NCBI GenBank assembly: GCA_015057035.1 | Contig: SVFC01000006.1 | Coordinates: 1-64,000 of the forward strand | Direction of reading: 5' to 3' | DNA from: Lachnospiraceae bacterium | GTDB taxonomy: Bacteria > Bacillota > Clostridia > Lachnospirales > Lachnospiraceae | Length of the DNA stretch: 64,000 nt | Shown: piece by piece, positions 1-64,000 of the stretch | Layout of the letters: each line of letters begins with the position of its first letter | How positions within the stretch are numbered: position 1 is the first letter of the stretch | Position numbers and translations under genes: made by a program | Notes under the pieces: generated by a model | Databases searched by the model: none | Told to the model about the DNA's origin: nothing | Seen by the model: the letters and a program-made list of their open reading frames with translations, nothing else

Positions 1-84
1 AATTGTTCCCTTAGGTGCGTCTTTGGTTCTTGAAATCCAATAATGCACTTCTCCTCCAACGCCTTTAATTATCCTATGCTCCAT
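1..84 (-). CDS. alpha/beta hydrolase, N-terminal fragment (cut by window edge)
   Basis: Only the first 28 codons lie in the window. The chosen ATG (codon at 84-82) has an AGGAGGA ribosome binding site six bases upstream; another ATG two codons earlier sits directly against that site and is less likely. The N-terminus (MEHRIIKGVGGEVHYWIS) matches the opening strand typical of short alpha/beta hydrolases, where an HYWIS-like strand precedes the HG oxyanion motif. The catalytic residues lie outside the window, so the call rests on this short strand only. Confidence 0.5.
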   Translation of the reverse strand, partial: MEHRIIKGVGGEVHYWISRTKDAPKGTI

Positions 85-147
85 AATCATTCCTCCTAGC
101 ACTATCTAAATCATCCTGTCAAATTCATATTTATCTATTTCTGCAAA

Positions 148-279
148 TTACGATTTATCCCCCATCGTTTCCTCTATTTCACACGAAACACTATCAACAA
201 TTAACTGCCTTAAATTATGAAACATCTCGATAATCTCATTTGGATATTTATCTATGTATTCTTTTACTTGCTCATTCAT
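148..279 (-). pseudogene. DUF1801/YdhG-like protein remnant
   Basis: A 43-codon reading frame whose N-terminus (MNEQVKEYIDKYPNE, then an IIEMFHNLRQLI helix) resembles the start of DUF1801 iron-chaperone-like proteins, which are usually 110-140 residues. It ends early in a TAA just after the segment EIEETMGDKS, where full proteins continue into a beta-rich core. After the stop the same frame stays open for 13 more codons and stops again before the neighbouring hydrolase. The ribosome binding site is weak. I read this as a decayed gene; a genuine 43-residue protein is less likely. Confidence 0.4.
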
Positions 280-308
280 TTAAACAGCCCCTGTTAATTT
301 ATATTATT

Positions 309-971
309 CTACCGCTTTTTATAAACAACAAGTTCAGGATTTTCGCCATTTTCTTCATAGGAACACACAAGCAGAAACTCCATATTTGCAGCAATGCCAA
401 AGCAACGGTCGCCACCAAACTCGCATTCAAGCTGGTTACCAAGATAAGTCGCTTTGTCGTCAAGGAATTTCACAACCTCGCCGTTAGGGAGGCGATACTC
501 AAGATTAATAAAACTACCTGATAATACATTTAGGTCTTTCACCTCGGGCAATCCTTCAACATGAAGAAGTGTGTTAAATTCTTCTATAAGTTGCTGTTTA
601 AATTCTTCAAACTTTTCTTTGCCGCCTACTCCTACATATTGTTTCCAAAAATCCAGCGTGAAATCTCCATCGGCATAACACCATTTGCAGTATTCCTCAT
701 TAAATACTCCGTCAACCTCTTTGCTGATGTCTGAATCCTCAAGCGGCATACCACAACACTGGCAAACAAGTCGTTGTGGCGAACCCAAAAGAGTATTGAT
801 CGAAACATCAAACAGTTTTGATAAAAGTTTTAAAGTTTCTATGTTCGGTGTGGTTTCACCATTTTCCCAACGGGACACTGCCTGTCGAGTGACAAAAACC
901 TTTTCTGCAAGTTCATCCTGCGACAAGCCTTTTTTAGTTCTCAATTCAAGTATAATATCTTTCGTTTTCAT
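309..971 (-). CDS. XRE-family regulator with zinc-ribbon domain
   Basis: 220 residues. Residues 5-59 form an XRE/Cro helix-turn-helix (LSQDELAEKVFVTRQAVSRWENG). A putative zinc-binding segment follows with cysteines at about 70, 72, 73, 95 and 98 (CQCCGMPL...EEYCKWC), like the zf_Rg ribbon found in clostridial proteins. Residues 140-220 form a third domain that I do not recognise. The ATG at 971 lies behind an AGTGAGGTGAT sequence. Such proteins bind DNA through the HTH; the sensed signal is unknown. It lies between two gene remnants, so there is no operon context. Confidence 0.75.
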   Translation of the reverse strand: MKTKDIILELRTKKGLSQDELAEKVFVTRQAVSRWENGETTPNIETLKLLSKLFDVSINTLLGSPQRLVCQCCGMPLEDSDISKEVDGVFNEEYCKWCYADGDFTLDFWKQYVGVGGKEKFEEFKQQLIEEFNTLLHVEGLPEVKDLNVLSGSFINLEYRLPNGEVVKFLDDKATYLGNQLECEFGGDRCFGIAANMEFLLVCSYEENGENPELVVYKKR

Positions 972-1034
972 ATCATTATCACCTCACTAACATTATATTG
1001 TGAGAGCGACTTCTAAACAAGCAACTCCCTGTTG

Positions 1035-1135
1035 CTATCTTATCATTTCTTCTGTCGGTACCGTTCCATCCAAAATCACCGCACTCCAATGCTCTTTATT
1101 CTGATGATATCCTGGCAACACAGAGGCATAGGTCT
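1035..1135 (-). pseudogene. MmcQ/YjbR-family C-terminal remnant
   Basis: Read on the minus strand, the bases directly downstream of the Nudix gene encode about 33 residues ending in TAG at 1037-1035. They include KTYASVLPGYHQNKEHW and then an ILDGTVPTEEMI tail, which is the C-terminal signature of the MmcQ/YjbR family (usually 110-120 residues). No start codon or N-terminal part is present: the frame runs back into the Nudix 3' end. This looks like the tail of a gene whose 5' part was deleted. The residue pattern is seen directly; the deletion is inferred. Confidence 0.55.
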
Positions 1136-1627
1136 TTACTCCACATTCACCCCATTCAACACCGTCTCCACCAACGTATCTCCCTCATATCGAAGTTTCA
1201 GAGAAAACACTGGCACATCTTCTTTCATCAGACGGAAGAACACTTTATCTCCTTCCCAAATAGGCAAATCATACACATCTGATTTCTTCACCCATTCCAG
1301 GTTGCCTTCATTACATTCTATCATCTCTCCCGTGTAACCATCTGCGGTATATAAAAACATATACTCTGTCGGATATGTGTCAGTGGAAAAAGTAATCACT
1401 CCACGAAGTTTCCAGCTAGTCAATTCCAGTCCGGTTTCTTCGCGCACCTCACGAAGTAGACACTCTTCTGGAGATTCTCCCTCTTCAAAATGTCCACCTA
1501 CGCCAACCCATTTATCCTTGTTGATGTCTTTTTCTTTTTTCACGCGATGCATCATCAGATAACTATCTTCTCGCTCGATATAGCACAGTGTTGTGCAGTT
1601 GTGTTTTTTATTTGCTGTGTTACTCAT
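1136..1627 (-). CDS. Nudix hydrolase (8-oxo-dGTP diphosphatase-like)
   Basis: 163 residues from an ATG at 1627 with GGAGG eight bases upstream; a TTG five codons earlier is inside the ribosome binding site and was rejected. The Nudix box GX5EX7REUXEEXGU is complete at about residues 45-67 (GHFEEGESPEECLLREVREETGL), so the protein should hydrolyse a nucleoside diphosphate linked to another moiety with a divalent metal. The body resembles clostridial MutT-like 8-oxo-dGTP diphosphatases, but substrate cannot be set from sequence. It is a single gene divergent from the potassium transporter and followed by an MmcQ tail. Confidence 0.85.
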   Translation of the reverse strand: MSNTANKKHNCTTLCYIEREDSYLMMHRVKKEKDINKDKWVGVGGHFEEGESPEECLLREVREETGLELTSWKLRGVITFSTDTYPTEYMFLYTADGYTGEMIECNEGNLEWVKKSDVYDLPIWEGDKVFFRLMKEDVPVFSLKLRYEGDTLVETVLNGVNVE

Positions 1628-1710
1628 TTTGTTTTCCTCCAAACACTACTTAGTATTACTATATACAATTTGAAGTAAATTTCAAACTCTTTTAATACAA
1701 TTTAATATTC

Positions 1711-1737
1711 TCTATACCATATGGTTTGTGATATAAT
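1711..1737 (+). promoter_or_regulatory. extended -10 promoter for ktrB
   Basis: TATAAT at 1732-1737 preceded by TG one base away (TGATATAAT) gives an extended -10 element. No good -35 is present at 17 bp. A CCATATGG palindrome lies at about 1718-1725. The leader is only about 40 nt, too short for the c-di-AMP riboswitch that controls ktr genes in some Firmicutes. Confidence 0.5.
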
Positions 1738-1782
1738 GACCAGGAAACTATTAACTAACTCTTGAATATGAAAGGTTTGAAT

Positions 1783-3144
1783 ATGAAAAAAGATTTTCAT
1801 GTTAAACTGTCTACCACACAAATCATTATGCTTAGTTTTTTCTTGGCAATATTGATTGGAAGCATTTTACTTGCATTACCAATTTGTTCTGCAACTGGCG
1901 TAGCAGTTCCATATATAGATGCATTATTTACCGCAACGACCTCCATCTGTGTAACCGGGCTTGTAACGGTGCCTACGGTATCCACCTGGAGCATCTTTGG
2001 TCAAATTGTAATACTGATTCTCATTCAAATAGGCGGTTTAGGAATTATCACTATTATTTCAGGACTGATGATTAGTTTACATCGAAAGATGGGAATCGGA
2101 GATAGAATACTTATTCAAGACGCATTTAACCTGAACTCCTTATCTGGTCTTGTCAAGTTTATCAAAAATGTACTTGTCGGCACATTCATTGTTGAAGGTA
2201 TTGGAGCGCTTCTATATATGATGGTGTTTGTACCAGAGTATGGCGCAAAAGGGATATGGATATCAATATTTAATTCTATATCCGCTTTCTGTAATGCAGG
2301 AATAGACATCATTTCTGAAGACAGTTTATGCAATTATGCAACCAATCCAATGATTAACGCAGTAACTTGCCTGTTAATTATCGTCGGCGGCATCGGATAC
2401 ATTGTCTGGTGGGATTTGATACGAGTATTAAAAAACATAAAGCACCACTCTTTGAAATGTTTCCGATATTTGACACTGCATTCAAAAATTGCTCTCTCTG
2501 CTACATTTTTCCTAATACTGGCAGGTGCATTGTGTTTTCTTGCTTTTGAATATAATAATCCTCTCACAATCGGTGAACTCTCACTGACAGACAAGATACA
2601 GGTTGCCTTTTTCCAATCCGTAACCACAAGAACCGCTGGTTTTGCAACTATTCCTCAACAAAATCTATCGGACTCCTCTGTGATAGTTTCACTATTGTTG
2701 ATGTTCATTGGTGGTTCTCCTGTTGGAACTGCCGGCGGTGTTAAAACAGTTACTATAGCGGTATTGCTTATTTCAGCGTTTGCAACCATTCGCAATCAGG
2801 AATCCGTTACTCTCTTTAACAGGACCATTTCCAAAAAAGCGATTAGCAAAGCCGTGGCCGTTGTAAGTGTATCATTTATGATTATGTTTATTTCAAGCAT
2901 TCTGCTATCTATCGTCACACCTGCAAATGCCATTGACATCATCTTTGAAACAGTGAGTGCAACTGCAACTGTAGGTTTAACCAGAAATGTAACACCCTTA
3001 CTAAATCTATGGGGAAAAATAATAATTATTATAACAATGTATCTTGGAAGAATTGGTCCAATCTCTCTTCTTATTGCATTTAACACTAAAAAAACAAGTA
3101 CCGACAATATAAAAAATCCAGTCGAAGAAATCAGCGTCGGCTAA
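1783..3144 (+). CDS. ktrB: potassium uptake channel subunit KtrB/TrkH family
   Basis: 453 residues, a polytopic membrane protein of the SKT (TrkH/KtrB) family that conducts K+ (or Na+/K+). All four pore loops with filter glycines are visible: TSICVTGL (53-60), SAFCNAGI (168-174), TRTAGF (282-287) and SATATVGL (392-399). The length matches KtrB (about 445) rather than TrkH (480-500). The ATG at 1783 was chosen because AAAGG sits seven bases upstream; in-frame TTG and ATG codons 15-21 bases earlier are inside or ahead of that site. The regulatory subunit KtrA follows after 25 bp, so the two form an operon. Confidence 0.9.
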   Translation: MKKDFHVKLSTTQIIMLSFFLAILIGSILLALPICSATGVAVPYIDALFTATTSICVTGLVTVPTVSTWSIFGQIVILILIQIGGLGIITIISGLMISLHRKMGIGDRILIQDAFNLNSLSGLVKFIKNVLVGTFIVEGIGALLYMMVFVPEYGAKGIWISIFNSISAFCNAGIDIISEDSLCNYATNPMINAVTCLLIIVGGIGYIVWWDLIRVLKNIKHHSLKCFRYLTLHSKIALSATFFLILAGALCFLAFEYNNPLTIGELSLTDKIQVAFFQSVTTRTAGFATIPQQNLSDSSVIVSLLLMFIGGSPVGTAGGVKTVTIAVLLISAFATIRNQESVTLFNRTISKKAISKAVAVVSVSFMIMFISSILLSIVTPANAIDIIFETVSATATVGLTRNVTPLLNLWGKIIIIITMYLGRIGPISLLIAFNTKKTSTDNIKNPVEEISVG

Positions 3145-3169
3145 TACAACATAGAAAGGAAGGAAAAAT

Positions 3170-3820
3170 ATGAGTTCAAAAAAAACTTATGCCGTTTTTG
3201 GATTAGGCAGATACGGAATGTCAGTAGCAAAAGAATTAGTCAAAAACGGAGCAGAAGTTCTGGCTGTTGACATAAATGAAGACTTAGTAAATAATGCAAT
3301 CCTTGAAATCCCTTATTGCAAGTGTGCCGATATCACAGACATAGAAGTTCTGAAACAACTTGGCATTTCCAATGTAGATGTCGTAATCATTGCTATGGCA
3401 ACCAATTTACAGACAAGCGTTCTTGCAACTATGCTCTGTAAAGAACTAGGTGTAGAAACTGTTATTGCCAAATGTTCCAGCGAACTAAACTATAAAGTTT
3501 TAAGCAAAGTGGGAGCAGACCGTGTAATCTTCCCAGAAAATGAATCTGGAATTCGATTAGCCAAAAACCTTCTATACTCTGGATTTGTTGACATTATCAA
3601 TTTGTCTAAAGACATCTCTATGATTGAGCTTGAAGTACGCCCTGAATGGGAAGGTAAGAACTTACTGGAATTGAATCTCAGACGTAAATATTCCATAAAC
3701 GTTGTAGCCATCATTCAAAACAATGAAGTCAGCGTTAACATTGACCCAGAAAAGCCTTTAGAATCATCTATGAAGCTTCTCGTGATAGCTAACATATCTA
3801 AACTAAGCAAATTAAATTAA
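3170..3820 (+). CDS. ktrA: potassium uptake regulatory subunit KtrA (RCK)
   Basis: 216 residues, the usual KtrA length. Residues 5-135 are an RCK_N (TrkA-N) Rossmann domain with the GLGRYG nucleotide loop and an acidic residue at the end of strand 2 (AVDIN). Residues 140-216 are an RCK_C (TrkA-C) domain. In this family a cytosolic octameric ring gates the KtrB channel; the Rossmann fold binds ATP/ADP, and the C-domain can bind c-di-AMP in some species. It follows ktrB by 25 bp with a GGAAGGA ribosome binding site. Confidence 0.92.
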   Translation: MSSKKTYAVFGLGRYGMSVAKELVKNGAEVLAVDINEDLVNNAILEIPYCKCADITDIEVLKQLGISNVDVVIIAMATNLQTSVLATMLCKELGVETVIAKCSSELNYKVLSKVGADRVIFPENESGIRLAKNLLYSGFVDIINLSKDISMIELEVRPEWEGKNLLELNLRRKYSINVVAIIQNNEVSVNIDPEKPLESSMKLLVIANISKLSKLN

Positions 3821-3836
3821 TCCTAATTACCAAACG

Positions 3837-3867
3837 AAGGGGCTGGTCAAACTTTGACTAGCCCCTT
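3837..3867. terminator. terminator between convergent ktrA and uvrA
   Basis: Fourteen-base arms (AAGGGGCTGGTCAA / TTGACTAGCCCCTT, one G-T wobble) around a 3-base loop lie between the two convergent stops. Neither side has a long T tract, but position and stem length fit a shared terminator. Confidence 0.75.
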
Positions 3868-3884
3868 GCCAGATAAATCATTTC

Positions 3885-6722
3885 TTATTTCTCCAGATAA
3901 GGCTTCAGGAACTGTCCAGTATAACTTGCTTCCACCTTACAAATCTCTTCTGGTGTACCCTGCGCAATCACAGTTCCGCCGCCATCGCCACCTTCCGGTC
4001 CCATATCAATGATGTAATCAGCTGTCTTAATAACATCTAAGTTATGCTCAATAACTACTACCGTGTTGCCATCCGCAGCAAGTCGATGAAGAATCTCTAC
4101 CAACTTGTGAACATCAGCAAAATGAAGACCTGTGGTAGGCTCGTCCAGGATATATATTGTCTTACCTGTACTCTTACGGCTAAGTTCTGTAGCCAACTTA
4201 ATACGCTGGGCTTCACCACCAGATAATTCTGTGGAAGGCTGTCCCAGTTTAATATAACCAAGTCCTACATCGTACAGTGTCTGAATCTTTCTATGGATGG
4301 TTGGAACATTCTTAAAGAATTCCACCGCATCTTCTACCGTCATATCTAAAATGTCATAGATACTCTTACCCTTATATTTTACTTCAAGAGTCTCACGATT
4401 ATATCTCTTGCCACCACACACTTCACAAGGAACATAAACATCTGGAAGGAAGTGCATCTCAATCTTCAAGATACCGTCACCGCTACAAGCCTCACAACGA
4501 CCACCCTTCACATTAAAACTGAAACGTCCCTTTTTGTAACCCCTTGCTTTTGCATCCTGTGTTGCCGCAAAAAGGTCACGAATCATATCAAATACCCCTG
4601 TGTATGTGGCAGGGTTAGAGCGAGGTGTTCTACCAATTGGAGACTGATCAATATCAATAACCTTGTCCAACTGTTCTAACCCAAGAATTGCATCATGCTT
4701 TCCTGGAATGCATCTTGCACGATTCAGAGTTCTTGCCAGTTGCTTGTACAAAATCTCATTGGTCAGCGAACTCTTACCTGAACCGGACACACCTGTAATA
4801 CATGTCATAACACCCAAAGGAATATCCACATCGATATTCTTTAAGTTGTTCTCTCTTGCGCCTTTTACTGTAATAAAACCGGTTGGTTTCTTACGTTCAT
4901 CTGGCACTGGAATCTTAATGCGTCCGCTAAGATATGCCCCTGTGAGAGACTCCTTACACTTCATAATATCCTCCGCAGTACCCGTGGCAATGATTTCTCC
5001 ACCATGAACTCCAGCGCGAGGCCCAATATCCACAATGTAATCTGCAGCACGCATAGTATCCTCATCATGTTCTACTACAACAAGGGTATTCCCTAAATCC
5101 TTCAGATTCTTGAGTGCTCCCAGCAATTTATCATTATCTCTCTGATGCAAACCAATACTTGGTTCGTCCAGAATATATGCCACGCCAACTAAGCCTGAGC
5201 CAATCTGTGTGGCCAGACGAATACGCTGTGCTTCTCCACCTGACAGTGTTGCTGTTCCACGAGTTAATGTCAGGTACTCCAACCCTACTCTACTTAAAAA
5301 TCCTACGCGGGCTTTAATCTCCTTTAATATCTGTTCTCCAATCATCATCTGCTGATTGGTAAGTTTCATATCTTCTAAGAAATCACATAACTCCTTTACT
5401 GAAAGAGATGTCATCTCGTGAATATTTTTATCTGCAACAGTAACTGCCAGAGAAGATTTCTTCAGCCTCTGTCCACCACAGCACTCGCATGGTGAAATAC
5501 GCATAAATTGCTCGTATTCTGCTTTCATAGTTTCAGAAAACGTCTCACGATATCTACGCTGCACGTTGCGAATTAAACCTTCCCAGTTCAAATCATAGAC
5601 ACCTTCGCCACGTTGTCCTTTGTAGCGAACCTTTAAGACACGTCCATCACCACCATTAATAAACATATCCTGAATATCCTTAGGCAAATCCTTGTATGGA
5701 GTATCCAAATCAAAACCATAGCCTTCCGATAACGCACGTAGTGTTGCATATGTGTAGCTTGATTTATCCGTACAGGACTGCCATCCCATTACCTGAATTG
5801 CACCTTCAGAAATCGCCAAAGACTTATCTGGAATCATCAAATCCTCATCAAATTCCATCTTGTATCCCAAACCAAAACAAGTTGGACAAGCACCAAACGG
5901 ATTGTTGAACGAGAAACTTCTTGGTTCTACTTCATCGATACTTACGCCACAATCTGGGCAGGCAAAATTCTGAGAAAAAGTCATAGCTTCCCCATCAATG
6001 ACGTCAACAATGGCATTGCCTTCTGTCAAATCAAATACATTTTCCAAGGAGTCCGTAAGACGTTTTTCAATGCCAGGCTTTACCACAAGACGATCCACTA
6101 CAATATCAATGTCATGCTTGATGTTTTTATCCAGAGAAATCTCTTCCGAAAGCTCATATTGATTGCCGTCTACAATCACACGAACATAACCACTCTTTTT
6201 CGCCTTCTCAAATAACTTCTCATGCTGTCCCTTTCGGCCACGCACTACCGGTGCCAGAATCTGCAACTTGGTTTTTTCTGGCAACTGCATTACCGCATCT
6301 ACCATCTGGTCAATGGTCTGCTTCGTAATCGCACGACCACATTCTGGACAATGTGGGATACCAACTCTGGCATATAGCAGACGAAAATAGTCATAGATTT
6401 CCGTAACAGTTCCTACTGTAGAACGAGGGTTACGGTTAGTTGATTTCTGATCAATAGAAATGGCTGGTGGAAGGCCTTCAATGCTTTCCACATTAGGCTT
6501 TTCCATCTGTCCCAGGAATTGTCTTGCATAGGAAGACAATGACTCCATATAACGTCTCTGTCCTTCTGCATAGATGGTATCAAAGGCGAGAGATGATTTT
6601 CCGGAACCAGATAAACCAGTTAACACCACAAACTCGTCTCTTGGAATATCAATATCAATGCCTTTTAAATTATGTTCGTGAGCACCACGAATCTTAATAT
6701 ACTTGCGCTCTTTCTTAGCCAT
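3885..6722 (-). CDS. uvrA: excinuclease ABC subunit A
   Basis: 945 residues, the normal UvrA length. It has two ABC ATPase modules with Walker A loops GLSGSGKSS (near residue 36) and GVSGSGKSS (near 640), and two ABC signatures ([24 protein letters not shown]). Zinc-finger cysteines are present ([18 protein letters not shown] with CEVCGG). UvrA dimers scan DNA for bulky lesions and load UvrB in nucleotide excision repair. The gene lies 67 bp downstream of uvrB on the same strand, so it is probably co-transcribed from the LexA-controlled promoter upstream of uvrB. Confidence 0.98.
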
Positions 6723-6789
6723 AATTATAGCTCTCCTAAAAATTTCTAGCTTTTTTCATTCTGCTCAATCTGCGTTATAGCTTAACCTA

Positions 6790-8787
6790 TTATAGGTCTC
6801 GTAGCATATTCTTAAGCGTAATCATCTTATCTCTATATTCTGCCGCCGCCTCAAAGTTCAGTTCTGCTGCAGCCTTCTGCATCTTCTTCTGAATGTCTGC
6901 GATGGTCTTCTCTAATTCTGCCTTGCTCATGGATTCTGGATCCTTCGCATACTTCATCTCATCTGCTGCTACCTTCTTAGAAATAGCAATCAGATCACGC
7001 ACCGACTTCTTGATCGTCTGTGGTGTAATGCCATGAGCCTCATTATACGCCTGCTGCACCTTGCGGCGACGTTCTGTCTCTTCAATAGCAACACGCATAG
7101 AATCCGTAACCCTGTCCGCATACATAATAACGTGTCCATCGCTGTTACGGGCAGCTCGACCTATGGTCTGAATCAGAGATGTTTCTGAACGCAGAAAGCC
7201 TTCCTTATCGGCATCTAAGATAGCAACCAGTGTAATCTCTGGAATATCCAGGCCTTCTCGAAGCAGGTTAATACCTACCAGTACATCAAATACATCCAAT
7301 CGCAAATCTCGAATAATCTCCTGACGTTCCAGGGTATCAATATCTGAGTGAAGGTACTTCACACGAATGCCCACTTCGCTCATATAGCGTGTCAAATCCT
7401 CCGCCATACGCTTGGTCAGAGTTGTAATCAAAACCTTGTTGTGGTTGGCAACTTCCTTATTCACCTCTCCGATTAAGTCATCAATCTGCCCCTCTACCGG
7501 ACGAACAGAAATCTCTGGATCGAGAAGTCCAGTCGGACGAATAATCTGCTCTGTACGAAGCATCTCGTGTTCCGCTTCATAAGCACCTGGGGTAGCGGAC
7601 ACGAATAACATCTGGTCAATCTTGCTCTCAAACTCATCAAAATTCAGCGGTCTGTTATCCAATGCCGATGGCAGACGGAATCCATAATCTACCAATGTAG
7701 TCTTACGAGAACGATCCCCTGCATACATACCACGAATCTGCGGAATGGAAATATGAGACTCATCCACAATAATGAGAAAGTCATCTGGGAAATAATCAAT
7801 CAAAGTATCTGGCATCTCGCCTTCTGCTCTTCCCGCCAAATGTCTGGAGTAGTTTTCAATTCCACTACAGAAGCCTGTTTCTTTTAACATCTCTATATCA
7901 AAATTCGTACGCTCCGCAATGCGCTGAGCTTCGATTAGTTTATCCTCGCCTTTAAAAAAGCGAACTCGTTCCTGCATCTCCGCTTCAATCACATCACACG
8001 CAGCGTGAATCTTCTCCATTGGGACAACGTAATGAGAAGCCGGGAAAACTGCACAGTGATTCAACTGAGAGCGAATCTCTCCTGTCATAACATCTATCTC
8101 TGTAATACGGTCAATCTCATCTCCAAAGAACTCTACACGGATAGCCTTATCCGTATTATTTGCTGGAAAAATCTCCAACACATCTCCGTGAACGCGGAAC
8201 GTACCACGTTTGAAATCCATCTCATTGCGGGTGTACTGCATATCAATCAACTGACGGATTACATCGTCCCTATCAATCTCCATTCCAGGACGCAACGATA
8301 CCATCATATTCATATAGTCATCTGGGCTACCAATACCATAAATACAAGAAACAGATGCCACAATAATAACGTCTTTGCGCTCTGCCATAGCCGCAGTTGC
8401 AGAAAGACGAAGTTTATCAATCTCATCGTTGATGGAGGAATCCTTGGCAATATAAGTATCAGAAGAAGGCACATAGGCTTCTGGCTGATAATAATCATAG
8501 TAGGACACAAAATACTCTACTGCATTGTCAGGGAAAAATTCCTTCATCTCACCATATAACTGTGCCGCTAATGTTTTATTATGGGAAATGATAAGAGTAG
8601 GTTTATTCAAGGCAGCGATGACATTCGCCATGGTAAAAGTCTTACCAGAACCAGTAACACCCAAAAGGGTCTGAAACTGATTCCCCTCTTCAAAACCGCG
8701 CACCAAAGCTTCAATCGCCTGTGGCTGATCCCCAGTTGGTTTATATTCAGATTTTAATTTGAATGGCTGATCTAATTTCTGATTCAC
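6790..8787 (-). CDS. uvrB: excinuclease ABC subunit B
   Basis: 665 residues from a GTG start at 8787, chosen because AGGAGG lies seven bases upstream; an upstream in-frame ATG at 8814 precedes the ribosome binding site. Helicase-like motifs are clear: [13 protein letters not shown] (Walker A), the [14 protein letters not shown] beta-hairpin, DESH, and QTIGRAARN (motif VI). A C-terminal UVR motif ends the protein ([22 protein letters not shown]...). UvrB verifies the lesion and positions UvrC for incision. It is first in the uvrB-uvrA operon. Confidence 0.97.
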
Positions 8788-8831
8788 CACTGCTCCTCCT
8801 AAAAATCTATACATCTATTATGATACCACTT

Positions 8832-8873
8832 AGTATATCACATTCATTTTTAAAAGTACAGAACAAACGTTCT
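8832..8873 (-). promoter_or_regulatory. LexA (SOS) box and promoter of uvrBA
   Basis: A perfect palindrome AGAACAAACGTTCT at 8860-8873 matches the Gram-positive LexA/DinR operator core GAAC-N4-GTTC. On the minus strand it overlaps the -35 side of a promoter whose -10 is TATACT (8837-8832). Its position about 75 bp upstream of the uvrB start fits DNA-damage induction of uvrB and uvrA. Confidence 0.85.
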
Positions 8874-8880
8874 TTTCCTC

Positions 8881-8931
8881 AAAAAAAAGACTGTCATAAA
8901 ATGTCCCACTTGACATTATACAACAGTCTTT
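8881..8931 (-). terminator. terminator of the EAL-domain gene
   Basis: On the minus strand a hairpin with arms AAAGACTGT / ACAGTCTTT (8886-8894 and 8923-8931) and an inner AATGTC/GACATT pair is followed by eight T residues. It ends transcription from the gene at 8941 before the uvrB promoter. Confidence 0.85.
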
Positions 8932-8940
8932 ATACATCAC

Positions 8941-11169
8941 CTAAATATCTAACATACTTGTGAATTTATCCAGTGTAACTGGTTTTGAGAAGAAATAACC
9001 CTGTATCTCGTCACAGCCCTGCTGGTTCAAAAATTCCACCTGTTTCAGGGTTTCCACACCCTCTGCAACAACTGTCATTCCCATACTCTTGGAAAGCTGG
9101 ATGGTATAACTTACTAATTGTTCTCCGTGTGGGTCTCCGATATAATCCACTAACATCTTGTCCAGTTTTAATACATCAAAACGAATCAGATTCAACATTG
9201 CCAGTGATGAATATCCATTACCAAAATCATCCAGACATAATTTAAATCCCGCTTCGCGGAAACGCTCCACTAGTTCTTTTACCTTAGTATTTTTAATGGT
9301 TGCACTTTCCGTAATCTCCAACGGAACCATATCCATATCAATGTCATGATTACGTGCAATATCTCTGTACTTATCTACAATATTTCCAAAATACAAACTT
9401 GCACGAGAGATATTTACAGAAACCGGCAAGATATTCTTGCCATCCTTTAACCATCGTTTTTGCTGTTCACAAACCTTGTTAAACACATACTGATCCAGAG
9501 TAATAATCATACCATTACTTTCAAATAATGGTATAAACTGATATGGTGGCACTAGGGAGCCATCACTCTTACGCCAACGAACAAGAGCCTCTGCTCCCAC
9601 AATACGAGCAGTATTTCCACAGAATTTCGGCTGATACCACACCTGAAATTCTTCATTTTCAATGGCAGATTTAAATGAATCTACCAACTGCTTATTATCG
9701 ATAATCTTCTGGAAATTGATTTCCTCATAAAAAGCAATGTTTTTCGTCTTATCGCCTTTTACCAGTTTCTTAGCCTGATTTGCATAGTTATATGCCTCTT
9801 CAGGGTCTGTCAAATCCTTTAATTCGTAAACACCAAAATATGGGTGAATACTGATAATCTCTAATTCTTCAGGAACTTTTTCTATCTCCTCTGTTATTTT
9901 CTGCAGACGTTCCATTAAATGGTTCTTGTAAACCTCCTGCAGATACATAACATAATGGTCTCCGCCTCCATGAGCAGCCAATTCACGCTCACCAATATTA
10001 TCTTTGAGAATGTCCCATACTCTTCGAATGGTTTCATCGCCCTTATCGATACCACAAACACTATTGACTAATTTAAAGTCGTTTAAGTCTACCGAAACTA
10101 CAAATCCCCAATTAACCTTTCTGGCTTTTAAGCGTTCTCGGAAGGCATGCATATTGTGCCCCTCTGTTAATGGATCAATATACGCCATATTACGAAGCAA
10201 CTTTTCATCACTTCTATAGGTGAACATGTAGTAAATCATAAGGCAGAACAATGTAACTGCCACAACAATAATCAACAAATCCTGTTGATCCAGTAACGTC
10301 TCTACTTTATCATACAAAACATTCGTAGGAACAATGGTAAACAGATACCAGTCCTTGTGAATGTATTCTGTTTCTATTGGAGTGTAATACAGACTTCGGT
10401 CTCCCATAATATACAATTCTGCATATCCACTCTGTTTATTCCACATGCCATTACGCATCTGTTCCACAACTTCCGCATTGTCTTCAGAATGCACAAGCAT
10501 TGTATCAAAAACATTTTTGCTACCATACATCGGGGATTTTTTAGAACCAACTACTACCGCGCCATCCTTTTGCACGATATAACTGTATCCCTGATTGTTG
10601 AATGAATTGATGTCTAACAACTCTAGGAACTCTTTTGTCTGATAGGTGGCATACAAAATTCCCTTGACTGTCTTTCCATCCTTCATAAAAATTGGAACAC
10701 TGAATACATTAATCAATTCTTCTTCGCCCATTTGATCTGTAATGGTGGAGGAAATATTGGCCAACCCCTGAATACCATACTGATATGGCTCGTCTTTTAA
10801 TACTTTTTTGTATCCATCCGTAGCATAAGTCGTTCCATCGGTTGCAATAATCCCCATACGCTTACAATCATACAATGTGCTGTAATTTTCCAGCCATTCC
10901 ACGATTTTCCAAATATTCTCTTCAGTTGTAAAATCAAACCCTTGCTTCTCAATCTCTGCCGCGATATTAAGCAATATTTGCTGTCTATCCTCCAGCAATC
11001 TCTCAATCGTTGCGTCATTCTGTGCCGCAACATCCTTTAAGTTTCCATACAACTGCGTTTGGATTTCTGTCTCAATATTGCTTCTGGAATTGGCAATGGC
11101 CAATAGCGAAACACCCACCGCTATTATCACAACAAGGAAACGGGATTTTCCATGTTTATTTTCCAGCAT
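8941..11169 (-). CDS. membrane Cache-GGDEF(degenerate)-EAL protein, probable c-di-GMP phosphodiesterase
   Basis: 742 residues. A membrane segment at 11-25 and another at about 298-316 flank an extracellular Cache-like sensor. A GGDEF-like domain (about 330-480) has GGGDH at 401-405 instead of GGDEF, so cyclase activity is unlikely. The EAL domain (about 500-735) keeps EALVRW, LEITES, DDFGNGYSS, KLDK and AEGVET, so c-di-GMP hydrolysis is predicted. The ATG at 11169 has AAGGGG eight bases upstream. It starts 14 bp after an amidohydrolase gene, probably in the same transcript, and ends in a strong terminator. Confidence 0.9.
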   Translation of the reverse strand: MLENKHGKSRFLVVIIAVGVSLLAIANSRSNIETEIQTQLYGNLKDVAAQNDATIERLLEDRQQILLNIAAEIEKQGFDFTTEENIWKIVEWLENYSTLYDCKRMGIIATDGTTYATDGYKKVLKDEPYQYGIQGLANISSTITDQMGEEELINVFSVPIFMKDGKTVKGILYATYQTKEFLELLDINSFNNQGYSYIVQKDGAVVVGSKKSPMYGSKNVFDTMLVHSEDNAEVVEQMRNGMWNKQSGYAELYIMGDRSLYYTPIETEYIHKDWYLFTIVPTNVLYDKVETLLDQQDLLIIVVAVTLFCLMIYYMFTYRSDEKLLRNMAYIDPLTEGHNMHAFRERLKARKVNWGFVVSVDLNDFKLVNSVCGIDKGDETIRRVWDILKDNIGERELAAHGGGDHYVMYLQEVYKNHLMERLQKITEEIEKVPEELEIISIHPYFGVYELKDLTDPEEAYNYANQAKKLVKGDKTKNIAFYEEINFQKIIDNKQLVDSFKSAIENEEFQVWYQPKFCGNTARIVGAEALVRWRKSDGSLVPPYQFIPLFESNGMIITLDQYVFNKVCEQQKRWLKDGKNILPVSVNISRASLYFGNIVDKYRDIARNHDIDMDMVPLEITESATIKNTKVKELVERFREAGFKLCLDDFGNGYSSLAMLNLIRFDVLKLDKMLVDYIGDPHGEQLVSYTIQLSKSMGMTVVAEGVETLKQVEFLNQQGCDEIQGYFFSKPVTLDKFTSMLDI

Positions 11170-11183
11170 ATAGTTTTCCCCTT

Positions 11184-11963
11184 TTATAGCCCCAGAATTC
11201 TCTGGGCATTTTTGTAAAAAATCATATCCTTGGCTTCCTCAGAAATATGCTCAAACTCCACCGCCTGCACATACATATGAGGATTGGTAATCGGGTAATC
11301 TGTTCCAAATAGGAATTTCTCTGCCCCAACACTGTCTACACCATGCTTTAACATGCCATAGCGAAACAGCCCCGTCCCGGACAAATCCAAGTATGCATTT
11401 GGATATTTTCTTAACCGCTCTAAATGAAGCGGGTATTTATCCCTATCATTTGGATGAGCTGCCACAAAGGTTACCTTTGGATGATTTGCAATCATCTTCT
11501 CCATCTGTGCATCATCCATGGAATGATAACTTACCACCATTCCAAGTTCTCCAATGACATCCAAAATCTCGCCAAACTCCTTGCAGGAATAATCTGACCA
11601 CTCCTGCATATATGGAACCAGCTCTCCTACTAACTTCACGCCCTTGTTACACATCAATTCCAACTCTTCGCAAGACTCCCTCACATAAGCTGGATGTACA
11701 TGAACTCCTGGAATATAAAAATCGCCCCATTTTTCCTTAAGTTCCAATGCGTGCCGGTTCAGCTTCTGAATTGCTTCAAATCCTTCCTCTATCTTCGTAC
11801 CGGTGCTGCTAATCACACTTCCACAACAGGATGTGATTCCACTGTTTTTTAAATCTGTCACAAACAGATTATTTTCAAAAGACAGGCTTTGCTTGTAAAA
11901 ACACATATTTTCTTTTTCTTCCACAAAAGGATGCACATGAAAATCTATTATTTTCTCTCGCAT
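11184..11963 (-). CDS. amidohydrolase-family (TIM-barrel metal hydrolase) protein
   Basis: 259 residues of the amidohydrolase-2 type. Metal-ligand motifs are HVHPF near the N-terminus, a second HVHP, YHSMDD, AAHPNDRDKYP and GTDYPI, the typical order of a TIM-barrel hydrolase or decarboxylase. Substrate cannot be told from sequence. No signal peptide is seen, so it is cytosolic. The ATG at 11963 has AAAGG upstream. It lies 14 bp before the EAL-domain gene, with which it may form a transcript; no functional link between them is evident. Confidence 0.75.
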   Translation of the reverse strand: MREKIIDFHVHPFVEEKENMCFYKQSLSFENNLFVTDLKNSGITSCCGSVISSTGTKIEEGFEAIQKLNRHALELKEKWGDFYIPGVHVHPAYVRESCEELELMCNKGVKLVGELVPYMQEWSDYSCKEFGEILDVIGELGMVVSYHSMDDAQMEKMIANHPKVTFVAAHPNDRDKYPLHLERLRKYPNAYLDLSGTGLFRYGMLKHGVDSVGAEKFLFGTDYPITNPHMYVQAVEFEHISEEAKDMIFYKNAQRILGL

Positions 11964-12077
11964 AATCTGCCTTTCTTCCCACTTTTACCTTTTCTAGTTA
12001 TTTTAACACTTTTTTCTGACAATGCATAGAGAAAATTCTATTTTTTTCGACAAATCGGGAACGTTTTCAATACGCAC

Positions 12078-12118
12078 AAAAAAACTGTCGCCAAATGCCA
12101 ATAGACATTCAGCGACAG
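12078..12118 (-). terminator. secA terminator
   Basis: On the minus strand CTGTCGC ... GCGACAG (12118-12112 with 12091-12085), with an inner TGAATG/CATTTG pairing, is followed by seven T residues. It lies about 30 bp after the secA stop. Confidence 0.85.
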
Positions 12119-12147
12119 CCATATATTTTACTTATATCATTCGAAAT

Positions 12148-14715
12148 TTATTTGCGTCCGCAGCACTGTTTGTATTTCTTGCCACTTCCACATGGACATG
12201 GATCGTTTGGATAAACCTTAGCATCTGCACGTTTCTTAGGTGCAGCCTTTGCTGAGTCATCCTTATTAGTTCCAGTAACCTTTGCCACCTGTTCACGTTC
12301 CACTTTCTGTTCTACCTTCATATGGAACAGAAGTCGGATTGTGTCTTCCTGGATTGCAGCGGTCATTTCGTCGAACATATCGAAACCTGACATCTTGTAT
12401 TCTACAAGTGGGTCACGCTGACCATATGCCTGTAAGCCGATACCCTGACGTAACTGGTCCATGTCATCAATGTGATCCATCCACTTACGGTCAATAACTT
12501 TAAGCAAGATGACACGTTCTAATTCACGGAACTGTTCTGGTTCTGGGAATTCAGCTTCTTTTGCTTCATAGAGATGTACTGCCTGTTCCTTTAAGTACTG
12601 TTTCAGGCCTTTATCATTTTTAACCGAAGCAATATCTTCTGCAGTCACTCTATCGATTGGAATGATTGGAAGAAGAAGTTCATTTAATTCATGAAGATCC
12701 CATTCTTCCTTTTCTACCTCACCAGATATACAAGTATCTACAATGCCTTCCACCTGATCCTGAATCATCTTGAAGATTACATCACGCATACTCTCTCCGT
12801 TTAATACACGAAGTCTTTCTGCGTAGATAATTTCTCTCTGGTCATTGTTTACCTGGTCGTATTCTAACAGGTTCTTTCTGATACCAAAGTTGTTATTTTC
12901 AATTCTCTGCTGTGCTTTTTCAATGGCAGAGGTTAACATGCTATGCTGAATCTGTTCGTTTTCTGGCACACCAAGTGCAGTGAACATATCCATAAGACGT
13001 TCTGAACCAAAGAGTCTCATCAGATCATCTTCCAGAGAAATGAAGAACTGAGATTCACCTGGGTCACCCTGACGTCCAGAACGACCACGTAACTGGTTGT
13101 CGATACGTCTTGATTCGTGACGTTCTGTACCAATAATCTTAAGACCACCGGCAGCCTTAGCTTCCTCATCCAACTTAATGTCAGTACCACGACCAGCCAT
13201 GTTAGTTGCGATAGTTACCGCACCAGCCTGACCAGCCTGAGCTACGATTTCCGCTTCCATTTCATGGAACTTGGCATTCAGTACGGTATGTGGGATACCC
13301 TGTCTTCTAAGAAGGGCACTTACAAGTTCAGATGTCTCGATGGTAATGGTACCAACCAGAACTGGCTGTTTTTTCTCATAAGCTTCTTTTACTTCCTGAA
13401 CTACAGCGTAGAATTTTTCCTTCTGTGTCTTATATACCGCATCCTCGTGGTCCACACGGGCAACTGGACGGTTGGTTGGAATCTCAATAACGTCCATGCC
13501 GTAGATATCACGGAATTCCTTTTCTTCTGTAAGAGCAGTACCTGTCATACCTGATTTCTTCTCGAACTTGTTGAAGAAGTTCTGGAAAGTAATGGTTGCA
13601 AGGGTCTTGCTTTCACGTTTTACCTTAACATGTTCTTTTGCTTCAATCGCCTGATGAAGACCATCAGAGTAACGGCGTCCTGGCATAATACGTCCAGTAA
13701 ATTCGTCTACGATAAGAACCTGGTCATCTTTTACAACGTAATCCTGATCCTTGAACATAAGGTTATGTGCTCGAAGAGCAAGGATAATGTTGTGCTGAAT
13801 CTCCAAGTTTTCTGGATCTGCTAAGTTCTCAATATGGAAGAACTGTTCTACCTTGCTTACACCACGTTCGGTTAAGTTCACCACTTTATCTTTTTCATTT
13901 ACGATAAAGTCGCCAGTTTCTTCCTGCTGGAGACCCATAATGGCATCCATCTTAGAAAATTCTGGTACATCCTGACCACGCTCCAACTGTCTTGCCAGCA
14001 TATCGCAGGCTTCGTATAACTTGGTGGATTTTCCACTCTGACCTGAAATGATCAGCGGAGTTCTCGCTTCGTCAATAAGAACAGAGTCCACTTCATCGAC
14101 AACAGCATAGTGAAGTCCACGAAGAACTAACTGTTCCTTGTAGATAACCATGTTATCTCTTAAGTAGTCGAAACCTAATTCATTGTTGGTTACATAAGTA
14201 ATGTCGCAGTTATAAGCCTCACGACGTTCATCGTTGTTCATGCTGTTTAATACAACACCAACCTTAAGGCCTAAAAACTCATGTACCTGACCCATCCACT
14301 CCGCGTCACGCTTAGCAAGGTAATCGTTAACAGTAACGATGTGTACACCCTTGCCTTCCAACGCATTCAAATATGCTGGAAGTGTAGATACAAGTGTCTT
14401 ACCTTCACCAGTTCTCATTTCCGCAATACGTCCCTGATGTAAAACAATACCACCGATAATCTGTACACGGTAATGTTCCATACCAAGCACACGGCGTGCG
14501 GCTTCACGAACGGTTGCATAAGCTTCTGGTAAAATATCATCTAAGGTCTCGCCATTAGCAAGTCTGTCTTTAAAAATTTTCGTTTTGCCTTTGAGTTCCT
14601 CATCTGTAAGAGCCATCATAGAATCTCTTAAAGCTTCTACTTTATCAACGATTGGATAAATTCTCTTTAATTCTCTCTCACTATGAGTTCCAAAGATTTT
14701 CTCAATAATACCCAT
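12148..14715 (-). CDS. secA: preprotein translocase ATPase SecA
   Basis: 855 residues. The DEAD motor carries MRTGEGKT (Walker A) and [20 protein letters not shown] (motif II). The preprotein-crosslinking, scaffold and wing domains follow, with [10 protein letters not shown] in motor 2. A C-terminal zinc motif ([13 protein letters not shown]) binds SecB or ribosomes in other species. SecA drives secretory proteins through SecYEG at the membrane. The ATG at 14715 has AAAGGAG upstream. It is a single gene with its own terminator, divergent from the TSCPD gene. Confidence 0.98.
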
Positions 14716-14851
14716 TATATTACTCCTTTAAATCTGAAAAATGCCATAGTTTCGGCAAATCGCCATAGTATTGTAACACTTTAACGGATTTTACACAACC
14801 AAAAGTGGTAAATGTTTTGTGAATTTTTTATTAACATTGTGGCATTTTCCG

Positions 14852-14880
14852 TTGAAAAAACGTAGATTGGCTAGTATAAT
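14852..14880 (+). promoter_or_regulatory. promoter of the TSCPD gene
   Basis: TTGAAA (14852-14857), 17-bp spacer, TATAAT (14875-14880). It gives a leader of about 35 nt before the ribosome binding site at 14911. Confidence 0.8.
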
Positions 14881-14922
14881 AACTTTTATGTTAACTTGAA
14901 TCTATGAGAAAGGAGTGCTTTG

Positions 14923-15216
14923 ATGTGTTCCGCATACGAATACATCAAACAAATTTTTATGTCATACGTATATACAACTAAGGGCACATGCTCTACAAAA
15001 ATCGAATTAGAATTAGACGGCAACGTTGTTCACAACGTAAAATTCACAGGTGGCTGCCATGGTAACCTTCAGGCAATTCCAAAGCTTGTAGAAGGCCTTA
15101 CTGTAGAAGAAGTAGAAGCTAGAATCAAAGGAATCAAATGCGGATTCAAAAACACTTCTTGTGGCGACCAGTTAGCTATCGCTTGTCGCGAGGCTTATGA
15201 GGCAGCACAGAAATAA
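14923..15216 (+). CDS. TSCPD-domain protein
   Basis: 97 residues. The TSCPD domain fills residues 13-97, with TTKGTCSTKIELEL, the FTGGCHGN loop and a CGFKNTSCGDQLA end; the conserved cysteines are kept. Members of this small family resemble the C-terminus of class II ribonucleotide reductases, and their role is not known. Family members usually start at the equivalent of MSYVYTTKG (codon 13). The start at 14923 was chosen because AGGAG lies seven bases upstream and the internal ATG at 14959 has no ribosome binding site, so a 12-residue N-terminal extension is predicted. Single gene with promoter and terminator. Confidence 0.85.
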   Translation: MCSAYEYIKQIFMSYVYTTKGTCSTKIELELDGNVVHNVKFTGGCHGNLQAIPKLVEGLTVEEVEARIKGIKCGFKNTSCGDQLAIACREAYEAAQK

Positions 15217-15243
15217 AATTTTGCACTAATAGGTGTATGCAGA

Positions 15244-15275
15244 AAACGTCAGGACTTGCGGTCCTGACGTTTTTA
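15244..15275 (+). terminator. terminator of the TSCPD gene
   Basis: Perfect 12-base arms AAACGTCAGGAC / GTCCTGACGTTT around a TTGCG loop, followed by TTTTATT. Confidence 0.92.
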
Positions 15276-15296
15276 TTACTCTTCAAATTCGTCCAA

Positions 15297-16088
15297 TTAT
15301 TTCTCTTCCGGAACGATTACAGGTACTGTCATTTTTATCTGATATTCTTTCCCTACAGCACTCTCAACTTTCTCTGTCGCATTCGACATGCCACAATAAT
15401 ATTCTTCAAAGTCATCTTCTGTGAACCCTATCTGCTCCAAAATATCAACCAAATCCGGACGCGGAATAGCACTCGCGCCCAGCAGTTCTCCTTCTACTTG
15501 TTCAGTACCACCAAACAGTTCGTAAATCTTATCAATGGTACAAACGACAACGCAGTCGCCATAAATATTATATTTACTGCCTTTCCCTGCATAAAAATGA
15601 GTTTCAATAATATCTTTCAGATTATCATTTTGATATCGCACATATGGATGCTCCTGCATAACCATAAGCCCCATATCAAGCGCTTTTTTTACAGTATGTT
15701 CCGCTCGTTCCTGAGCACATCTAAGTGCATATTCAGCACTCGATTCGCCATCTTGTCTAGGAATATCATAATAACAACTAACGGCAAATGCATATAACGC
15801 ATCTTCATCTGTAGAATCGTAAAACCCACGGACCTCATTTACTGTTACATATTCATCTGTATAAAAAAAATCCTGTACTTGATACATGTTCTGAAAAATC
15901 ACTTCCCGATACTCAATTCCGTCATCTTCACTTTCTAATTCCGGTACACTTTCCGGCTCTGGTGCACCCTCCGTCATTTCTGTTGTATTGCCTTTTGATA
16001 CGTCTCCGTTGGATACGCCGTTACACCCCATTAATATGAGCATAGTTCCTAATATAATTATTCCAATCAAATTCCGCATTATTTTCAT
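15297..16088 (-). CDS. lipoprotein of unknown function
   Basis: 263 residues from an ATG at 16088 that has GGAGG eight bases upstream; that site lies in the last codons of the upstream protease gene, so translation is probably coupled. Residues 1-22 form a lipoprotein signal peptide with lipobox LMGC. An acidic Ser/Glu-rich linker follows, then an unrecognised alpha/beta domain. It should be anchored outside the membrane by its N-terminal Cys. Pairing with the protease suggests an inhibitor, substrate or partner, but nothing in the sequence proves it. Confidence 0.7.
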   Translation of the reverse strand: MKIMRNLIGIIILGTMLILMGCNGVSNGDVSKGNTTEMTEGAPEPESVPELESEDDGIEYREVIFQNMYQVQDFFYTDEYVTVNEVRGFYDSTDEDALYAFAVSCYYDIPRQDGESSAEYALRCAQERAEHTVKKALDMGLMVMQEHPYVRYQNDNLKDIIETHFYAGKGSKYNIYGDCVVVCTIDKIYELFGGTEQVEGELLGASAIPRPDLVDILEQIGFTEDDFEEYYCGMSNATEKVESAVGKEYQIKMTVPVIVPEEK

Positions 16089-16093
16089 ATTAT

Positions 16094-17440
16094 TTACCTC
16101 CATGCAAGACCAAAATTAACCGGTCTTTCGTTGTCTCCTTCTTCTTGAACCTTCACTTCTATAATATATGTTCCTGGTCCATAATGCAACCTTGGGTCAA
16201 ATTGAACCACCAATAAATTTTTCCCAAAAGCCATAGCAGATGTTACATAATCACCATTTGGTGCATATACGGTTAATGTCAAGTCTGCCATCAATATCTC
16301 TTCCATTGGAGTTGCATTCGGATCATGTTCTTCCCCTTCTGCAAATTTTATTCTGTTCGCATACGCAAGTGCCACTCTCATGCATGTATCACTAGAGGTA
16401 ACCTCCATTTCATATGTCTTTATCTCACCTCTAGCTGAGATAGTTCCCGTTTGATATGTAAATCTTTCTCTCTTTATTAACCAAATTGCAGCTCTGGCAT
16501 CAACAATTCCAGCTCCATATATTGCAAAATCATTTTGATCTGATACATACTTTCGTGTCTCTTTCCCTGTCGATGCCGCCAAAATTGCTTTTACTGTATG
16601 CTGTCGTGTTTTTAGATAAGGTCTGTAGTCACACAATAACGCAATCGTTGCAGTTACTAAAGGCGTTGAATAACTAGTACCTATTTTGCCCGCAAAGTTA
16701 CCAGGTGCACATATATCTGGTTTGTTGGTTCTAAATACATATCTGCCAATGCCATCACCATTGTACGCACTATAACTTTCTATCTCGTATGGAGCCGTCA
16801 TTGCTGTAGCACCAACTGTAATAATATTATAAGCCATTCCAGGACTACTAATCTTTTTTTCTGGATTAGTTTTCCAATGATAATTCCCTGCGCTTTTTAC
16901 GAAATGAACATCATGATTATATGCAATATGATCTACCCAACGAGACATGTCATCGTATTTATTTAAAATATCATCATCATAATATCCAGCAGACATATTA
17001 ATAATATTGACACCTTGTGCAAGTAACCACTCTACCGCTTGAAAAAAGGTTATTGCCGAAGCACTCACACTATTGCTATTATAAAATCCCGTTGCGTAGT
17101 AGGTTGCATCAGGCGCAATTGTGGACATAATTAAATGCACATTATCTGCATGCGGGGATTCGACCATTTCATACATTCCTGTAGACGAATTTTTCACTCT
17201 TTGCAGAGTATTACATCCATTAGGATTTACAAACACTCCAGAGGTATCCGGACACGCTGCTTCCAATTGTCCAATCTTAACACCTGCTCCAGTAACATTA
17301 TAAGTCTCTATCGCTTGATCTGCAGCAATAACTTCCATAGCGTCTTCTATTGAAGACAAACTGATTGTAGCATCCGTGTCAGAGTCATCTGTAATTTCTA
17401 ATTCCACATCATTGTCCACATATTCAAGCACTACTTCCAT
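16094..17440 (-). CDS. S8 (subtilisin-like) serine peptidase
   Basis: 448 residues. The peptidase S8 core spans about 50-320: SPHADNV (His97), SAGN (oxyanion Asn186) and GTSYSTP (Ser256). At the catalytic Asp position (strand VKIGQLEAA) the residue is Glu60 rather than Asp. A C-terminal beta domain (about 325-448) resembles the domains that follow S8 cores. No signal peptide is seen, and a TAG lies directly upstream of the ATG, so an in-frame longer start is impossible. The protein could be intracellular, exported another way, or truncated at its 5' end. The lipoprotein gene follows after 5 bp. Confidence 0.8.
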   Translation of the reverse strand: MEVVLEYVDNDVELEITDDSDTDATISLSSIEDAMEVIAADQAIETYNVTGAGVKIGQLEAACPDTSGVFVNPNGCNTLQRVKNSSTGMYEMVESPHADNVHLIMSTIAPDATYYATGFYNSNSVSASAITFFQAVEWLLAQGVNIINMSAGYYDDDILNKYDDMSRWVDHIAYNHDVHFVKSAGNYHWKTNPEKKISSPGMAYNIITVGATAMTAPYEIESYSAYNGDGIGRYVFRTNKPDICAPGNFAGKIGTSYSTPLVTATIALLCDYRPYLKTRQHTVKAILAASTGKETRKYVSDQNDFAIYGAGIVDARAAIWLIKRERFTYQTGTISARGEIKTYEMEVTSSDTCMRVALAYANRIKFAEGEEHDPNATPMEEILMADLTLTVYAPNGDYVTSAMAFGKNLLVVQFDPRLHYGPGTYIIEVKVQEEGDNERPVNFGLAWR

Positions 17441-17608
17441 CTATGGTAGTAATCCACACCTTTTTAAATATTTTTCTATACCAAAAAGATATTTACTGCC
17501 TTTATATCTATTCTCGACAGTTATAAAGAAACGTTTCATACTTTACCACTAACATATTTTCAGAAACCCCTCATATGATATTAGGAAGATGATTTAAGGA
17601 GAATACAT

Positions 17609-19462
17609 ATGAGCAGTATCGCAGGCTTTTTTCAGCCAAACACCATATATTCCAAAGAAAACGAATTCTGCATCAAAACAATTCACGATATGTCCAAAGC
17701 ACTCTACCATCGCGGACCAAATGAACAGTCTTTTTATTACTTCCCTCACGGAGCGTTTAATCAAAACTTTCTCTTAGCAGGATATATCCCAGGAACATTT
17801 CCTCACGAGGTTCAGCCAGTCACCATTAAACATCAGGGAAATACTTACACCCTACTTTTCGATGGTTTTATCAGCAATCCCGAAAGCATTGCTATGGAAC
17901 TGGAAACCCGTCAGATTTCCACAAAAGATTATAGTTTAGAAAAACTACTTTTGATGTCCTTCATTGTAGAAGGTACAGATTTTATTAAAAAACTTCGTGG
18001 AGCCTTTGCAATTGCAATTTATGACGAGGGATATAACCTGTTGCATCTGTTTCGCGATGCCTTGGGTCTTCGCCCACTCTTCTATTCTAAGAAAGGTGCA
18101 GCCCTTGTATTTGCTTCCGAAATCAAGGCATTGTTCTGCTATCCAGAAATCCGCCCTGCGGTAAATATGGAAGGTTTAACAGAACTTCTGTCCCTTGGAC
18201 CAGCGCGACGACCTGGTAGTGCGATTTTTGCTGATGTAGCCGAGGTGAAACCTGGCCACATTCTCACCTTTGGAAAAGAATATTTCCGTGAAGACGCTTT
18301 CCATCGCTTTGAAATCCGTGAGCACAAAGATAGTTACGAAGACACTTTAGATAACATTACTTATCTGTTGAATCAGTCCATTGATTCCTTGAAAGGATCC
18401 GTAACCCCCATCAGTAGTTTGCTGTCCGGCGGACTGGATTCTTCCGTGGTAACTGCCAAACTTGCGTCCTTGGGCGTGGATGCCAAAGCCACCTATTCTC
18501 TGGAATTTGAAAACAGTGTACAACACTTTAAATCCAACTCTTTCCAGCCTTCTCTGGATGCGCCATATGTACAGGAAATGACAACCGCCCTTGGTACACG
18601 CCATACCATTTTTACCTGTGATAATCAGACACAATTCCAGTATTTGAAGCGCTCTGTGGAAGCACACGATTTACCAACGATGGCAGATGTGGACTCTTCG
18701 TATGTATATTTCTGTGAAAAAGTTGGTGCGCAGCACAAAATCGTGTTCACAGGAGAATGCGCAGACGAGATTTTCTGTGGATATCCTTGGTATCATCGTG
18801 GAGATGAAGATCCAAAGACTTTCCCTTGGTCTATGGATTTATCCCCTCGTCAATGTTTACTGAATGATAGTTTATTAGAATCTATTCCTTTTGCGGAATG
18901 TGTTCGAAGTGCATATATGGATACTTGCAGTGAAATTGGAATCGACGGAGAAAACACCCCACCAGAATTATTGCATCAGAAGACTTTCTATCTGACCATT
19001 CGATACTTTATGCAGACATTAGTCAACCGTGGCGATCGTGCCGCCGCAATTAACAGCATGGATGCCCGTGTTCCATTTGCTCATCAGGAATTGACCGAAT
19101 ATCTATTCAATGTTCCATTTGAAATGAAAACCCGAAACGGCGAACGAAAATCCTTACTTCGCGAGTACGCCAAAGGCCTTCTTCCAGAAACCATTCGAAC
19201 ACGTCCTAAGAGCCCATATCCTAAGACTTATGACCCTGGATATGAAATGCTCATTAATAATGAGTTATTATCACAACTTGCCAAACCATCTTGTCCACTT
19301 CACGAATTTGTAGACAAAGACAAGGCTGCTAGCTTCTGTCGCCAGGTCAAAGACTTAGGCCGTCCATGGTACGGACAGTTAATGGCTGGCCCTCAGTTAG
19401 TAGCACACTATTTACAGATTCTGTATTGGCTTGAGATATATAAGGTGGATATATTACTCTAA
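17609..19462 (+). CDS. asnB: asparagine synthase, AsnB type, with Ser in place of catalytic Cys2
   Basis: 617 residues, normal AsnB length. The N-terminal Ntn-type glutaminase domain (1-230) has HRGPNEQ, and the ATP-pyrophosphatase domain follows with SSLLSGGLDSSVV (PP-loop) and FTGECADEIFCGYP. AsnB enzymes start Met-Cys-Gly, and the freed Cys is the glutaminase nucleophile. Here the sequence reads MSSIAGFF, with AGC at codon 2 and no alternative in-frame start upstream. AAGGAG lies eight bases before the ATG. Ammonia-dependent synthesis, or a different acceptor, is therefore more likely than glutamine-dependent asparagine synthesis. A hairpin-element cluster follows the gene. Confidence 0.88.
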   Translation: MSSIAGFFQPNTIYSKENEFCIKTIHDMSKALYHRGPNEQSFYYFPHGAFNQNFLLAGYIPGTFPHEVQPVTIKHQGNTYTLLFDGFISNPESIAMELETRQISTKDYSLEKLLLMSFIVEGTDFIKKLRGAFAIAIYDEGYNLLHLFRDALGLRPLFYSKKGAALVFASEIKALFCYPEIRPAVNMEGLTELLSLGPARRPGSAIFADVAEVKPGHILTFGKEYFREDAFHRFEIREHKDSYEDTLDNITYLLNQSIDSLKGSVTPISSLLSGGLDSSVVTAKLASLGVDAKATYSLEFENSVQHFKSNSFQPSLDAPYVQEMTTALGTRHTIFTCDNQTQFQYLKRSVEAHDLPTMADVDSSYVYFCEKVGAQHKIVFTGECADEIFCGYPWYHRGDEDPKTFPWSMDLSPRQCLLNDSLLESIPFAECVRSAYMDTCSEIGIDGENTPPELLHQKTFYLTIRYFMQTLVNRGDRAAAINSMDARVPFAHQELTEYLFNVPFEMKTRNGERKSLLREYAKGLLPETIRTRPKSPYPKTYDPGYEMLINNELLSQLAKPSCPLHEFVDKDKAASFCRQVKDLGRPWYGQLMAGPQLVAHYLQILYWLEIYKVDILL

Positions 19463-19497
19463 TATTGTGGAGATTTAAAGTCTCTCATTGATTTCCC

Positions 19498-19802
19498 GGG
19501 TGTAAGAAAAAGAACTTTTTCTTACACCCATATTTTCTCATAAAATTGTCCATTCATATCAACATATATATAATATATGGGTGTAGAAGACATAAAAGTC
19601 TTCTACACCCGGCATTTAAATAAAACTAAGGGTGCATATATACATTCTGTCCTATGCACCCTTAATACTATAAAAACTTCTAAAATCCGCTCTTTTTTCA
19701 TGTTTTACTGGGTGTATATAACTAATCCGTTCTACACACCCGCATCCTCGTAAAAACATTAGCGTCTTGGGTGTAAACTGCACAAATCACTTTACCACGC
19801 CC
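19498..19802. repeat. cluster 1 of 32-bp hairpin elements (five units)
   Basis: This fills most of the 416-bp gap between asnB and dpaB. Units run GGG to CCC at 19498-19529, 19579-19610, 19630-19661, 19710-19741 (each 32 bp) and 19769-19802 (34 bp). All have the form GGGTGTA or GGGTGCA, a variable core, then TACACCC, TGCACCC, CACACCC or CACGCCC. The first two are perfect hairpins; the third has GGGTGCA/TGCACCC, a compensated pair. Start-to-start offsets are 81, 51, 80 and 59 bp. The spacers are AT-rich and hold no ORF. Confidence 0.9.
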
Positions 19803-19878
19803 AAATAACACCATTCATATACAAATCCCCGCGCGGCACCACATTACGAACTTTGCAACTACTCCGCCGCGCGACATT

Positions 19879-20457
19879 TCATTGTATTACAGGCTGAATC
19901 TGTTTGCCCTTCAACGCAAATTCAATGGTCTCTGGCAACAACTCCAGATGCGCAATCATGGAGTTCGGCTTCGACTTATGATTATCCTGCCCGAATGGCA
20001 CAAAATAGATATTTTTCATATTCATCAGTGCACCAATGTTTTTAAAGTTCATACCCAGCGCGTCGTTAGTGGAAATTGCAATGACGAGGGGTTTGCCATT
20101 TCTCATATGAGCTTTTGCTGCCATCAGCACTGGGGTGTCCACGATGCCATTACAAAGTTTTGCTGCGGTATTGCCGGTACAAGGTGCAATCACCATCACA
20201 TCCAGATAATTGTTCGGACCAATTGGCTCTGCTTCTGGAATGGTGCGGATACCTTCGCTATCCGTAATCTCGCAAATGCCTTCCACGAACTCTTTTGCGC
20301 TACCGAATCTAGTGTCCAGTGTCTGTGTCTGAAAAGAAAAAATCGGCGTAATCTTTGCGCCCATCTCCTTTAAATGAATCACCTGTTTTCTCGTTTGTGC
20401 AAAGGTACAGAAGGACCCTGTAATCCCATAACCTATATGATAATTTGAAAAATCCAT
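19879..20457 (-). CDS. dpaB: dipicolinate synthase subunit B
   Basis: 192 residues of the flavoprotein-like family (GYGITGSFCTFAQ near the start, APCTGNTAAKLCNGI, ATND). With DpaA it converts 2,3-dihydrodipicolinate-level intermediates of the lysine pathway into dipicolinic acid, made in the mother cell and stored with calcium in the spore core. The gene overlaps dpaA by 25 bp and has GAGAGGA upstream of its ATG, so translation is coupled. It is the last gene of the lysC-dpaA-dpaB group. A hairpin-element cluster lies beyond its 3' end. Confidence 0.93.
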   Translation of the reverse strand: MDFSNYHIGYGITGSFCTFAQTRKQVIHLKEMGAKITPIFSFQTQTLDTRFGSAKEFVEGICEITDSEGIRTIPEAEPIGPNNYLDVMVIAPCTGNTAAKLCNGIVDTPVLMAAKAHMRNGKPLVIAISTNDALGMNFKNIGALMNMKNIYFVPFGQDNHKSKPNSMIAHLELLPETIEFALKGKQIQPVIQ

Positions 20458-21329
20458 TGTCTATCCTCTCTCACATCTTTTTGCAGGGGCGCATATTTGG
20501 ATATTGCATTTTTCAAAAGTTCTGCACTACTTGATGTTGTATAGATTCCCGGAAGCCCCAAGGCAAGTTTGGCGGTAATTCCATACTTTTCTGCCGCCAC
20601 AAAGTCCGTTCCACCTGGGCTGGATGCTATATCAACAATAAGTGATTCTTTCGACATTTTTTCTATGATTTCCTCCGTTATTACGAGAGCAGGGACGGTA
20701 TTGACCACAGTATCAACTTCTGCCACGACATCCACAATACTCAAACCTTTCATCAAAGTATCAGAGGACTCCACAATTTGTTTCTCTCCCGAAAACCCCA
20801 CCGCCGCAAATCCATCCCGTCGTATCTCTTCCCGCACTTCTTCTCTTCTTGCCGCCACCGTAACCTCTGCTCCCATGGCACGCAAGAGAAAAGCAATCGG
20901 CTTTCCACAACAACCATACCCTGTCACCAGAATCTTCTGCTGACAAATGGACTTCTTGCTAGCCAGCAAAATCTCCGCCACCGTAGCCTCTGCAGTAATG
21001 ATGGCATTGCCTTCTACCACCTCCTGTAGCTGCATGAAATCCACATAGGCAATTCCATTGCTTTCCAGAAAGTTTTTCCACTCTCCACTCACTGCTCCCG
21101 CGAAAACAAACAGTGGTCCTTTGCAATTAACCAACTCCGATTTTATCGCATCGCAGACCTGTGGAAAACGATTCAGTTTTGCTACAGGCGTCGGTAAAAC
21201 ATATATTTTTTCGCAAATCTCTTCTCGTTTGTATTCTTCCCAGGAGCACTTGACTTTTTGCCCTGGCAGAAGTGTTCCCAGTGCTTCCTGTCGTTTATCT
21301 GTGGTAAGAATAATGATGTGCCTATCCAT
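20433..21329 (-). CDS. dpaA: dipicolinate synthase subunit A
   Basis: 298 residues. The Rossmann domain has ILVTGYGCCGKPIAFLL (dinucleotide loop GYGCCG), and the N-terminal part (residues 1-115) matches the DpaA N-domain. The ATG at 21329 was chosen because GGGAG lies about 10 bases upstream; a longer frame from 21350 starts ahead of that site. DpaA is the oxidoreductase subunit of dipicolinate synthase. Presence of dpaA and dpaB marks an endospore former. In Bacillus subtilis the homologues (spoVFA, spoVFB) sit with asd and dapG; here they sit 70 bp behind lysC. Confidence 0.92.
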   Translation of the reverse strand: MDRHIIILTTDKRQEALGTLLPGQKVKCSWEEYKREEICEKIYVLPTPVAKLNRFPQVCDAIKSELVNCKGPLFVFAGAVSGEWKNFLESNGIAYVDFMQLQEVVEGNAIITAEATVAEILLASKKSICQQKILVTGYGCCGKPIAFLLRAMGAEVTVAARREEVREEIRRDGFAAVGFSGEKQIVESSDTLMKGLSIVDVVAEVDTVVNTVPALVITEEIIEKMSKESLIVDIASSPGGTDFVAAEKYGITAKLALGLPGIYTTSSSAELLKNAISKYAPLQKDVREDRQWIFQIII

Positions 21330-21399
21330 ATAAAAAACGCTCCCTTCCATACTAAAATATGAAAGAGAGCGTGCTTACGTTCCTATAAGTATATGCAAT

Positions 21400-22719
21400 T
21401 TATAATCTGGTTACTACAAAAATATCATAGATTGCTTTGATTGCTTTTTCAAAGTCATCATTGCTTACACCAATGATGATGTTAAGTTCGGAAGAACCCT
21501 GGTCAATCATTCTAACGTTGATTTCTGCATGAGCAAGTGCTGAGAAAATACGTCCAGCAGTACCTCTCTGCGACTTCATACCACGACCTACAACTGCGAT
21601 TAAAGCAAGGTCTGCTTCTAACTCTGTGAAATCAGGATTAGCAAGCCTTCTAAGAGAACTCATAACCTGCTGTTCTTTTCCTTCGAACTCTGCCTGATGA
21701 ACAAATACGGTCATTGTGTCGATACCGGAAGGCATATGTTCGATGGAGATTCCATTTTCTTCAAATGCCTGAAGGGCCTTACGACAAAAACCAACTTCAT
21801 TGTTCATCTGGTCTTTTTCAATGCTTACTGCAACGAAGCCTTTTTTACCAGCCACACCTGTAATAGTGTAATCTGCTTTCTGGCAGGTGCTGTCTACAAT
21901 CATAGTTCCTTCTGCTTCTGGATCATTGGTATTGCGGATGTTAATTGGAATACCAGCCTTACGCACTGGGAATACTGCATCTTCGTGAAGAACAGATGCG
22001 CCCATATAGGATAACTCGCGAAGTTCACGGTAAGTAATTACTTTAATTGGCTTTGGATTGTCAATGATTCTTGGGTCTGCAACTAAACAGCCAGAAACAT
22101 CTGTCCAGTTTTCATAAATACTTGCTTTACAAGCTTTTGCAACGATAGAGCCAGTAATGTCAGAACCACCTCTTGAGAAAGTGCGGATGCTGCCATCTGG
22201 GTTAGAGCCATAAAAACCTGGTACAACTGCAGTTTCTAAGTTTTCCAATCTCTTAGAAAGAACCTTCTGTGTTTTGTCTGCATCAAAAACACCATGCTCA
22301 TCAAAGAAAATAACCTCAGCAGCGTCTACGAATTCATAACCCAAATAGTTCGCCATGATAATACCATTTAAGTATTCACCACGGGATGCGGCATAGTCTG
22401 CGCCTGCTTTTTCCTTGAACTTTGCTGAGATAGTTTTGAATTCTTCTTCCAAAGAAACATTCAGTTTTAAACCATTAATAATAGAATCATAACGGTCTTT
22501 AATCTTCATTAACTGAACGCGGAAATCCTTGTCTGCCTCTGCCAAAGCATAGCATTCATATAACATATCTGTTACTTTGGTATCCTTAGAATTTCTCTTT
22601 CCTGGTGCACTTGGCACAACGTATTTTCTAGACTTGTCTGCACGAATAATGTCTCCAACCTTTGCAAACTGTTCTGCACTTGCAAGAGAACTTCCACCAA
22701 ATTTTACTACTTTTACCAT
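21400..22719 (-). CDS. lysC: aspartate kinase
   Basis: 439 residues. The N-terminus has VKFGGSSLAS, and FSRGGSDITGS lies in the kinase domain. Two ACT domains are at the C-terminus (about 305-370 and 375-439), the usual layout of lysine- or threonine-sensitive aspartokinases. It phosphorylates aspartate, the first step toward lysine, threonine, methionine and dipicolinate. GAGGAG lies ten bases before the ATG. It is followed by dpaA after 70 bp, so this copy may serve sporulation. It is preceded by a long leader with promoter and terminator, and a nearer weak promoter may be present. Confidence 0.95.
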   Translation of the reverse strand: MVKVVKFGGSSLASAEQFAKVGDIIRADKSRKYVVPSAPGKRNSKDTKVTDMLYECYALAEADKDFRVQLMKIKDRYDSIINGLKLNVSLEEEFKTISAKFKEKAGADYAASRGEYLNGIIMANYLGYEFVDAAEVIFFDEHGVFDADKTQKVLSKRLENLETAVVPGFYGSNPDGSIRTFSRGGSDITGSIVAKACKASIYENWTDVSGCLVADPRIIDNPKPIKVITYRELRELSYMGASVLHEDAVFPVRKAGIPINIRNTNDPEAEGTMIVDSTCQKADYTITGVAGKKGFVAVSIEKDQMNNEVGFCRKALQAFEENGISIEHMPSGIDTMTVFVHQAEFEGKEQQVMSSLRRLANPDFTELEADLALIAVVGRGMKSQRGTAGRIFSALAHAEINVRMIDQGSSELNIIIGVSNDDFEKAIKAIYDIFVVTRL

Positions 22720-22879
22720 GTTTCACTGCTCCTCGTTTATGTAAAATTATGTCATTTTAATCTCATGTGCTTTATCATAACAGAAAGTTATGAAAAAGAA
22801 AATATAAAATTTTCATAGATTACATAAATAGAAGTTATTTCTTTATATATAGGGTATGCGTCGGTTTTATGGTGTTTCC

Positions 22880-23272
22880 TGCATCTAGGCAAAATAATAG
22901 ACGCCATCTGAATTCTCTAATCGTTTCAGACAGCGCCTATTGCATAGTCACTTCAATTTCCAATGGATTGTACCTCACAAATAATTTTTTCTTTTGTTTC
23001 TTTCCATATCTTCATCTCTTCGTTTACCTAAATGACCTCTTAGGAATGACTTCGTATCTTAATTTTTTCTTCTTATTGTTCTTCTTTTTCTTCCGAAGCT
23101 CTTTCCACTTCTTCTTTACTTTTATCTTGCCACTGGTTTCTAGATCTTCAATATGGTGTGCTCGGGTTGCTTCTTACCAAATTTAAGTTTTTGTTGGACC
23201 GTACCTCTCTTTCTTAGATTTCACTAAATGCGGCTTTCTCGTCACCGCTTCTGTGATGTAGTTCCTTTTGTT
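22880..23272 (-). ncRNA. purine-rich leader or small RNA upstream of lysC
   Basis: The 722-bp gap between the AraC-type gene and lysC holds no normal gene. A strong minus-strand promoter at 23307-23279 would start an RNA near 23272. A hairpin plus T-rich tail at 22941-22880 would stop it after about 390 nt, some 180 nt before lysC. The RNA is extremely A/G-rich between about 23125 and 22985. It includes an open frame with about 15 Lys codons and no clear start, and a 20-codon ORF (starts MKIWKETKEK) that ends about 30 nt before the terminator. I found no lysine-riboswitch core. Leader attenuation or an independent small RNA are both possible. Confidence 0.5.
22899..22942 (-). terminator. terminator/attenuator hairpin upstream of lysC
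   Basis: On the minus strand ATAGGCGCTGTCTGAA pairs with TTCAGATGGCGTCTAT (two G-U pairs) around an 11-base loop, and TATTTTGCC follows. It lies between the leader promoter and lysC. Confidence 0.7.
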
Positions 23273-23278
23273 AAGTTA

Positions 23279-23310
23279 AATATAGCACCACAATAGTGGG
23301 TTGTCAACCC
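23279..23310 (-). promoter_or_regulatory. strong promoter with palindromic operator for the lysC leader
   Basis: Minus strand: TTGACA (23307-23302), 17-bp spacer, TATATT (23284-23279). The -35 sits inside a perfect 13-bp palindrome GGGTTGTCAACCC (23298-23310), and the spacer holds CCAC-N4-GTGG. Both look like repressor sites, but the regulator is unknown. Confidence 0.75.
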
Positions 23311-23441
23311 TTATTTTCAAAATATTTGCATTTTATTTTAAATTATTTGTATTATTTGTGTGTATTTTATATTATTTTCTGACAATTTATTCATTTTATG
23401 TCTCCGTTCTTCTGCATTCATTCCAGAAAACTTTTTGGAAA

Positions 23442-25022
23442 CTACTCATTTTCACTTCGAATCTTCTTGCGATACTCCAGCGGGTTCATACCTGTTACCT
23501 TATGGAACAGTCTACGAAAATGCTTATCATCGCAATATCCCACTTCTTCCACAATCTCCGCCACTGGAGTGTCTGTGGTCCCAAGAAGTCTCTGGGCTTC
23601 ACGAATACGGATATCTGTTAATACATCGATATATTTTTCTCCCGTCTGTTCCTTGAACTTCTTGCTGAAATAACTGGTGCTAAGGCCACACTCTTCTGCC
23701 ATCTCTTCCAAGTTGATTGGCTCTGCGTAATGCACTTTCATATAGGCGATTGCCTGGGCTGCCACGTCCTGATCCTCCGCCGCCTCTTGTTGCATCATAT
23801 GGCAGATTTCCAACAGCAATGTTTCTAGTGCGCGATTTCTTTCTTTTCCATCAAAGATGTGCTGCAGTTTAAAAAACTTCCATTCTGGAATTGCCACAGA
23901 TTTTTCTGTCTGATTCTGGGCAGAAAGTCTGTACACCTCCCAACAGAACTTGGCAAAGGCTGGTGGATATTCCATGAATTTAGGTTCTGTATTCTGATAA
24001 AACTCCAAAAACCAAGTGTTCACATGGCGCACTTCGCCTAAGGTCACATATCTTAAAAGTTCCCTGATTTTTCTTTCTGGCACATATTCATCAATGGCTT
24101 TTGGCTCCTGAAACTCTTCTGCAAAAAGAGCGAACTCGCCAGTGGTCATTCGATACTCTTGGGAAAAAGCCGCACGTAGCAGAGAATCTGACACTTCACC
24201 AATGGTTTTTACGGCATTTCCCACGCTCAAAGTCACCTGGAACTCTCCGTAATATTCCTGCAAAGCCATAATCTTGCGCCAAAGAAGGAGAAAGTCTTCC
24301 TTGCGCTCCATTAGAAGCATATCTCTTCCATAATATACAATTCCAATCAAGCCATATGGCTCCTTATATCCAAGGATCATCTCTTTGGCAAGGCCCAGTG
24401 TGTGAATGGCAAGCAAAGCAACCTCCTTTAAAAAATGGGAGGTTTTATTGCAGAGTTCTGCACGATTCACGCTTATGACAAATGTCTGGTAATGATACTT
24501 GCCCAGCTTCATATTATATCTCTTGTTGATTTCCGGAAGCATGAATTCCACTTCCTCAGGCTTCTCCAGAATATGAGAAAGCAACCTCTCTGTAATCTGC
24601 TGTCTCTTCTCATACTCATATTCTTCCAAAAGAGCTCTGTCATGAAGCGTCTGGGTGACTTCATCGATTCGATTTAAGCAACGCTCAATCTGTCCTTCCA
24701 ATTCATGACGGGAAGCGGGCTCCATAAGCACCGCAGTGATTCCATTCTGGCAAGCTCCATACAACAGCGCAAAGTCCTGTCTGGTAATCATAAGTAAAAA
24801 GGCAGCATTCATCTTGCGAGCGCGAACCATTCGAATATAATTCCACAGTTCTGTACTGTTTGGCGCATTACGAATAATAAAAAGTGCAGGTATATCTGGT
24901 TCCAAATTAGATCTGTCATCAAAATCAATTTGTCTCTCTTCCAGACTATATCCTCCCAGACAACGAACCTTTTCCAACTCTTCAAGTTTAAAATTATATA
25001 GATATACCTTTAAATTCTCCAT
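23442..25022 (-). CDS. AraC-family regulator with receiver-like N-terminus
   Basis: 526 residues. The C-terminal 100 residues are a two-HTH AraC domain (INLEEMAEECGLSTSYFSKKFKEQTG, then VAEIVEEVGYCDDKHFRRLFHKVTGMNPLEYRKK). The N-terminal 120 residues have receiver-like alternation, but no conserved phospho-acceptor Asp can be placed (strand IPALFIIRN), so it is probably a phosphorylation-independent pseudo-receiver. The middle resembles the linker of clostridial YesN-type response regulators. No histidine kinase is adjacent. GGGGAG precedes the ATG, and an inverted repeat lies just upstream (25041-25060). Confidence 0.82.
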   Translation of the reverse strand: MENLKVYLYNFKLEELEKVRCLGGYSLEERQIDFDDRSNLEPDIPALFIIRNAPNSTELWNYIRMVRARKMNAAFLLMITRQDFALLYGACQNGITAVLMEPASRHELEGQIERCLNRIDEVTQTLHDRALLEEYEYEKRQQITERLLSHILEKPEEVEFMLPEINKRYNMKLGKYHYQTFVISVNRAELCNKTSHFLKEVALLAIHTLGLAKEMILGYKEPYGLIGIVYYGRDMLLMERKEDFLLLWRKIMALQEYYGEFQVTLSVGNAVKTIGEVSDSLLRAAFSQEYRMTTGEFALFAEEFQEPKAIDEYVPERKIRELLRYVTLGEVRHVNTWFLEFYQNTEPKFMEYPPAFAKFCWEVYRLSAQNQTEKSVAIPEWKFFKLQHIFDGKERNRALETLLLEICHMMQQEAAEDQDVAAQAIAYMKVHYAEPINLEEMAEECGLSTSYFSKKFKEQTGEKYIDVLTDIRIREAQRLLGTTDTPVAEIVEEVGYCDDKHFRRLFHKVTGMNPLEYRKKIRSENE

Positions 25023-25040
25023 TTTTCTCCCCTTTTAGCA

Positions 25041-25060
25041 CAAAAATGTGGTCATTTTTG
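25041..25060. promoter_or_regulatory. inverted repeat in front of the AraC-type gene
   Basis: CAAAAATG-N4-CATTTTTG, perfect 8-bp arms, about 20 bp upstream of the start codon. It could be an autoregulatory operator or a weak mRNA hairpin. Confidence 0.4.
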
Positions 25061-25174
25061 TCACATAAATAATACCCGTTGTTAAACTAAAAATACCATG
25101 TTATCATTCATTTGTAAACAAGTGAACAACACTTTTTACAAAACCCTTTCCTTTATTCCCCTTATATAAATAGA

Positions 25175-25229
25175 GCTTCCGATGGAAGCAAGAAAATTCC
25201 GCCGACTGCGATGCAGTTGGCGTTTTTTT
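25175..25229 (+). terminator. double hairpin with T-tract on the plus strand
   Basis: Two neighbouring stems share the loop GAT: GCTTCC-GAT-GGAAGC (25175-25189) and GCCGACTGC-GAT-GCAGTTGGC (25201-25221), the second followed by seven T residues. All genes around it run on the minus strand, so it would end an unannotated plus-strand transcript or act as an insulator. The rest of the 283-bp gap shows no ORF. Confidence 0.6.
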
Positions 25230-25247
25230 ATTTCCAACAAACACGCA

Positions 25248-25283
25248 AAAGGCTCTCCGAGGATACCTCCCTGGAGAGCCTTT
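25248..25283 (-). terminator. terminator of the TPM-domain gene
   Basis: AAAGGCTCTCC / GGAGAGCCTTT arms around a 14-base loop, with a short T run on the minus-strand side. It lies 23 bp after the stop. Confidence 0.8.
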
Positions 25284-25305
25284 CAAAATTCCTGTATCTA
25301 TCATA

Positions 25306-26124
25306 TTAGAATCTGTGACCGCCACCACTATGGCCGCCGCCACCTCCACCGCCACCACCGCTACGGCTACTTCCACTAGAGCCAGAGGACTGTGGGCTGT
25401 AACGTTTGGTCTGATGTGTAAAGTTGGCGCGGGCATTGTTAACATCCACTTTTGTGAAAATTCCGCCCATAATCTGTTTTGAAGATGCCTTACTTGCCCT
25501 AGAGAGCATACGCACAATAAAATAATTAATCAAAAGAGCAAGAGCAACTGCAAGGAACGCGTTGCTTATGTATTTCATTGGCTGTGCAATCCACTGGCCT
25601 TCAAACAAACTGTGAATCTGCGCAAATGCTTTGCTGGCACACTTGTAATAATCTTCGTCTGAAGCATAACTGTACACATTATCTGTAATCGTCTGTCCAT
25701 AGTCATCAGTAATGGTTTTTCTCGCACCACCCATAGAATCAATCCAGATATAACGATTGTCCATATCAATGATAAACACAATACCACTCTCATTGCCAAA
25801 ATACTCCTCGTTCAGGCGCATTGCCAGATTTTCTGTGCTAGAGTAATTCTCATCAACAGACACGAACGCAATGTTGGTATACTCCGTTATCCCTTCCATT
25901 TCCTCTAGGAGGTCTGCTTCTTCAGAAGAAGATAAAAGGTCCGCTTCATCAACGATTAAGGCTTGATAACCAGTTTCATCATTTTCATAAGCACTAGCAT
26001 AAATGGTTGATGGCACAAGACTTATTGCAACCGCTACCGTTACCATAATCACAAGTGTTCTCATCCCAAATACGTTCTTCAAAAAATCTATACTTGCATC
26101 AAATCTCGAAATCATCTTACGCAC
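25306..26124 (-). CDS. membrane TPM-domain protein with Gly-rich tail
   Basis: 272 residues from a GTG at 26124, chosen for GGGAGG eight bases upstream; it overlaps the upstream gene by 8 bp. The first membrane segment is near residues 19-43. An extracytoplasmic TPM (Psb32/MOLO-1-like) domain follows (about 55-175: VDEADLLSSSEEADLLEEM, YIWIDSMG), then a second membrane segment near 190-207 and a tail ending in a run of Gly/Ser/His (SRSGGGGGGGGGHSGGGHRF). TPM proteins are membrane-bound, and the biochemical role is poorly defined. It is coupled to the zinc-ribbon membrane protein gene. Confidence 0.82.
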   Translation of the reverse strand: MRKMISRFDASIDFLKNVFGMRTLVIMVTVAVAISLVPSTIYASAYENDETGYQALIVDEADLLSSSEEADLLEEMEGITEYTNIAFVSVDENYSSTENLAMRLNEEYFGNESGIVFIIDMDNRYIWIDSMGGARKTITDDYGQTITDNVYSYASDEDYYKCASKAFAQIHSLFEGQWIAQPMKYISNAFLAVALALLINYFIVRMLSRASKASSKQIMGGIFTKVDVNNARANFTHQTKRYSPQSSGSSGSSRSGGGGGGGGGHSGGGHRF

Positions 26125-27439
26125 GATCGTCACCTCCCGTTCTGTCAAACTGAGGCAATCTTCTCGTTGTCATAATATTGTAGTAGTACATAATATCCTT
26201 GATAGTCACAAAAATCCCCACCAAAGAAACAAGAGCGCCACCATAATAAAACAAGTCGCTTACCGGCTGCAAAATGGTGATTCCGATTCCCAGAATCAAA
26301 GCCGCTATAGCTGTAATCAATCCGATATCTTTTTTCTTTTCCAATTTTTCTTTTTTCTTAATGGCACCTAACTCACTGAAATAAATCGCCAGTGCAATTC
26401 CAGCCAACACTGTTGTAATAATCAGCAGTGTGGATGGCATCAGCGTAAAGAACAGATTTAGTAAAATAAAAAGTGGAACAGCCAAAATCAGAGATCCCCA
26501 CAGATACTTTCTGGTATCCACAGGAAGGTCTGTGACAACCTTTCCCGTCTGTCCGTTCACCGTCGCATAAGCCACACGTCCCGCATTACGGTATGACATA
26601 AACCATACAGGGAACATGGTACTATCGACTTCTTTGGTATGCGTTCCAAGTGCGCTTGCCCCCAGGGAGCCACTAATCGCCATACCCGCAAATTCTGGAT
26701 TCGAGCGAATGATTTTCGCAGATTCTTCTGTGGCAAAATTCTCTGCTTCCACACGGTATTCTTCTGAATCCACATCTGCTGTATCTGCATAGAAACCGCT
26801 CAAAAAGGCAGGCGTAAATGCCTTCATCCCCTTCACGTCAAAAGGAGCCAATTTCTCACTAATATTATCATCAAAAGAAGAAGATGCATCATAAGATAAT
26901 CCCTTATAATACGCATCAATATCCCCCTTTAGATTATAGTGGTCTGTAATGATATAATCGCCACGACGTCTGGTACGGGAACCCGACAGTTGGAAGTCCC
27001 CCTGCTGCTCCACATAAAATGCCCAGTATGGCATATAGATACCACGGAAACCATCGATGTATTTTGGATCTTTTAATGCATCAGGCGCAAAAATCGCCTT
27101 TTTCATCAAAGCCGAGTACTCTTTTTTACAATCTTCCTTGGTCTTTTTAAAAGGAATAATATAGTTAGGTCTTTTTTCATTGCGAAGTCTGCTGTGCAGA
27201 ATGGTGGATGCACCACAGAAGGTACAGAATTCCGCTGCAGAATTGTCAGTACTTACAATCTCTCCGCCACACTGTGGGCAAGAAAATACAGTAACCTCAA
27301 AGTCCTTATTGGCAAAGTTCTTCTCGTCTTTGTCTTCAAAGGAATATGGATCTGCCTGAGTATGACAATATTCGCAAGCAAGCTGTTGGGATGGAATATC
27401 GAACTTCAGATTCCCACCGCAATTTGGACATGCGTACAT
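26117..27439 (-). CDS. zinc-ribbon membrane protein
   Basis: 440 residues. The N-terminus has two zinc ribbons (CPNCGGNLKFD...CEYCH and CPQCGGEI...CTFCG). A beta-rich middle region includes IYMPYWAFYVEQQG and TMFPVWFMSYRNAGRVAYATVNGQTGKV, typical of TFIIB-zinc-ribbon membrane proteins of Firmicutes. Four membrane segments lie between about 305 and 425. The precise role is unknown; such proteins often pair with TPM-domain proteins, as here with an 8-bp overlap. AAGGAGG precedes the ATG. Confidence 0.8.
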   Translation of the reverse strand: MYACPNCGGNLKFDIPSQQLACEYCHTQADPYSFEDKDEKNFANKDFEVTVFSCPQCGGEIVSTDNSAAEFCTFCGASTILHSRLRNEKRPNYIIPFKKTKEDCKKEYSALMKKAIFAPDALKDPKYIDGFRGIYMPYWAFYVEQQGDFQLSGSRTRRRGDYIITDHYNLKGDIDAYYKGLSYDASSSFDDNISEKLAPFDVKGMKAFTPAFLSGFYADTADVDSEEYRVEAENFATEESAKIIRSNPEFAGMAISGSLGASALGTHTKEVDSTMFPVWFMSYRNAGRVAYATVNGQTGKVVTDLPVDTRKYLWGSLILAVPLFILLNLFFTLMPSTLLIITTVLAGIALAIYFSELGAIKKKEKLEKKKDIGLITAIAALILGIGITILQPVSDLFYYGGALVSLVGIFVTIKDIMYYYNIMTTRRLPQFDRTGGDDRA

Positions 27440-27500
27440 AATCTTCCTCCTTCTCTTAAGGTATATATGTATGTTAATACTTTTTTATGAAAAGGTAAAC

Positions 27501-27533
27501 AAAAAAGTCCTAGGAAATATTACCTAGGACTTT
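27501..27533 (-). terminator. trkH terminator
   Basis: AAAGTCCTAGG / CCTAGGACTTT, perfect 11-base arms and an 8-base loop, with T residues on the minus strand. Confidence 0.9.
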
Positions 27534-27541
27534 CTGCAATC

Positions 27542-29020
27542 TTAAACTTTATTTTTTCTACTCTTTCTCAGTCTATGACTCACCATATCCTTCCAGATGC
27601 TAGGATAAAACAGAATGAGCAGTGGGAACAATTCCAATCTTCCTGCCAACATGTCAAAGATAAATACCCACTTGGACAAATCGCTAAAATGTCCAAAGTT
27701 CTGAGTTGGACCTACAGCATCTAAACCTGGTCCAATATTGTTCATCGTCGCCGTTACTGCCGTAAAAACCGTAGCCTCACTATTTCCATCCAAGGATACT
27801 AACAGTACAGAGGCCACAAAGATTGCAAAAAATGTAATCATATATACGCTTACAGAACGGATAACTCCCGGTTCTACATCTTTTCCATCCATAGTAATCT
27901 GCCTTATTGACTTTGGATGAATATAAGAATGCAATTCATTCTTAATTGCTTTTGCCTGGATTACATATCGTGAAACCTTCATACCACCACCCGTACTTCC
28001 AGCACAAGCACCTATAAACATTAGCGAAACCAATATTGTTCTACTCAAGGTTGGCCATTGGTCAAAATCAGCCGTCGCAAAGCCCGTAGACGATATGATG
28101 GATGCCACCTGAAACGCAGACTGTGTAATTGCGTCAAACAGATTGGCACACATGCTAAAGATATCAATGGTAATCACCACAATTGCTGCAAGAATAATCA
28201 GCAAGAAGGCACGAACCTCTTCCATCCTGAAGGCCTTTTTCACCTCGCCAAACAAAATCAGATAGTAAGCATTAAAATTGATACCAAACAAAATCATAAA
28301 AATGGTGACAATCCATTGCACAGCCACAGAATAACCTGCAATGCTAGAATTTAACACTCCAAAGCCACCAGTTCCCGCAGTTCCTACCGCAATGCAAATT
28401 GCGTCAAACCATGGCATCCTTGCTATAAGCAATAGTATCAATTCTAAAAGAGTAAGCCCTAGATAAATCAAATACAAAATACGTGCGGTGTGACGCATTT
28501 TGGGAACTAGTTTTCCAACAGATGGCCCTGGGCTCTCTGCACGCATCAGATTCATATTCGAGCCACCGCCCATTGGGACCACCGCCAGCAAGAATACTAA
28601 AATCCCCATACCACCAATCCAGTGTGTAAAGCTGCGCCAAAACAGTGACGTATGACTTAAAGCTTCTACATCACTTAAGATGCTGGCTCCCGTTGTGGTA
28701 AAGCCCGACATCGTCTCAAACATAGCGTCAGTAAAAGACGGAATCTCTCCCGTAACCATAAAAGGAATACAACCAAAAAAACTTAGTACAATCCAACTCA
28801 AAGAGGTTGCGATGCATCCCTCTTTGAGGTAAAAAACTGTATTCTCAGGTTTTTTTCTAGTAAGAAGCATCCCCAATGCCACGCAAATCATTGCAAGCAC
28901 CAGATAAATTGCACCTTCTTTTTCTTGATAAATCAAAGAAAACACGCATGGAAGAAGCAAAAATAATCCCTCTAATTTGATTACATTTCCTAGGATATAT
29001 CGAATCATAGAACTATTCAT
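27542..29020 (-). CDS. trkH: potassium uptake channel subunit TrkH
   Basis: 492 residues, TrkH length. The four pore loops are MSGFTTTGASI, TAGTGGFGVL, ISSTGFATAD and TATMNNIGPGL, with multiple membrane helices between them. TrkH is the membrane channel that takes up K+ under control of the RCK protein TrkA, encoded 10 bp upstream on the same strand. This is the second K+ uptake system of the window, next to KtrAB at 1.8-3.8 kb. GGAGG lies six bases before the ATG. Confidence 0.94.
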   Translation of the reverse strand: MNSSMIRYILGNVIKLEGLFLLLPCVFSLIYQEKEGAIYLVLAMICVALGMLLTRKKPENTVFYLKEGCIATSLSWIVLSFFGCIPFMVTGEIPSFTDAMFETMSGFTTTGASILSDVEALSHTSLFWRSFTHWIGGMGILVFLLAVVPMGGGSNMNLMRAESPGPSVGKLVPKMRHTARILYLIYLGLTLLELILLLIARMPWFDAICIAVGTAGTGGFGVLNSSIAGYSVAVQWIVTIFMILFGINFNAYYLILFGEVKKAFRMEEVRAFLLIILAAIVVITIDIFSMCANLFDAITQSAFQVASIISSTGFATADFDQWPTLSRTILVSLMFIGACAGSTGGGMKVSRYVIQAKAIKNELHSYIHPKSIRQITMDGKDVEPGVIRSVSVYMITFFAIFVASVLLVSLDGNSEATVFTAVTATMNNIGPGLDAVGPTQNFGHFSDLSKWVFIFDMLAGRLELFPLLILFYPSIWKDMVSHRLRKSRKNKV

Positions 29021-29030
29021 CGTCTACCTC

Positions 29031-30419
29031 CTAGGCCAAAATATCTGTAAGTTCGTTAAAACCAGAATGCTTGGTAACAATCATTACACGGTCGCCTACC
29101 TGCAGGCAGTCCTGACCAGTTGGGATAAAGGTTTTGCCTTTACGTCGAACAAAACAAACCAGGAGGTTGTCCTTAAGCTGCATATCCATAAGAGTTTTTC
29201 CCGTCGCCTCAGATTCTTTATCAATCAAGAATTCAATGGCTTCTACTCTGGAGTCAAACATATGATACAAGGTCTCCACGTTACTGTCTGCTGACGCCTG
29301 TTTTGCACGAACGTAGGCAATAATTGCTTCAGCGGTGATAAATTTAGGATATACAACACTACCCAAATCCAATTTATCTATAACGGTATCAAACGTAATG
29401 CGATTAATCTTCGTAACCACCTTAGCGTTAGAAATCTGTTTCGCATAAAGAGTAAGGATGATATTTTCCTCATCAATTCCTGTCAACGGAACAAAAGATT
29501 CCACTTCCTTGATGCCTTCTTCCAAGAGAAGGTCTTCATCTGTACCGTCTCCATTAATGATAATCGCCTCTGGCAAAAGTTTACTTAAAATCTCACAATG
29601 CTTGTAATCATTTTCAATAATCTTGACCTTAATTCCTGCCTGAATCAACTGCGATGCCAGATAATATCCCGCTTTACTTCCACCGATAATCATGGTGTCA
29701 TTTACTTTGTGAGTGTCGAAACCAATATCACGGAAAAACTGTTCACAAGCCTTCTGTGTTCCCACGAAAGACACAATGTCCCCGCTTGCCAACTGGAAAT
29801 TACCAGATGGGATATATACTTCGCCCTCGCGCTCAACGGCGCAAATTAAGATATTATGCTTAATATGTTTCCCAATGTTCCAGATTTTCATCTGGTCTAG
29901 GATATTTCCTTCTGGAATTTTAAACTTTACAATTTCTGCATGAGAGTGAGTGAAAGAGTTTACTTCCAACGCTCCTGGCAGATAAAGGATACGGGCAATT
30001 TCTTTTGCAGCTTCCAGTTCTGGATTAATAATAATCGCCAGGCCCAACTGCTCACGGATAAAGTTAATATCCTTGTTATAGTCAGGAGTTCTTACGCGGG
30101 CAATTGCAGAGCAATTGGTTGCTTTCTTAGCAACGGTACAACAGAGAAGATTTAATTCATCCGATTCCGTAACCGCAATAATCAAATCCATATCTTCAAT
30201 TCCTGCTTCCTGCTGCACAGTAAAAGATGCTCCATTTCCGCATACACCCATAACATCGTACAGATTCGACACATCTTGGATTTTTTGTGGGTTTTTGTCG
30301 ATTACTGTAATATCGTGTCCTTCTTTAGTTAACTGGGCAATTAAAGTATTACCTACCTTACCACACCCTACGATTAGGATACGAAGCCCCTGCTTTGCAG
30401 GGGGTTTTATTCCAAACAT
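29031..30419 (-). CDS. trkA: potassium uptake regulatory protein TrkA
   Basis: 462 residues with two tandem RCK units, each a Rossmann (TrkA-N) plus a TrkA-C domain. The first dinucleotide loop is complete (VGCGKVGNTL, acid at VIDKN); the second is altered (IGGSKAGYYL). The ATG at 30419 was chosen because GGAGG lies seven bases upstream; a TTG eight codons earlier precedes that site. It gates the TrkH channel according to NAD(H)/ATP state in other species. Codons 4-11 contain a strong hairpin (30387-30404). Confidence 0.94.
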   Translation of the reverse strand: MFGIKPPAKQGLRILIVGCGKVGNTLIAQLTKEGHDITVIDKNPQKIQDVSNLYDVMGVCGNGASFTVQQEAGIEDMDLIIAVTESDELNLLCCTVAKKATNCSAIARVRTPDYNKDINFIREQLGLAIIINPELEAAKEIARILYLPGALEVNSFTHSHAEIVKFKIPEGNILDQMKIWNIGKHIKHNILICAVEREGEVYIPSGNFQLASGDIVSFVGTQKACEQFFRDIGFDTHKVNDTMIIGGSKAGYYLASQLIQAGIKVKIIENDYKHCEILSKLLPEAIIINGDGTDEDLLLEEGIKEVESFVPLTGIDEENIILTLYAKQISNAKVVTKINRITFDTVIDKLDLGSVVYPKFITAEAIIAYVRAKQASADSNVETLYHMFDSRVEAIEFLIDKESEATGKTLMDMQLKDNLLVCFVRRKGKTFIPTGQDCLQVGDRVMIVTKHSGFNELTDILA

Positions 30420-30580
30420 TTCTTGTCCTCCATTAATTTGCACTTTTTATTTGGCTTTTGCCTTTGCAACATAGATATGTAAATTATATCACAAAATACA
30501 ACAATTAAAAGTATTGTTTTACAAATGATTGTGCTATACTCATTGTTATAAGAAAATGTTTATCTATAGAGGAAAAAGTT

Positions 30581-33271
30581 ATGAACTACAGCAATATTTT
30601 AAAATTTAAATACACTTGGAGAAAATACCAGGCCAGGGTTTTGGAAAACACCAGGGAATATATTTCTGACGGCAAGGTACATATCGTTGCAGCCCCTGGC
30701 TCCGGCAAAACCACTCTGGGAATCGAACTCATTGCCCGCATGGGAGAGGTTGCACTGGTTCTAGCTCCATCCATTACCATCCGCGAACAGTGGGTACAGC
30801 GTATTGTAGAGGGCTTTTTGTGCGACGGAATCAATCCTGACGATTATATCTCCCAGGACTTGAAGAATCCACGCGCCATCACCGTCTGCACCTATCAGGC
30901 ACTCCATAGCGCCATCAATCGCTACAAAGGAAAATTAGACGAATCCGGAAAAGAGGATGACAAAGATTCCGATGACGCAGTGGCTGCTTCTGCCAAAGAA
31001 ATTGAAGAAGTAGACTACTCTGATTTTGACATTGTAAAGACTATGCGCGATAACCGCGTAGGGCTGATGTGCCTAGACGAATGTCACCACTTACGCAGCG
31101 AATGGTGGAAAGCACTAGAAGAATTGAAAAAACAAATAGGGAACCTAAAAGTCATTGCCCTGACCGCTACCCCACCATACGATTCTACTCCTGCTATGTG
31201 GGACCGTTATATGAATATGTGTGGCGAAATCGACGAAGAAATCGCCATTCCAGAACTGGTAAAAGAAGGCAGTCTCTGTCCGCATCAGGATTTTGTGTAT
31301 TTTAACTATCCAACTGCAGAGGAAGAAGCCGAAGTACACAAATTTAAAGAACGTAGCATCGCCCTCTTCAATCGCCTTATGACAGACGAAGAATTTGCCT
31401 CTGTCATTCAGAGTCACCGTGGTTTATGCGGCATGATTAGCGATGACGAGCTTTTAGATAAACCTAATTATCTGGCATCTATCCTGATTTTCCTTCAGGA
31501 AAAAGGCATCGGTTTTCCATCTCGCCTGCAGAGACTTCTGGGCGCAAGACGTCTGCCAGAGATGTCCTTGGAGTGGATGGAAGAATTGTTACAGGGACTC
31601 TTGTATGACGATACCGAAGGTTATTCCTGTGATGAAAACTATATCAAGGCACTCATTTCTGAGTTAAAAACAGATGGTTTAATCGAGAAGAAAAAAGTCA
31701 CCCTTGTAACCAATCCATCCGTAGAAAAAATGCTGACCACCTCTAAAGGGAAATCAGAGAGTATCAAAGCCATTGTTACTCACGAATACGCAGCAACTGG
31801 AAAAGACCTACGTCTTTTGATTCTCACCGACTATATCCGCAAGGAATATGAAAAAGCCGTTGGCACAGATGCAGAAGTAAATTCCCTTGGAGTACTGCCA
31901 TTTTTTGAACAGTTAAGGCGAAGCGTTGGACAGACTTCCGACATCCGTCTTGGTGTATTATGCGGTACCATCGTAATCATTCCTGCTGAAGCAAAAGACG
32001 CCTTGCTCTTAGCTGTTGGTGAGAATGGTAAAATCACCTTCTCTTCCGTTGGCAAACTTGCGGATACAGATTATGTAAAGGTAAACGCTGTAGGGGACGC
32101 TCATTTCTTAACCGCCGCAGTAACAGAAATATTTACCCAGGGACATATGCAAGTCCTGATTGGCACCAAGTCCCTTCTTGGCGAAGGCTGGGATGCACCT
32201 TGCATTAACTCGTTGATTCTTGCAAGCTTCGTAGGCTCCTTTATGCTTAGCAATCAGATGCGTGGCCGTGCTATCCGTGTGTTCAAACCGAACCCAGACA
32301 AAACCAGCAACATCTGGCATCTGGTATGTCTTCCTGATGAACGCGATGTGCGAGATCAATCCTACAATAATATCAGCGAAGATTATGCACTTCTGAAACG
32401 CCGCATGGAGCATTTCCTAGGACTGCATTATGAAGTAGATGTCATCGAAAGTGGCATTGGGCGTCTGTCCATTATTGCGCCACCATTCGATGCCGCTCAC
32501 GTGGCAGAAATGAATCAGCAGATGCTAGAACTGTCCGGACAACGTGCCACATTAAAGGACCGTTGGAACCGTTCTCTTTCTCTCTATAAGAAGATGGATA
32601 TTGTGGAAGAAACAGAAGTTGCAACAGAGACGATTCCAACTGCTGTTTTCAAGAGTAATCTATCTGGATTGATTGGAACCTTTATATGCTTTGGATTTCT
32701 ATGGACGTGCAGAGATCTATTTATTGAACTAGGAATGAAAGATTTATTTAACCTGGCAGTCCTTGCCAACATCTTCTATGGATTGTCACGCCTTCCAAAA
32801 GTATTGCAGTTAATGGATGCACCAAAGCGTCTCCGCGCCTTTGGCAACGGCATCCGTAAGGCGCTTCTGGTACACGGTCTGTTAGAAGGTGCTGGAAGTA
32901 AAGTTGAAGTAGACAGCAGAGACGACGGAACCCAGTGTGTATATCTGTCCGGTGGAACTGGCCGAGATAAATCTCTCTTTACCAAATGTGTGAAAGAACT
33001 CTTTGGAGTCATTGATAACCAGCGATACATTCTGGTGAAAAAAGGTGCAATTCGTGGCGAAAACAGTTTCTATGCCGTACCAGAATGTTTTGGCAAAAAA
33101 CGCGAAGACGCAGAGAAATTTTTTGCGTGCATTAAGCCTTATATCGGAAACTATGATTTGGTATATACCAGAAACGAAGCTGGCAGACAGCTTCTCTTAG
33201 AAGGCCGCATGAAAGCCCTGGCTAACAAAAATGCCAAGACCTCTTCCCGCAAGAAGGTGAAGAACTTTTAG
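30581..33271 (+). CDS. large DEAD/DEAH-box (SF2) helicase with hydrophobic C-terminal insert
   Basis: 896 residues. Helicase core: AAPGSGKTTLG (Walker A, 38-48), DECH (166-169), LTATPP (194-199), a second RecA domain with GTKSLLGEGWDAP and QMRGRAIRV (motif VI). Between the lobes is a long insert (about 230-400). After the core a strongly hydrophobic stretch at about 685-735 could make two membrane passes, followed by a 150-residue C-terminal domain that I do not recognise. The function could be nucleic-acid remodelling or defence; neither is proven. It is followed by a PHP phosphatase gene after 15 bp. Confidence 0.8.
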   Translation: MNYSNILKFKYTWRKYQARVLENTREYISDGKVHIVAAPGSGKTTLGIELIARMGEVALVLAPSITIREQWVQRIVEGFLCDGINPDDYISQDLKNPRAITVCTYQALHSAINRYKGKLDESGKEDDKDSDDAVAASAKEIEEVDYSDFDIVKTMRDNRVGLMCLDECHHLRSEWWKALEELKKQIGNLKVIALTATPPYDSTPAMWDRYMNMCGEIDEEIAIPELVKEGSLCPHQDFVYFNYPTAEEEAEVHKFKERSIALFNRLMTDEEFASVIQSHRGLCGMISDDELLDKPNYLASILIFLQEKGIGFPSRLQRLLGARRLPEMSLEWMEELLQGLLYDDTEGYSCDENYIKALISELKTDGLIEKKKVTLVTNPSVEKMLTTSKGKSESIKAIVTHEYAATGKDLRLLILTDYIRKEYEKAVGTDAEVNSLGVLPFFEQLRRSVGQTSDIRLGVLCGTIVIIPAEAKDALLLAVGENGKITFSSVGKLADTDYVKVNAVGDAHFLTAAVTEIFTQGHMQVLIGTKSLLGEGWDAPCINSLILASFVGSFMLSNQMRGRAIRVFKPNPDKTSNIWHLVCLPDERDVRDQSYNNISEDYALLKRRMEHFLGLHYEVDVIESGIGRLSIIAPPFDAAHVAEMNQQMLELSGQRATLKDRWNRSLSLYKKMDIVEETEVATETIPTAVFKSNLSGLIGTFICFGFLWTCRDLFIELGMKDLFNLAVLANIFYGLSRLPKVLQLMDAPKRLRAFGNGIRKALLVHGLLEGAGSKVEVDSRDDGTQCVYLSGGTGRDKSLFTKCVKELFGVIDNQRYILVKKGAIRGENSFYAVPECFGKKREDAEKFFACIKPYIGNYDLVYTRNEAGRQLLLEGRMKALANKNAKTSSRKKVKNF

Positions 33272-33286
33272 ATAGGAGTAACAACT

Positions 33287-34063
33287 ATGCAACCATATTT
33301 AACAGCCAACTATCATACTCATACCACTCGTTGCAAGCACGCCCGTGGCACCATGCGGGAATATATTGAAAATGCCATTGCTTCTGGAATAAAAATTCTT
33401 GGATTTGCAGACCATGTACCTTGTCCTTTTAAGGACGGCTTTGTATCGGGGATTCGAATGGATATGCGTGAGGCAGAATTCTATGTGTCCGATGTGCGCG
33501 TTTTGCAACAGGAGTATGCCGACAAGATTCAACTTCTCGTAGGTTTTGAAACAGAATATATGCCGCAATATTTCGATGAACAAATGGCTCTATTTGACGA
33601 ACTTGGAATCGATTATCTCATTATGGGGCAACACTTCCTGGCAAGCGAACAGCAGGGGCCATATACCGGCTCCCGCACAGAATCAGAGGCCTTCCTCATC
33701 AATTATGTAGACCGTGTTATTGCAGGCATGAAAACCGGGCGCTTTGCATATCTTGCCCATCCGGATTTAATAAACTATATAGGTGATGAACGCATTTACG
33801 AACGTGAAATTCGACGCATGTGCGAAGCCTTGAAAGAGATGCACATTCCTCTGGAAATCAATCTTCTCGGTCTTCTTGAGCACAAACATTACCCACGCGA
33901 ATCCTTTTGGGCCATCGCAGGTTCTGTGGGCAACGACGTAATCTTCGGTATCGACGCCCACTGGCCAGAACAAATCGGGGACCTTGACACCCACCACCTC
34001 GCTCTTGAGTTGGTACAGAAATACAACTTACACCTAATTGACCAATTAAATCTTTTAAACTAA
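33287..34063 (+). CDS. PHP-family phosphatase (histidinol-phosphatase-like)
   Basis: 258 residues. PHP metal-site motifs in order: NYHTHTTRCKHARG, GFADHVP, VGFETEY, GQHFL, AHPDLINY and GIDAHWPEQIG. The match is to the histidinol-phosphatase (HisK/HisJ) group, which dephosphorylates L-histidinol phosphate. No other histidine genes are nearby, so the real substrate may differ. GGAG lies upstream of the ATG. It probably shares a transcript with the helicase and ends at the terminator at 34073. Confidence 0.85.
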   Translation: MQPYLTANYHTHTTRCKHARGTMREYIENAIASGIKILGFADHVPCPFKDGFVSGIRMDMREAEFYVSDVRVLQQEYADKIQLLVGFETEYMPQYFDEQMALFDELGIDYLIMGQHFLASEQQGPYTGSRTESEAFLINYVDRVIAGMKTGRFAYLAHPDLINYIGDERIYEREIRRMCEALKEMHIPLEINLLGLLEHKHYPRESFWAIAGSVGNDVIFGIDAHWPEQIGDLDTHHLALELVQKYNLHLIDQLNLLN

Positions 34064-34072
34064 AGCATTGAA

Positions 34073-34109
34073 AAAGGGATGCACCTCATCATTGCAGGTG
34101 CATCCCTTT
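34073..34109. terminator. bidirectional terminator
   Basis: AAAGGGATGCACCT / AGGTGCATCCCTTT, perfect 14-base arms, between the convergent PHP gene and the diguanylate cyclase gene. Confidence 0.92.
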
Positions 34110-34124
34110 CTTATCGATTACACA

Positions 34125-36689
34125 TTATTCAATATCATCGATGTGGAATCCATTTCTTCCACGATCTTTTACTTTGTAGAGCGCCGCATCAGCGGTCTCT
34201 AAGAGTTCTCTGTATTCCACATTCTCTCTCTTACAGTAAGCTGCGCCAATACTTGCCGACAGATGAATCACACCTCCATCATATGGATAATCAGCTTGCA
34301 TTTTTTCCACTGCGAACTGCAGACGATCTTCAAATGTTTCTCTCGGAATATCTTTTACAAAGACACAGAACTCATCTCCACCAAAACGACTTACCAAGTC
34401 GAAGTTTGCAAACAGAAGCTGTATCTTCTTAGCATTTTCTTTGATAACAACGTCGCCTGTTCTATGACCAAGTTTATCGTTGATATCTTTAAAGTGGTCC
34501 ATATCCATAAAGACAAATCCCACACCTTTGGCAGAATTGTTCGCCAGATAATCCTTCACTTCAAACTTAAAGGTTGGTTTATTCATAAGCCCTGTCAATG
34601 GGTCTGATCTGGAGCTTTCCTCTAATGCTTTACGTTCCCTGATTTCATCATCCACGTCTTCTATCTTGCCCAAGATAGATACCACATTATGCTTGTCATC
34701 CATCAACAGTGTACGGAAAATCTTACACCAGATATAACTACCATCGGCTTTTTCAACACGAACCGTTAATTCATCAGATGACCCTTCTCCATTTACCAAC
34801 AATGTTTTTCGGAAAACTGATTCATCCTCTGGATGTACATGGAGAATTCTCATGGCTTTTGCAAAGTCTAAGTCTTCTACTTTATCAGGAATCTCCCAAC
34901 CGAACTTTTCTTTGATTTTTTCAGAGCCGATATTGGAGCCACCCTCTAAACTAATTTCATAAATCAAATCATCCGAACATTCTACAATCGTTTTGTAACG
35001 TTTTTGCTGCAAATCTCTCAGACGCGCTTCTTTTCCCTTCTGAATCGCTCTTACCTTTCGAATCATTGCAAGGGAGACGAAAAACAGCGTCATAAATACA
35101 AATGCAAGTGCTAGAGCAGAAAGCACCCAGCCATAGCCGTGGATGAAATCCACCCAATCAAGTGCATACTGGTTTTCCAAAGCTTCACGAACGATAATAT
35201 TTTCTATATCCTGCTCTTTCAACTGTGAGATTGCTTTGTTGATGATGGTAATCAATCGAATGCTGTCTGCCTCGCTCATACCATAGCCGCCATTCAAGTC
35301 AATAATCGTGGAAAAACACAGTTCATCCGCCAGACCTTCCATCGGCGCTACTACAAAATCACTATAACGTGGCTTCGACAAAATCCCTTCTACCACGTAC
35401 TGATTTTGAATAAGCATGTCTACTTCTCGATTGGACAATGCTTCAAAACATGCCTCATTATTCTTACACTCTATAATATTTAAATTCGGATAAAGCGTCG
35501 TTAATACTTTTTTTATTGTTTGTGATCCCGCTGGCACAGCAATCTTATAGGAGGTGCTCATATCATATTCAAATTCTTTGCGGGTAACAATCATTTTACG
35601 GGCAGAAATATATGGCGTACTTAACAGCATTCCACCCGCATTCATATTGGTCGAATTGTATTCTACCCCAGTCACAAGATCAATCTTCTGCTCTTGTAGA
35701 AACTGATATGTAATACTTCCTTCCGGAAGTGCAACATATTCAAATTGCAAACCCGAAAGTTCTGAAATCTTATCAAACAGTTCTCTGGAAATTCCATCAA
35801 ATTCCCCGTTCTCATTGGTAAATGACAACGGTTTCCGGTCTGCTATATAGGCAACTCGTAAAAATCCTGCGTTTTTTACAAATTCCTTTTCTTCTCTGGA
35901 ATAAAACTGCAACTTATAGACTGGGTAATGGGATACCAGCAATTCGTCTAATAATAATGGATAGGTATTCTGCGCCTGAGCCATTGCCTTATTCAATGGC
36001 ACGAGAATCTCTGAATTCCCTTTCCATGTGAGAAAATAAAATGGTTGTGGAGCAAAACGCGCCAGCAGCTTCTGGTCGCTCTCCATATCCATAATTGAGG
36101 TCACCATTGCGTCTACTTCTCCAGCCTTCATGGCCGCTTTGCTCTCATCAATAGAATCATAATAAACTAATTCTGGTTCAAACTCATGAATCTTCATATA
36201 AGACAAAAAGTATTCTGTGAGAGGATAATCATTAAGCACCGCTACCTTCAATCGGTTAAATGCTTCATAATCCTCGTAATACAGATCTTCTCTGCTTTGG
36301 CTGGTAACCAAAATGGTATACTCCGTGCCAAAACTTAATTCACTATAATCAAAGAGTTCTTTTCGTTCTTCCGTCATCATTGCAGGAGCAATCAAATCAA
36401 TCTGATGCGATTTTAATTTCTCACAGCCATCACCAAAGTCTTCTACCGGAACATACTCATACTCCCATCCTGTAAAAGACGACAATGTCTCCAGATAATC
36501 GATACAATATCCCTGCAGCTTCGCATACTCATCATAATACTGGAACCCAGCCATATGATAGAACCCAACCTTGACCACTTTTCCTTCCTCAGCCTGTTCC
36601 GCTACAGATCCATAATATGGTACAACAGTTGTCACCAGCATAAGGGCCGCGAATGTAATTGCAATTATCTTATGTAACAGTTTTTTCAT
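34125..36689 (-). CDS. receptor diguanylate cyclase: two SBP_bac_3 domains, PAS, GGDEF
   Basis: 854 residues. The signal peptide is at 1-30. Two periplasmic-binding-protein type 3 domains occupy about 38-255 and 270-510. A membrane helix is at about 525-550, a PAS domain at about 575-690, and a C-terminal GGDEF domain (690-854) has an intact RFGGDEF motif. The protein should sense a small solute outside the cell and make c-di-GMP inside. No RxxD inhibitory site is obvious five residues before GGDEF. It may be opposed by the EAL protein at 8.9-11.2 kb. The ATG has GGGG upstream. Confidence 0.9.
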   Translation of the reverse strand: MKKLLHKIIAITFAALMLVTTVVPYYGSVAEQAEEGKVVKVGFYHMAGFQYYDEYAKLQGYCIDYLETLSSFTGWEYEYVPVEDFGDGCEKLKSHQIDLIAPAMMTEERKELFDYSELSFGTEYTILVTSQSREDLYYEDYEAFNRLKVAVLNDYPLTEYFLSYMKIHEFEPELVYYDSIDESKAAMKAGEVDAMVTSIMDMESDQKLLARFAPQPFYFLTWKGNSEILVPLNKAMAQAQNTYPLLLDELLVSHYPVYKLQFYSREEKEFVKNAGFLRVAYIADRKPLSFTNENGEFDGISRELFDKISELSGLQFEYVALPEGSITYQFLQEQKIDLVTGVEYNSTNMNAGGMLLSTPYISARKMIVTRKEFEYDMSTSYKIAVPAGSQTIKKVLTTLYPNLNIIECKNNEACFEALSNREVDMLIQNQYVVEGILSKPRYSDFVVAPMEGLADELCFSTIIDLNGGYGMSEADSIRLITIINKAISQLKEQDIENIIVREALENQYALDWVDFIHGYGWVLSALALAFVFMTLFFVSLAMIRKVRAIQKGKEARLRDLQQKRYKTIVECSDDLIYEISLEGGSNIGSEKIKEKFGWEIPDKVEDLDFAKAMRILHVHPEDESVFRKTLLVNGEGSSDELTVRVEKADGSYIWCKIFRTLLMDDKHNVVSILGKIEDVDDEIRERKALEESSRSDPLTGLMNKPTFKFEVKDYLANNSAKGVGFVFMDMDHFKDINDKLGHRTGDVVIKENAKKIQLLFANFDLVSRFGGDEFCVFVKDIPRETFEDRLQFAVEKMQADYPYDGGVIHLSASIGAAYCKRENVEYRELLETADAALYKVKDRGRNGFHIDDIE

Positions 36690-36747
36690 ATGTAAATCCC
36701 CTAATACTTCCCATCGATATAATAATTGGTACTATAGTACTATATTA

Positions 36748-37824
36748 CTACTTTCTGACCTTCTCTTCAACCAATAGTTTGATGAGTTTTCCAATAAGTT
36801 CTCTCGTCTCCTTTGGTACTGAGGCCACCGCTTTCAACAGTGCTGCCGCCATCTTTGCGTCAATATCCAAAAGGTCTCTGAAATCATCCACTCCAGCTTT
36901 CTCAAAAACTGAGAAAAACGAGTCCACCAACACTTTCTTCTCTTCTTCGCTAACTTTTCCCAAAAAGCTTCTAATTCCATCGCTGATTTCCTGGCTCATT
37001 GGGTGAAGCTGGTCTGCCAATTCAAATTGATTTCCTGATATCTTCCAAAACAATCCTTCATGCTGTAAAAGCCCTGCCTGTTCGCTCTGTACCACAGAGT
37101 AATCTTCCTCATGTTCCATCAAAAGTCCCACCACCGACTCTTCCGGCACGAAGGCATGAATTCGATCCTTGATGGCAATATATGCTGCATCGTTCACCAT
37201 AGTACGGTTAAAACCTGGACCATCATAACTATATACGCCCGCAATTTTTCTCTGGAACTTCGGATTGGAAAACACGGCTGAATATATAGCCAGATTTCCA
37301 CCTTTGGAATGACCACCAAGATAATATTTTTTAAACAGTCCCTTGACCGTTCGTTCCACATAATCCACCGCAGACTGCTGGGCAGGCACTGGCATCATAT
37401 AACTCATATTGCAATCTTCTTTCCATCCCACCACCGTACTGTCCGTTCCGCGGAAAACAATGAATGTCTGCCCCGGCGCAATATTAATATGCATTGCTGC
37501 AAACTGCTGCTGGGTCTTTGTATCTGTTGTACTGACATAATGGCACAGCGTCATTTCTCCATAACGTTTCGACTCTGCCATTGCATCAAACAGCGCTTCT
37601 TTTTGCGCATAATACATCAGTTTCTGATTTGTTTTCTTATACAAGCGATTTGCTTCTTTTATAGAAATCGTTCTTTCTTCCCCAACATCTGGAACAACGC
37701 GGTCCAATCGTAGATACGACAACTCGCTAAACATTAATCCATCAATTTCATTTAACGGATCCTGTTGAATCGTTAAGTCCCCACGCCACTTCAAATATGT
37801 AAATAGATTATCCCTATGTTCCAT
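36748..37824 (-). CDS. DUF2974 (Mbeg1-like) alpha/beta-hydrolase-fold protein
   Basis: 358 residues from the ATG at 37824, with AAAGG about 11 bases upstream; a longer frame from 37857 lacks a better site. The nucleophile elbow GHSKGGNLA is visible, with VFRGTDSTVVGWKED upstream and YDGPGFN downstream, the arrangement of lipase-like DUF2974 proteins. No signal peptide is seen. Substrates of this family are unknown. It is a single gene divergent from the epimerase-like gene. Confidence 0.82.
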   Translation of the reverse strand: MEHRDNLFTYLKWRGDLTIQQDPLNEIDGLMFSELSYLRLDRVVPDVGEERTISIKEANRLYKKTNQKLMYYAQKEALFDAMAESKRYGEMTLCHYVSTTDTKTQQQFAAMHINIAPGQTFIVFRGTDSTVVGWKEDCNMSYMMPVPAQQSAVDYVERTVKGLFKKYYLGGHSKGGNLAIYSAVFSNPKFQRKIAGVYSYDGPGFNRTMVNDAAYIAIKDRIHAFVPEESVVGLLMEHEEDYSVVQSEQAGLLQHEGLFWKISGNQFELADQLHPMSQEISDGIRSFLGKVSEEEKKVLVDSFFSVFEKAGVDDFRDLLDIDAKMAAALLKAVASVPKETRELIGKLIKLLVEEKVRK

Positions 37825-37947
37825 AAGCCAAAACACCTTTCTTATTTTCCTATACAATAATTATACAAAAATCCGAAAAAAAATACAGTATTTTAAACAG
37901 AATGTGTTATAATAATCTCAAGTATGTTTTCAATTAGGAGGAATGTT

Positions 37948-38829
37948 ATGAGATACACTTTAGAAAACGATATTTTACGAGTTGAAATCGACTCATTTGG
38001 CGCAGAAGTTAAATCTGTACAGTCCAAGGCAACAGGCCAGGAATATATGTGGCAGGCTGATGAAAAATACTGGAAAGGCACATCTCCTATTCTTTTTCCA
38101 TTTGTAGGTAGACTTCGCCATGACACATTTCTTCATGGTGGCAAAACCTATACAATGCCACAGCATGGTTTTGCAAGAAAAATGGAGCACTGCCTTGTTT
38201 CAAAAACTGATACGACGATCTGGTTTAAGCTTGTTACCAGCAATGAAACCTTGGAACAATTCCCATTTTCATTTATCTTACGAATTGGCTACGAACTGGC
38301 AGAAAACGAATTAAAAGTCATGTGGGAAGTAAGCAACAATTCTGTCGACAAACATATGCACTTTGGCATTGGCGCACATCCAGGATTTAACTGTCCAATC
38401 CACGGAGAAGATTCCAAAGTAGGATATAAGCTCTATTTTGCAGGACTTGACGAGTTAAAATACTATAGCAACGATTCCAACGGTTATGCCTTGGATCAAT
38501 TCTATACACTTCCATTGGAAAATCATCGTGCTACGATTACACCAGACTTTTTCGATTTTGGTACATACATTGCAGAAAACCGACAGACTGGAGAAATTGG
38601 TTTGGAAGATCCTAATGGTAATCGCATCTTAACGGTGCTTTTCAACACTCCATTATTTGGTATCTGGTCTCCAGAAGGCAAAAATGCACCATTCCTCTGT
38701 ATTGAACCTTGGTTTGGACGTTGTGACAGCCACGATTTTGAAGGAACTTTAAAAGCCCGTGCTTATGACAATGTTCTGGAAGCAGGCAACAAATTTAACA
38801 CCTCCTATGTTATAAGATTTGGTGCATAA
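37948..38829 (+). CDS. aldose 1-epimerase family protein (LacX-like)
   Basis: 293 residues. The ATG at 37948 was chosen because AGGAGG lies six bases upstream; an in-frame ATG at 37924 precedes it. The galactose-mutarotase-like fold is suggested by GAEVKSVQSKATGQEYMW, ILFPFVGRL, MPQHGFARKMEH, GAHPGFN and IEPWFGRCDS. It contains the His and Glu residues expected for sugar epimerisation. LacX-like members have less certain substrates than GalM. It is a single gene ahead of carB. Confidence 0.87.
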   Translation: MRYTLENDILRVEIDSFGAEVKSVQSKATGQEYMWQADEKYWKGTSPILFPFVGRLRHDTFLHGGKTYTMPQHGFARKMEHCLVSKTDTTIWFKLVTSNETLEQFPFSFILRIGYELAENELKVMWEVSNNSVDKHMHFGIGAHPGFNCPIHGEDSKVGYKLYFAGLDELKYYSNDSNGYALDQFYTLPLENHRATITPDFFDFGTYIAENRQTGEIGLEDPNGNRILTVLFNTPLFGIWSPEGKNAPFLCIEPWFGRCDSHDFEGTLKARAYDNVLEAGNKFNTSYVIRFGA

Positions 38830-38848
38830 TTTTATAAGTTTTTATTGC

Positions 38849-38876
38849 TTGTATTTTTTCTTATTTTATATATAAT
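38849..38876 (+). promoter_or_regulatory. candidate carB promoter
   Basis: TTGTAT (38849-38854), 16-bp spacer, TATAAT (38871-38876). The leader to carB is only about 30 nt, so there is no room for a PyrR-type attenuator. Confidence 0.6.
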
Positions 38877-38909
38877 ATACGGAGAGTAAAAAAGGAGGAT
38901 TGTTATTCT

Positions 38910-41900
38910 ATGCCAAAAAGAAGTGATATTAACAAAATTCTAATCATCGGTTCTGGTCCAATTATCATTGGTCAGGCTTGTGAGTTTGACTACTCTGGTA
39001 CACAGGCTTGTAAAGCCCTTCGTAGTCTCGGTTACGAAATCGTACTGGTGAACTCCAACCCAGCAACCATTATGACAGACCCAGAAACCGCTGATGTAAC
39101 TTATATCGAGCCATTAAACGTTGACCGTTTAGAGCAAATCATTGCAAAAGAACGTCCTGACGCACTCCTTCCAAACCTTGGCGGACAGTCAGCACTTAAT
39201 CTTTGTTCTGAACTTCACCAGGCCGGTGTCCTTGAAAAATACAATGTTCAGGTTATCGGTGTTCAGGTAGATGCCATCGAACGTGGTGAAGACCGTATCG
39301 AGTTCAAAAAAGCAATGGATAAGCTCGGAATCGAAATGGCACGTTCTGAAGTTGCTTACTCTGTAGACGAAGCCCTTGCTATCGCAGATAAATTAGGCTA
39401 TCCAGTTGTTCTTCGTCCAGCATACACCATGGGTGGTGCCGGCGGCGGACTTGTATATAACAAAGAAGAACTGAAGGTTGTATGTGCCCGTGGCATTCAG
39501 GCTAGCCTTGTAGGACAGGTTCTTGTAGAAGAATCCATCCTTGGTTGGGAAGAACTTGAAGTTGAAGTTGTTCGTGACGCAGCTGGTAATATGATTACCG
39601 TATGTTTCATCGAAAACATCGACCCACTTGGTGTTCACACTGGCGACTCTTTCTGTTCCGCTCCAATGCTTACTATTTCACAGGAAGTTCAGGACAGATT
39701 AAAAGACCAGGCTTTCCGTATTGTAGAGTCTGTAGAAGTAATCGGTGGAACTAACGTACAGTTCGCTCATGATCCAGTATCTGATCGAATCATCGTTATC
39801 GAAATCAACCCTCGTACCTCTCGTTCCTCAGCACTTGCTTCTAAAGCAACTGGTTTCCCAATCGCTTTAGTATCCGCAATGCTTGCTTGTGGACTTAACT
39901 TATCCGACATCCCATGTGGCAAATACGGAACCCTTGACAAATATGTTCCAGACGGCGATTATGTCGTAATCAAATTTGCTCGTTGGGCATTCGAAAAATT
40001 CAAAGGCGTAGAAGACAAATTAGGTACTCAGATGCGCGCCGTTGGCGAAGTAATGAGTATCGGTAAAACTTATAAAGAAGCTTTCCAGAAAGCAATCCGA
40101 AGCTTAGAGACAGGCCGCTATGGTCTTGGACATGCTAAGAACTTCGACACATTAACAAAAGAAGAACTCCTCCATATGTTAATCACTCCATCTAGTGAGC
40201 GTCACTTCATCATGTATGAAGCTTTAAGAAAAGGCGCAACTGTTGAAGAGATTCATGAAATCACAAAGGTAAAACATTACTTCATCGAACAGATGAAAGA
40301 ATTAGTAGAGGAAGAAGAAGCACTTGTTGCTAACAAAGGTTCTCTTCCTTCAGACGAAGCATTGATTTCTGCTAAGAAAAATGGTTTCTCTGATAAATAT
40401 TTAAGCCAGATTCTTGCTGTTTCCGAGGATTCAATTCGCAATAAACGTATTGAACTTGGTGTAGAAGAAGCCTGGGAAGGTGTTCACGTAAGTGGTACAG
40501 AAGACAAAGCTTACTACTATAGCACCTACAACGCAGAAGACAAATCTGTTGCATCTGACGCTAAGAAGATTATGATTCTTGGTGGTGGACCAAACCGTAT
40601 CGGCCAGGGTATCGAATTTGACTACTGTTGTGTACACGCCGCCCTTGCTCTCAAGAAGCTCGGCTTTGAAACCATCATCGTAAACTGTAACCCAGAGACC
40701 GTATCTACTGACTACGATACCTCTGATAAGTTATACTTTGAACCACTTACTCTTGAAGATGTACTTAGCATCTACAAGAAGGAAAAACCTCTCGGTGTTA
40801 TCGCACAGTTTGGTGGACAGACTCCTCTGAATCTTGCTGCTGACCTTGAAAAAAATGGTGTCAAGATTCTGGGAACTTCTCCAGCCGTTATCGACCTTGC
40901 AGAAGACCGCGACCTGTTCCGTGCCATGATGGACAAGCTTGAAATCCCAATGCCAGAATCAGGAATGGCAGTAAACGTGGCAGAAGCAGTTGAGATTGCT
41001 AACCGCATCGGTTATCCAGTAATGGTTCGTCCTTCTTATGTATTAGGTGGACGCGGTATGGAAGTTGTATATGATGAAGAATCTCTTGAAAACTATATGA
41101 ATGCAGCCGTTGGTGTAACACCAGACAGACCAATTCTTATCGACAGATTCTTAAATCACGCACTTGAATGTGAAGCAGATGCTATCAGCGATGGATCACA
41201 CGCATTTGTTCCTGCAGTTATGGAACATATCGAGCTTGCTGGCGTTCACTCTGGTGACTCCGCATGTATCCTTCCTTCTGTTCACATCTCAGAAGAGAAT
41301 GTTAAAACTATCAAAGAATATACTCGCAAGATTGCAGAAGAAATGGGCGTTAAAGGCTTAATGAACATGCAGTACGCCATCGAAAACGACCGCGTATATG
41401 TATTAGAGGCAAACCCAAGAGCTTCTCGTACTGTACCATTGGTATCTAAGGTATGTAACATCCGTATGGTACCACTTGCAACAGAAATCATTACATCAGA
41501 ACTTACAGGAAACCCATCTCCTGTTCCAGCCTTAAAAGAACAGGTAATTCCAAACTATGGTGTAAAAGAAGCCGTATTCCCATTCAATATGTTCCAGGAA
41601 GTTGACCCAATCCTTGGACCAGAGATGCGTTCTACCGGTGAAGTACTTGGCCTCTCTCCTTCTTATGGTGAAGCCTTCTTCAAGGCACAGGAAGCAACCC
41701 AGTCCAAACTTCCATTAGAAGGAACAGTGCTTATCTCTGTTAATAACAAAGACAAAGCAGAAGTTGTTGATGTTGCTCGTGCATTCCACGAGAATGGCTT
41801 CAAAATCGTTGCAACAGGCACTACACACCGTTTAATCACAGAAGCAGGAATTCCTGCCGACAAGGTGAAAAAGCTCTATGAAGGCCGTCCAAACATCTTA

Positions 41901-42131
41901 GACGCTATTACCAATGGAGACTACCAGTTAATCGTAAACTCTCCAGCCGGAAAAGACAGCGTTCATGACGATAGCTACTTACGTAAAGCCGCTATCAAGG
42001 GCAAGATTCCTTATATGACAACTATGGCCGCTGCAAAGGCAACTGCCGAAGGTATCCGTCATATTAAGAAACACGGCAATTCAACCGTTAAGTCATTACA
42101 GGAATTACACAGCGAGATTCATGATAAATAA
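38910..42131 (+). CDS. carB: carbamoyl-phosphate synthase large subunit
   Basis: 1073 residues, full length. Two homologous ATP-grasp halves are visible (first: GSGPIIIGQACEFDYSGTQ, RPAYTMGGAGGG, EINPRTSRSSALASKATG; second: GGGPNRIGQGIEFDYCCVHA, RPSYVLGGRGMEVVYD, EANPRASRTVPLVSKV). The C-terminal MGS-like allosteric domain is at about 935-1073. It makes carbamoyl phosphate for pyrimidines and arginine from bicarbonate, ATP and ammonia, the ammonia normally coming from CarA. No carA is adjacent. AGGAGG lies 11 bases upstream. A hairpin-element unit 85 bp past the stop can serve as terminator. Confidence 0.97.
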   Translation: MPKRSDINKILIIGSGPIIIGQACEFDYSGTQACKALRSLGYEIVLVNSNPATIMTDPETADVTYIEPLNVDRLEQIIAKERPDALLPNLGGQSALNLCSELHQAGVLEKYNVQVIGVQVDAIERGEDRIEFKKAMDKLGIEMARSEVAYSVDEALAIADKLGYPVVLRPAYTMGGAGGGLVYNKEELKVVCARGIQASLVGQVLVEESILGWEELEVEVVRDAAGNMITVCFIENIDPLGVHTGDSFCSAPMLTISQEVQDRLKDQAFRIVESVEVIGGTNVQFAHDPVSDRIIVIEINPRTSRSSALASKATGFPIALVSAMLACGLNLSDIPCGKYGTLDKYVPDGDYVVIKFARWAFEKFKGVEDKLGTQMRAVGEVMSIGKTYKEAFQKAIRSLETGRYGLGHAKNFDTLTKEELLHMLITPSSERHFIMYEALRKGATVEEIHEITKVKHYFIEQMKELVEEEEALVANKGSLPSDEALISAKKNGFSDKYLSQILAVSEDSIRNKRIELGVEEAWEGVHVSGTEDKAYYYSTYNAEDKSVASDAKKIMILGGGPNRIGQGIEFDYCCVHAALALKKLGFETIIVNCNPETVSTDYDTSDKLYFEPLTLEDVLSIYKKEKPLGVIAQFGGQTPLNLAADLEKNGVKILGTSPAVIDLAEDRDLFRAMMDKLEIPMPESGMAVNVAEAVEIANRIGYPVMVRPSYVLGGRGMEVVYDEESLENYMNAAVGVTPDRPILIDRFLNHALECEADAISDGSHAFVPAVMEHIELAGVHSGDSACILPSVHISEENVKTIKEYTRKIAEEMGVKGLMNMQYAIENDRVYVLEANPRASRTVPLVSKVCNIRMVPLATEIITSELTGNPSPVPALKEQVIPNYGVKEAVFPFNMFQEVDPILGPEMRSTGEVLGLSPSYGEAFFKAQEATQSKLPLEGTVLISVNNKDKAEVVDVARAFHENGFKIVATGTTHRLITEAGIPADKVKKLYEGRPNILDAITNGDYQLIVNSPAGKDSVHDDSYLRKAAIKGKIPYMTTMAAAKATAEGIRHIKKHGNSTVKSLQELHSEIHDK

Positions 42132-42183
42132 ACCGCAGATGGAATTATCATTTGCCAGATGACATTTATCCTTTGAAGTGGAA

Positions 42184-42380
42184 TTTAGATTTCCTGGGGT
42201 GAATTTTAGATTTCCTGGGCGTAGGGAGAGAAACTCTCTCCTACGCCCTTATTTTTATGTGTTTAGCTTCCATCTTCTCTTTTTATTCTAGAAATTTGGG
42301 TGTATATGCCGCTCGCCTTCTCCACACCCTGCACTTCACAAATATAGAGGGTATATTTTCTAGTGTGCATCTCTACACCC
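42184..42380. repeat. cluster 2 of 32-bp hairpin elements (three units) with duplicated edge
   Basis: This lies in the 450-bp gap between carB and degV. Units are at 42217-42248 (GGGCGTA...TACGCCC, perfect stem, followed by TTATTTTT, so also a good carB terminator), 42298-42329 (GGGTGTA...CACACCC) and 42349-42380 (GGGTATA...TACACCC). Offsets are 81 and 51 bp, as in the other clusters; no fourth unit is found at the expected place near 42429. Just ahead, TTTAGATTTCCTGGG is repeated (42184-42198 and 42205-42219), the second copy running into the first unit. The rest of the gap holds the degV promoter. Confidence 0.88.
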
Positions 42381-42480
42381 CTACATCCTTCAAATTGGAC
42401 TGACATCCTATGGCATTAACATCACATCCACCGCATCCATTCATATGTCCAAATTATCTAAATAAATTTAACTAAATACA

Positions 42481-42509
42481 TTGACTCGCCTTCGTACATA
42501 TGTTACGAT
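42481..42509 (+). promoter_or_regulatory. degV promoter
   Basis: TTGACT (42481-42486), 17-bp spacer, TACGAT (42504-42509). Confidence 0.75.
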
Positions 42510-42581
42510 ACATTAGGCTCAAAAAGACACTATTGCCTCTCCAACAAAGAGCAATAAACATATTATTCAAGGAGTTATGTT

Positions 42582-43418
42582 ATGGTTAGAATCTTAGTAG
42601 ACACTTCCGCAGACTATACTGTAGAAGAACTCAACGCTCGCCATATGGAGCTTGTCTCTCTCAACATTACTGTTGATGACAAGAACTATCGCGACCTCGT
42701 TGATATTACAAGAAATGAAATATATGACATGTTAATTAACCAGGAGAAATTCCCTAAAACATCTCAACCTTCTCCTCAGGATTATCTGGAGATTTTTGAA
42801 GACGTAAAGGAAAAAGGCGATACCATGGTATGTATCACACTTTCTTCTGGACTCAGTGGAACTTACCAGAGTGCTTGCCTTGCAAAAGATATGGCAGAAT
42901 ATGACGAAATCTATTTGGTAGATTCCAAATCCGCCACTTACGGAATTCGTCATTTAGGAGAATATGCTTGTAAATTACGCGACGAGGGAATGGACGCAAA
43001 AAACATCGCAAACAAATTAGAAGAGATCAAATCCCGCATCGTTATCCTTGCTGCTGTTGATACTTTAGAATATCTCTGCAAAGGCGGACGCGTAAGCAAA
43101 ACTACCGCTGCTGTTGGCGAACTTGCCAACATCAAACCGCTCATCACCGTAACCGAAGAAGGCAAGGTTCACGTTCCTGGAAAATGTCTTGGGCGCAACA
43201 AAGCCCTTGCTACATTAACTAAAAACATCAGTACATATGAGATTGATGACAGCTTCCCAATCTATTCTATTTATGCATTTGGAGAAGAAAACACCGAGAA
43301 ATTGGAAGAAAAACTTGAAGCAACTGGAATTCACGTTGCAGAAAGACTTCAGATCGGCGCTACCATTGGTGTCCATGTGGGACCTGGAGCATATGGCGTA
43401 ATCTTTATCAAAAAATAA
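42582..43418 (+). CDS. DegV-family fatty-acid-binding protein
   Basis: 278 residues, the usual DegV length. Characteristic motifs: VDTSADYT at the N-terminus, TSQPSPQDYLE, ITLSSGLSGTYQSA (the serine-rich lipid-carboxylate site) and the C-terminal HVGPGAYGVIF. DegV/FakB proteins hold a fatty acid for phosphorylation by the kinase FakA and feed it into phospholipids. No kinase gene is adjacent. AAGGAG lies eight bases before the ATG; it is a single gene with its own promoter and terminator. Confidence 0.9.
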   Translation: MVRILVDTSADYTVEELNARHMELVSLNITVDDKNYRDLVDITRNEIYDMLINQEKFPKTSQPSPQDYLEIFEDVKEKGDTMVCITLSSGLSGTYQSACLAKDMAEYDEIYLVDSKSATYGIRHLGEYACKLRDEGMDAKNIANKLEEIKSRIVILAAVDTLEYLCKGGRVSKTTAAVGELANIKPLITVTEEGKVHVPGKCLGRNKALATLTKNISTYEIDDSFPIYSIYAFGEENTEKLEEKLEATGIHVAERLQIGATIGVHVGPGAYGVIFIKK

Positions 43419-43435
43419 CTTTACACTTTATACAC

Positions 43436-43471
43436 AAAAAATCCTCTGGCAATCAATGCCAGAGGATTTTT
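43436..43471 (+). terminator. degV terminator
   Basis: AAAAATCCTCTGGC / GCCAGAGGATTTTT around a 7-base loop, ending in T residues. It also faces the convergent wall-protein gene. Confidence 0.92.
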
Positions 43472-43497
43472 GCTTATATAAACTTATTTAACTGAAA

Positions 43498-45462
43498 TTA
43501 TGCAAATCTCTTCTTAGAAGCTACGATTACAACTGCGCCACCAAACATTACTAATAAGATTGGTAATACCATGTTTACATCGCCTGTTCCTGTAATTGTC
43601 TTAACATATTCATCAGCAACTTCGATATCTGTGATAGCTACTTTTTCACCTGTTAATCCAAGGTAAAGTTTTGATCCACTTGGAACTGTTACAGGGAAGG
43701 ATGCTACTGTATTAGCATCTGCTACTGAATATGTGGCTGTAATTGTTTTTCCATCGTATTTAACGATAATCTTACATTCAGCACCAGCTTTCATAGCTGC
43801 TACCCAGTTATCCCAGTTTTCTGGATATGTACGAGTAAATGTTGCACCATCTGGCATTGCATCTGGATTCTTTGTTGTATCTCCATCAAACCAGCACCAT
43901 ACGTCACCACGTGCAAAGATGATTTCTTTGTAATCAGCGGTGTTGAATTTGTTTTCTGAGTTTGTGTAAACGAAGTAACATGGTGTTTCATAGTAGTTTG
44001 TTGAATTAGCATCTGTACCTTTACCTGTGAAAGTAAATGTATAGGTATGGCCCTTCTTAAGTTCTACACCATCTGTCTGTACAGATAAGAAAGCATCAAC
44101 TGTTAAATCAGCGATTTCTGTTTTTTCTACTACTGTTTCCTGAGCTGTTACTTTGAATTTTACAGTAGCTTTTACATCACCGATTGCAGCTGTAATTGTA
44201 GCATTTCCGCCGCCAACTGCTGTTACTGTTCCGTTAGCGTCAACCTTAGCAACTTTTTCATTTGAAGATGTCCAGGTAATTGTCTTGTCATCTGTTGTAT
44301 CTGCTGGGTTAACTGTTGCAACAACGTTTACGATATCACCTTTTTCAAGGTCTGTTTTGTCTACTTTTAATTCAATGCTTGTTACTGGTACTACAGGAAC
44401 TGTAATTTCTACTTTATCTGTAAATGTACCAACTGTTGCTGTAATTGTTACTGTACCAGGTTTCACTGCTGTAACTTTACCATTTGCATCTACTGTTGCG
44501 ATTGTTTCATTAGATGATGTATATGTAACTGTCTTGTCATCTGTTGTATCTGCTGGAGCAATTGTTGTTGTTAACTGAGCTGTTGCACCAACTTTAATTT
44601 CTGTCTTATCTGTTGTAAGTTCAATTCCTGTCATTGGAATCTGTAAATCAGAAACTGTAACTGCACATGTAGCAGACTTTTCACCACAGGTAGCAACAAT
44701 ATTTGCTGTACCTGGAGCAACTGCTGTAACTTTACCATTTGCATCTACTGTTGCAACGGATTCATTTGAAGAAGACCATGTAATCTTACCAAATTCACCA
44801 ACTGTAGCTGATGCGTTGTTGTCAATGAATCTCTGAACTTCAATCTTACCACCATCTGAACCAACTCTTACATAGAAATCATTTGGAATAGCAGCTGCCA
44901 TAGTTACTTTGTATCCACCAATAACATTTTCGCCAACGCGAACTGTTACATTAAAAATATTAGCATCAACTTTCTTAAGATCTAAGGATACAACCGCATT
45001 GTCAAGTGTTGCAAATGCATCCCAATTCCAGATTGCACTGTCTTCATATGAAGCAGCAAGACCAAAGTCCCATCCGTAGCGGTCTGCACGGAAAGTATAT
45101 CCCTGGTTAGCATCGTTGAACACTTCAAATACAAAGTTAGACCAGTTCTCTGCATCTCTAATAAATGCATCATTGTAGAATTCAATAGTAACATCGAAAT
45201 CTCCAGTTAATGGATAATGATCTCCACCTGCTGAATTCCAACCTGTACTACCATCAACCACCAAACCAACTGCAGATGCTGTAAGTGTAGTGTCATTTCC
45301 AGTTACTAAAGATGTTTCTGTTGCAGAAATATTAACTGCTGTAGCATCGTAAACTTTTGACTGGTTTACTAATGCTGCTTTTGTTTCTACTGGAGCTACC
45401 AGTACTGTGCCAGCTACCATAACAAGAGCCATAGCGCCAGCTAAAATCTTTCTCAATTTCAT
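43498..45462 (-). CDS. secreted Ig-like (BIG2) repeat wall protein with TGD sorting tail
   Basis: 654 residues. The signal peptide is 1-29 (ends near VETKA). A beta-rich region of about 190 residues follows, then three or four BIG2 Ig-like modules (repeated SSNESVATVDANGKVTAV-type segments at about 225-445), then another beta domain. The C-terminal end is TGTGDVNM plus a hydrophobic stretch and KKRFA, the layout of a sortase signal in which TGD replaces a standard LPxTG. The class B sortase gene lies upstream on the same strand, so it may be this sortase's substrate. AAGGAGG precedes the ATG. Confidence 0.85.
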   Translation of the reverse strand: MKLRKILAGAMALVMVAGTVLVAPVETKAALVNQSKVYDATAVNISATETSLVTGNDTTLTASAVGLVVDGSTGWNSAGGDHYPLTGDFDVTIEFYNDAFIRDAENWSNFVFEVFNDANQGYTFRADRYGWDFGLAASYEDSAIWNWDAFATLDNAVVSLDLKKVDANIFNVTVRVGENVIGGYKVTMAAAIPNDFYVRVGSDGGKIEVQRFIDNNASATVGEFGKITWSSSNESVATVDANGKVTAVAPGTANIVATCGEKSATCAVTVSDLQIPMTGIELTTDKTEIKVGATAQLTTTIAPADTTDDKTVTYTSSNETIATVDANGKVTAVKPGTVTITATVGTFTDKVEITVPVVPVTSIELKVDKTDLEKGDIVNVVATVNPADTTDDKTITWTSSNEKVAKVDANGTVTAVGGGNATITAAIGDVKATVKFKVTAQETVVEKTEIADLTVDAFLSVQTDGVELKKGHTYTFTFTGKGTDANSTNYYETPCYFVYTNSENKFNTADYKEIIFARGDVWCWFDGDTTKNPDAMPDGATFTRTYPENWDNWVAAMKAGAECKIIVKYDGKTITATYSVADANTVASFPVTVPSGSKLYLGLTGEKVAITDIEVADEYVKTITGTGDVNMVLPILLVMFGGAVVIVASKKRFA

Positions 45463-45605
45463 TTTCCTTTTCCTCCTTATAAAATAAAATTTCTTTTATC
45501 CCTTAAGTATAATTATTCTAACACTTTTTTAGAGAAACGTAAACATTTTGCTATAATATTTTAGATTTTTGTGAAATATTAAAATATTAAGGCCTAAAAT
45601 CAAAT

Positions 45606-45634
45606 AAAAGACCCAGTCCTAAACTGGGTCTTTT
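45606..45634 (-). terminator. terminator of the sortase gene
   Basis: AAAAGACCCAGT / ACTGGGTCTTTT, perfect 12-base arms and 5-base loop; T-rich on the minus strand. Confidence 0.9.
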
Positions 45635-45690
45635 GGTTAATTTTCACAATGCATCGAAAATTTACTAAAATAATTGACGCATTTCCATCA

Positions 45691-47622
45691 CTATTCTGTT
45701 GGTTCTAATGAGTTTTCAGATTCACTTGGTTCTTCGCCTACATTCTGACTTTCTGATTCTGAAGGCTCTCCACTGGCACTCTGGGATTCTGATTCAGAAG
45801 GTTCCTCGCTACCAATCTGAGACTCTGATTCGCTTGGCTCGTCCCCCGGTGTTTCCGACTCATTTTCACTTGGTTCACTTGAGCCTGACTCTCCTGTACC
45901 TGGTTCTTCTGTGCTTGGCTCGCCTGTGCCTGGCTCACTTGTACCCGGTTCTTCTGTGCTTGGCTCTCCTGTACCTGGTTCACTTGTACCTGGTTCTTCT
46001 GTTCCTGGTTCGCCTGTGCCTGGCTCACTTGTACCTGGCTCCTCTGTGCTTGGCTCGCCTGTGCCTGGCTCTTCCGTTCCTGGTTCACCTGTACCTGGTT
46101 CTTCCGTTCCTGGTTCTGGTGGAGTCTCTAATATGTATCCACATTCGCATACGTATACAATAACTCCTGCCTCTGTGGTGGTTTCCACTAAAATGTGATC
46201 CGCAGAAAGTGGATCCCCGCAATCGCCACACTTCAGATGAGCGTCAGCTGTTCCGCCGAACACTGGATTTTTCAAATGAAGATTCTCTTCTGTCAAATAC
46301 TTGCCACTAACATATCCGATTTTTCTTCTATTTGTACCATATCTTACACGATACCAGCCTGTTTCGTTACAAACAGATTCAACGTATACATCCTCATGTT
46401 TACCTAACAGAGCGATACGTACACCTTCTGTGCTAGGCTTGTTACGAATCTTAACAGATACCGTAGCCATCATAGTCTTTCCGACATCTGTATATGTGTA
46501 ATTGTCCGCACCCGGTCTAACTCCAGGTGTCTCTGTATCTGGTTCATCTGTGCCTGGCTCGTCTGTACCTGGTTCGTCTGTGCCCGGCTCGTCTGTACCT
46601 GGTTCATCTGTACCTGGTTCATCTGTGCCTGGTTCGTCTGTGCCCGGTTCATCTGGGAAGGTTCCATCTGCATTCGCCATAGTATGCTGGTCTACTAACA
46701 CAGCACTAACAATCAGACGATATTTATTGTCTGGAGAACAGGTTACCAACGTAACCGTTTTATCATTTGCGTCTACTTCTACGCCAGTATCTTTTTTAGA
46801 ATTCTTGACTAATTTCTGTAAAAATTCTCCATATCTGTCGTCACCCTTTTCGAAGTTGGTATTAATATAGCTTACTTCGTTCTGGTGGATAGTAAAATAT
46901 GAGAAAATCTGATAACGATATACCATTCCGTTATACAACAACTGGAAATACTGATGGTCCTCATAATAACCTTTCTGGTCATTATAATACTTCAGTTTTC
47001 CAAACATGGACAAATCCTTCATATTATGTCCATATATAACATTTCGAATATCCGACAAATCCCATGAGTTGGTTTCCTCAAGGAAAATACTTCCCCCTCT
47101 GGAATATACCAGATCATATCGCACTCGCTGATATTCTGCGTTATCTTCTGAATATAAAAGAGGATAACTAATGGTTTCATTTTCAAAGTGAATCCAACCA
47201 ACAATATCTGGATTGATATTCGTCTGCATTCCTACTAAATCCACACGAATCTGTTCGTACCATTCACGTGGTCTTTCCGGCACCTGAGTTGCCTCACTAT
47301 CCTCACTACCCGACGGCTGATTAGGTTTATTTGGCTTATTTGGGTTATCTGGAACCACAGGTAATGTAGGAACTGTCACATAGTTATCCTTCAGATTATC
47401 ATGACTTTCCTCTGCCTCTTTACTGTCACGATATCCTTCGTACAGAGAATATCCGCCGTAAATCAAACAGCCAATTCCAATCAAAATTAACACATCATAT
47501 ATGAGATTAAAAATTCTTCTTTTTAGTCTTTTCTTATTATCCTCTTCTTCAGAGAGTTCTTCTATAATCACTTCCTGAAGGTCCTCGTCCATAGGAGCGT
47601 TATTATTTTTGTTCTCTTCCAT
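45691..47622 (-). CDS. srtB: class B sortase with SH3 domain and Pro-Glu-Gly-rich repeats
   Basis: 643 residues from the ATG at 47622 (GGAGG four bases upstream); the longer frame from 47664 starts before that site. Membrane helix at about 38-60. Sortase domain at about 122-312 with the catalytic set His199 (YGHNM), Cys295 (TLVTCS) and Arg302 (KYRLIV). Then a PGTDE repeat block (about 325-370), an SH3b domain (375-440), a four-Cys ribbon-like segment (CGDCG...CECG), and a long EPGTE/GEPG and SEPSES repeat tail. Most sortases stop after the catalytic domain, so this one carries its own wall-binding and spacer regions. Confidence 0.88.
   Translation of the reverse strand: MEENKNNNAPMDEDLQEVIIEELSEEEDNKKRLKRRIFNLIYDVLILIGIGCLIYGGYSLYEGYRDSKEAEESHDNLKDNYVTVPTLPVVPDNPNKPNKPNQPSGSEDSEATQVPERPREWYEQIRVDLVGMQTNINPDIVGWIHFENETISYPLLYSEDNAEYQRVRYDLVYSRGGSIFLEETNSWDLSDIRNVIYGHNMKDLSMFGKLKYYNDQKGYYEDHQYFQLLYNGMVYRYQIFSYFTIHQNEVSYINTNFEKGDDRYGEFLQKLVKNSKKDTGVEVDANDKTVTLVTCSPDNKYRLIVSAVLVDQHTMANADGTFPDEPGTDEPGTDEPGTDEPGTDEPGTDEPGTDEPGTDEPDTETPGVRPGADNYTYTDVGKTMMATVSVKIRNKPSTEGVRIALLGKHEDVYVESVCNETGWYRVRYGTNRRKIGYVSGKYLTEENLHLKNPVFGGTADAHLKCGDCGDPLSADHILVETTTEAGVIVYVCECGYILETPPEPGTEEPGTGEPGTEEPGTGEPSTEEPGTSEPGTGEPGTEEPGTSEPGTGEPSTEEPGTSEPGTGEPSTEEPGTGESGSSEPSENESETPGDEPSESESQIGSEEPSESESQSASGEPSESESQNVGEEPSESENSLEPTE
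45881..46125. repeat. in-frame 15-bp tandem repeats in the sortase gene (C-terminal block)
   Basis: About 16 units of 15 bp encode five-residue EPGT(E/G/S) repeats. Such tracts can change copy number by slippage without a frameshift. A second block of the same kind lies at about 46531-46655 (PGTDE), and an SEPSES-type tract at 45700-45850. Confidence 0.85.
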
Positions 47623-47760
47623 ATTACCTCCGAACAATCGCTTTTTACATTGCAACCAATTCATTATATAACAGGTTTTTCATCTTTGCAAACTTCTCTT
47701 GCATTATATCTGAAAATAGGCAATAATTTTATTATAATATGATTGCTTGGAGGAACCAAC

Positions 47761-49401
47761 GTGGTACAACATAGATTTAAAAAACGCAAAACCTGGCTGC
47801 TTATTCCCGCTATATTTCTTATAGTAGTTTTAGGCCTGTCCCTCTTCATGATATCTCCGCTATTTTCCGTGGAAAAGGCAACAGATTCCATCACTCATGA
47901 AGCTGGAAAAACGCCCAAATTTTCCCCTTCTGATTTTTTAGACGGAGAGAACTGGTGTGTAAATCTGTCCTATCTCGACGCTTCACAGGTGAATCACAAA
48001 AAGGTAGGCGAATATCCTCTATATATTTACCACGGTTTTGAAAAATACACTTTTACTGTGGAAGTAGTAGACACCACCGCCCCTAGCCTCACCTGCAATA
48101 TGAAAAATATTACTTTGGAAAAAGGCGAATACATCACCATCAATTCCATTGGAATAAAAGCCGAAGACAACACCGGTATCGACCGACTTCTGTTTCATCA
48201 TATTGTTGCAGATAAAGTACACATTGACGCGGAAGACTCTGCCCATCTGGAAGAACTGTTCCTAACGGGACGCGACCTCTGGACTCAGGAATACACCTTT
48301 GAGTACGGCGGTGTTTATACCATGACAGTTTCCGCAATAGACGCTTACAACAATGCCACCGAACTTACTCTTAACGTTACTGTAGAAGAAGCACCTGTTT
48401 TAGATACCATTGACAGCGTTTATCTGGCCATTGGACAAACGATTGATTTTTCAGAATATATTGAAGTTTGGGATTATCTGGACACCGATTATTCTGCCAA
48501 AGATGTTACCATTGATACATCCGCTTTGGACACCAGCAAATCTGGTGAATATGAAGTGGTGTACACTGCCACTGACAGTTACGGACTAAGTAGCAAAGCA
48601 ACTACAACTGTACATCTGCGTACTCCGCTTGAGTTGCAGGAAATGATTAACACCCATAAGATTAATAAGGATGAACATCTGATTATCGGCGCCTATAACT
48701 CCTACGACAGTGGCTATTATGAGGAAAACAACCCTGAGTTTATCCAGAACGTAATGTTGCCATCCATAGTGCACATTGAAAATGACGATAATTACACATT
48801 TGGTAGCGGATACATTATTAAAATCGATTCCGAATTTGTAACAATCGCTACCAACGACCATGTAATTGTTGGTGATTATGATCCAGAGATTTTCTTCTAT
48901 GACGGAACCTCTTGCGAAGGCATTATCGTAGCTTCGGACCCTCGAGAAGATATTGCTTTTATCCGTATCCCAATTGATGGATACAGCGATAAAACCTCTC
49001 TCCCGTTTGAATATGTCGAAACCCTTCGTACCGTTCATATTAATGAAGGATATTGGAAAGACTTGCCAAACGAAAAGAATATTCCTATTTGTTACAACTG
49101 CATTGATACAAACGGAGAAATCTGGCAGAGCTCTATTGGTCACATCGTATATAAAGAAGCCACACGAACCTGGAATGAATACGAAGACATTAATGAATGT
49201 ATCATCTCTATGGCGCCTGTTGGAGGCACCTCTGGTTCTGCTATTTTTGACGGACATGGTCGCCTCGTCGCAATGGTCCGCGGATACACAACCTACTACA
49301 ACCCTGACGGTTCCCAGTACGTGGAGACTGTGGCGGTTCCTTTAATTGAAATCCTGGATTACTACCAGATGATATTCCACGAAAAATTACATTACCAATA
49401 A
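47761..49401 (+). CDS. membrane-anchored trypsin-like serine protease with Ig-like domains
   Basis: 546 residues from a GTG at 47761, chosen because GGAGG lies seven bases upstream. One membrane segment at 12-33 anchors the N-terminus. Two Ig-like beta domains (about 105-210 and 212-288) follow. A trypsin-fold protease domain at about 330-546 has His367 (TNDHVI), Asp397 (DPREDIAFIRI) and Ser491 (GGTSGSAI). It should act outside the membrane, in HtrA/DegP-like fashion but without a PDZ domain. It is divergent from the sortase gene and probably belongs to the same surface locus. Confidence 0.82.
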   Translation: MVQHRFKKRKTWLLIPAIFLIVVLGLSLFMISPLFSVEKATDSITHEAGKTPKFSPSDFLDGENWCVNLSYLDASQVNHKKVGEYPLYIYHGFEKYTFTVEVVDTTAPSLTCNMKNITLEKGEYITINSIGIKAEDNTGIDRLLFHHIVADKVHIDAEDSAHLEELFLTGRDLWTQEYTFEYGGVYTMTVSAIDAYNNATELTLNVTVEEAPVLDTIDSVYLAIGQTIDFSEYIEVWDYLDTDYSAKDVTIDTSALDTSKSGEYEVVYTATDSYGLSSKATTTVHLRTPLELQEMINTHKINKDEHLIIGAYNSYDSGYYEENNPEFIQNVMLPSIVHIENDDNYTFGSGYIIKIDSEFVTIATNDHVIVGDYDPEIFFYDGTSCEGIIVASDPREDIAFIRIPIDGYSDKTSLPFEYVETLRTVHINEGYWKDLPNEKNIPICYNCIDTNGEIWQSSIGHIVYKEATRTWNEYEDINECIISMAPVGGTSGSAIFDGHGRLVAMVRGYTTYYNPDGSQYVETVAVPLIEILDYYQMIFHEKLHYQ

Positions 49402-49420
49402 AACAAACGGGGCTACTGCA

Positions 49421-49926
49421 AAATACCATGGTATATATGCGACGCCCCGCTTTCTATGTCCCCAGACACACCCCACGACGCAACGACTTTGGATAGAAGG
49501 ATAGAATTTCTTGAATCGCTTTTGGATGGATGTTTTCGTGTCTTTTGATAGGCGAACATCCGTGGGCTGGTAGTATGTGCATCGGAGACTTGGTTGTAAT
49601 TTTCAAGTACTTCTAGATATGCCTTAGAACAAAGTTGATATAAAAAACCGCTCTTGAGAACTCGGCGCAAAAGCAGCGCCTCAAACATTCAAGAGCGGTT
49701 TTACATTTTGTTCTAATGGCATATCAAGAAGTACTAAGAAAACTCCAAATAGTCTCTGATGCACATACTACCAGCCCACGGGTGTCCGACATTCAAAAGA
49801 CATCGAATCATAGACAACATCCAAAAGCGATTCTTAGAAATTCATTCTTCTAGCCACGGAGTATCGTCGTGGGGTGTGTCTGGGGACATAGAAAGCGGGG
49901 CGTCGCATATTCCCGTGGAGTTATTT
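49421..49926. repeat. ~500-bp imperfect palindrome (long-hairpin element)
   Basis: This fills the whole 519-bp gap between two convergent genes. The outer arms 49435-49480 and 49865-49910 are a perfect 46-bp inverted repeat. Pairing continues inward with bulges: GAATCGCTTTTGGATG, TGTCTTTTGAT, CCGTGGGCTGGTAGTATG with TGCATC, AGTACTTCT-GATATGCC and TTAGAACAAA all recur inverted. The centre is AAAACCGCTCTTGA / TCAAGAGCGGTTTT around a GGCGC...GCGCC loop. Weak pairing extends outward to about 49421 and 49926, over the stop codon of the next gene. No transposase or ORF of note is inside. Confidence 0.92.
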
Positions 49927-50163
49927 CATCAACGCCTTGATTGGATTTACATCCTTTGCAAGAGCACGAATGGTATCCTGCTCCTGTTTCATATATAATT
50001 CCAACATTTTAATCTCATCTTCGGAAAATCCTGTGGAAGAAGTAATCACGCAATCCGGCACACAGCCTTCTGCGCGTCTTTTTCCATCTTCAAATACAAC
50101 GTAGATATTCTGTCTGCCATCCTTTGGCACAATCCCCGATACTGTCATCTTCAGTTCATCCAT
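49921..50163 (-). CDS. small hypothetical protein
   Basis: 80 residues from the ATG at 50163, with AGGAGA about six bases upstream; another ATG two codons earlier touches that site. The sequence (MDELKMTVSGIVPKDGRQNIYVVFEDGKRRAEGCVPDCVI) is a compact beta domain with a C-terminal helix. I do not recognise the family. It lies 10 bp after the CmpB-type membrane protein and is probably co-transcribed with it. Its stop codon is inside the outer edge of the long palindrome, which may act as its terminator. Confidence 0.7.
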   Translation of the reverse strand: MDELKMTVSGIVPKDGRQNIYVVFEDGKRRAEGCVPDCVITSSTGFSEDEIKMLELYMKQEQDTIRALAKDVNPIKALMK

Positions 50164-50173
50164 AACCATTCTC

Positions 50174-51469
50174 CTATTCTGTAATTTTCATATTCGGCCA
50201 AACTCGTTCGATTAACTCATCCTGATAGGTAGCATCCAAAAACTCTTCAACCACATTACTTGCCGCAATTCCTTCCTGGCGTTGTGTATAGCGTGCCATA
50301 GCGAGGGAAGAGATTAACGCGTTACAAACCATAAAAAGAACCAGAAGCCATGTAAGAATTTTCCCACCCAATGGTGGAATCTTCTCAATTATGTTACTGA
50401 GGCGTGGATAGATGATCTTAATCCATACCACCGACAAGATTCCCCAGAAAACCATATATAGCAGATTTGTTCTTCCTCCAATATTAAATGGCATATGGCT
50501 ATAATCCCAGAACACTGTACCGAAAACAATCTCTGTAAACACGCTACATACATACTCATATACTCCGCCAAGCAATGCTCCAATTAGGAAAATATACCTG
50601 TCTGCTTTTTGAGCAAAGCGTGACAATACAAGTGTCAACACAACTGCTCCAAGTCCCCATACAATACTAAACGGACCATACAACACACTAGAACGGCTCA
50701 TCCACACACCGCCGACAATTCGGCAATAGAAAGTCTCAATAATGTCACCTAGCAATGCCGAAATCAAAAACACCCATATGATTTTATCTATACAAATGCC
50801 TTTAGCAAAAACGTATTTTCCCTCTGCCTCTGGGTCCTCTTCCATATTTGGATATGCTTTTTCAATACGTCCCCAAATGGCGGAGTATACTTTTCTATTG
50901 ACACCACTTACACTTTCCCGCTCCTTCTGCTGATATTCAATTACTCTGTGATTTCCTCTATTTCTTAACATAATATAGAGTGTTAGCAGAAAATCGATAA
51001 ATAATACACCACCAACTACTCCGCAGAAAATCTGTACCACAACCTCAGGTAGCATATGTATCAACAAAAACATAAGCGGATGAAGGAGTTCCGCGCCACA
51101 CCAAAGAAGTACGGCAAACGACATTGCCACCAACAAATTCAGCCATTGTCCATTATATGGGGTTATGTCTTCATATTTCCAAAGCATTCTCTGGCACACA
51201 CGACTCGTCAAAAATTCCGTAGAAGATTGCACCGCCACAAATACCACAAAAGCCTCAATCAGTTTGAAGAATCCATGCCCTAGCATTTCCGGCCACAGAA
51301 TAATCAAAATATCCATCATAATGCCGTACATCAGGCAGAATGGAAGATTCGTTAATCCTCTGTTTCGAAAACGACGGTCTTTTATTGCAACAATGCACAC
51401 CTCTAATAACCATCCCAAAAAAGAATATATTATAAGATATGCTATAAGTTCTAAAATAGTATAATTCAT
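50174..51469 (-). CDS. CmpB-type integral membrane protein (putative ABC transporter permease family)
   Basis: 431 residues with about nine to ten membrane segments. Two related CmpB (ABC_trans_CmpB) modules occur, one at about 1-165 (GWLLEVC, NRGLTNLPFCLMYG, YNGQWLNL) and one at about 235-385 (GDIIETFYCRIVGGVWMSRSSVLYGPFSIVWG, WDYSHMPFNIGGRTNLLYMVFWG). A hydrophilic loop near 180-230 joins them. The family is annotated as putative ABC permease, but no ATPase is nearby and transport is unproven. AAGGAG precedes the ATG. Confidence 0.8.
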   Translation of the reverse strand: MNYTILELIAYLIIYSFLGWLLEVCIVAIKDRRFRNRGLTNLPFCLMYGIMMDILIILWPEMLGHGFFKLIEAFVVFVAVQSSTEFLTSRVCQRMLWKYEDITPYNGQWLNLLVAMSFAVLLWCGAELLHPLMFLLIHMLPEVVVQIFCGVVGGVLFIDFLLTLYIMLRNRGNHRVIEYQQKERESVSGVNRKVYSAIWGRIEKAYPNMEEDPEAEGKYVFAKGICIDKIIWVFLISALLGDIIETFYCRIVGGVWMSRSSVLYGPFSIVWGLGAVVLTLVLSRFAQKADRYIFLIGALLGGVYEYVCSVFTEIVFGTVFWDYSHMPFNIGGRTNLLYMVFWGILSVVWIKIIYPRLSNIIEKIPPLGGKILTWLLVLFMVCNALISSLAMARYTQRQEGIAASNVVEEFLDATYQDELIERVWPNMKITE

Positions 51470-51595
51470 CGTTAATTCTCCTTTAATGAAGAATTATAGA
51501 CATTTTCTTTATTGATTGCAATCGAACACCAACTGTAGTATGCTTATTTTATAAATATTTAAGAAATGCGTCATATCTAGTAGGGGGATTTCCAT

Positions 51596-53095
51596 ATGGC
51601 AAAGAATCAGACAAAAGAGAAACAAAAGTTTACCATGACAACTATGGTAACCACTATTACCAAGGAAAAGATATATAATCTTATGAATAAGATTACCGTC
51701 ATCGTTTCCGCAGGTTTCCTTGTAAAAAACATCATTGGTCAGGAATGGATTGGTGCCATTGCCATTGCAGCCTGCCTGGCAGTTTACCTGGTTGCAGTTT
51801 ACATTATGCAGAAACGCAATATGGATGCAGACAAGCGCCACTTATTGGTTTCCTGCTCTCTGATGATTGTAATCTGTTTCATATCACTCTTCAGCGGTGC
51901 CTCCTATAGCGATGACTTCTTATTATACTTGGCGGCCATCGGTCTTGCAGGCCTTTATCTTCGCCCTCAGTATCCGCAGACTATGATTGGTCTTGGTAAT
52001 GTTTTATTAGTTATCCAATACCTTGTGGCCCCAGAAAAAGCTGGAGAGTTAGGACAGTTCATTCTATGTATGGTCATGTATAACCTTGCAGGAATTATGT
52101 TTTCTATGGTAGTTGCCCGCGGTCGTTCATATATCGTAGAAAGCCGTGCACGTACTGCAGAAATGGAAAAAATCATCGAATCCCTGGCAGCCATCAACGC
52201 TGAGCTAAATCGCAACTTTGAAGCAACAGGCGGACGTATCGCTGATATTAATGCAGCCAACACCCAGGTTGAGTTGCGCACTAACGAATTGAAGGACGAT
52301 TCCATCAATATCACTAATGGTGTTGCTGACACAGTTTCCACCTGTGATGGCGCAGCACAGTGTATCGACATCTGCAAACGCCAGATTCAGGCGTTAGTAG
52401 ATAATATTAGTCGTTTTGAAGAAGTATTAAGAGCCAATGAAAGTAACATTAGTGATATGTCCAAGGAAATTGTTACTATCAAAGACTCTGCTTATACCAC
52501 TAACAAAGTTTTCGATGGTATTGAAAAACAGATGGAAGAAATCGTAGAAGTTGTGGCACAGCTTAAATCCATCGCTTCTAGCACAACTATGTTGGCATTA
52601 AATGCTTCTATCGAAGCAGCCCGTGCAGGCGCTGCAGGCGCAGGATTTGCAGTTGTAGCTGGTAAAGTACAGCAGCTGGCAGTTGACAGTAACCACTGTT
52701 CTGAACGCGTAGAACACATCGTTGTGGATATGCAGGAGCAGGTAGACAAAACCCGCAAGCAGATGTTAGAAAGCACCGACGCTGTAGATTCTTCCCTCGC
52801 AACAATTGACGAATTGAATCGCAGTTTCAATGAACTGCTTACCAACTTTGCTACTATGTATCAGAACATTGAAGAACAGGAAGCAAGTATTAACGAGTTA
52901 ACCGCAAGCTTCGACATGATCCAAAGCAGTGTTTCTACTATGGCAGAATATTCTGAAAAGAACCAGATGTCCATTGAAGAAATCGCTGAATCCATTAAGA
53001 TTTATGGCGACAATATGGAACAGATGGAAGCCGATACCGAAGGGCTCAAGAAGCTTGCAGAATCTATGGAAGAAGAAATATCTAGACGTTCCTAA
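51596..53095 (+). CDS. methyl-accepting chemotaxis-type transducer
   Basis: 499 residues. Five or six membrane segments lie between about 28 and 180, replacing the usual periplasmic sensor. No HAMP domain is evident. The C-terminal coiled-coil signalling domain (about 200-495) contains the hairpin-tip region near LKSIASSTTMLALNASIEAARAG. It would pass a membrane or intracellular signal to CheA/CheW. No other chemotaxis gene is in the window. A GGGGG-type ribosome binding site lies eight bases upstream, and a perfect terminator follows. Confidence 0.87.
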   Translation: MAKNQTKEKQKFTMTTMVTTITKEKIYNLMNKITVIVSAGFLVKNIIGQEWIGAIAIAACLAVYLVAVYIMQKRNMDADKRHLLVSCSLMIVICFISLFSGASYSDDFLLYLAAIGLAGLYLRPQYPQTMIGLGNVLLVIQYLVAPEKAGELGQFILCMVMYNLAGIMFSMVVARGRSYIVESRARTAEMEKIIESLAAINAELNRNFEATGGRIADINAANTQVELRTNELKDDSINITNGVADTVSTCDGAAQCIDICKRQIQALVDNISRFEEVLRANESNISDMSKEIVTIKDSAYTTNKVFDGIEKQMEEIVEVVAQLKSIASSTTMLALNASIEAARAGAAGAGFAVVAGKVQQLAVDSNHCSERVEHIVVDMQEQVDKTRKQMLESTDAVDSSLATIDELNRSFNELLTNFATMYQNIEEQEASINELTASFDMIQSSVSTMAEYSEKNQMSIEEIAESIKIYGDNMEQMEADTEGLKKLAESMEEEISRRS

Positions 53096-53112
53096 TTTTT
53101 CATATCCTTTGT

Positions 53113-53162
53113 AAAGAGAACTCCCGTGGGAATTAAAAACCATTCCCACGGGAGTTCTCTTT
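53113..53162. terminator. strong terminator after the chemoreceptor gene
   Basis: Perfect 21-base arms (AAAGAGAACTCCCGTGGGAAT and its complement, 53113-53133 and 53142-53162) around an 8-base loop; shared by convergent genes. Confidence 0.95.
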
Positions 53163-53181
53163 ATATTATAGAATTTTCCTT

Positions 53182-54489
53182 TTAAACCAACTGTCTCTTC
53201 TTAAAATAGAGGTGAACACCAATCGCAATTTCCACCACATAAATCAATGCGCAGATTGGATTAACTACATCATTCATAATATGTGCCGCGAAACTAAAAT
53301 CTCTTCTGGTGTATACCTTAATCGGCAAATATCCATCCTCTGCCTTACCATATTCAATCATTGCAATACTTTGATTTCGTTCCTGGTATTCACACAAAAC
53401 ATTACCATCTTTGTCGCAAAGTTGTTCTTTATGAACGATTTCCTCTTGCATATCTTCATCCGTAATAAACGAATCTTCATTCTCGATATCACCAATACTG
53501 TCCATTGCCACTTCAGATTCCATAATTACCACATCGTTCATTCCGTCTTCGTCCCAATATTCATAAGAATTCACTGGCGTTTCCATAAACTTTACAAAGT
53601 CATCATAATTATCAAATGTGGTTCCTTTTGCGAAATTATTATTTTCCGCTGCTATTCCACAAAATACTATATGCACACCTCCTGTGATTGCCAAGGCAAT
53701 AGCAGTTACTTTTACATAATGGAGTTTCAACTGGTTTCTCTTTATTTCCTTTTCTGTAGCAGCAAATGGATTCTGCCCATTAATTCCAGAAGAAAGAATC
53801 CAGATGACAAGCAAGCCTGCTATTCCAACAGCACCTGCAAACACCATCCCTGCGAAAAGCCACGAATCTGCACTCAGCCCCCAATAGGCATCATGAATGA
53901 AGATAAACAGTGGCAGACAAAATGCAAACATCGCAATAATCCCCAACAAAGTTCCCATGAGCCATTTTGCAATATATCCCTGGGTTCCTGCAAGAAGCTC
54001 TTCCTCTACATCTTCTATATTCACCGCTGATTTTACAGAAATATAAAACACTGCTTCTGCGATTATTGCCGCCGCGAAAAATGCACATGCTACGAAAAAT
54101 CCCACATGGGCTTTTAAAAACCCAAAGTTAAACACCATCGCTGCAAATAATCCTGCACTGGCAATTCCAATAGATGCGAGACTGTACATCTGAAATTTCG
54201 TTTTGCTCTTATTTAAGAGATTTGCAATCTGTTTTTTTCCTTTTTCGCTATTTCTTTCTGTAGTCGTTTCTCTGGCCCCTGCACGTTCTCCTCTTAATAT
54301 CTCATCTGAGGTTACGCCAAAGATTTCTGCAATGACAGGAATCAAACTAAGGTCCGGTGCACTTTCATCTCGCTCCCAACGACTCACTGCTTTATCTGAT
54401 ACATTTAATTTTTCTGCTAATTCTTTCTGGGTCATTCCACTGGCTTTTCGAAGCGCCGCAATAAACTGACCAATTGTTTTCTTTTCCAT
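53182..54489 (-). CDS. membrane-anchored XRE-family regulator
   Basis: 435 residues. The XRE helix-turn-helix is at 7-65 (MTQKELAEKLNVSDKAVSRWERDESAPDLSLIPVIAEIFGV). A basic linker follows, then four or five membrane segments (about 100-285), an acidic extracytoplasmic region rich in Asp/Glu (about 290-385), and a last membrane segment (405-428). Proteins of this layout in clostridia are thought to link an envelope signal to DNA binding. No partner gene is evident. AGGAGG precedes the ATG. Confidence 0.83.
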   Translation of the reverse strand: MEKKTIGQFIAALRKASGMTQKELAEKLNVSDKAVSRWERDESAPDLSLIPVIAEIFGVTSDEILRGERAGARETTTERNSEKGKKQIANLLNKSKTKFQMYSLASIGIASAGLFAAMVFNFGFLKAHVGFFVACAFFAAAIIAEAVFYISVKSAVNIEDVEEELLAGTQGYIAKWLMGTLLGIIAMFAFCLPLFIFIHDAYWGLSADSWLFAGMVFAGAVGIAGLLVIWILSSGINGQNPFAATEKEIKRNQLKLHYVKVTAIALAITGGVHIVFCGIAAENNNFAKGTTFDNYDDFVKFMETPVNSYEYWDEDGMNDVVIMESEVAMDSIGDIENEDSFITDEDMQEEIVHKEQLCDKDGNVLCEYQERNQSIAMIEYGKAEDGYLPIKVYTRRDFSFAAHIMNDVVNPICALIYVVEIAIGVHLYFKKRQLV

Positions 54490-54587
54490 AAAAATTCCTC
54501 CTGGGATGTTGTTTTTACACTCTTATTCTACGTTTGAGAGAATGAAAATCACACCCCGCAGACCGTAAATCACTCTCGTATAGCGAG

Positions 54588-54614
54588 AAAAACGGCATCG
54601 GAGACCCGATGCCG
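54588..54614 (-). terminator. terminator downstream of pflA
   Basis: CGGCATCGG-AGAC-CCGATGCCG, perfect 9-base arms, with five T residues following on the minus strand; about 90 bp beyond the pflA stop. Nothing else is seen in 54490-54705. Confidence 0.85.
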
Positions 54615-54705
54615 CAAGTAAAACTCTATATTTGTTCGTACAATGTTAATAGCTCTGTACATAATTAAGTTGTCTTACCCTATCGCTGTCTTATTATACG
54701 TTATC

Positions 54706-55407
54706 TTACTTCAACAACTCTTCAAGTGCAAGTACATCTTCTTTCTTCGCCGCTGGTATATCAGCAAACGGAAATTTCATTCCCAAATCATCATATTTCA
54801 CCTGACAGACTTTTTTGAAAGGAAGCAATTCCACCTTATCTACGCAAGAGTATTTATCAGCGATGCTTTTTAGTTTGAGAATATTTTCCTTATTATCGTT
54901 TAATGTTGGAATAATCACCTGGCGAAGTGTAACTGGAATCTTCTGCTCATCTAAATACGCTAAAAATTCCAGCACTTTATGCAGATCACAACCTACGTGT
55001 TTCTGATACTGTTCGTCTTCTGTATATTTGATATCCAAAAGTACTCTGTCTGTTTCCTGCAATAGATTTTTGATATCATCATTTAGAATACTTCCCGATG
55101 TGTCCAGACAAGTATTAATCCCTTCTTCGTGACATTTTACAAAAAGTTCACGAACAAACTTTGCCTGAAGCAGTGGCTCTCCACCTGATACGGTGATGCC
55201 GCCTTCTTCTTTATAATATTCTCGATAGCGAATGACTTTGCTTACGATTTCTTCTGTAGTGATTTCTTTTCCCTGTCGCATATCCCAGGTGTCTGGATTG
55301 TGACAACAACCACAGCGCAAGTTGCACCCCTGTAAAAACACCACAAAGCGTACGCCAGGACCATCCAGGGTTCCTAGGCTTTGAAATGAGTGTACATATC
55401 CCACCAT
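54706..55407 (-). CDS. pflA: pyruvate formate-lyase activating enzyme
   Basis: 233 residues from the ATG at 55407, chosen because AGAGGA lies six bases upstream; a frame from 55425 starts ahead of it. The radical SAM motif CxxxCxxC is met by CNLRCGCC, followed by HNPD. GGITVSGGEPLLQ and DTSG motifs also match the PflA family. It uses S-adenosylmethionine and a 4Fe-4S cluster to put the glycyl radical on PflB. It lies 355 bp downstream of pflB with hairpin elements between, so it may have its own regulation. Confidence 0.96.
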   Translation of the reverse strand: MVGYVHSFQSLGTLDGPGVRFVVFLQGCNLRCGCCHNPDTWDMRQGKEITTEEIVSKVIRYREYYKEEGGITVSGGEPLLQAKFVRELFVKCHEEGINTCLDTSGSILNDDIKNLLQETDRVLLDIKYTEDEQYQKHVGCDLHKVLEFLAYLDEQKIPVTLRQVIIPTLNDNKENILKLKSIADKYSCVDKVELLPFKKVCQVKYDDLGMKFPFADIPAAKKEDVLALEELLK

Positions 55408-55432
55408 ACTTATTCCTCTTTTCACAAATCAT

Positions 55433-55676
55433 GGGCGTAAATTACAATTTTACTCTATACACCCACATAATCTAACATTTATTCATGTTTTTCCTATGTT
55501 TATTAAACAATATGGGCGTAGATATTATACAATCTCTATACGCCCACATTTTTCTAATATTCGCGGGTGTATATGATAAACCTTCTATACACACCCATAA
55601 TTTTCAAAATCGCCCCAGTATCACTTCTATTTCACTTAAAAAGCGGGCGTAAAATATAGCATTTCCGTATACACCC
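55433..55676. repeat. cluster 3 of 32-bp hairpin elements (four units)
   Basis: This fills most of the 355-bp gap between pflB and pflA. Units, all exactly 32 bp: 55433-55464 (GGGCGTA...TACACCC), 55514-55545 (GGGCGTA...TACGCCC), 55565-55596 (GGGTGTA...CACACCC) and 55645-55676 (GGGCGTA...TACACCC). Offsets of 81, 51 and 80 bp equal those of cluster 1, and total length (244 bp) equals its first four units. Spacers of 49, 19 and 48 bp are AT-rich and show no clear identity with the other clusters. Confidence 0.9.
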
Positions 55677-55696
55677 TAATTTTCCAAAAATACATT

Positions 55697-55729
55697 TTCG
55701 AGACATCAAATATCTTCGAGACATCAAAT
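55697..55729. repeat. 15-bp direct repeat
   Basis: TTCGAGACATCAAAT occurs twice (55697-55711 and 55715-55729) with an 18-bp period, between cluster 3 and the pflB stop. Confidence 0.8.
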
Positions 55730-55762
55730 TATAGCGACTTCTCGACCAATAGATTGCCTCTA

Positions 55763-57994
55763 TTAGATGCCCTCGTGGAAGGTGCGGCTAATTACTTCAC
55801 GCTGCTGTTCTTTTGACAACTTGTTGAAGTGTACCGCATAACCAGATACACGAATGGTAAGGTTTGGATACTCTTCTGGATTCTCATAAGCTTTCATCAG
55901 AGTTTCGCGCGTCATTACGTTTACATTGATGTGATGGGCTTTTTTTGCAAAATATCCATCTAAAATGTGAACCAGGTTATCAATTCTCTCTTCCTCTGTT
56001 CTACCAAGCGCATCTGGTGTGATAGAGAAAGTATTAGATACACCATCACGACAGTCATCATAACTGATTTTTGCTACAGAGTTAAGCGATGCAAGGGCAC
56101 CGTTTTCCTCACGGTTGTGCATTGGGTTTGCACCTGGCGCGAAGGCCTCCCCTGCTTTTCTTCCGTCTGGTGTCGTTGCTGTATTCTTTCCATACATTAC
56201 GTTGGAAGTAATCGTTAATACAGAAAGTGTGTGAATTGCATTTCTGTAGGTAGGTGTTTTACGAAGCTCTGTAATCACTGTGTGAGCCATATCTTTTGCA
56301 ATCAGGTCTACACGGTCATCATCGTTACCAAACTTAGGAAATTCTCCTGTAGTTTCAAAATCCACAATAAAACCACTGGCATCCTTAATCGGTTTTACAT
56401 CAGCAAACTTGATTGCACTTAAGGAGTCAGCAACTACAGAAAGTCCTGCGATACCAAATGCCATAAAACGGTCTACCTGTGTATCGTGAAGTGCCATCTG
56501 TGTTTTCTCATAAGCATATTTATCATGCATGTAATGGATAACGTTCATAGTATTTACATAGAGATTGCTGAGCCATTCGATGTAAATCTGATAACGTTCC
56601 ATCACTGCTTCGAAATCTAATTTTTCCACATCCATTACTGGCATCTGTGGTCCAATATGCATCTGGCTTGAGGTATCATAACCCCCGTTTAATGCGATAA
56701 GAAGAAGTTTTGGCAAGTTGCAACGTGCTCCAAAGAACTGCATCTGTTTACCAACTTTCATTGCTGATACACAACAAGCAATCGCATAATCATCCCCATA
56801 GATTGGGCGCATAAGGTCGTCATTTTCATACTGGATAGAGTCGGTGTCTGCCGAAACCTTTGCACAGAACTTCTTGAAGCCTTCTGGAAGGCTTGTGGAC
56901 CAAAGCACAGTCAGGTTTGGTTCTGGAGAAGAGCCTAAAGTATAAAGGGTATTTAATACACGGAAAGAATTCTTGGTAACAAGAGTTTTTCCATTTTCGC
57001 TCATACCACCTACGGCTTCTGTAATCCACATTGGATCTCCACCGAAAAGTTCATTATATTCTGGTGTACGAAGGTGACGGGCAATACGAAGTTTCATAAC
57101 GAAATCATCCATAAGCTCCTGTGCACCCTCTTCTGTTAAAATACCATTGGCAATATCTCTTTCAATGTAAATATCAAAGAATGTGCTGACACGTCCTAAG
57201 GACATAGCTGCACCGTTCTGTTCCTTGATTGCACCCAAGTATCCAAAGTAAGTCCACTGGATTGCTTCCTGCGCATTTCCTGCTGGCTTACTGATATCAA
57301 AGCCATACATTTCAGCCATTTCTTTGAGGTAGCCCAGGAATGTAATCTGCTGGAATAATTCTTCTGAAAGACGTACTTCTTCTGCACTGAAGTTGCCACC
57401 TTCTAAGGCTTTTTTGTCTTTCTTCTTTTCCTCGATGAGGCGATCGATACCATAGAGGGCTACACGACGGTAGTCACCGATGATACGTCCACGTCCATAA
57501 GCATCTGGAAGACCTGTGATTACATGACATTTACGTGCGTCACGCATTTCGTCTGTATATCCACGGAATACACCATCATTGTGCGTGGTTCTAAACTTGA
57601 ATTCGTTTTCAATCTTGTCGCTCAACTTGTAGCCGTATGCTTTACAAGCCTGACGAGCCATACGAATTCCACCGAATGGATTTACGCCTCTCTTTAGTGG
57701 GCGGTTGGTCTGCATACCAACGATGAGTTCGTTATCTTTATCAATATATCCTGGAGCATATGCTGTCAGAGAAGATACGGTTTCTGTATCAATATCCAAC
57801 ACCCCGCCATACTGTCTTTCTACGGCGAACAATGTTTCCAGCTTTTTCATCATATCCTGTGTACGCTGTGTTGGGCCCGCAAGAAACTCTGCATCTCCTG
57901 TATAAGCTGTATAGTTTTTCTGGATGAAATCACGTACGTTGATTTCGTTCTGCCAGTCACCGGCTACAAAGCCTGTCCAATTTTTGTGTTCCAT
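55763..57994 (-). CDS. pflB: formate acetyltransferase (pyruvate formate-lyase)
   Basis: 743 residues from the ATG at 57994, with AGGAGG seven bases upstream. The adjacent active-site cysteines are in ACCVSAM (about 410), and the glycyl-radical loop is RVSGYAVHF near the C-terminus. It converts pyruvate and CoA to acetyl-CoA and formate in anaerobic fermentation, and the formate can feed one-carbon metabolism. It is preceded by a ZTP riboswitch with an intrinsic terminator and a near-consensus promoter. Its activase gene pflA lies downstream. Confidence 0.97.
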
Positions 57995-58015
57995 TACAAT
58001 TCCTCCTATAAACAT

Positions 58016-58053
58016 AAAAAGGGCAACTCAGTATCTTTTGTACTAAGTTGCCC
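58016..58053 (-). terminator. intrinsic terminator of the ZTP riboswitch
   Basis: GGGCAACTTAGTA / TACTGAGTTGCCC on the minus strand, 7-base loop, followed by TTTTT. The 5' arm begins with the GGGC that also ends the aptamer, so ligand binding and termination exclude each other. Confidence 0.93.
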
Positions 58054-58123
58054 AGACGGTCGGCTAATTATCCTCTACACTCCACCGCAGTTCCCTGCGT
58101 TTTTCCGTCAGTCATGTAGAGGT
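58050..58123 (-). promoter_or_regulatory. ZTP (pfl-motif) riboswitch aptamer upstream of pflB
   Basis: The minus strand shows the two conserved halves of the pfl motif: CTCTACATGACTGACGG, and GCCGACCGTCTGGGC (58064-58050). The outer stem is CCTCTAC/GTAGAGG. The family binds the purine intermediates ZTP and ZMP, which build up when 10-formyl-tetrahydrofolate is short, and then turns transcription on. Here that would raise pflB, and hence formate, when one-carbon units run low. Confidence 0.93.
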
Positions 58124-58132
58124 TACAGTGTC

Positions 58133-58161
58133 ATTATACGAACGAAAAACCCAAAAGTCAA
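58133..58161 (-). promoter_or_regulatory. pflB promoter
   Basis: TTGACT (58161-58156), 17-bp spacer, TATAAT (58138-58133). The start point would fall right at the riboswitch P1 stem. Confidence 0.9.
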
Positions 58162-58221
58162 CTCGTGAAGTTGATGTTTTTGAATAAAAACACTGTACGT
58201 TTTTTGTGCAGTTTTGTCGAA

Positions 58222-59625
58222 TTACTTATTTGAAAAATATGTGTCTAATGCATAGAACTCATCCAGATATTCTCTGGTATTCAAACACATCTCTTTAAAC
58301 AATTCTTTTGCGTCTTCTGCACTTAAGTTTTCGCATAATGGCTGATTTGCAAAGGCTTCGAATATTGTGCCCAAATCTCTTGCTTTTATGCCTTCGTATG
58401 TTTTATCAATATTTGCGCAGTTCCATTGCACCAGTTCTGCAACCTCTTCTGGCAGTGGATTTGAAACTACTGGCTTTACTTGATCATTAGAAAATACACA
58501 GTTGGTTTCTACGATACTGCCCAATGGAAGCTGTGACATCTGGCCTTTGTTTGGCATATTCACATTAGAAACCACTGTACCAAATCCCATCAATGCTTTC
58601 ATAAGCTCTACTGCTTCTTCAGAAGATTTGACTACTGGGAATTCCTTTTCTCCATTTGCCATAGCAATGGTATCTACAATTTTCTCTGCCTGTTGCTTTT
58701 CTCGGAAATCCACCGTGGTAAGACCGAATTTCCAGTCTTTGACAGTCTCAGGATTCTTCAGATACATATCCCCCGGCATAAATTCTGCCAGATGTCGGTC
58801 GCCTGCTGCACCCATGGCACCATAGCGATTGTACATATCCATTTTTACTTTATTGCCATAAGCAAAAGTATCATAGTTAAATGCAAATCGGTCTTCACCT
58901 TCTTCGTAGTATCCTTCTTCATAGAACTTCTCCATGAATTCTGGTAAAAGTTTTAAAATATCCAAATTGCCGTACTTTGCTTCTGTAATCCATGTAAAAT
59001 GATTCACACCACAGGCATCAGTATAGATATCTTTTCTTGTGGCATCAATGCCCTTAATCTCTTTTAAAACACAACACAAGAACTGCTGGGCATGGAATAC
59101 CTCATGGCAGCACCCAAATGCTTTAATCTCTGGAAACACATCATACAAAGTTTTGGTACAGATACTCATTGGATTTGTAAAATTGATAACCCAAGCATTT
59201 GGACAAATCTCTTTGATTGCTTTCGCGAAGCCTTCGTAGATTGGTACTGTTCGCATCGCACGAAGCACGCCGCCTGGTCCTACAGTATCGCCCACAGACT
59301 GATACACGCCATATTTTTCTGGTGCGTGTACGTCACTTCGCATCTCCTTGAAGGTTCCTGGAAGAATGGAGATGACAACGAAGTCCGCACCTTTTAAAGT
59401 CTCCTCTAATTTCGTATATACTTTGTATTCAAAAACAGATTTTGTATTCGGATTCTGATTGATATATCCACCAATGCGGGCATTTCTCTCTGCCGCTTCC
59501 ACATCAATATCATATAACGCGATTTCCCCGCCTAAATTTTCTGCTACTGCTAAGTCTGACATAAAGGTTCGTGCCCAGAGTTTTGAGCCTCCACCGATGT
59601 ATGCGATTTTAATGTTTTTTTTCAT
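58222..59625 (-). CDS. glycoside hydrolase family 4 protein (alpha-galacturonidase-like)
   Basis: 467 residues from the ATG at 59625. The N-terminal NAD-binding motif is AYIGGGSKLWA. Family GH4 metal and catalytic signatures are visible: INFTNPMSICTKTL, FGCCHEVFH and CGVNHFTWI. The combination GCCHEVF with NPMS-CT is closest to the uronidase (LplD-like) branch of GH4 rather than to MelA or the phospho-glycosidases; the exact sugar is inferred. GH4 enzymes need NAD+ and a divalent metal. It lies 24 bp after the DUF4304-type gene, which overlaps its transcript. Confidence 0.85.
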   Translation of the reverse strand: MKKNIKIAYIGGGSKLWARTFMSDLAVAENLGGEIALYDIDVEAAERNARIGGYINQNPNTKSVFEYKVYTKLEETLKGADFVVISILPGTFKEMRSDVHAPEKYGVYQSVGDTVGPGGVLRAMRTVPIYEGFAKAIKEICPNAWVINFTNPMSICTKTLYDVFPEIKAFGCCHEVFHAQQFLCCVLKEIKGIDATRKDIYTDACGVNHFTWITEAKYGNLDILKLLPEFMEKFYEEGYYEEGEDRFAFNYDTFAYGNKVKMDMYNRYGAMGAAGDRHLAEFMPGDMYLKNPETVKDWKFGLTTVDFREKQQAEKIVDTIAMANGEKEFPVVKSSEEAVELMKALMGFGTVVSNVNMPNKGQMSQLPLGSIVETNCVFSNDQVKPVVSNPLPEEVAELVQWNCANIDKTYEGIKARDLGTIFEAFANQPLCENLSAEDAKELFKEMCLNTREYLDEFYALDTYFSNK

Positions 59626-59649
59626 AATGTCTGCCCCCAAGAATCTTTT

Positions 59650-60408
59650 TTATTTTAAACCAAGACGTTCTGCCAAATCATCAAGATAGTCAATGTGTCC
59701 ATGACTTGCTCCATACAACGTTACATATCCATTTTTTTCAGCAGTTATATCCTGTCCCATATATCCAACTCGTTCACCCTTTTTGAGATAAAGCCTGCGT
59801 CCGTTTACCATCAGGTCGTTATATTCCGCAACAGCGGACTCATAATGTAATTCAAATAACTCCCGTGCCTTCTGAAAATCCCCAAGGTGACCATATATCA
59901 TACATTCTTCCAAAACCAACGTGTTACAACAGTTATCGAACAAAGGATAGTCTTTACGATACAAAAGTATATTTTCTCGCGAATTCAAAATATCAAAAAC
60001 TGGAAGAACCAATTCCTGAATCTCTTTTAAAATTCTTTTTATAATCTTTTCAGTATTTTTGTGTAGGTCATACCAGGTTTCTCGTTTTCCCCTTATCAGT
60101 CCCAATCTAGAACGAATGTTACACTCATATTCATAATAGTATTTCTTCTTTTCTTCCTGCGGTTGAAAATGTCTTTCGTCGCACTCTGGAACTCGAATTC
60201 CAATATTCACACACAAGTGACCCTGCAATCCTCTCACTCCGCTTTGAAAATGAATTACTTGCGATATATCTTCTGAGACAAAGCGATGTAATGTTCGACC
60301 ATGCTTTTTAAAACCATACGATTTTAAATATGCATATACTGCATTTTCAATTTCATCAACCGTTTTAGTAACGTTGATTTCTTTATCTTTTTTTAAAAAA
60401 TCGAACAC
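59650..60408 (-). CDS. DUF4304-type hypothetical protein
   Basis: 252 residues from a GTG at 60408, chosen because GGGAGG lies seven bases upstream; the frame is open further up to 60495 but without a better site. Residues 15-170 resemble DUF4304 (LKSYGFKKHGRTLHRF, VIHFQSG, VNIGIRVPE). The C-terminal part is helical. No signal peptide or membrane segment is seen. The function is unknown; it precedes the GH4 gene by 24 bp and is probably co-transcribed with it. Confidence 0.65.
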   Translation of the reverse strand: MFDFLKKDKEINVTKTVDEIENAVYAYLKSYGFKKHGRTLHRFVSEDISQVIHFQSGVRGLQGHLCVNIGIRVPECDERHFQPQEEKKKYYYEYECNIRSRLGLIRGKRETWYDLHKNTEKIIKRILKEIQELVLPVFDILNSRENILLYRKDYPLFDNCCNTLVLEECMIYGHLGDFQKARELFELHYESAVAEYNDLMVNGRRLYLKKGERVGYMGQDITAEKNGYVTLYGASHGHIDYLDDLAERLGLK

Positions 60409-60587
60409 GCTACGTCCTCCCGCAATTTGAACACCTTTTCTATTATCATACTTTTTCCGCATAACAAAATCAATCATTGTGCAAATTTTTTTCATTTTAA
60501 CAAAACATTAACATAACAAACACATTTCAGAAAAAAATCTCCTGTATTATCACATCATCAAGAGAAAACAAACAGGAGGACAACAAA

Positions 60588-60641
60588 ATGTATTTCGAAG
60601 TATTATACGCAATCTTTTATTTACTTAGCAACTTATTCTAA
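60588..60641 (+). CDS. 17-residue hydrophobic microprotein
   Basis: ATG at 60588 with AGGAGG eight bases upstream; the product MYFEVLYAIFYLLSNLF is almost wholly hydrophobic and could sit in the membrane. The strong ribosome binding site in an otherwise empty 447-bp gap supports translation. It resembles membrane-active small peptides or type I toxin peptides in size and character only; no family is recognised. A structured RNA region and terminator follow on the same strand. Confidence 0.55.
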   Translation: MYFEVLYAIFYLLSNLF

Positions 60642-60654
60642 TGCTGCTAGGTAA

Positions 60655-60782
60655 GAATGAAAATTATAGTTGAGAGACTTTTAGATAGATTAGGCAGGCG
60701 CCGCTTGGAAATAAGCAAGCAGCCACGTTCGGAGGTGTTCCGCACCTCCTCAACGCGGGCAGTCGCCGCGTTTAAAACAAAA
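60655..60782 (+). ncRNA. candidate structured RNA downstream of the microprotein
   Basis: GTTGAG (60669-60674) can pair with CTCAAC (60748-60753), enclosing two hairpins: GCTTG...CAAGC (60704-60720 region) and GGAGGTG-TTCCG-CACCTCC (60731-60749). A GCGG...CCGC hairpin follows, then the terminator. A 49-codon ORF (60657-60806, starting MKIIVERLLDRLGRRR) covers the same bases but has a poor ribosome binding site. The GGAGGTG in the stem would hide a Shine-Dalgarno-like sequence. Confidence 0.45.
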
Positions 60783-60783
60783 G

Positions 60784-60830
60784 AAACCGATGTATATGCA
60801 TGCTAGCATGCAATACACCGGTTTTTTTAT
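60784..60830. terminator. bidirectional terminator between the structured RNA and guaA
   Basis: AACCG(A)TGTAT..TGCATGC pairs with GCATGCA-TACACCGGTT (one bulge) around TA, with seven T residues on the plus strand and a T-rich stretch on the minus strand. Confidence 0.9.
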
Positions 60831-60855
60831 TTTACGTGGCTCGTTGCTTTCGCGA

Positions 60856-61839
60856 TCATTCCCACTCGATTGTAGCGATAGGCTTTGGACTTAAGTCGTA
60901 ACATACACGGCATACACCATCTACTTCGCTTAAGATTCTGTCTGTAATCTTTTTCAGTACAGCCCAATCGATTTCAGGAACTGTACATACCATAGCATCC
61001 ACAGTGTTTACTGCACGGATGATGACTGGCCAGTAATCAAGACGTTTTCCGTCTTTTACACCTGTTGAGGTGAAGTCTGGAACTACTGTAAAGAACTGCC
61101 AAATCTGTGAGGTAAGTCCAGCGTTGTCGAATTCTTCTCTGAGAATTGCATCAGCTTCTCTAAGGGCGTGTAAACGATCTCTTGTAATTGCGCCAAGGCA
61201 TCTTACACCAAGACCTGGGCCAGGGAATGGCTGACGGTCAACCATGGTAGATGGAAGTCCAAGAGCACGTCCTACTTCACGAACTTCATCTTTGTATAAT
61301 AATTTAACAGGTTCAACAAGGCCTTCAAATTTGAAATCTTCTGGAAGTCCACCAACGTTGTGGTGAGCTTTTACTCCATCGCTTTCCAGGATATCTGGGT
61401 AGATAGTTCCCTGAGCGAGGAAAGAGATTCCTTCGATTTTGCCGGATTCTTCTTCAAACACGCGAACGAATTCTTCGCCGATAATTTTACGTTTTTTCTC
61501 TGGTTCTGCAACGCCTGCAAGTTTATCTAAGAATCTATCCGTAGCATCGATATAAATCAGATTTGCATCTAACCCCTTCTGGAACACTTCGATAACCTGC
61601 TCACTTTCGCCCTTACGCATTAAGCCATGGTTTACGTGAACACATACTAACTGTTTGCCAATTGCTTTGATAAGAAGTGCTGCAACAACGGAGCTGTCTA
61701 CGCCACCGGATAAAGCAAGTAATACTTTTTTATCGCCTACCTGCTCGCGAACTGCTGCAACTTGTTCTTCGATAAAAGCCACTGCAAGTTCTGGAGTAGT
61801 GATACGTTCCATGTTTTCAGGTCTTTTGTTTGAATCCAT
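60856..61839 (-). CDS. guaA: GMP synthase, ATP-pyrophosphatase part only
   Basis: 327 residues against about 515 for two-domain GuaA. The PP-loop LALSGGVDSSVVA is near residue 45, and the C-terminal dimerisation domain is complete (RQPFPGPGLGVRCLG ... PKPIATIEWE). The N-terminal class I glutamine amidotransferase domain is absent; the ORF begins at MDSNKRPENMERITTPE with AGGAGG six bases upstream. It converts XMP to GMP using ammonia or a separate amidotransferase subunit, as in archaeal two-subunit enzymes. No amidotransferase gene is adjacent. Confidence 0.93.
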   Translation of the reverse strand: MDSNKRPENMERITTPELAVAFIEEQVAAVREQVGDKKVLLALSGGVDSSVVAALLIKAIGKQLVCVHVNHGLMRKGESEQVIEVFQKGLDANLIYIDATDRFLDKLAGVAEPEKKRKIIGEEFVRVFEEESGKIEGISFLAQGTIYPDILESDGVKAHHNVGGLPEDFKFEGLVEPVKLLYKDEVREVGRALGLPSTMVDRQPFPGPGLGVRCLGAITRDRLHALREADAILREEFDNAGLTSQIWQFFTVVPDFTSTGVKDGKRLDYWPVIIRAVNTVDAMVCTVPEIDWAVLKKITDRILSEVDGVCRVCYDLSPKPIATIEWE

Positions 61840-62004
61840 ATTGAACCTCCTAGTTTGTCCTGTGATTCTTCTTCTGCCTATCAGAAAAAAGATAGAGTAA
61901 TTATATTACTTGATTTTTCCGAAATCAATGAATTTACTTATGAAATAAATTCATAAATTTTTTAAGACTAAATTATAAAACAAGAATCAATTTTCTTAAA
62001 ACCA

Positions 62005-63390
62005 CTAGAGGTTTTTCTCACCTAAATCAGACTCCAATCTCTTAAACAATCTAATTACAACTACCAATGCTAGGATAGCCAACACGAATTCTGCCACGAA
62101 CTGGGTATACGCCAAACCATATAATGGGAAAAGACTATCTAACACAAAGATTGCAGGAATTTCCAATAACACCTTTCTTGCAATGGCAAAAAACAATGCA
62201 TTTTTTCCAAGTCCAACTGACTGGAATACACCAACTGTAATAAAATCGATGCAAAGGAATGGTAATCCAATACAGAAGCCGCGAAGTAATTTGGCTCCAA
62301 TGTCCACAACCGTCGGATTCTCCATAAATAATCCAACAAGTGGTGTCGCAGCCAAATAATATAATGCCACGACTGCAATACAGAACACCATAGCCACCTT
62401 AATCGCAAACATATAAGCGTCCTTCATACGTTTCTGATTACGGCTGGCATAATTGTAACTTACTAATGGCATAATACCCTGTGATGCTCCAAGCACCATC
62501 TGAAGTGGAATCATGTTGATTTTCTGTACAATTCCCATTGCCGCAACAGGGTCCGCACCATAAGAAGCCATCTTGTTATTAAGGATGGTCATTCCCACTA
62601 CGTTAAGCAGGTTCTGAATGCAGGCTGGAATACCAACCGCGAAAATGCCACCCACAATTGGTCCTTCCAAAGTAAATTTCTTTGGGCTGATACACACCAA
62701 AGTGCTTTTTCTTTTTGCATATAATAATATAAAGAAATACACACAAGCCACACAGTTGGCAATAAAGGTCGCACAACCTGCACCAGCTGCGCCCATATTA
62801 AGTCCCCATGGAAGAATGAAGAATGGGTCTAAAATAATATTCAAAATACAACCACTCATGGTACCAATGCTGGCATGCAGAGACGCTCCCTCAGAGCGAA
62901 CCATATATCCCAACACCACATTTAGTATCGATGGAACTGCGCCACAAGTAACGGTCCAGAACATATAATCCGCGGTGGCCTGGATGGTAGTTTCATTAGA
63001 ACCTAAAATCTGTAGCAGTGGAGCCTGAAAAATGGTGCATACCGCTGCAAAAATCACCGCACAGATAAATGCACACCAAAACGCAAAGGAAGATGATTTG
63101 TGTACTGTTTCATAATCTCTTCTTCCCATAGCACGGCTCATCATGCTGGATGCACCTACACCAAACAAGTTATTAAACGCATTGAATGCCAGCATAACTG
63201 GTGCCGCCAGCGTAACACCTGCGTTCTGAATTGGGTCATTCAGCATTCCAACAAAATAAGTATCTGCCAGATTATATACAATCGTAACCAGCGAACCGAT
63301 AATCATCGGAATCGACAGTTTTGCTACCGCCTGTGGAATCGGCATACGCTCAAACAATTCAATTTTATCTCTCATATCTTCAGCTGCCAT
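62005..63390 (-). CDS. MATE-family multidrug/sodium efflux protein
   Basis: 461 residues from the ATG at 63390, with AGGAGA seven bases upstream. Twelve membrane segments in two related halves are predicted, with MATE signatures such as SIPMIIGSLVTIVYNLADTYFVG and GVGASSMMSRAMGRRD. MATE proteins export cationic drugs or metabolites using Na+ or H+ gradients. It is a single gene divergent from the F420-ligase-like gene; there is no regulator next to it. Confidence 0.92.
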   Translation of the reverse strand: MAAEDMRDKIELFERMPIPQAVAKLSIPMIIGSLVTIVYNLADTYFVGMLNDPIQNAGVTLAAPVMLAFNAFNNLFGVGASSMMSRAMGRRDYETVHKSSSFAFWCAFICAVIFAAVCTIFQAPLLQILGSNETTIQATADYMFWTVTCGAVPSILNVVLGYMVRSEGASLHASIGTMSGCILNIILDPFFILPWGLNMGAAGAGCATFIANCVACVYFFILLYAKRKSTLVCISPKKFTLEGPIVGGIFAVGIPACIQNLLNVVGMTILNNKMASYGADPVAAMGIVQKINMIPLQMVLGASQGIMPLVSYNYASRNQKRMKDAYMFAIKVAMVFCIAVVALYYLAATPLVGLFMENPTVVDIGAKLLRGFCIGLPFLCIDFITVGVFQSVGLGKNALFFAIARKVLLEIPAIFVLDSLFPLYGLAYTQFVAEFVLAILALVVVIRLFKRLESDLGEKNL

Positions 63391-63529
63391 TTTATACTCT
63401 CCTACTATAATCACATACGGAATAATACTTCCTCTTAGATATACTCACAATTATCATAACACGTTTCTAATTATTATCATAGCCACATTTTTTTATAAGA
63501 AAAATTATATAATTCCACAACATTTTTTC

Positions 63530-63558
63530 TTGCACACTTAAGTCTCTCGCTATATAAT
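63530..63558 (+). promoter_or_regulatory. promoter of the F420-ligase-like gene
   Basis: TTGCAC (63530-63535), 17-bp spacer, TATAAT (63553-63558). Confidence 0.85.
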
Positions 63559-63618
63559 ATTTAATGTCTTTTGAGGACTTTCTCTAGACACTATACATTA
63601 AAAAAGAAGGTACAAACA

Positions 63619-64000
63619 ATGGAAAGAAAAGTTGGAACTGTTTCAAGAGGTATTCGTTGTCCAATCATCCGTGAAGGAGATGACCTTGTAGCAATGACCG
63701 TTACAAGCGTTCTCGAAGCTGCGGAAAGCGAAGGATTTGAACTTCGTGACAGAGACGTTATCGCATTAACTGAATCTATCGTAGCAAGAGCTCAGGGCAA
63801 TTACGCATCTGTACAAGATATTGCCGATGACGTTCGTGCTAAACTCGGCGGAGAAACTGTTGGTGTAATTTTCCCAATCCTTTCTCGCAACCGCTTTGCG
63901 ATTAACTTAAAAGGTATCGCAATGGGTGCTAAAAAGGTAGTTCTTATGTTAAGCTACCCAAGCGATGAGGTTGGTAACGCACTCCTTACCTATGATCAGT
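63619..64000 (+). CDS. coenzyme F420-0:L-glutamate ligase-like protein, N-terminal part
   Basis: 127 complete codons before the window ends. The start MERKVGTVSRGIRCPIIREGDDL with VIALTESIVARAQGNY and FPILSRNRFAINLKGIAMGAKKVVLMLSYPSDEVGN matches the F420-0:gamma-glutamyl ligase (CofE) family as found in clostridia. Clostridia of this type are not known to make F420, so the substrate is probably another gamma-glutamyl acceptor. GAAGG lies eight bases upstream of the ATG. The C-terminus is outside the window. Confidence 0.75.
   Translation, partial: MERKVGTVSRGIRCPIIREGDDLVAMTVTSVLEAAESEGFELRDRDVIALTESIVARAQGNYASVQDIADDVRAKLGGETVGVIFPILSRNRFAINLKGIAMGAKKVVLMLSYPSDEVGNALLTYDQ

Follow-up and report, generated by a model that had tools for sequence, protein, structure and literature searches.

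The window, a 64-kb stretch of Lachnospiraceae DNA, harbors three intergenic clusters of short palindromic units, each identified as a pattern match with the ends GGGYGTA and TAYRCCC. A first-pass annotation had reported 12 such units, and all were confirmed: 11 are 32 bp long and one is 34 bp long, and the start-to-start offsets are indeed 81/51/80/59, 81/51, and 81/51/80 bp in clusters 1, 2, and 3, respectively. Cluster 1 is flanked by convergent open reading frames (ORFs). Its tetrad (19498..19741, + strand) is composed of a near-perfect palindrome at 19498..19529 (U1) and of units at 19579..19610 (U2), 19630..19661 (U3, with the ends GGGTGCA/TGCACCC), and 19710..19741 (U4), followed at an offset of 59 bp by the extra 34-bp unit at 19769..19802. 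Cluster 2 (42217..42380, + strand), flanked by co-directional ORFs, has three units (42217..42248, 42298..42329, and 42349..42380), and the place expected for a fourth is empty. Cluster 3 (55433..55676, + strand) is again a tetrad (55433..55464, 55514..55545, 55565..55596, and 55645..55676), located between two ORFs that, on reading of their translations, are pflA-like (54706-55425, − strand) and pflB-like (55763-58015, − strand). When up to 3 mismatches were allowed, the window contained 38 unit matches, compared to 10.58 in shuffled sequences (n = 100; standard deviation [SD], 4.49; largest, 21). Searching Rfam at gathering scores gave nothing over the three clusters, which speaks against a known structured RNA. 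The sole Rfam match of the window is located elsewhere, namely, a ZMP/ZTP riboswitch (RF01750, 64.1 bits) at 58043-58125 (− strand), just upstream of the pflB-like ORF.

The genome from which the window comes (G000; 2.4 Mb in 40 contigs, 84.7% complete) contains further copies. A scan with at most 1 mismatch gave 43 forward and 44 reverse matches, compared to 1 and 2, respectively, for the reversed control pattern. After grouping of the units by hand, 13 clusters were obtained, 10 of which consist of four units at 81/51/80 or its mirror image 80/51/81, each within 1 bp. The other three are cluster 2 of the window (C31:42217, 81/51), C5:66784 (51/79/80), and C13:78964, which has one degenerate unit; two single matches, C4:44374 and C13:80127, are isolated. 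In four clusters an extra unit of 32 to 34 bp lies at exactly 59 bp from the tetrad (window 19769-19802, C5:48884, C13:78905, and C13:82039), an offset that does not fit the 10-bp ladder described below. Four of the 13 clusters overlap short ORFs of 93 to 113 amino acids, and the orientation of the arrays relative to genes varies. The units are strongly diverged, with both cores and spacers varying within tetrads; given this divergence, recent movement in G000 is not evident. Throughout the genome, spacer sequence is free and spacer length is kept, as had been proposed from the window. A scan for the exact inner-unit pair found a single Actinoplanes record, taken as chance, among public species genomes, from which the window's own or near records may be left out, and none among viral contigs.

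The class extends beyond this genome. Its hosts are gut bacteria that we take to be the Roseburia group and its relatives, the genus presumably being Roseburia. A looser pattern with 34-bp units detected pairs in 17 of 62 same-genus genomes, with at least 2 pairs in 12 of those; it gave 0 matches in G000, because the units there are 32 bp long. Other half-sites built on the same plan were found in the fetched loci, and unit length ranges from 32 to 36 bp across the class. In G035 the half-site is GGGTCT..AGACCC, the tetrads have offsets of 82/51/82, and the order 51/82/51 occurs beside a copy of the gene described below; with at most 1 mismatch, this genome gave 41 matches, compared to 9 for the control, spread over about a dozen places. 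Offsets elsewhere were 71/53/71 (G064), about 71/51/71 (G018, one unit being degenerate, as judged by eye) together with 62-bp runs, runs of 52 bp and of 71 bp (G012), 52 (G013), 62 (G079), and 70 to 72 and 82 (G073). The fixed geometry proposed initially is thus genome-wide in G000 and is kept across the genus only in changed form, and the 244-bp element of four hairpins stands as one layout of a wider class that has others. In G018, a DUF6774 small protein and an ORF that reads as recombinase-like adjoin two array classes (L030:1829-3083).

The offsets follow a ladder. Among 29 loci, the best period of the modal offsets was 9.85 bp (R = 0.78), and that of the distinct offsets per locus was 10.0 bp (R = 0.77); this sample includes the doubtful loci L113 and L147, and its genus list was entered by hand. 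Neither periodicity was reached by any of 2,000 nulls drawn uniformly from 45 to 100, a P value that is optimistic since the loci are related by descent. The commonest offsets were 51 to 54 bp, followed by 61 to 63, 71 to 73, 81 to 82, and 93 to 94 bp, with single loci at 41, 49, 50, and 55 bp and L153 at 74 bp; tetrads unite two of these spacing classes inside one element. Steps of about 10 bp point to a protein located on one face of double-stranded DNA. By eye, the edges of the spacers also seem tied to their length, with CCCCG..CGGGG at offsets of 51 to 53 and CCCAWW..WWTGGG at 71 to 72 (L046, L047, L048, L054, and others). A CRISPR-type guide array was considered separately and rejected, since several long tandem arrays (e.g., L129, L139, L141, and L156) repeat their whole period of 52 to 61 bp, spacers included; the tetrads, in which cores and spacers both vary, contradict it as well.

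Outside the window, the G000 ORF C13:79227-80003 sits among array units. It encodes a protein of 259 amino acids that had no match that was above the cutoff or convincing in Pfam, NCBIfam, or PHROGs. Relatives turned up in 30 of 62 genus genomes. Sampling of the order gave them in 78 of 294 genomes, representing 41 of 144 genera; a genome often has several, and a few of the matches are weak. In a sample of the phylum, 20 of 398 genomes matched, beyond the same family mostly by the C-terminal part only. Phage matches were limited to three short unannotated "Bacteriophage sp." records, which we guess may be bacterial DNA, and plasmid matches to nine partial ones, most of them annotated as AAA ATPases.

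Gene and arrays are linked. (i) Several relatives of the gene adjoin pattern matches that had been found without knowledge of the gene. (ii) The gene is present in all 12 genomes with at least 2 pair matches, and none of the 32 gene-less genomes has 2 or more (Fisher P = 4e-5); in all five genomes with a single pair match it is absent. (iii) We ran a detector for inverted-repeat unit families on 59 gene loci (57 distinct genes, as L134 and L145 repeat those of L104 and L124), each of which was also shuffled 20 times, and on 29 pfl control loci of the genus. At least 5 units were found at 25 of the gene loci and at none of the controls, and no shuffle or control exceeded 4; the controls, the first 3,060 bases of each locus with coding sequence included, are mostly coding DNA and hence poorer in intergenic sequence than the flanks of the gene. 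The 25 loci include L127, which has a GCGTAG palindrome family at 150-bp spacing, off the 10-bp ladder (units 1177, 1327, 2476, 2626, 3203, and 3352). (iv) Under a weaker criterion, runs were present at 32 of the 59 gene loci, upstream only at 22, downstream only at 5, and on both sides at 5. The remaining 27 had no qualifying array within 1.5 kb, G000's own locus included; the latter was missed because its units are degenerate, so some of these 27 misses are false, and the absence may be real in others.

The half-site differs between lineages and tracks the N-terminal part of the neighboring protein. We compared 33 loci, i.e., the 32 arrays without L147 plus L104 and L112 with unit positions set by hand. 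In Mantel tests, in which opposite parses of one half-site were not scored as different, half-site matrix similarity correlated with protein identity (r = 0.37), and the correlation was 0.44 for the N terminus, 0.30 for the middle, and 0.34 for the nuclease part, whereas none of 2,000 permutations exceeded 0.17. Joint regression gave a coefficient of 0.057 for the N-terminal part and of −0.002 for the nuclease part. Mean motif similarity was 0.74 in the 8 protein pairs with at least 60% identity and 0.33 to 0.40, by band, in the rest. In G012, two array classes each adjoin their own gene copy. The arrays are, as these sequence relationships suggest, very probably the cognate sites of the neighboring protein.

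The C-terminal domain of the protein is homologous, by profile, to a domain of a viral relative that was modeled as a PD-(D/E)XK/EDxHD nuclease. Nearly all copies that were aligned retain the catalytic-type residues, the alignments being A1 (26 of the 30 loci L104 to L133; L109, L122, L123, and L127 were left out) and A2 (32 chosen loci). In the VIA list for the model of the viral-relative domain, the top match was the homing endonuclease I-Bth0305I, the only one that stands clear; two mitoribosomal proteins (8.5 and 8.4) and Can2 (8.1) appear among the nucleases, and families outside the list are not thereby excluded. Foldseek with the same model returned nothing at an E value of ≤0.001. The structural evidence concerns the C-terminal domain as it occurs in the viral relative. 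A sequence-level PDB search with the 259-residue protein family gave no match at an E value of ≤1, and to that extent the family is set apart from Tn7 TnsA and the VSR endonuclease.

Copies are dispersed within genomes and missing at corresponding sites between them. G018 contains three complete tetrads that are 84 to 87% alike over 248 to 289 bp and two partial ones that are 83 to 91% alike to these, whereas their flanks beyond about 40 bp mostly differ; the copies end near U1 and U4, within about 40 bp, and no clear target-site duplication of the kind expected for a MITE with a conventional transposase was seen. Two of its loci, L063 and L067, have 397 bp in common, which suggests that larger duplications may account for the spread of some copies; L072 and L073 carry more distant copies (70 to 77%). 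Clusters 1 and 3 of the window have no counterpart at the corresponding sites of relatives. At the syntenic place of cluster 1, 41 to 78 bp separate the matched ends in G066, G024, G011, and G007, compared to 428 to 456 bp in the query, the absence in G011 being derived from match coordinates only. Inspection by eye showed a short terminator-like hairpin at this place in G066, G024, and G007, and 140 bp with no tetrad in G064. For cluster 3, nine relatives have shorter pflB-pflA gaps and no tetrad, a comparison that excludes the nearest relatives, G024 and G066, which have no pflA within the stretch compared. In G066, a long fold-back with several nested inverted segments was observed by eye downstream of the pflB relative (L076:3430-3960). 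Tetrads quite likely disperse, judging from these copies and gaps; that the nuclease drives their movement is about an even call.

The first-pass annotation had offered three readings of the clusters, namely, RNA, single-stranded DNA, and protein-bound DNA. Protein-bound double-stranded DNA fits best, because the offsets proceed in steps of about 10 bp, the spacers are free, the arrays lie in varied orientations with respect to genes, and the half-site changes with the N terminus of the neighboring protein; hairpins keep partial support. The reading that we favor, and hold to be probable, is that the clusters represent recognition arrays for a dedicated nuclease-like protein, from a family not described before, and non-autonomous dispersing tetrads of about 245 bp, i.e., a REPIN-like arrangement with a homing-type nuclease. 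A unit of 32 to 36 bp would be a pair of inverted half-sites (GGGTGTA in the G000 species) bound by one protein dimer, which would contact it through the variable N-terminal part. Whole-turn spacing would align the bound dimers on one face of the helix and yield an ordered complex, and at arrays beside the gene, which are mostly upstream, binding may also regulate the gene. The assembly could present DNA to the C-terminal PD-(D/E)XK/EDxHD-like nuclease for nicking or cutting, and breaks with their repair might then place new copies of tetrads or arrays at other intergenic sites, as has been proposed for RAYT proteins and REPINs. The outer units in G000 might also form hairpins at gene ends, or cruciforms.

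A broader proposal, to which we give slightly less than even weight, is that the system constitutes a kind of selfish DNA that has not been described before and belongs to one order of gut bacteria. It would combine a homing-type nuclease with a helix-phased array of its own recognition palindromes, fast re-coding of the half-site through the N-terminal domain, several independently coded paralogues per genome, and gene-less satellite tetrads. If true, evolution would have arrived at the REPIN/RAYT way of life a second time, independently. The system also offers a test of whether palindrome-plus-enzyme systems of this type arose more than once. Anonymous-looking intergenic hairpins gain a partner protein and a spacing rule and prove to be widely distributed. 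N termini and their half-sites form a natural series from which a DNA recognition code could be learned, and the many re-coded proteins could supply laboratory reagents that bind or cut specific DNA sequences.

The same arrays could instead be operators or architectural sites for a DNA-binding regulator or bridging factor that keeps a nuclease-like fold, the gene-less tetrads being a domesticated regulon or gene-end insulators. This would agree with the position of the arrays, which is upstream only at 22 of the 32 loci with runs (5 on both sides and 5 downstream only), and with the context of the G000 clusters, as none of the 13 lies between divergent ORFs, 6 lie between convergent ones, and 7 between co-directional ones (ORFs of at least 90 amino acids); the diverged units with kept spacing also suggest long selection in place. 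We nevertheless consider it unlikely, as catalytic-type residues are retained in nearly all aligned copies, similar tetrads occur in differing flanks, and half-sites change between lineages, unlike those of a housekeeping factor.

A second alternative, that the pairing of the arms is itself the selected property, either in cruciforms or in a four-hairpin element of RNA or single-stranded DNA, is improbable and draws its support from G000. In 49 units of this genome (the extras at 19769, C5:48884, C5:66994, C13:78905, and C13:82039 and the single matches were left out), pairs 4 to 7 were Watson-Crick in 163 of 196 cells, compared to 154.8 (SD, 2.6) with partners shuffled (P = 0.004), with covariation at pairs 4 and 6 and none at 5 and 7. 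For pairs 8 to 11 the values were 100 of 196 and 70.6 (P < 0.0002), and pairs 12 to 16 had no excess (65 of 245 versus 75.3). No excess was left when partners were slid by 1 to 3 bp. Outer units showed the effect strongly (52 of 80 cells versus 30.8 expected; SD, 4.2) and inner units weakly (35 versus 28.5 expected; P = 0.06). A count against column composition alone had looked like no covariation, whereas the partner-shuffle and slide tests reveal it in G000. The location of clusters at gene ends and the short terminator-like hairpin seen by eye in relatives at the place of cluster 1 are in line with such a role. In G035, however, the partner shuffle gave no excess (31 distinct units, 57 versus 56.9), and in G000 mispairs at pairs 4 to 7 were more often A-C than G-T (21 versus 8, or 19 versus 10 in the 81/51/80 orientation). 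The offset steps of about 10 bp, the varied orientation relative to genes, and the lack of an Rfam match at gathering scores argue against this alternative too. The earlier statement that end pairs change together is partly borne out in G000, by pairs 4 and 6 and not by pairs 5 and 7; arm covariation is partly real in G000 and is not a general property of the array class. Symmetric dimers, or the way in which palindromes arise, may be its cause, and outer units close to gene ends may have a second function as hairpins at the ends of transcripts. Plain protein half-sites do not need the covariation seen in G000, which counts against the favored reading and for a possible hairpin role.

It is very improbable that gene and arrays hitchhike on some other mobile element (RAYT, integrase, or phage) and are paired incidentally. 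In favor of this view, an ORF that reads as recombinase-like lies near arrays in G018 C14, and 22 of 62 genus genomes, including 5 of 12 array genomes, have PF01797 proteins. Against it, PF01797 was not found in G000 or the other 7 array genomes, and the link between gene and arrays is seen repeatedly, in several genera, with half-sites tracking the N terminus.

Among known systems, REP/REPIN-RAYT is similar in several respects: intergenic palindromes of 20 to 40 bp and short composite elements (PMC3733652, PMC3116915, and PMC2817692), a dedicated enzyme gene flanked by repeats, and dispersal without the gene. Gene-less dispersal is seen in G000, with 13 clusters and one gene match in a genome that is 84.7% complete, and G018 has related copies. 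REP palindromes carry a tetranucleotide, GTAG or CGTC, at one of their ends (PMC3733652), and RAYT proteins are credited with mobilizing REPINs. The system described here differs in that (i) the enzyme is PD-(D/E)XK/EDxHD-like and not HUH/Y1, (ii) array units lack the GTAG/CGTC tag and have symmetric ends (GGGYRYR..YRYRCCC, GGGTCT..AGACCC, and GTCAAC..), (iii) array units lie about whole helical turns apart and the sequence between them is free, and (iv) the array half-site varies between lineages with the N terminus of the protein. RAYT as the partner was rejected, as searches for PF01797 found nothing in G000 and in 7 of the 12 array genomes (G010, G017, G018, G064 [99% complete], G067, G073, and G079) and the array-flanked gene belongs to another family. 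On the evidence of sequence, the system would work like REPIN/RAYT yet lacks some of the features that define that family. In the literature, judged by titles and the openings of abstracts and with subscription journals and preprints mostly outside the coverage, we found no description of such an array system; the initial statement that no described element with this geometry was known is borne out to this extent.

I-Bth0305I, to which the homologous nuclease domain is structurally closest, dimerizes on a target of nearly 60 bp (PMC3943268), a size comparable with the 51- to 54-bp pitch found here. The likeness concerns the nuclease domain and does not extend to the DNA-binding part, and EDxHD homing endonucleases differ in that the presumed sites here consist of multi-unit arrays, located next to the gene and also scattered through the genome. 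The PDC-S68 proteins, candidate defense proteins of PADLOC, are homologous to the nuclease domain in their last ~130 residues (E value of 1.2e-29 with the G000 protein). Their models span about 1,200 to 1,270 positions and are helicase-like, by reading of L165 to L172, whereas the protein described here has 259 amino acids, an N-terminal half of its own, and repeat arrays. The viral contigs L165 to L172 encode long helicase-like proteins that end in the same nuclease domain as the family of the 259-residue protein.
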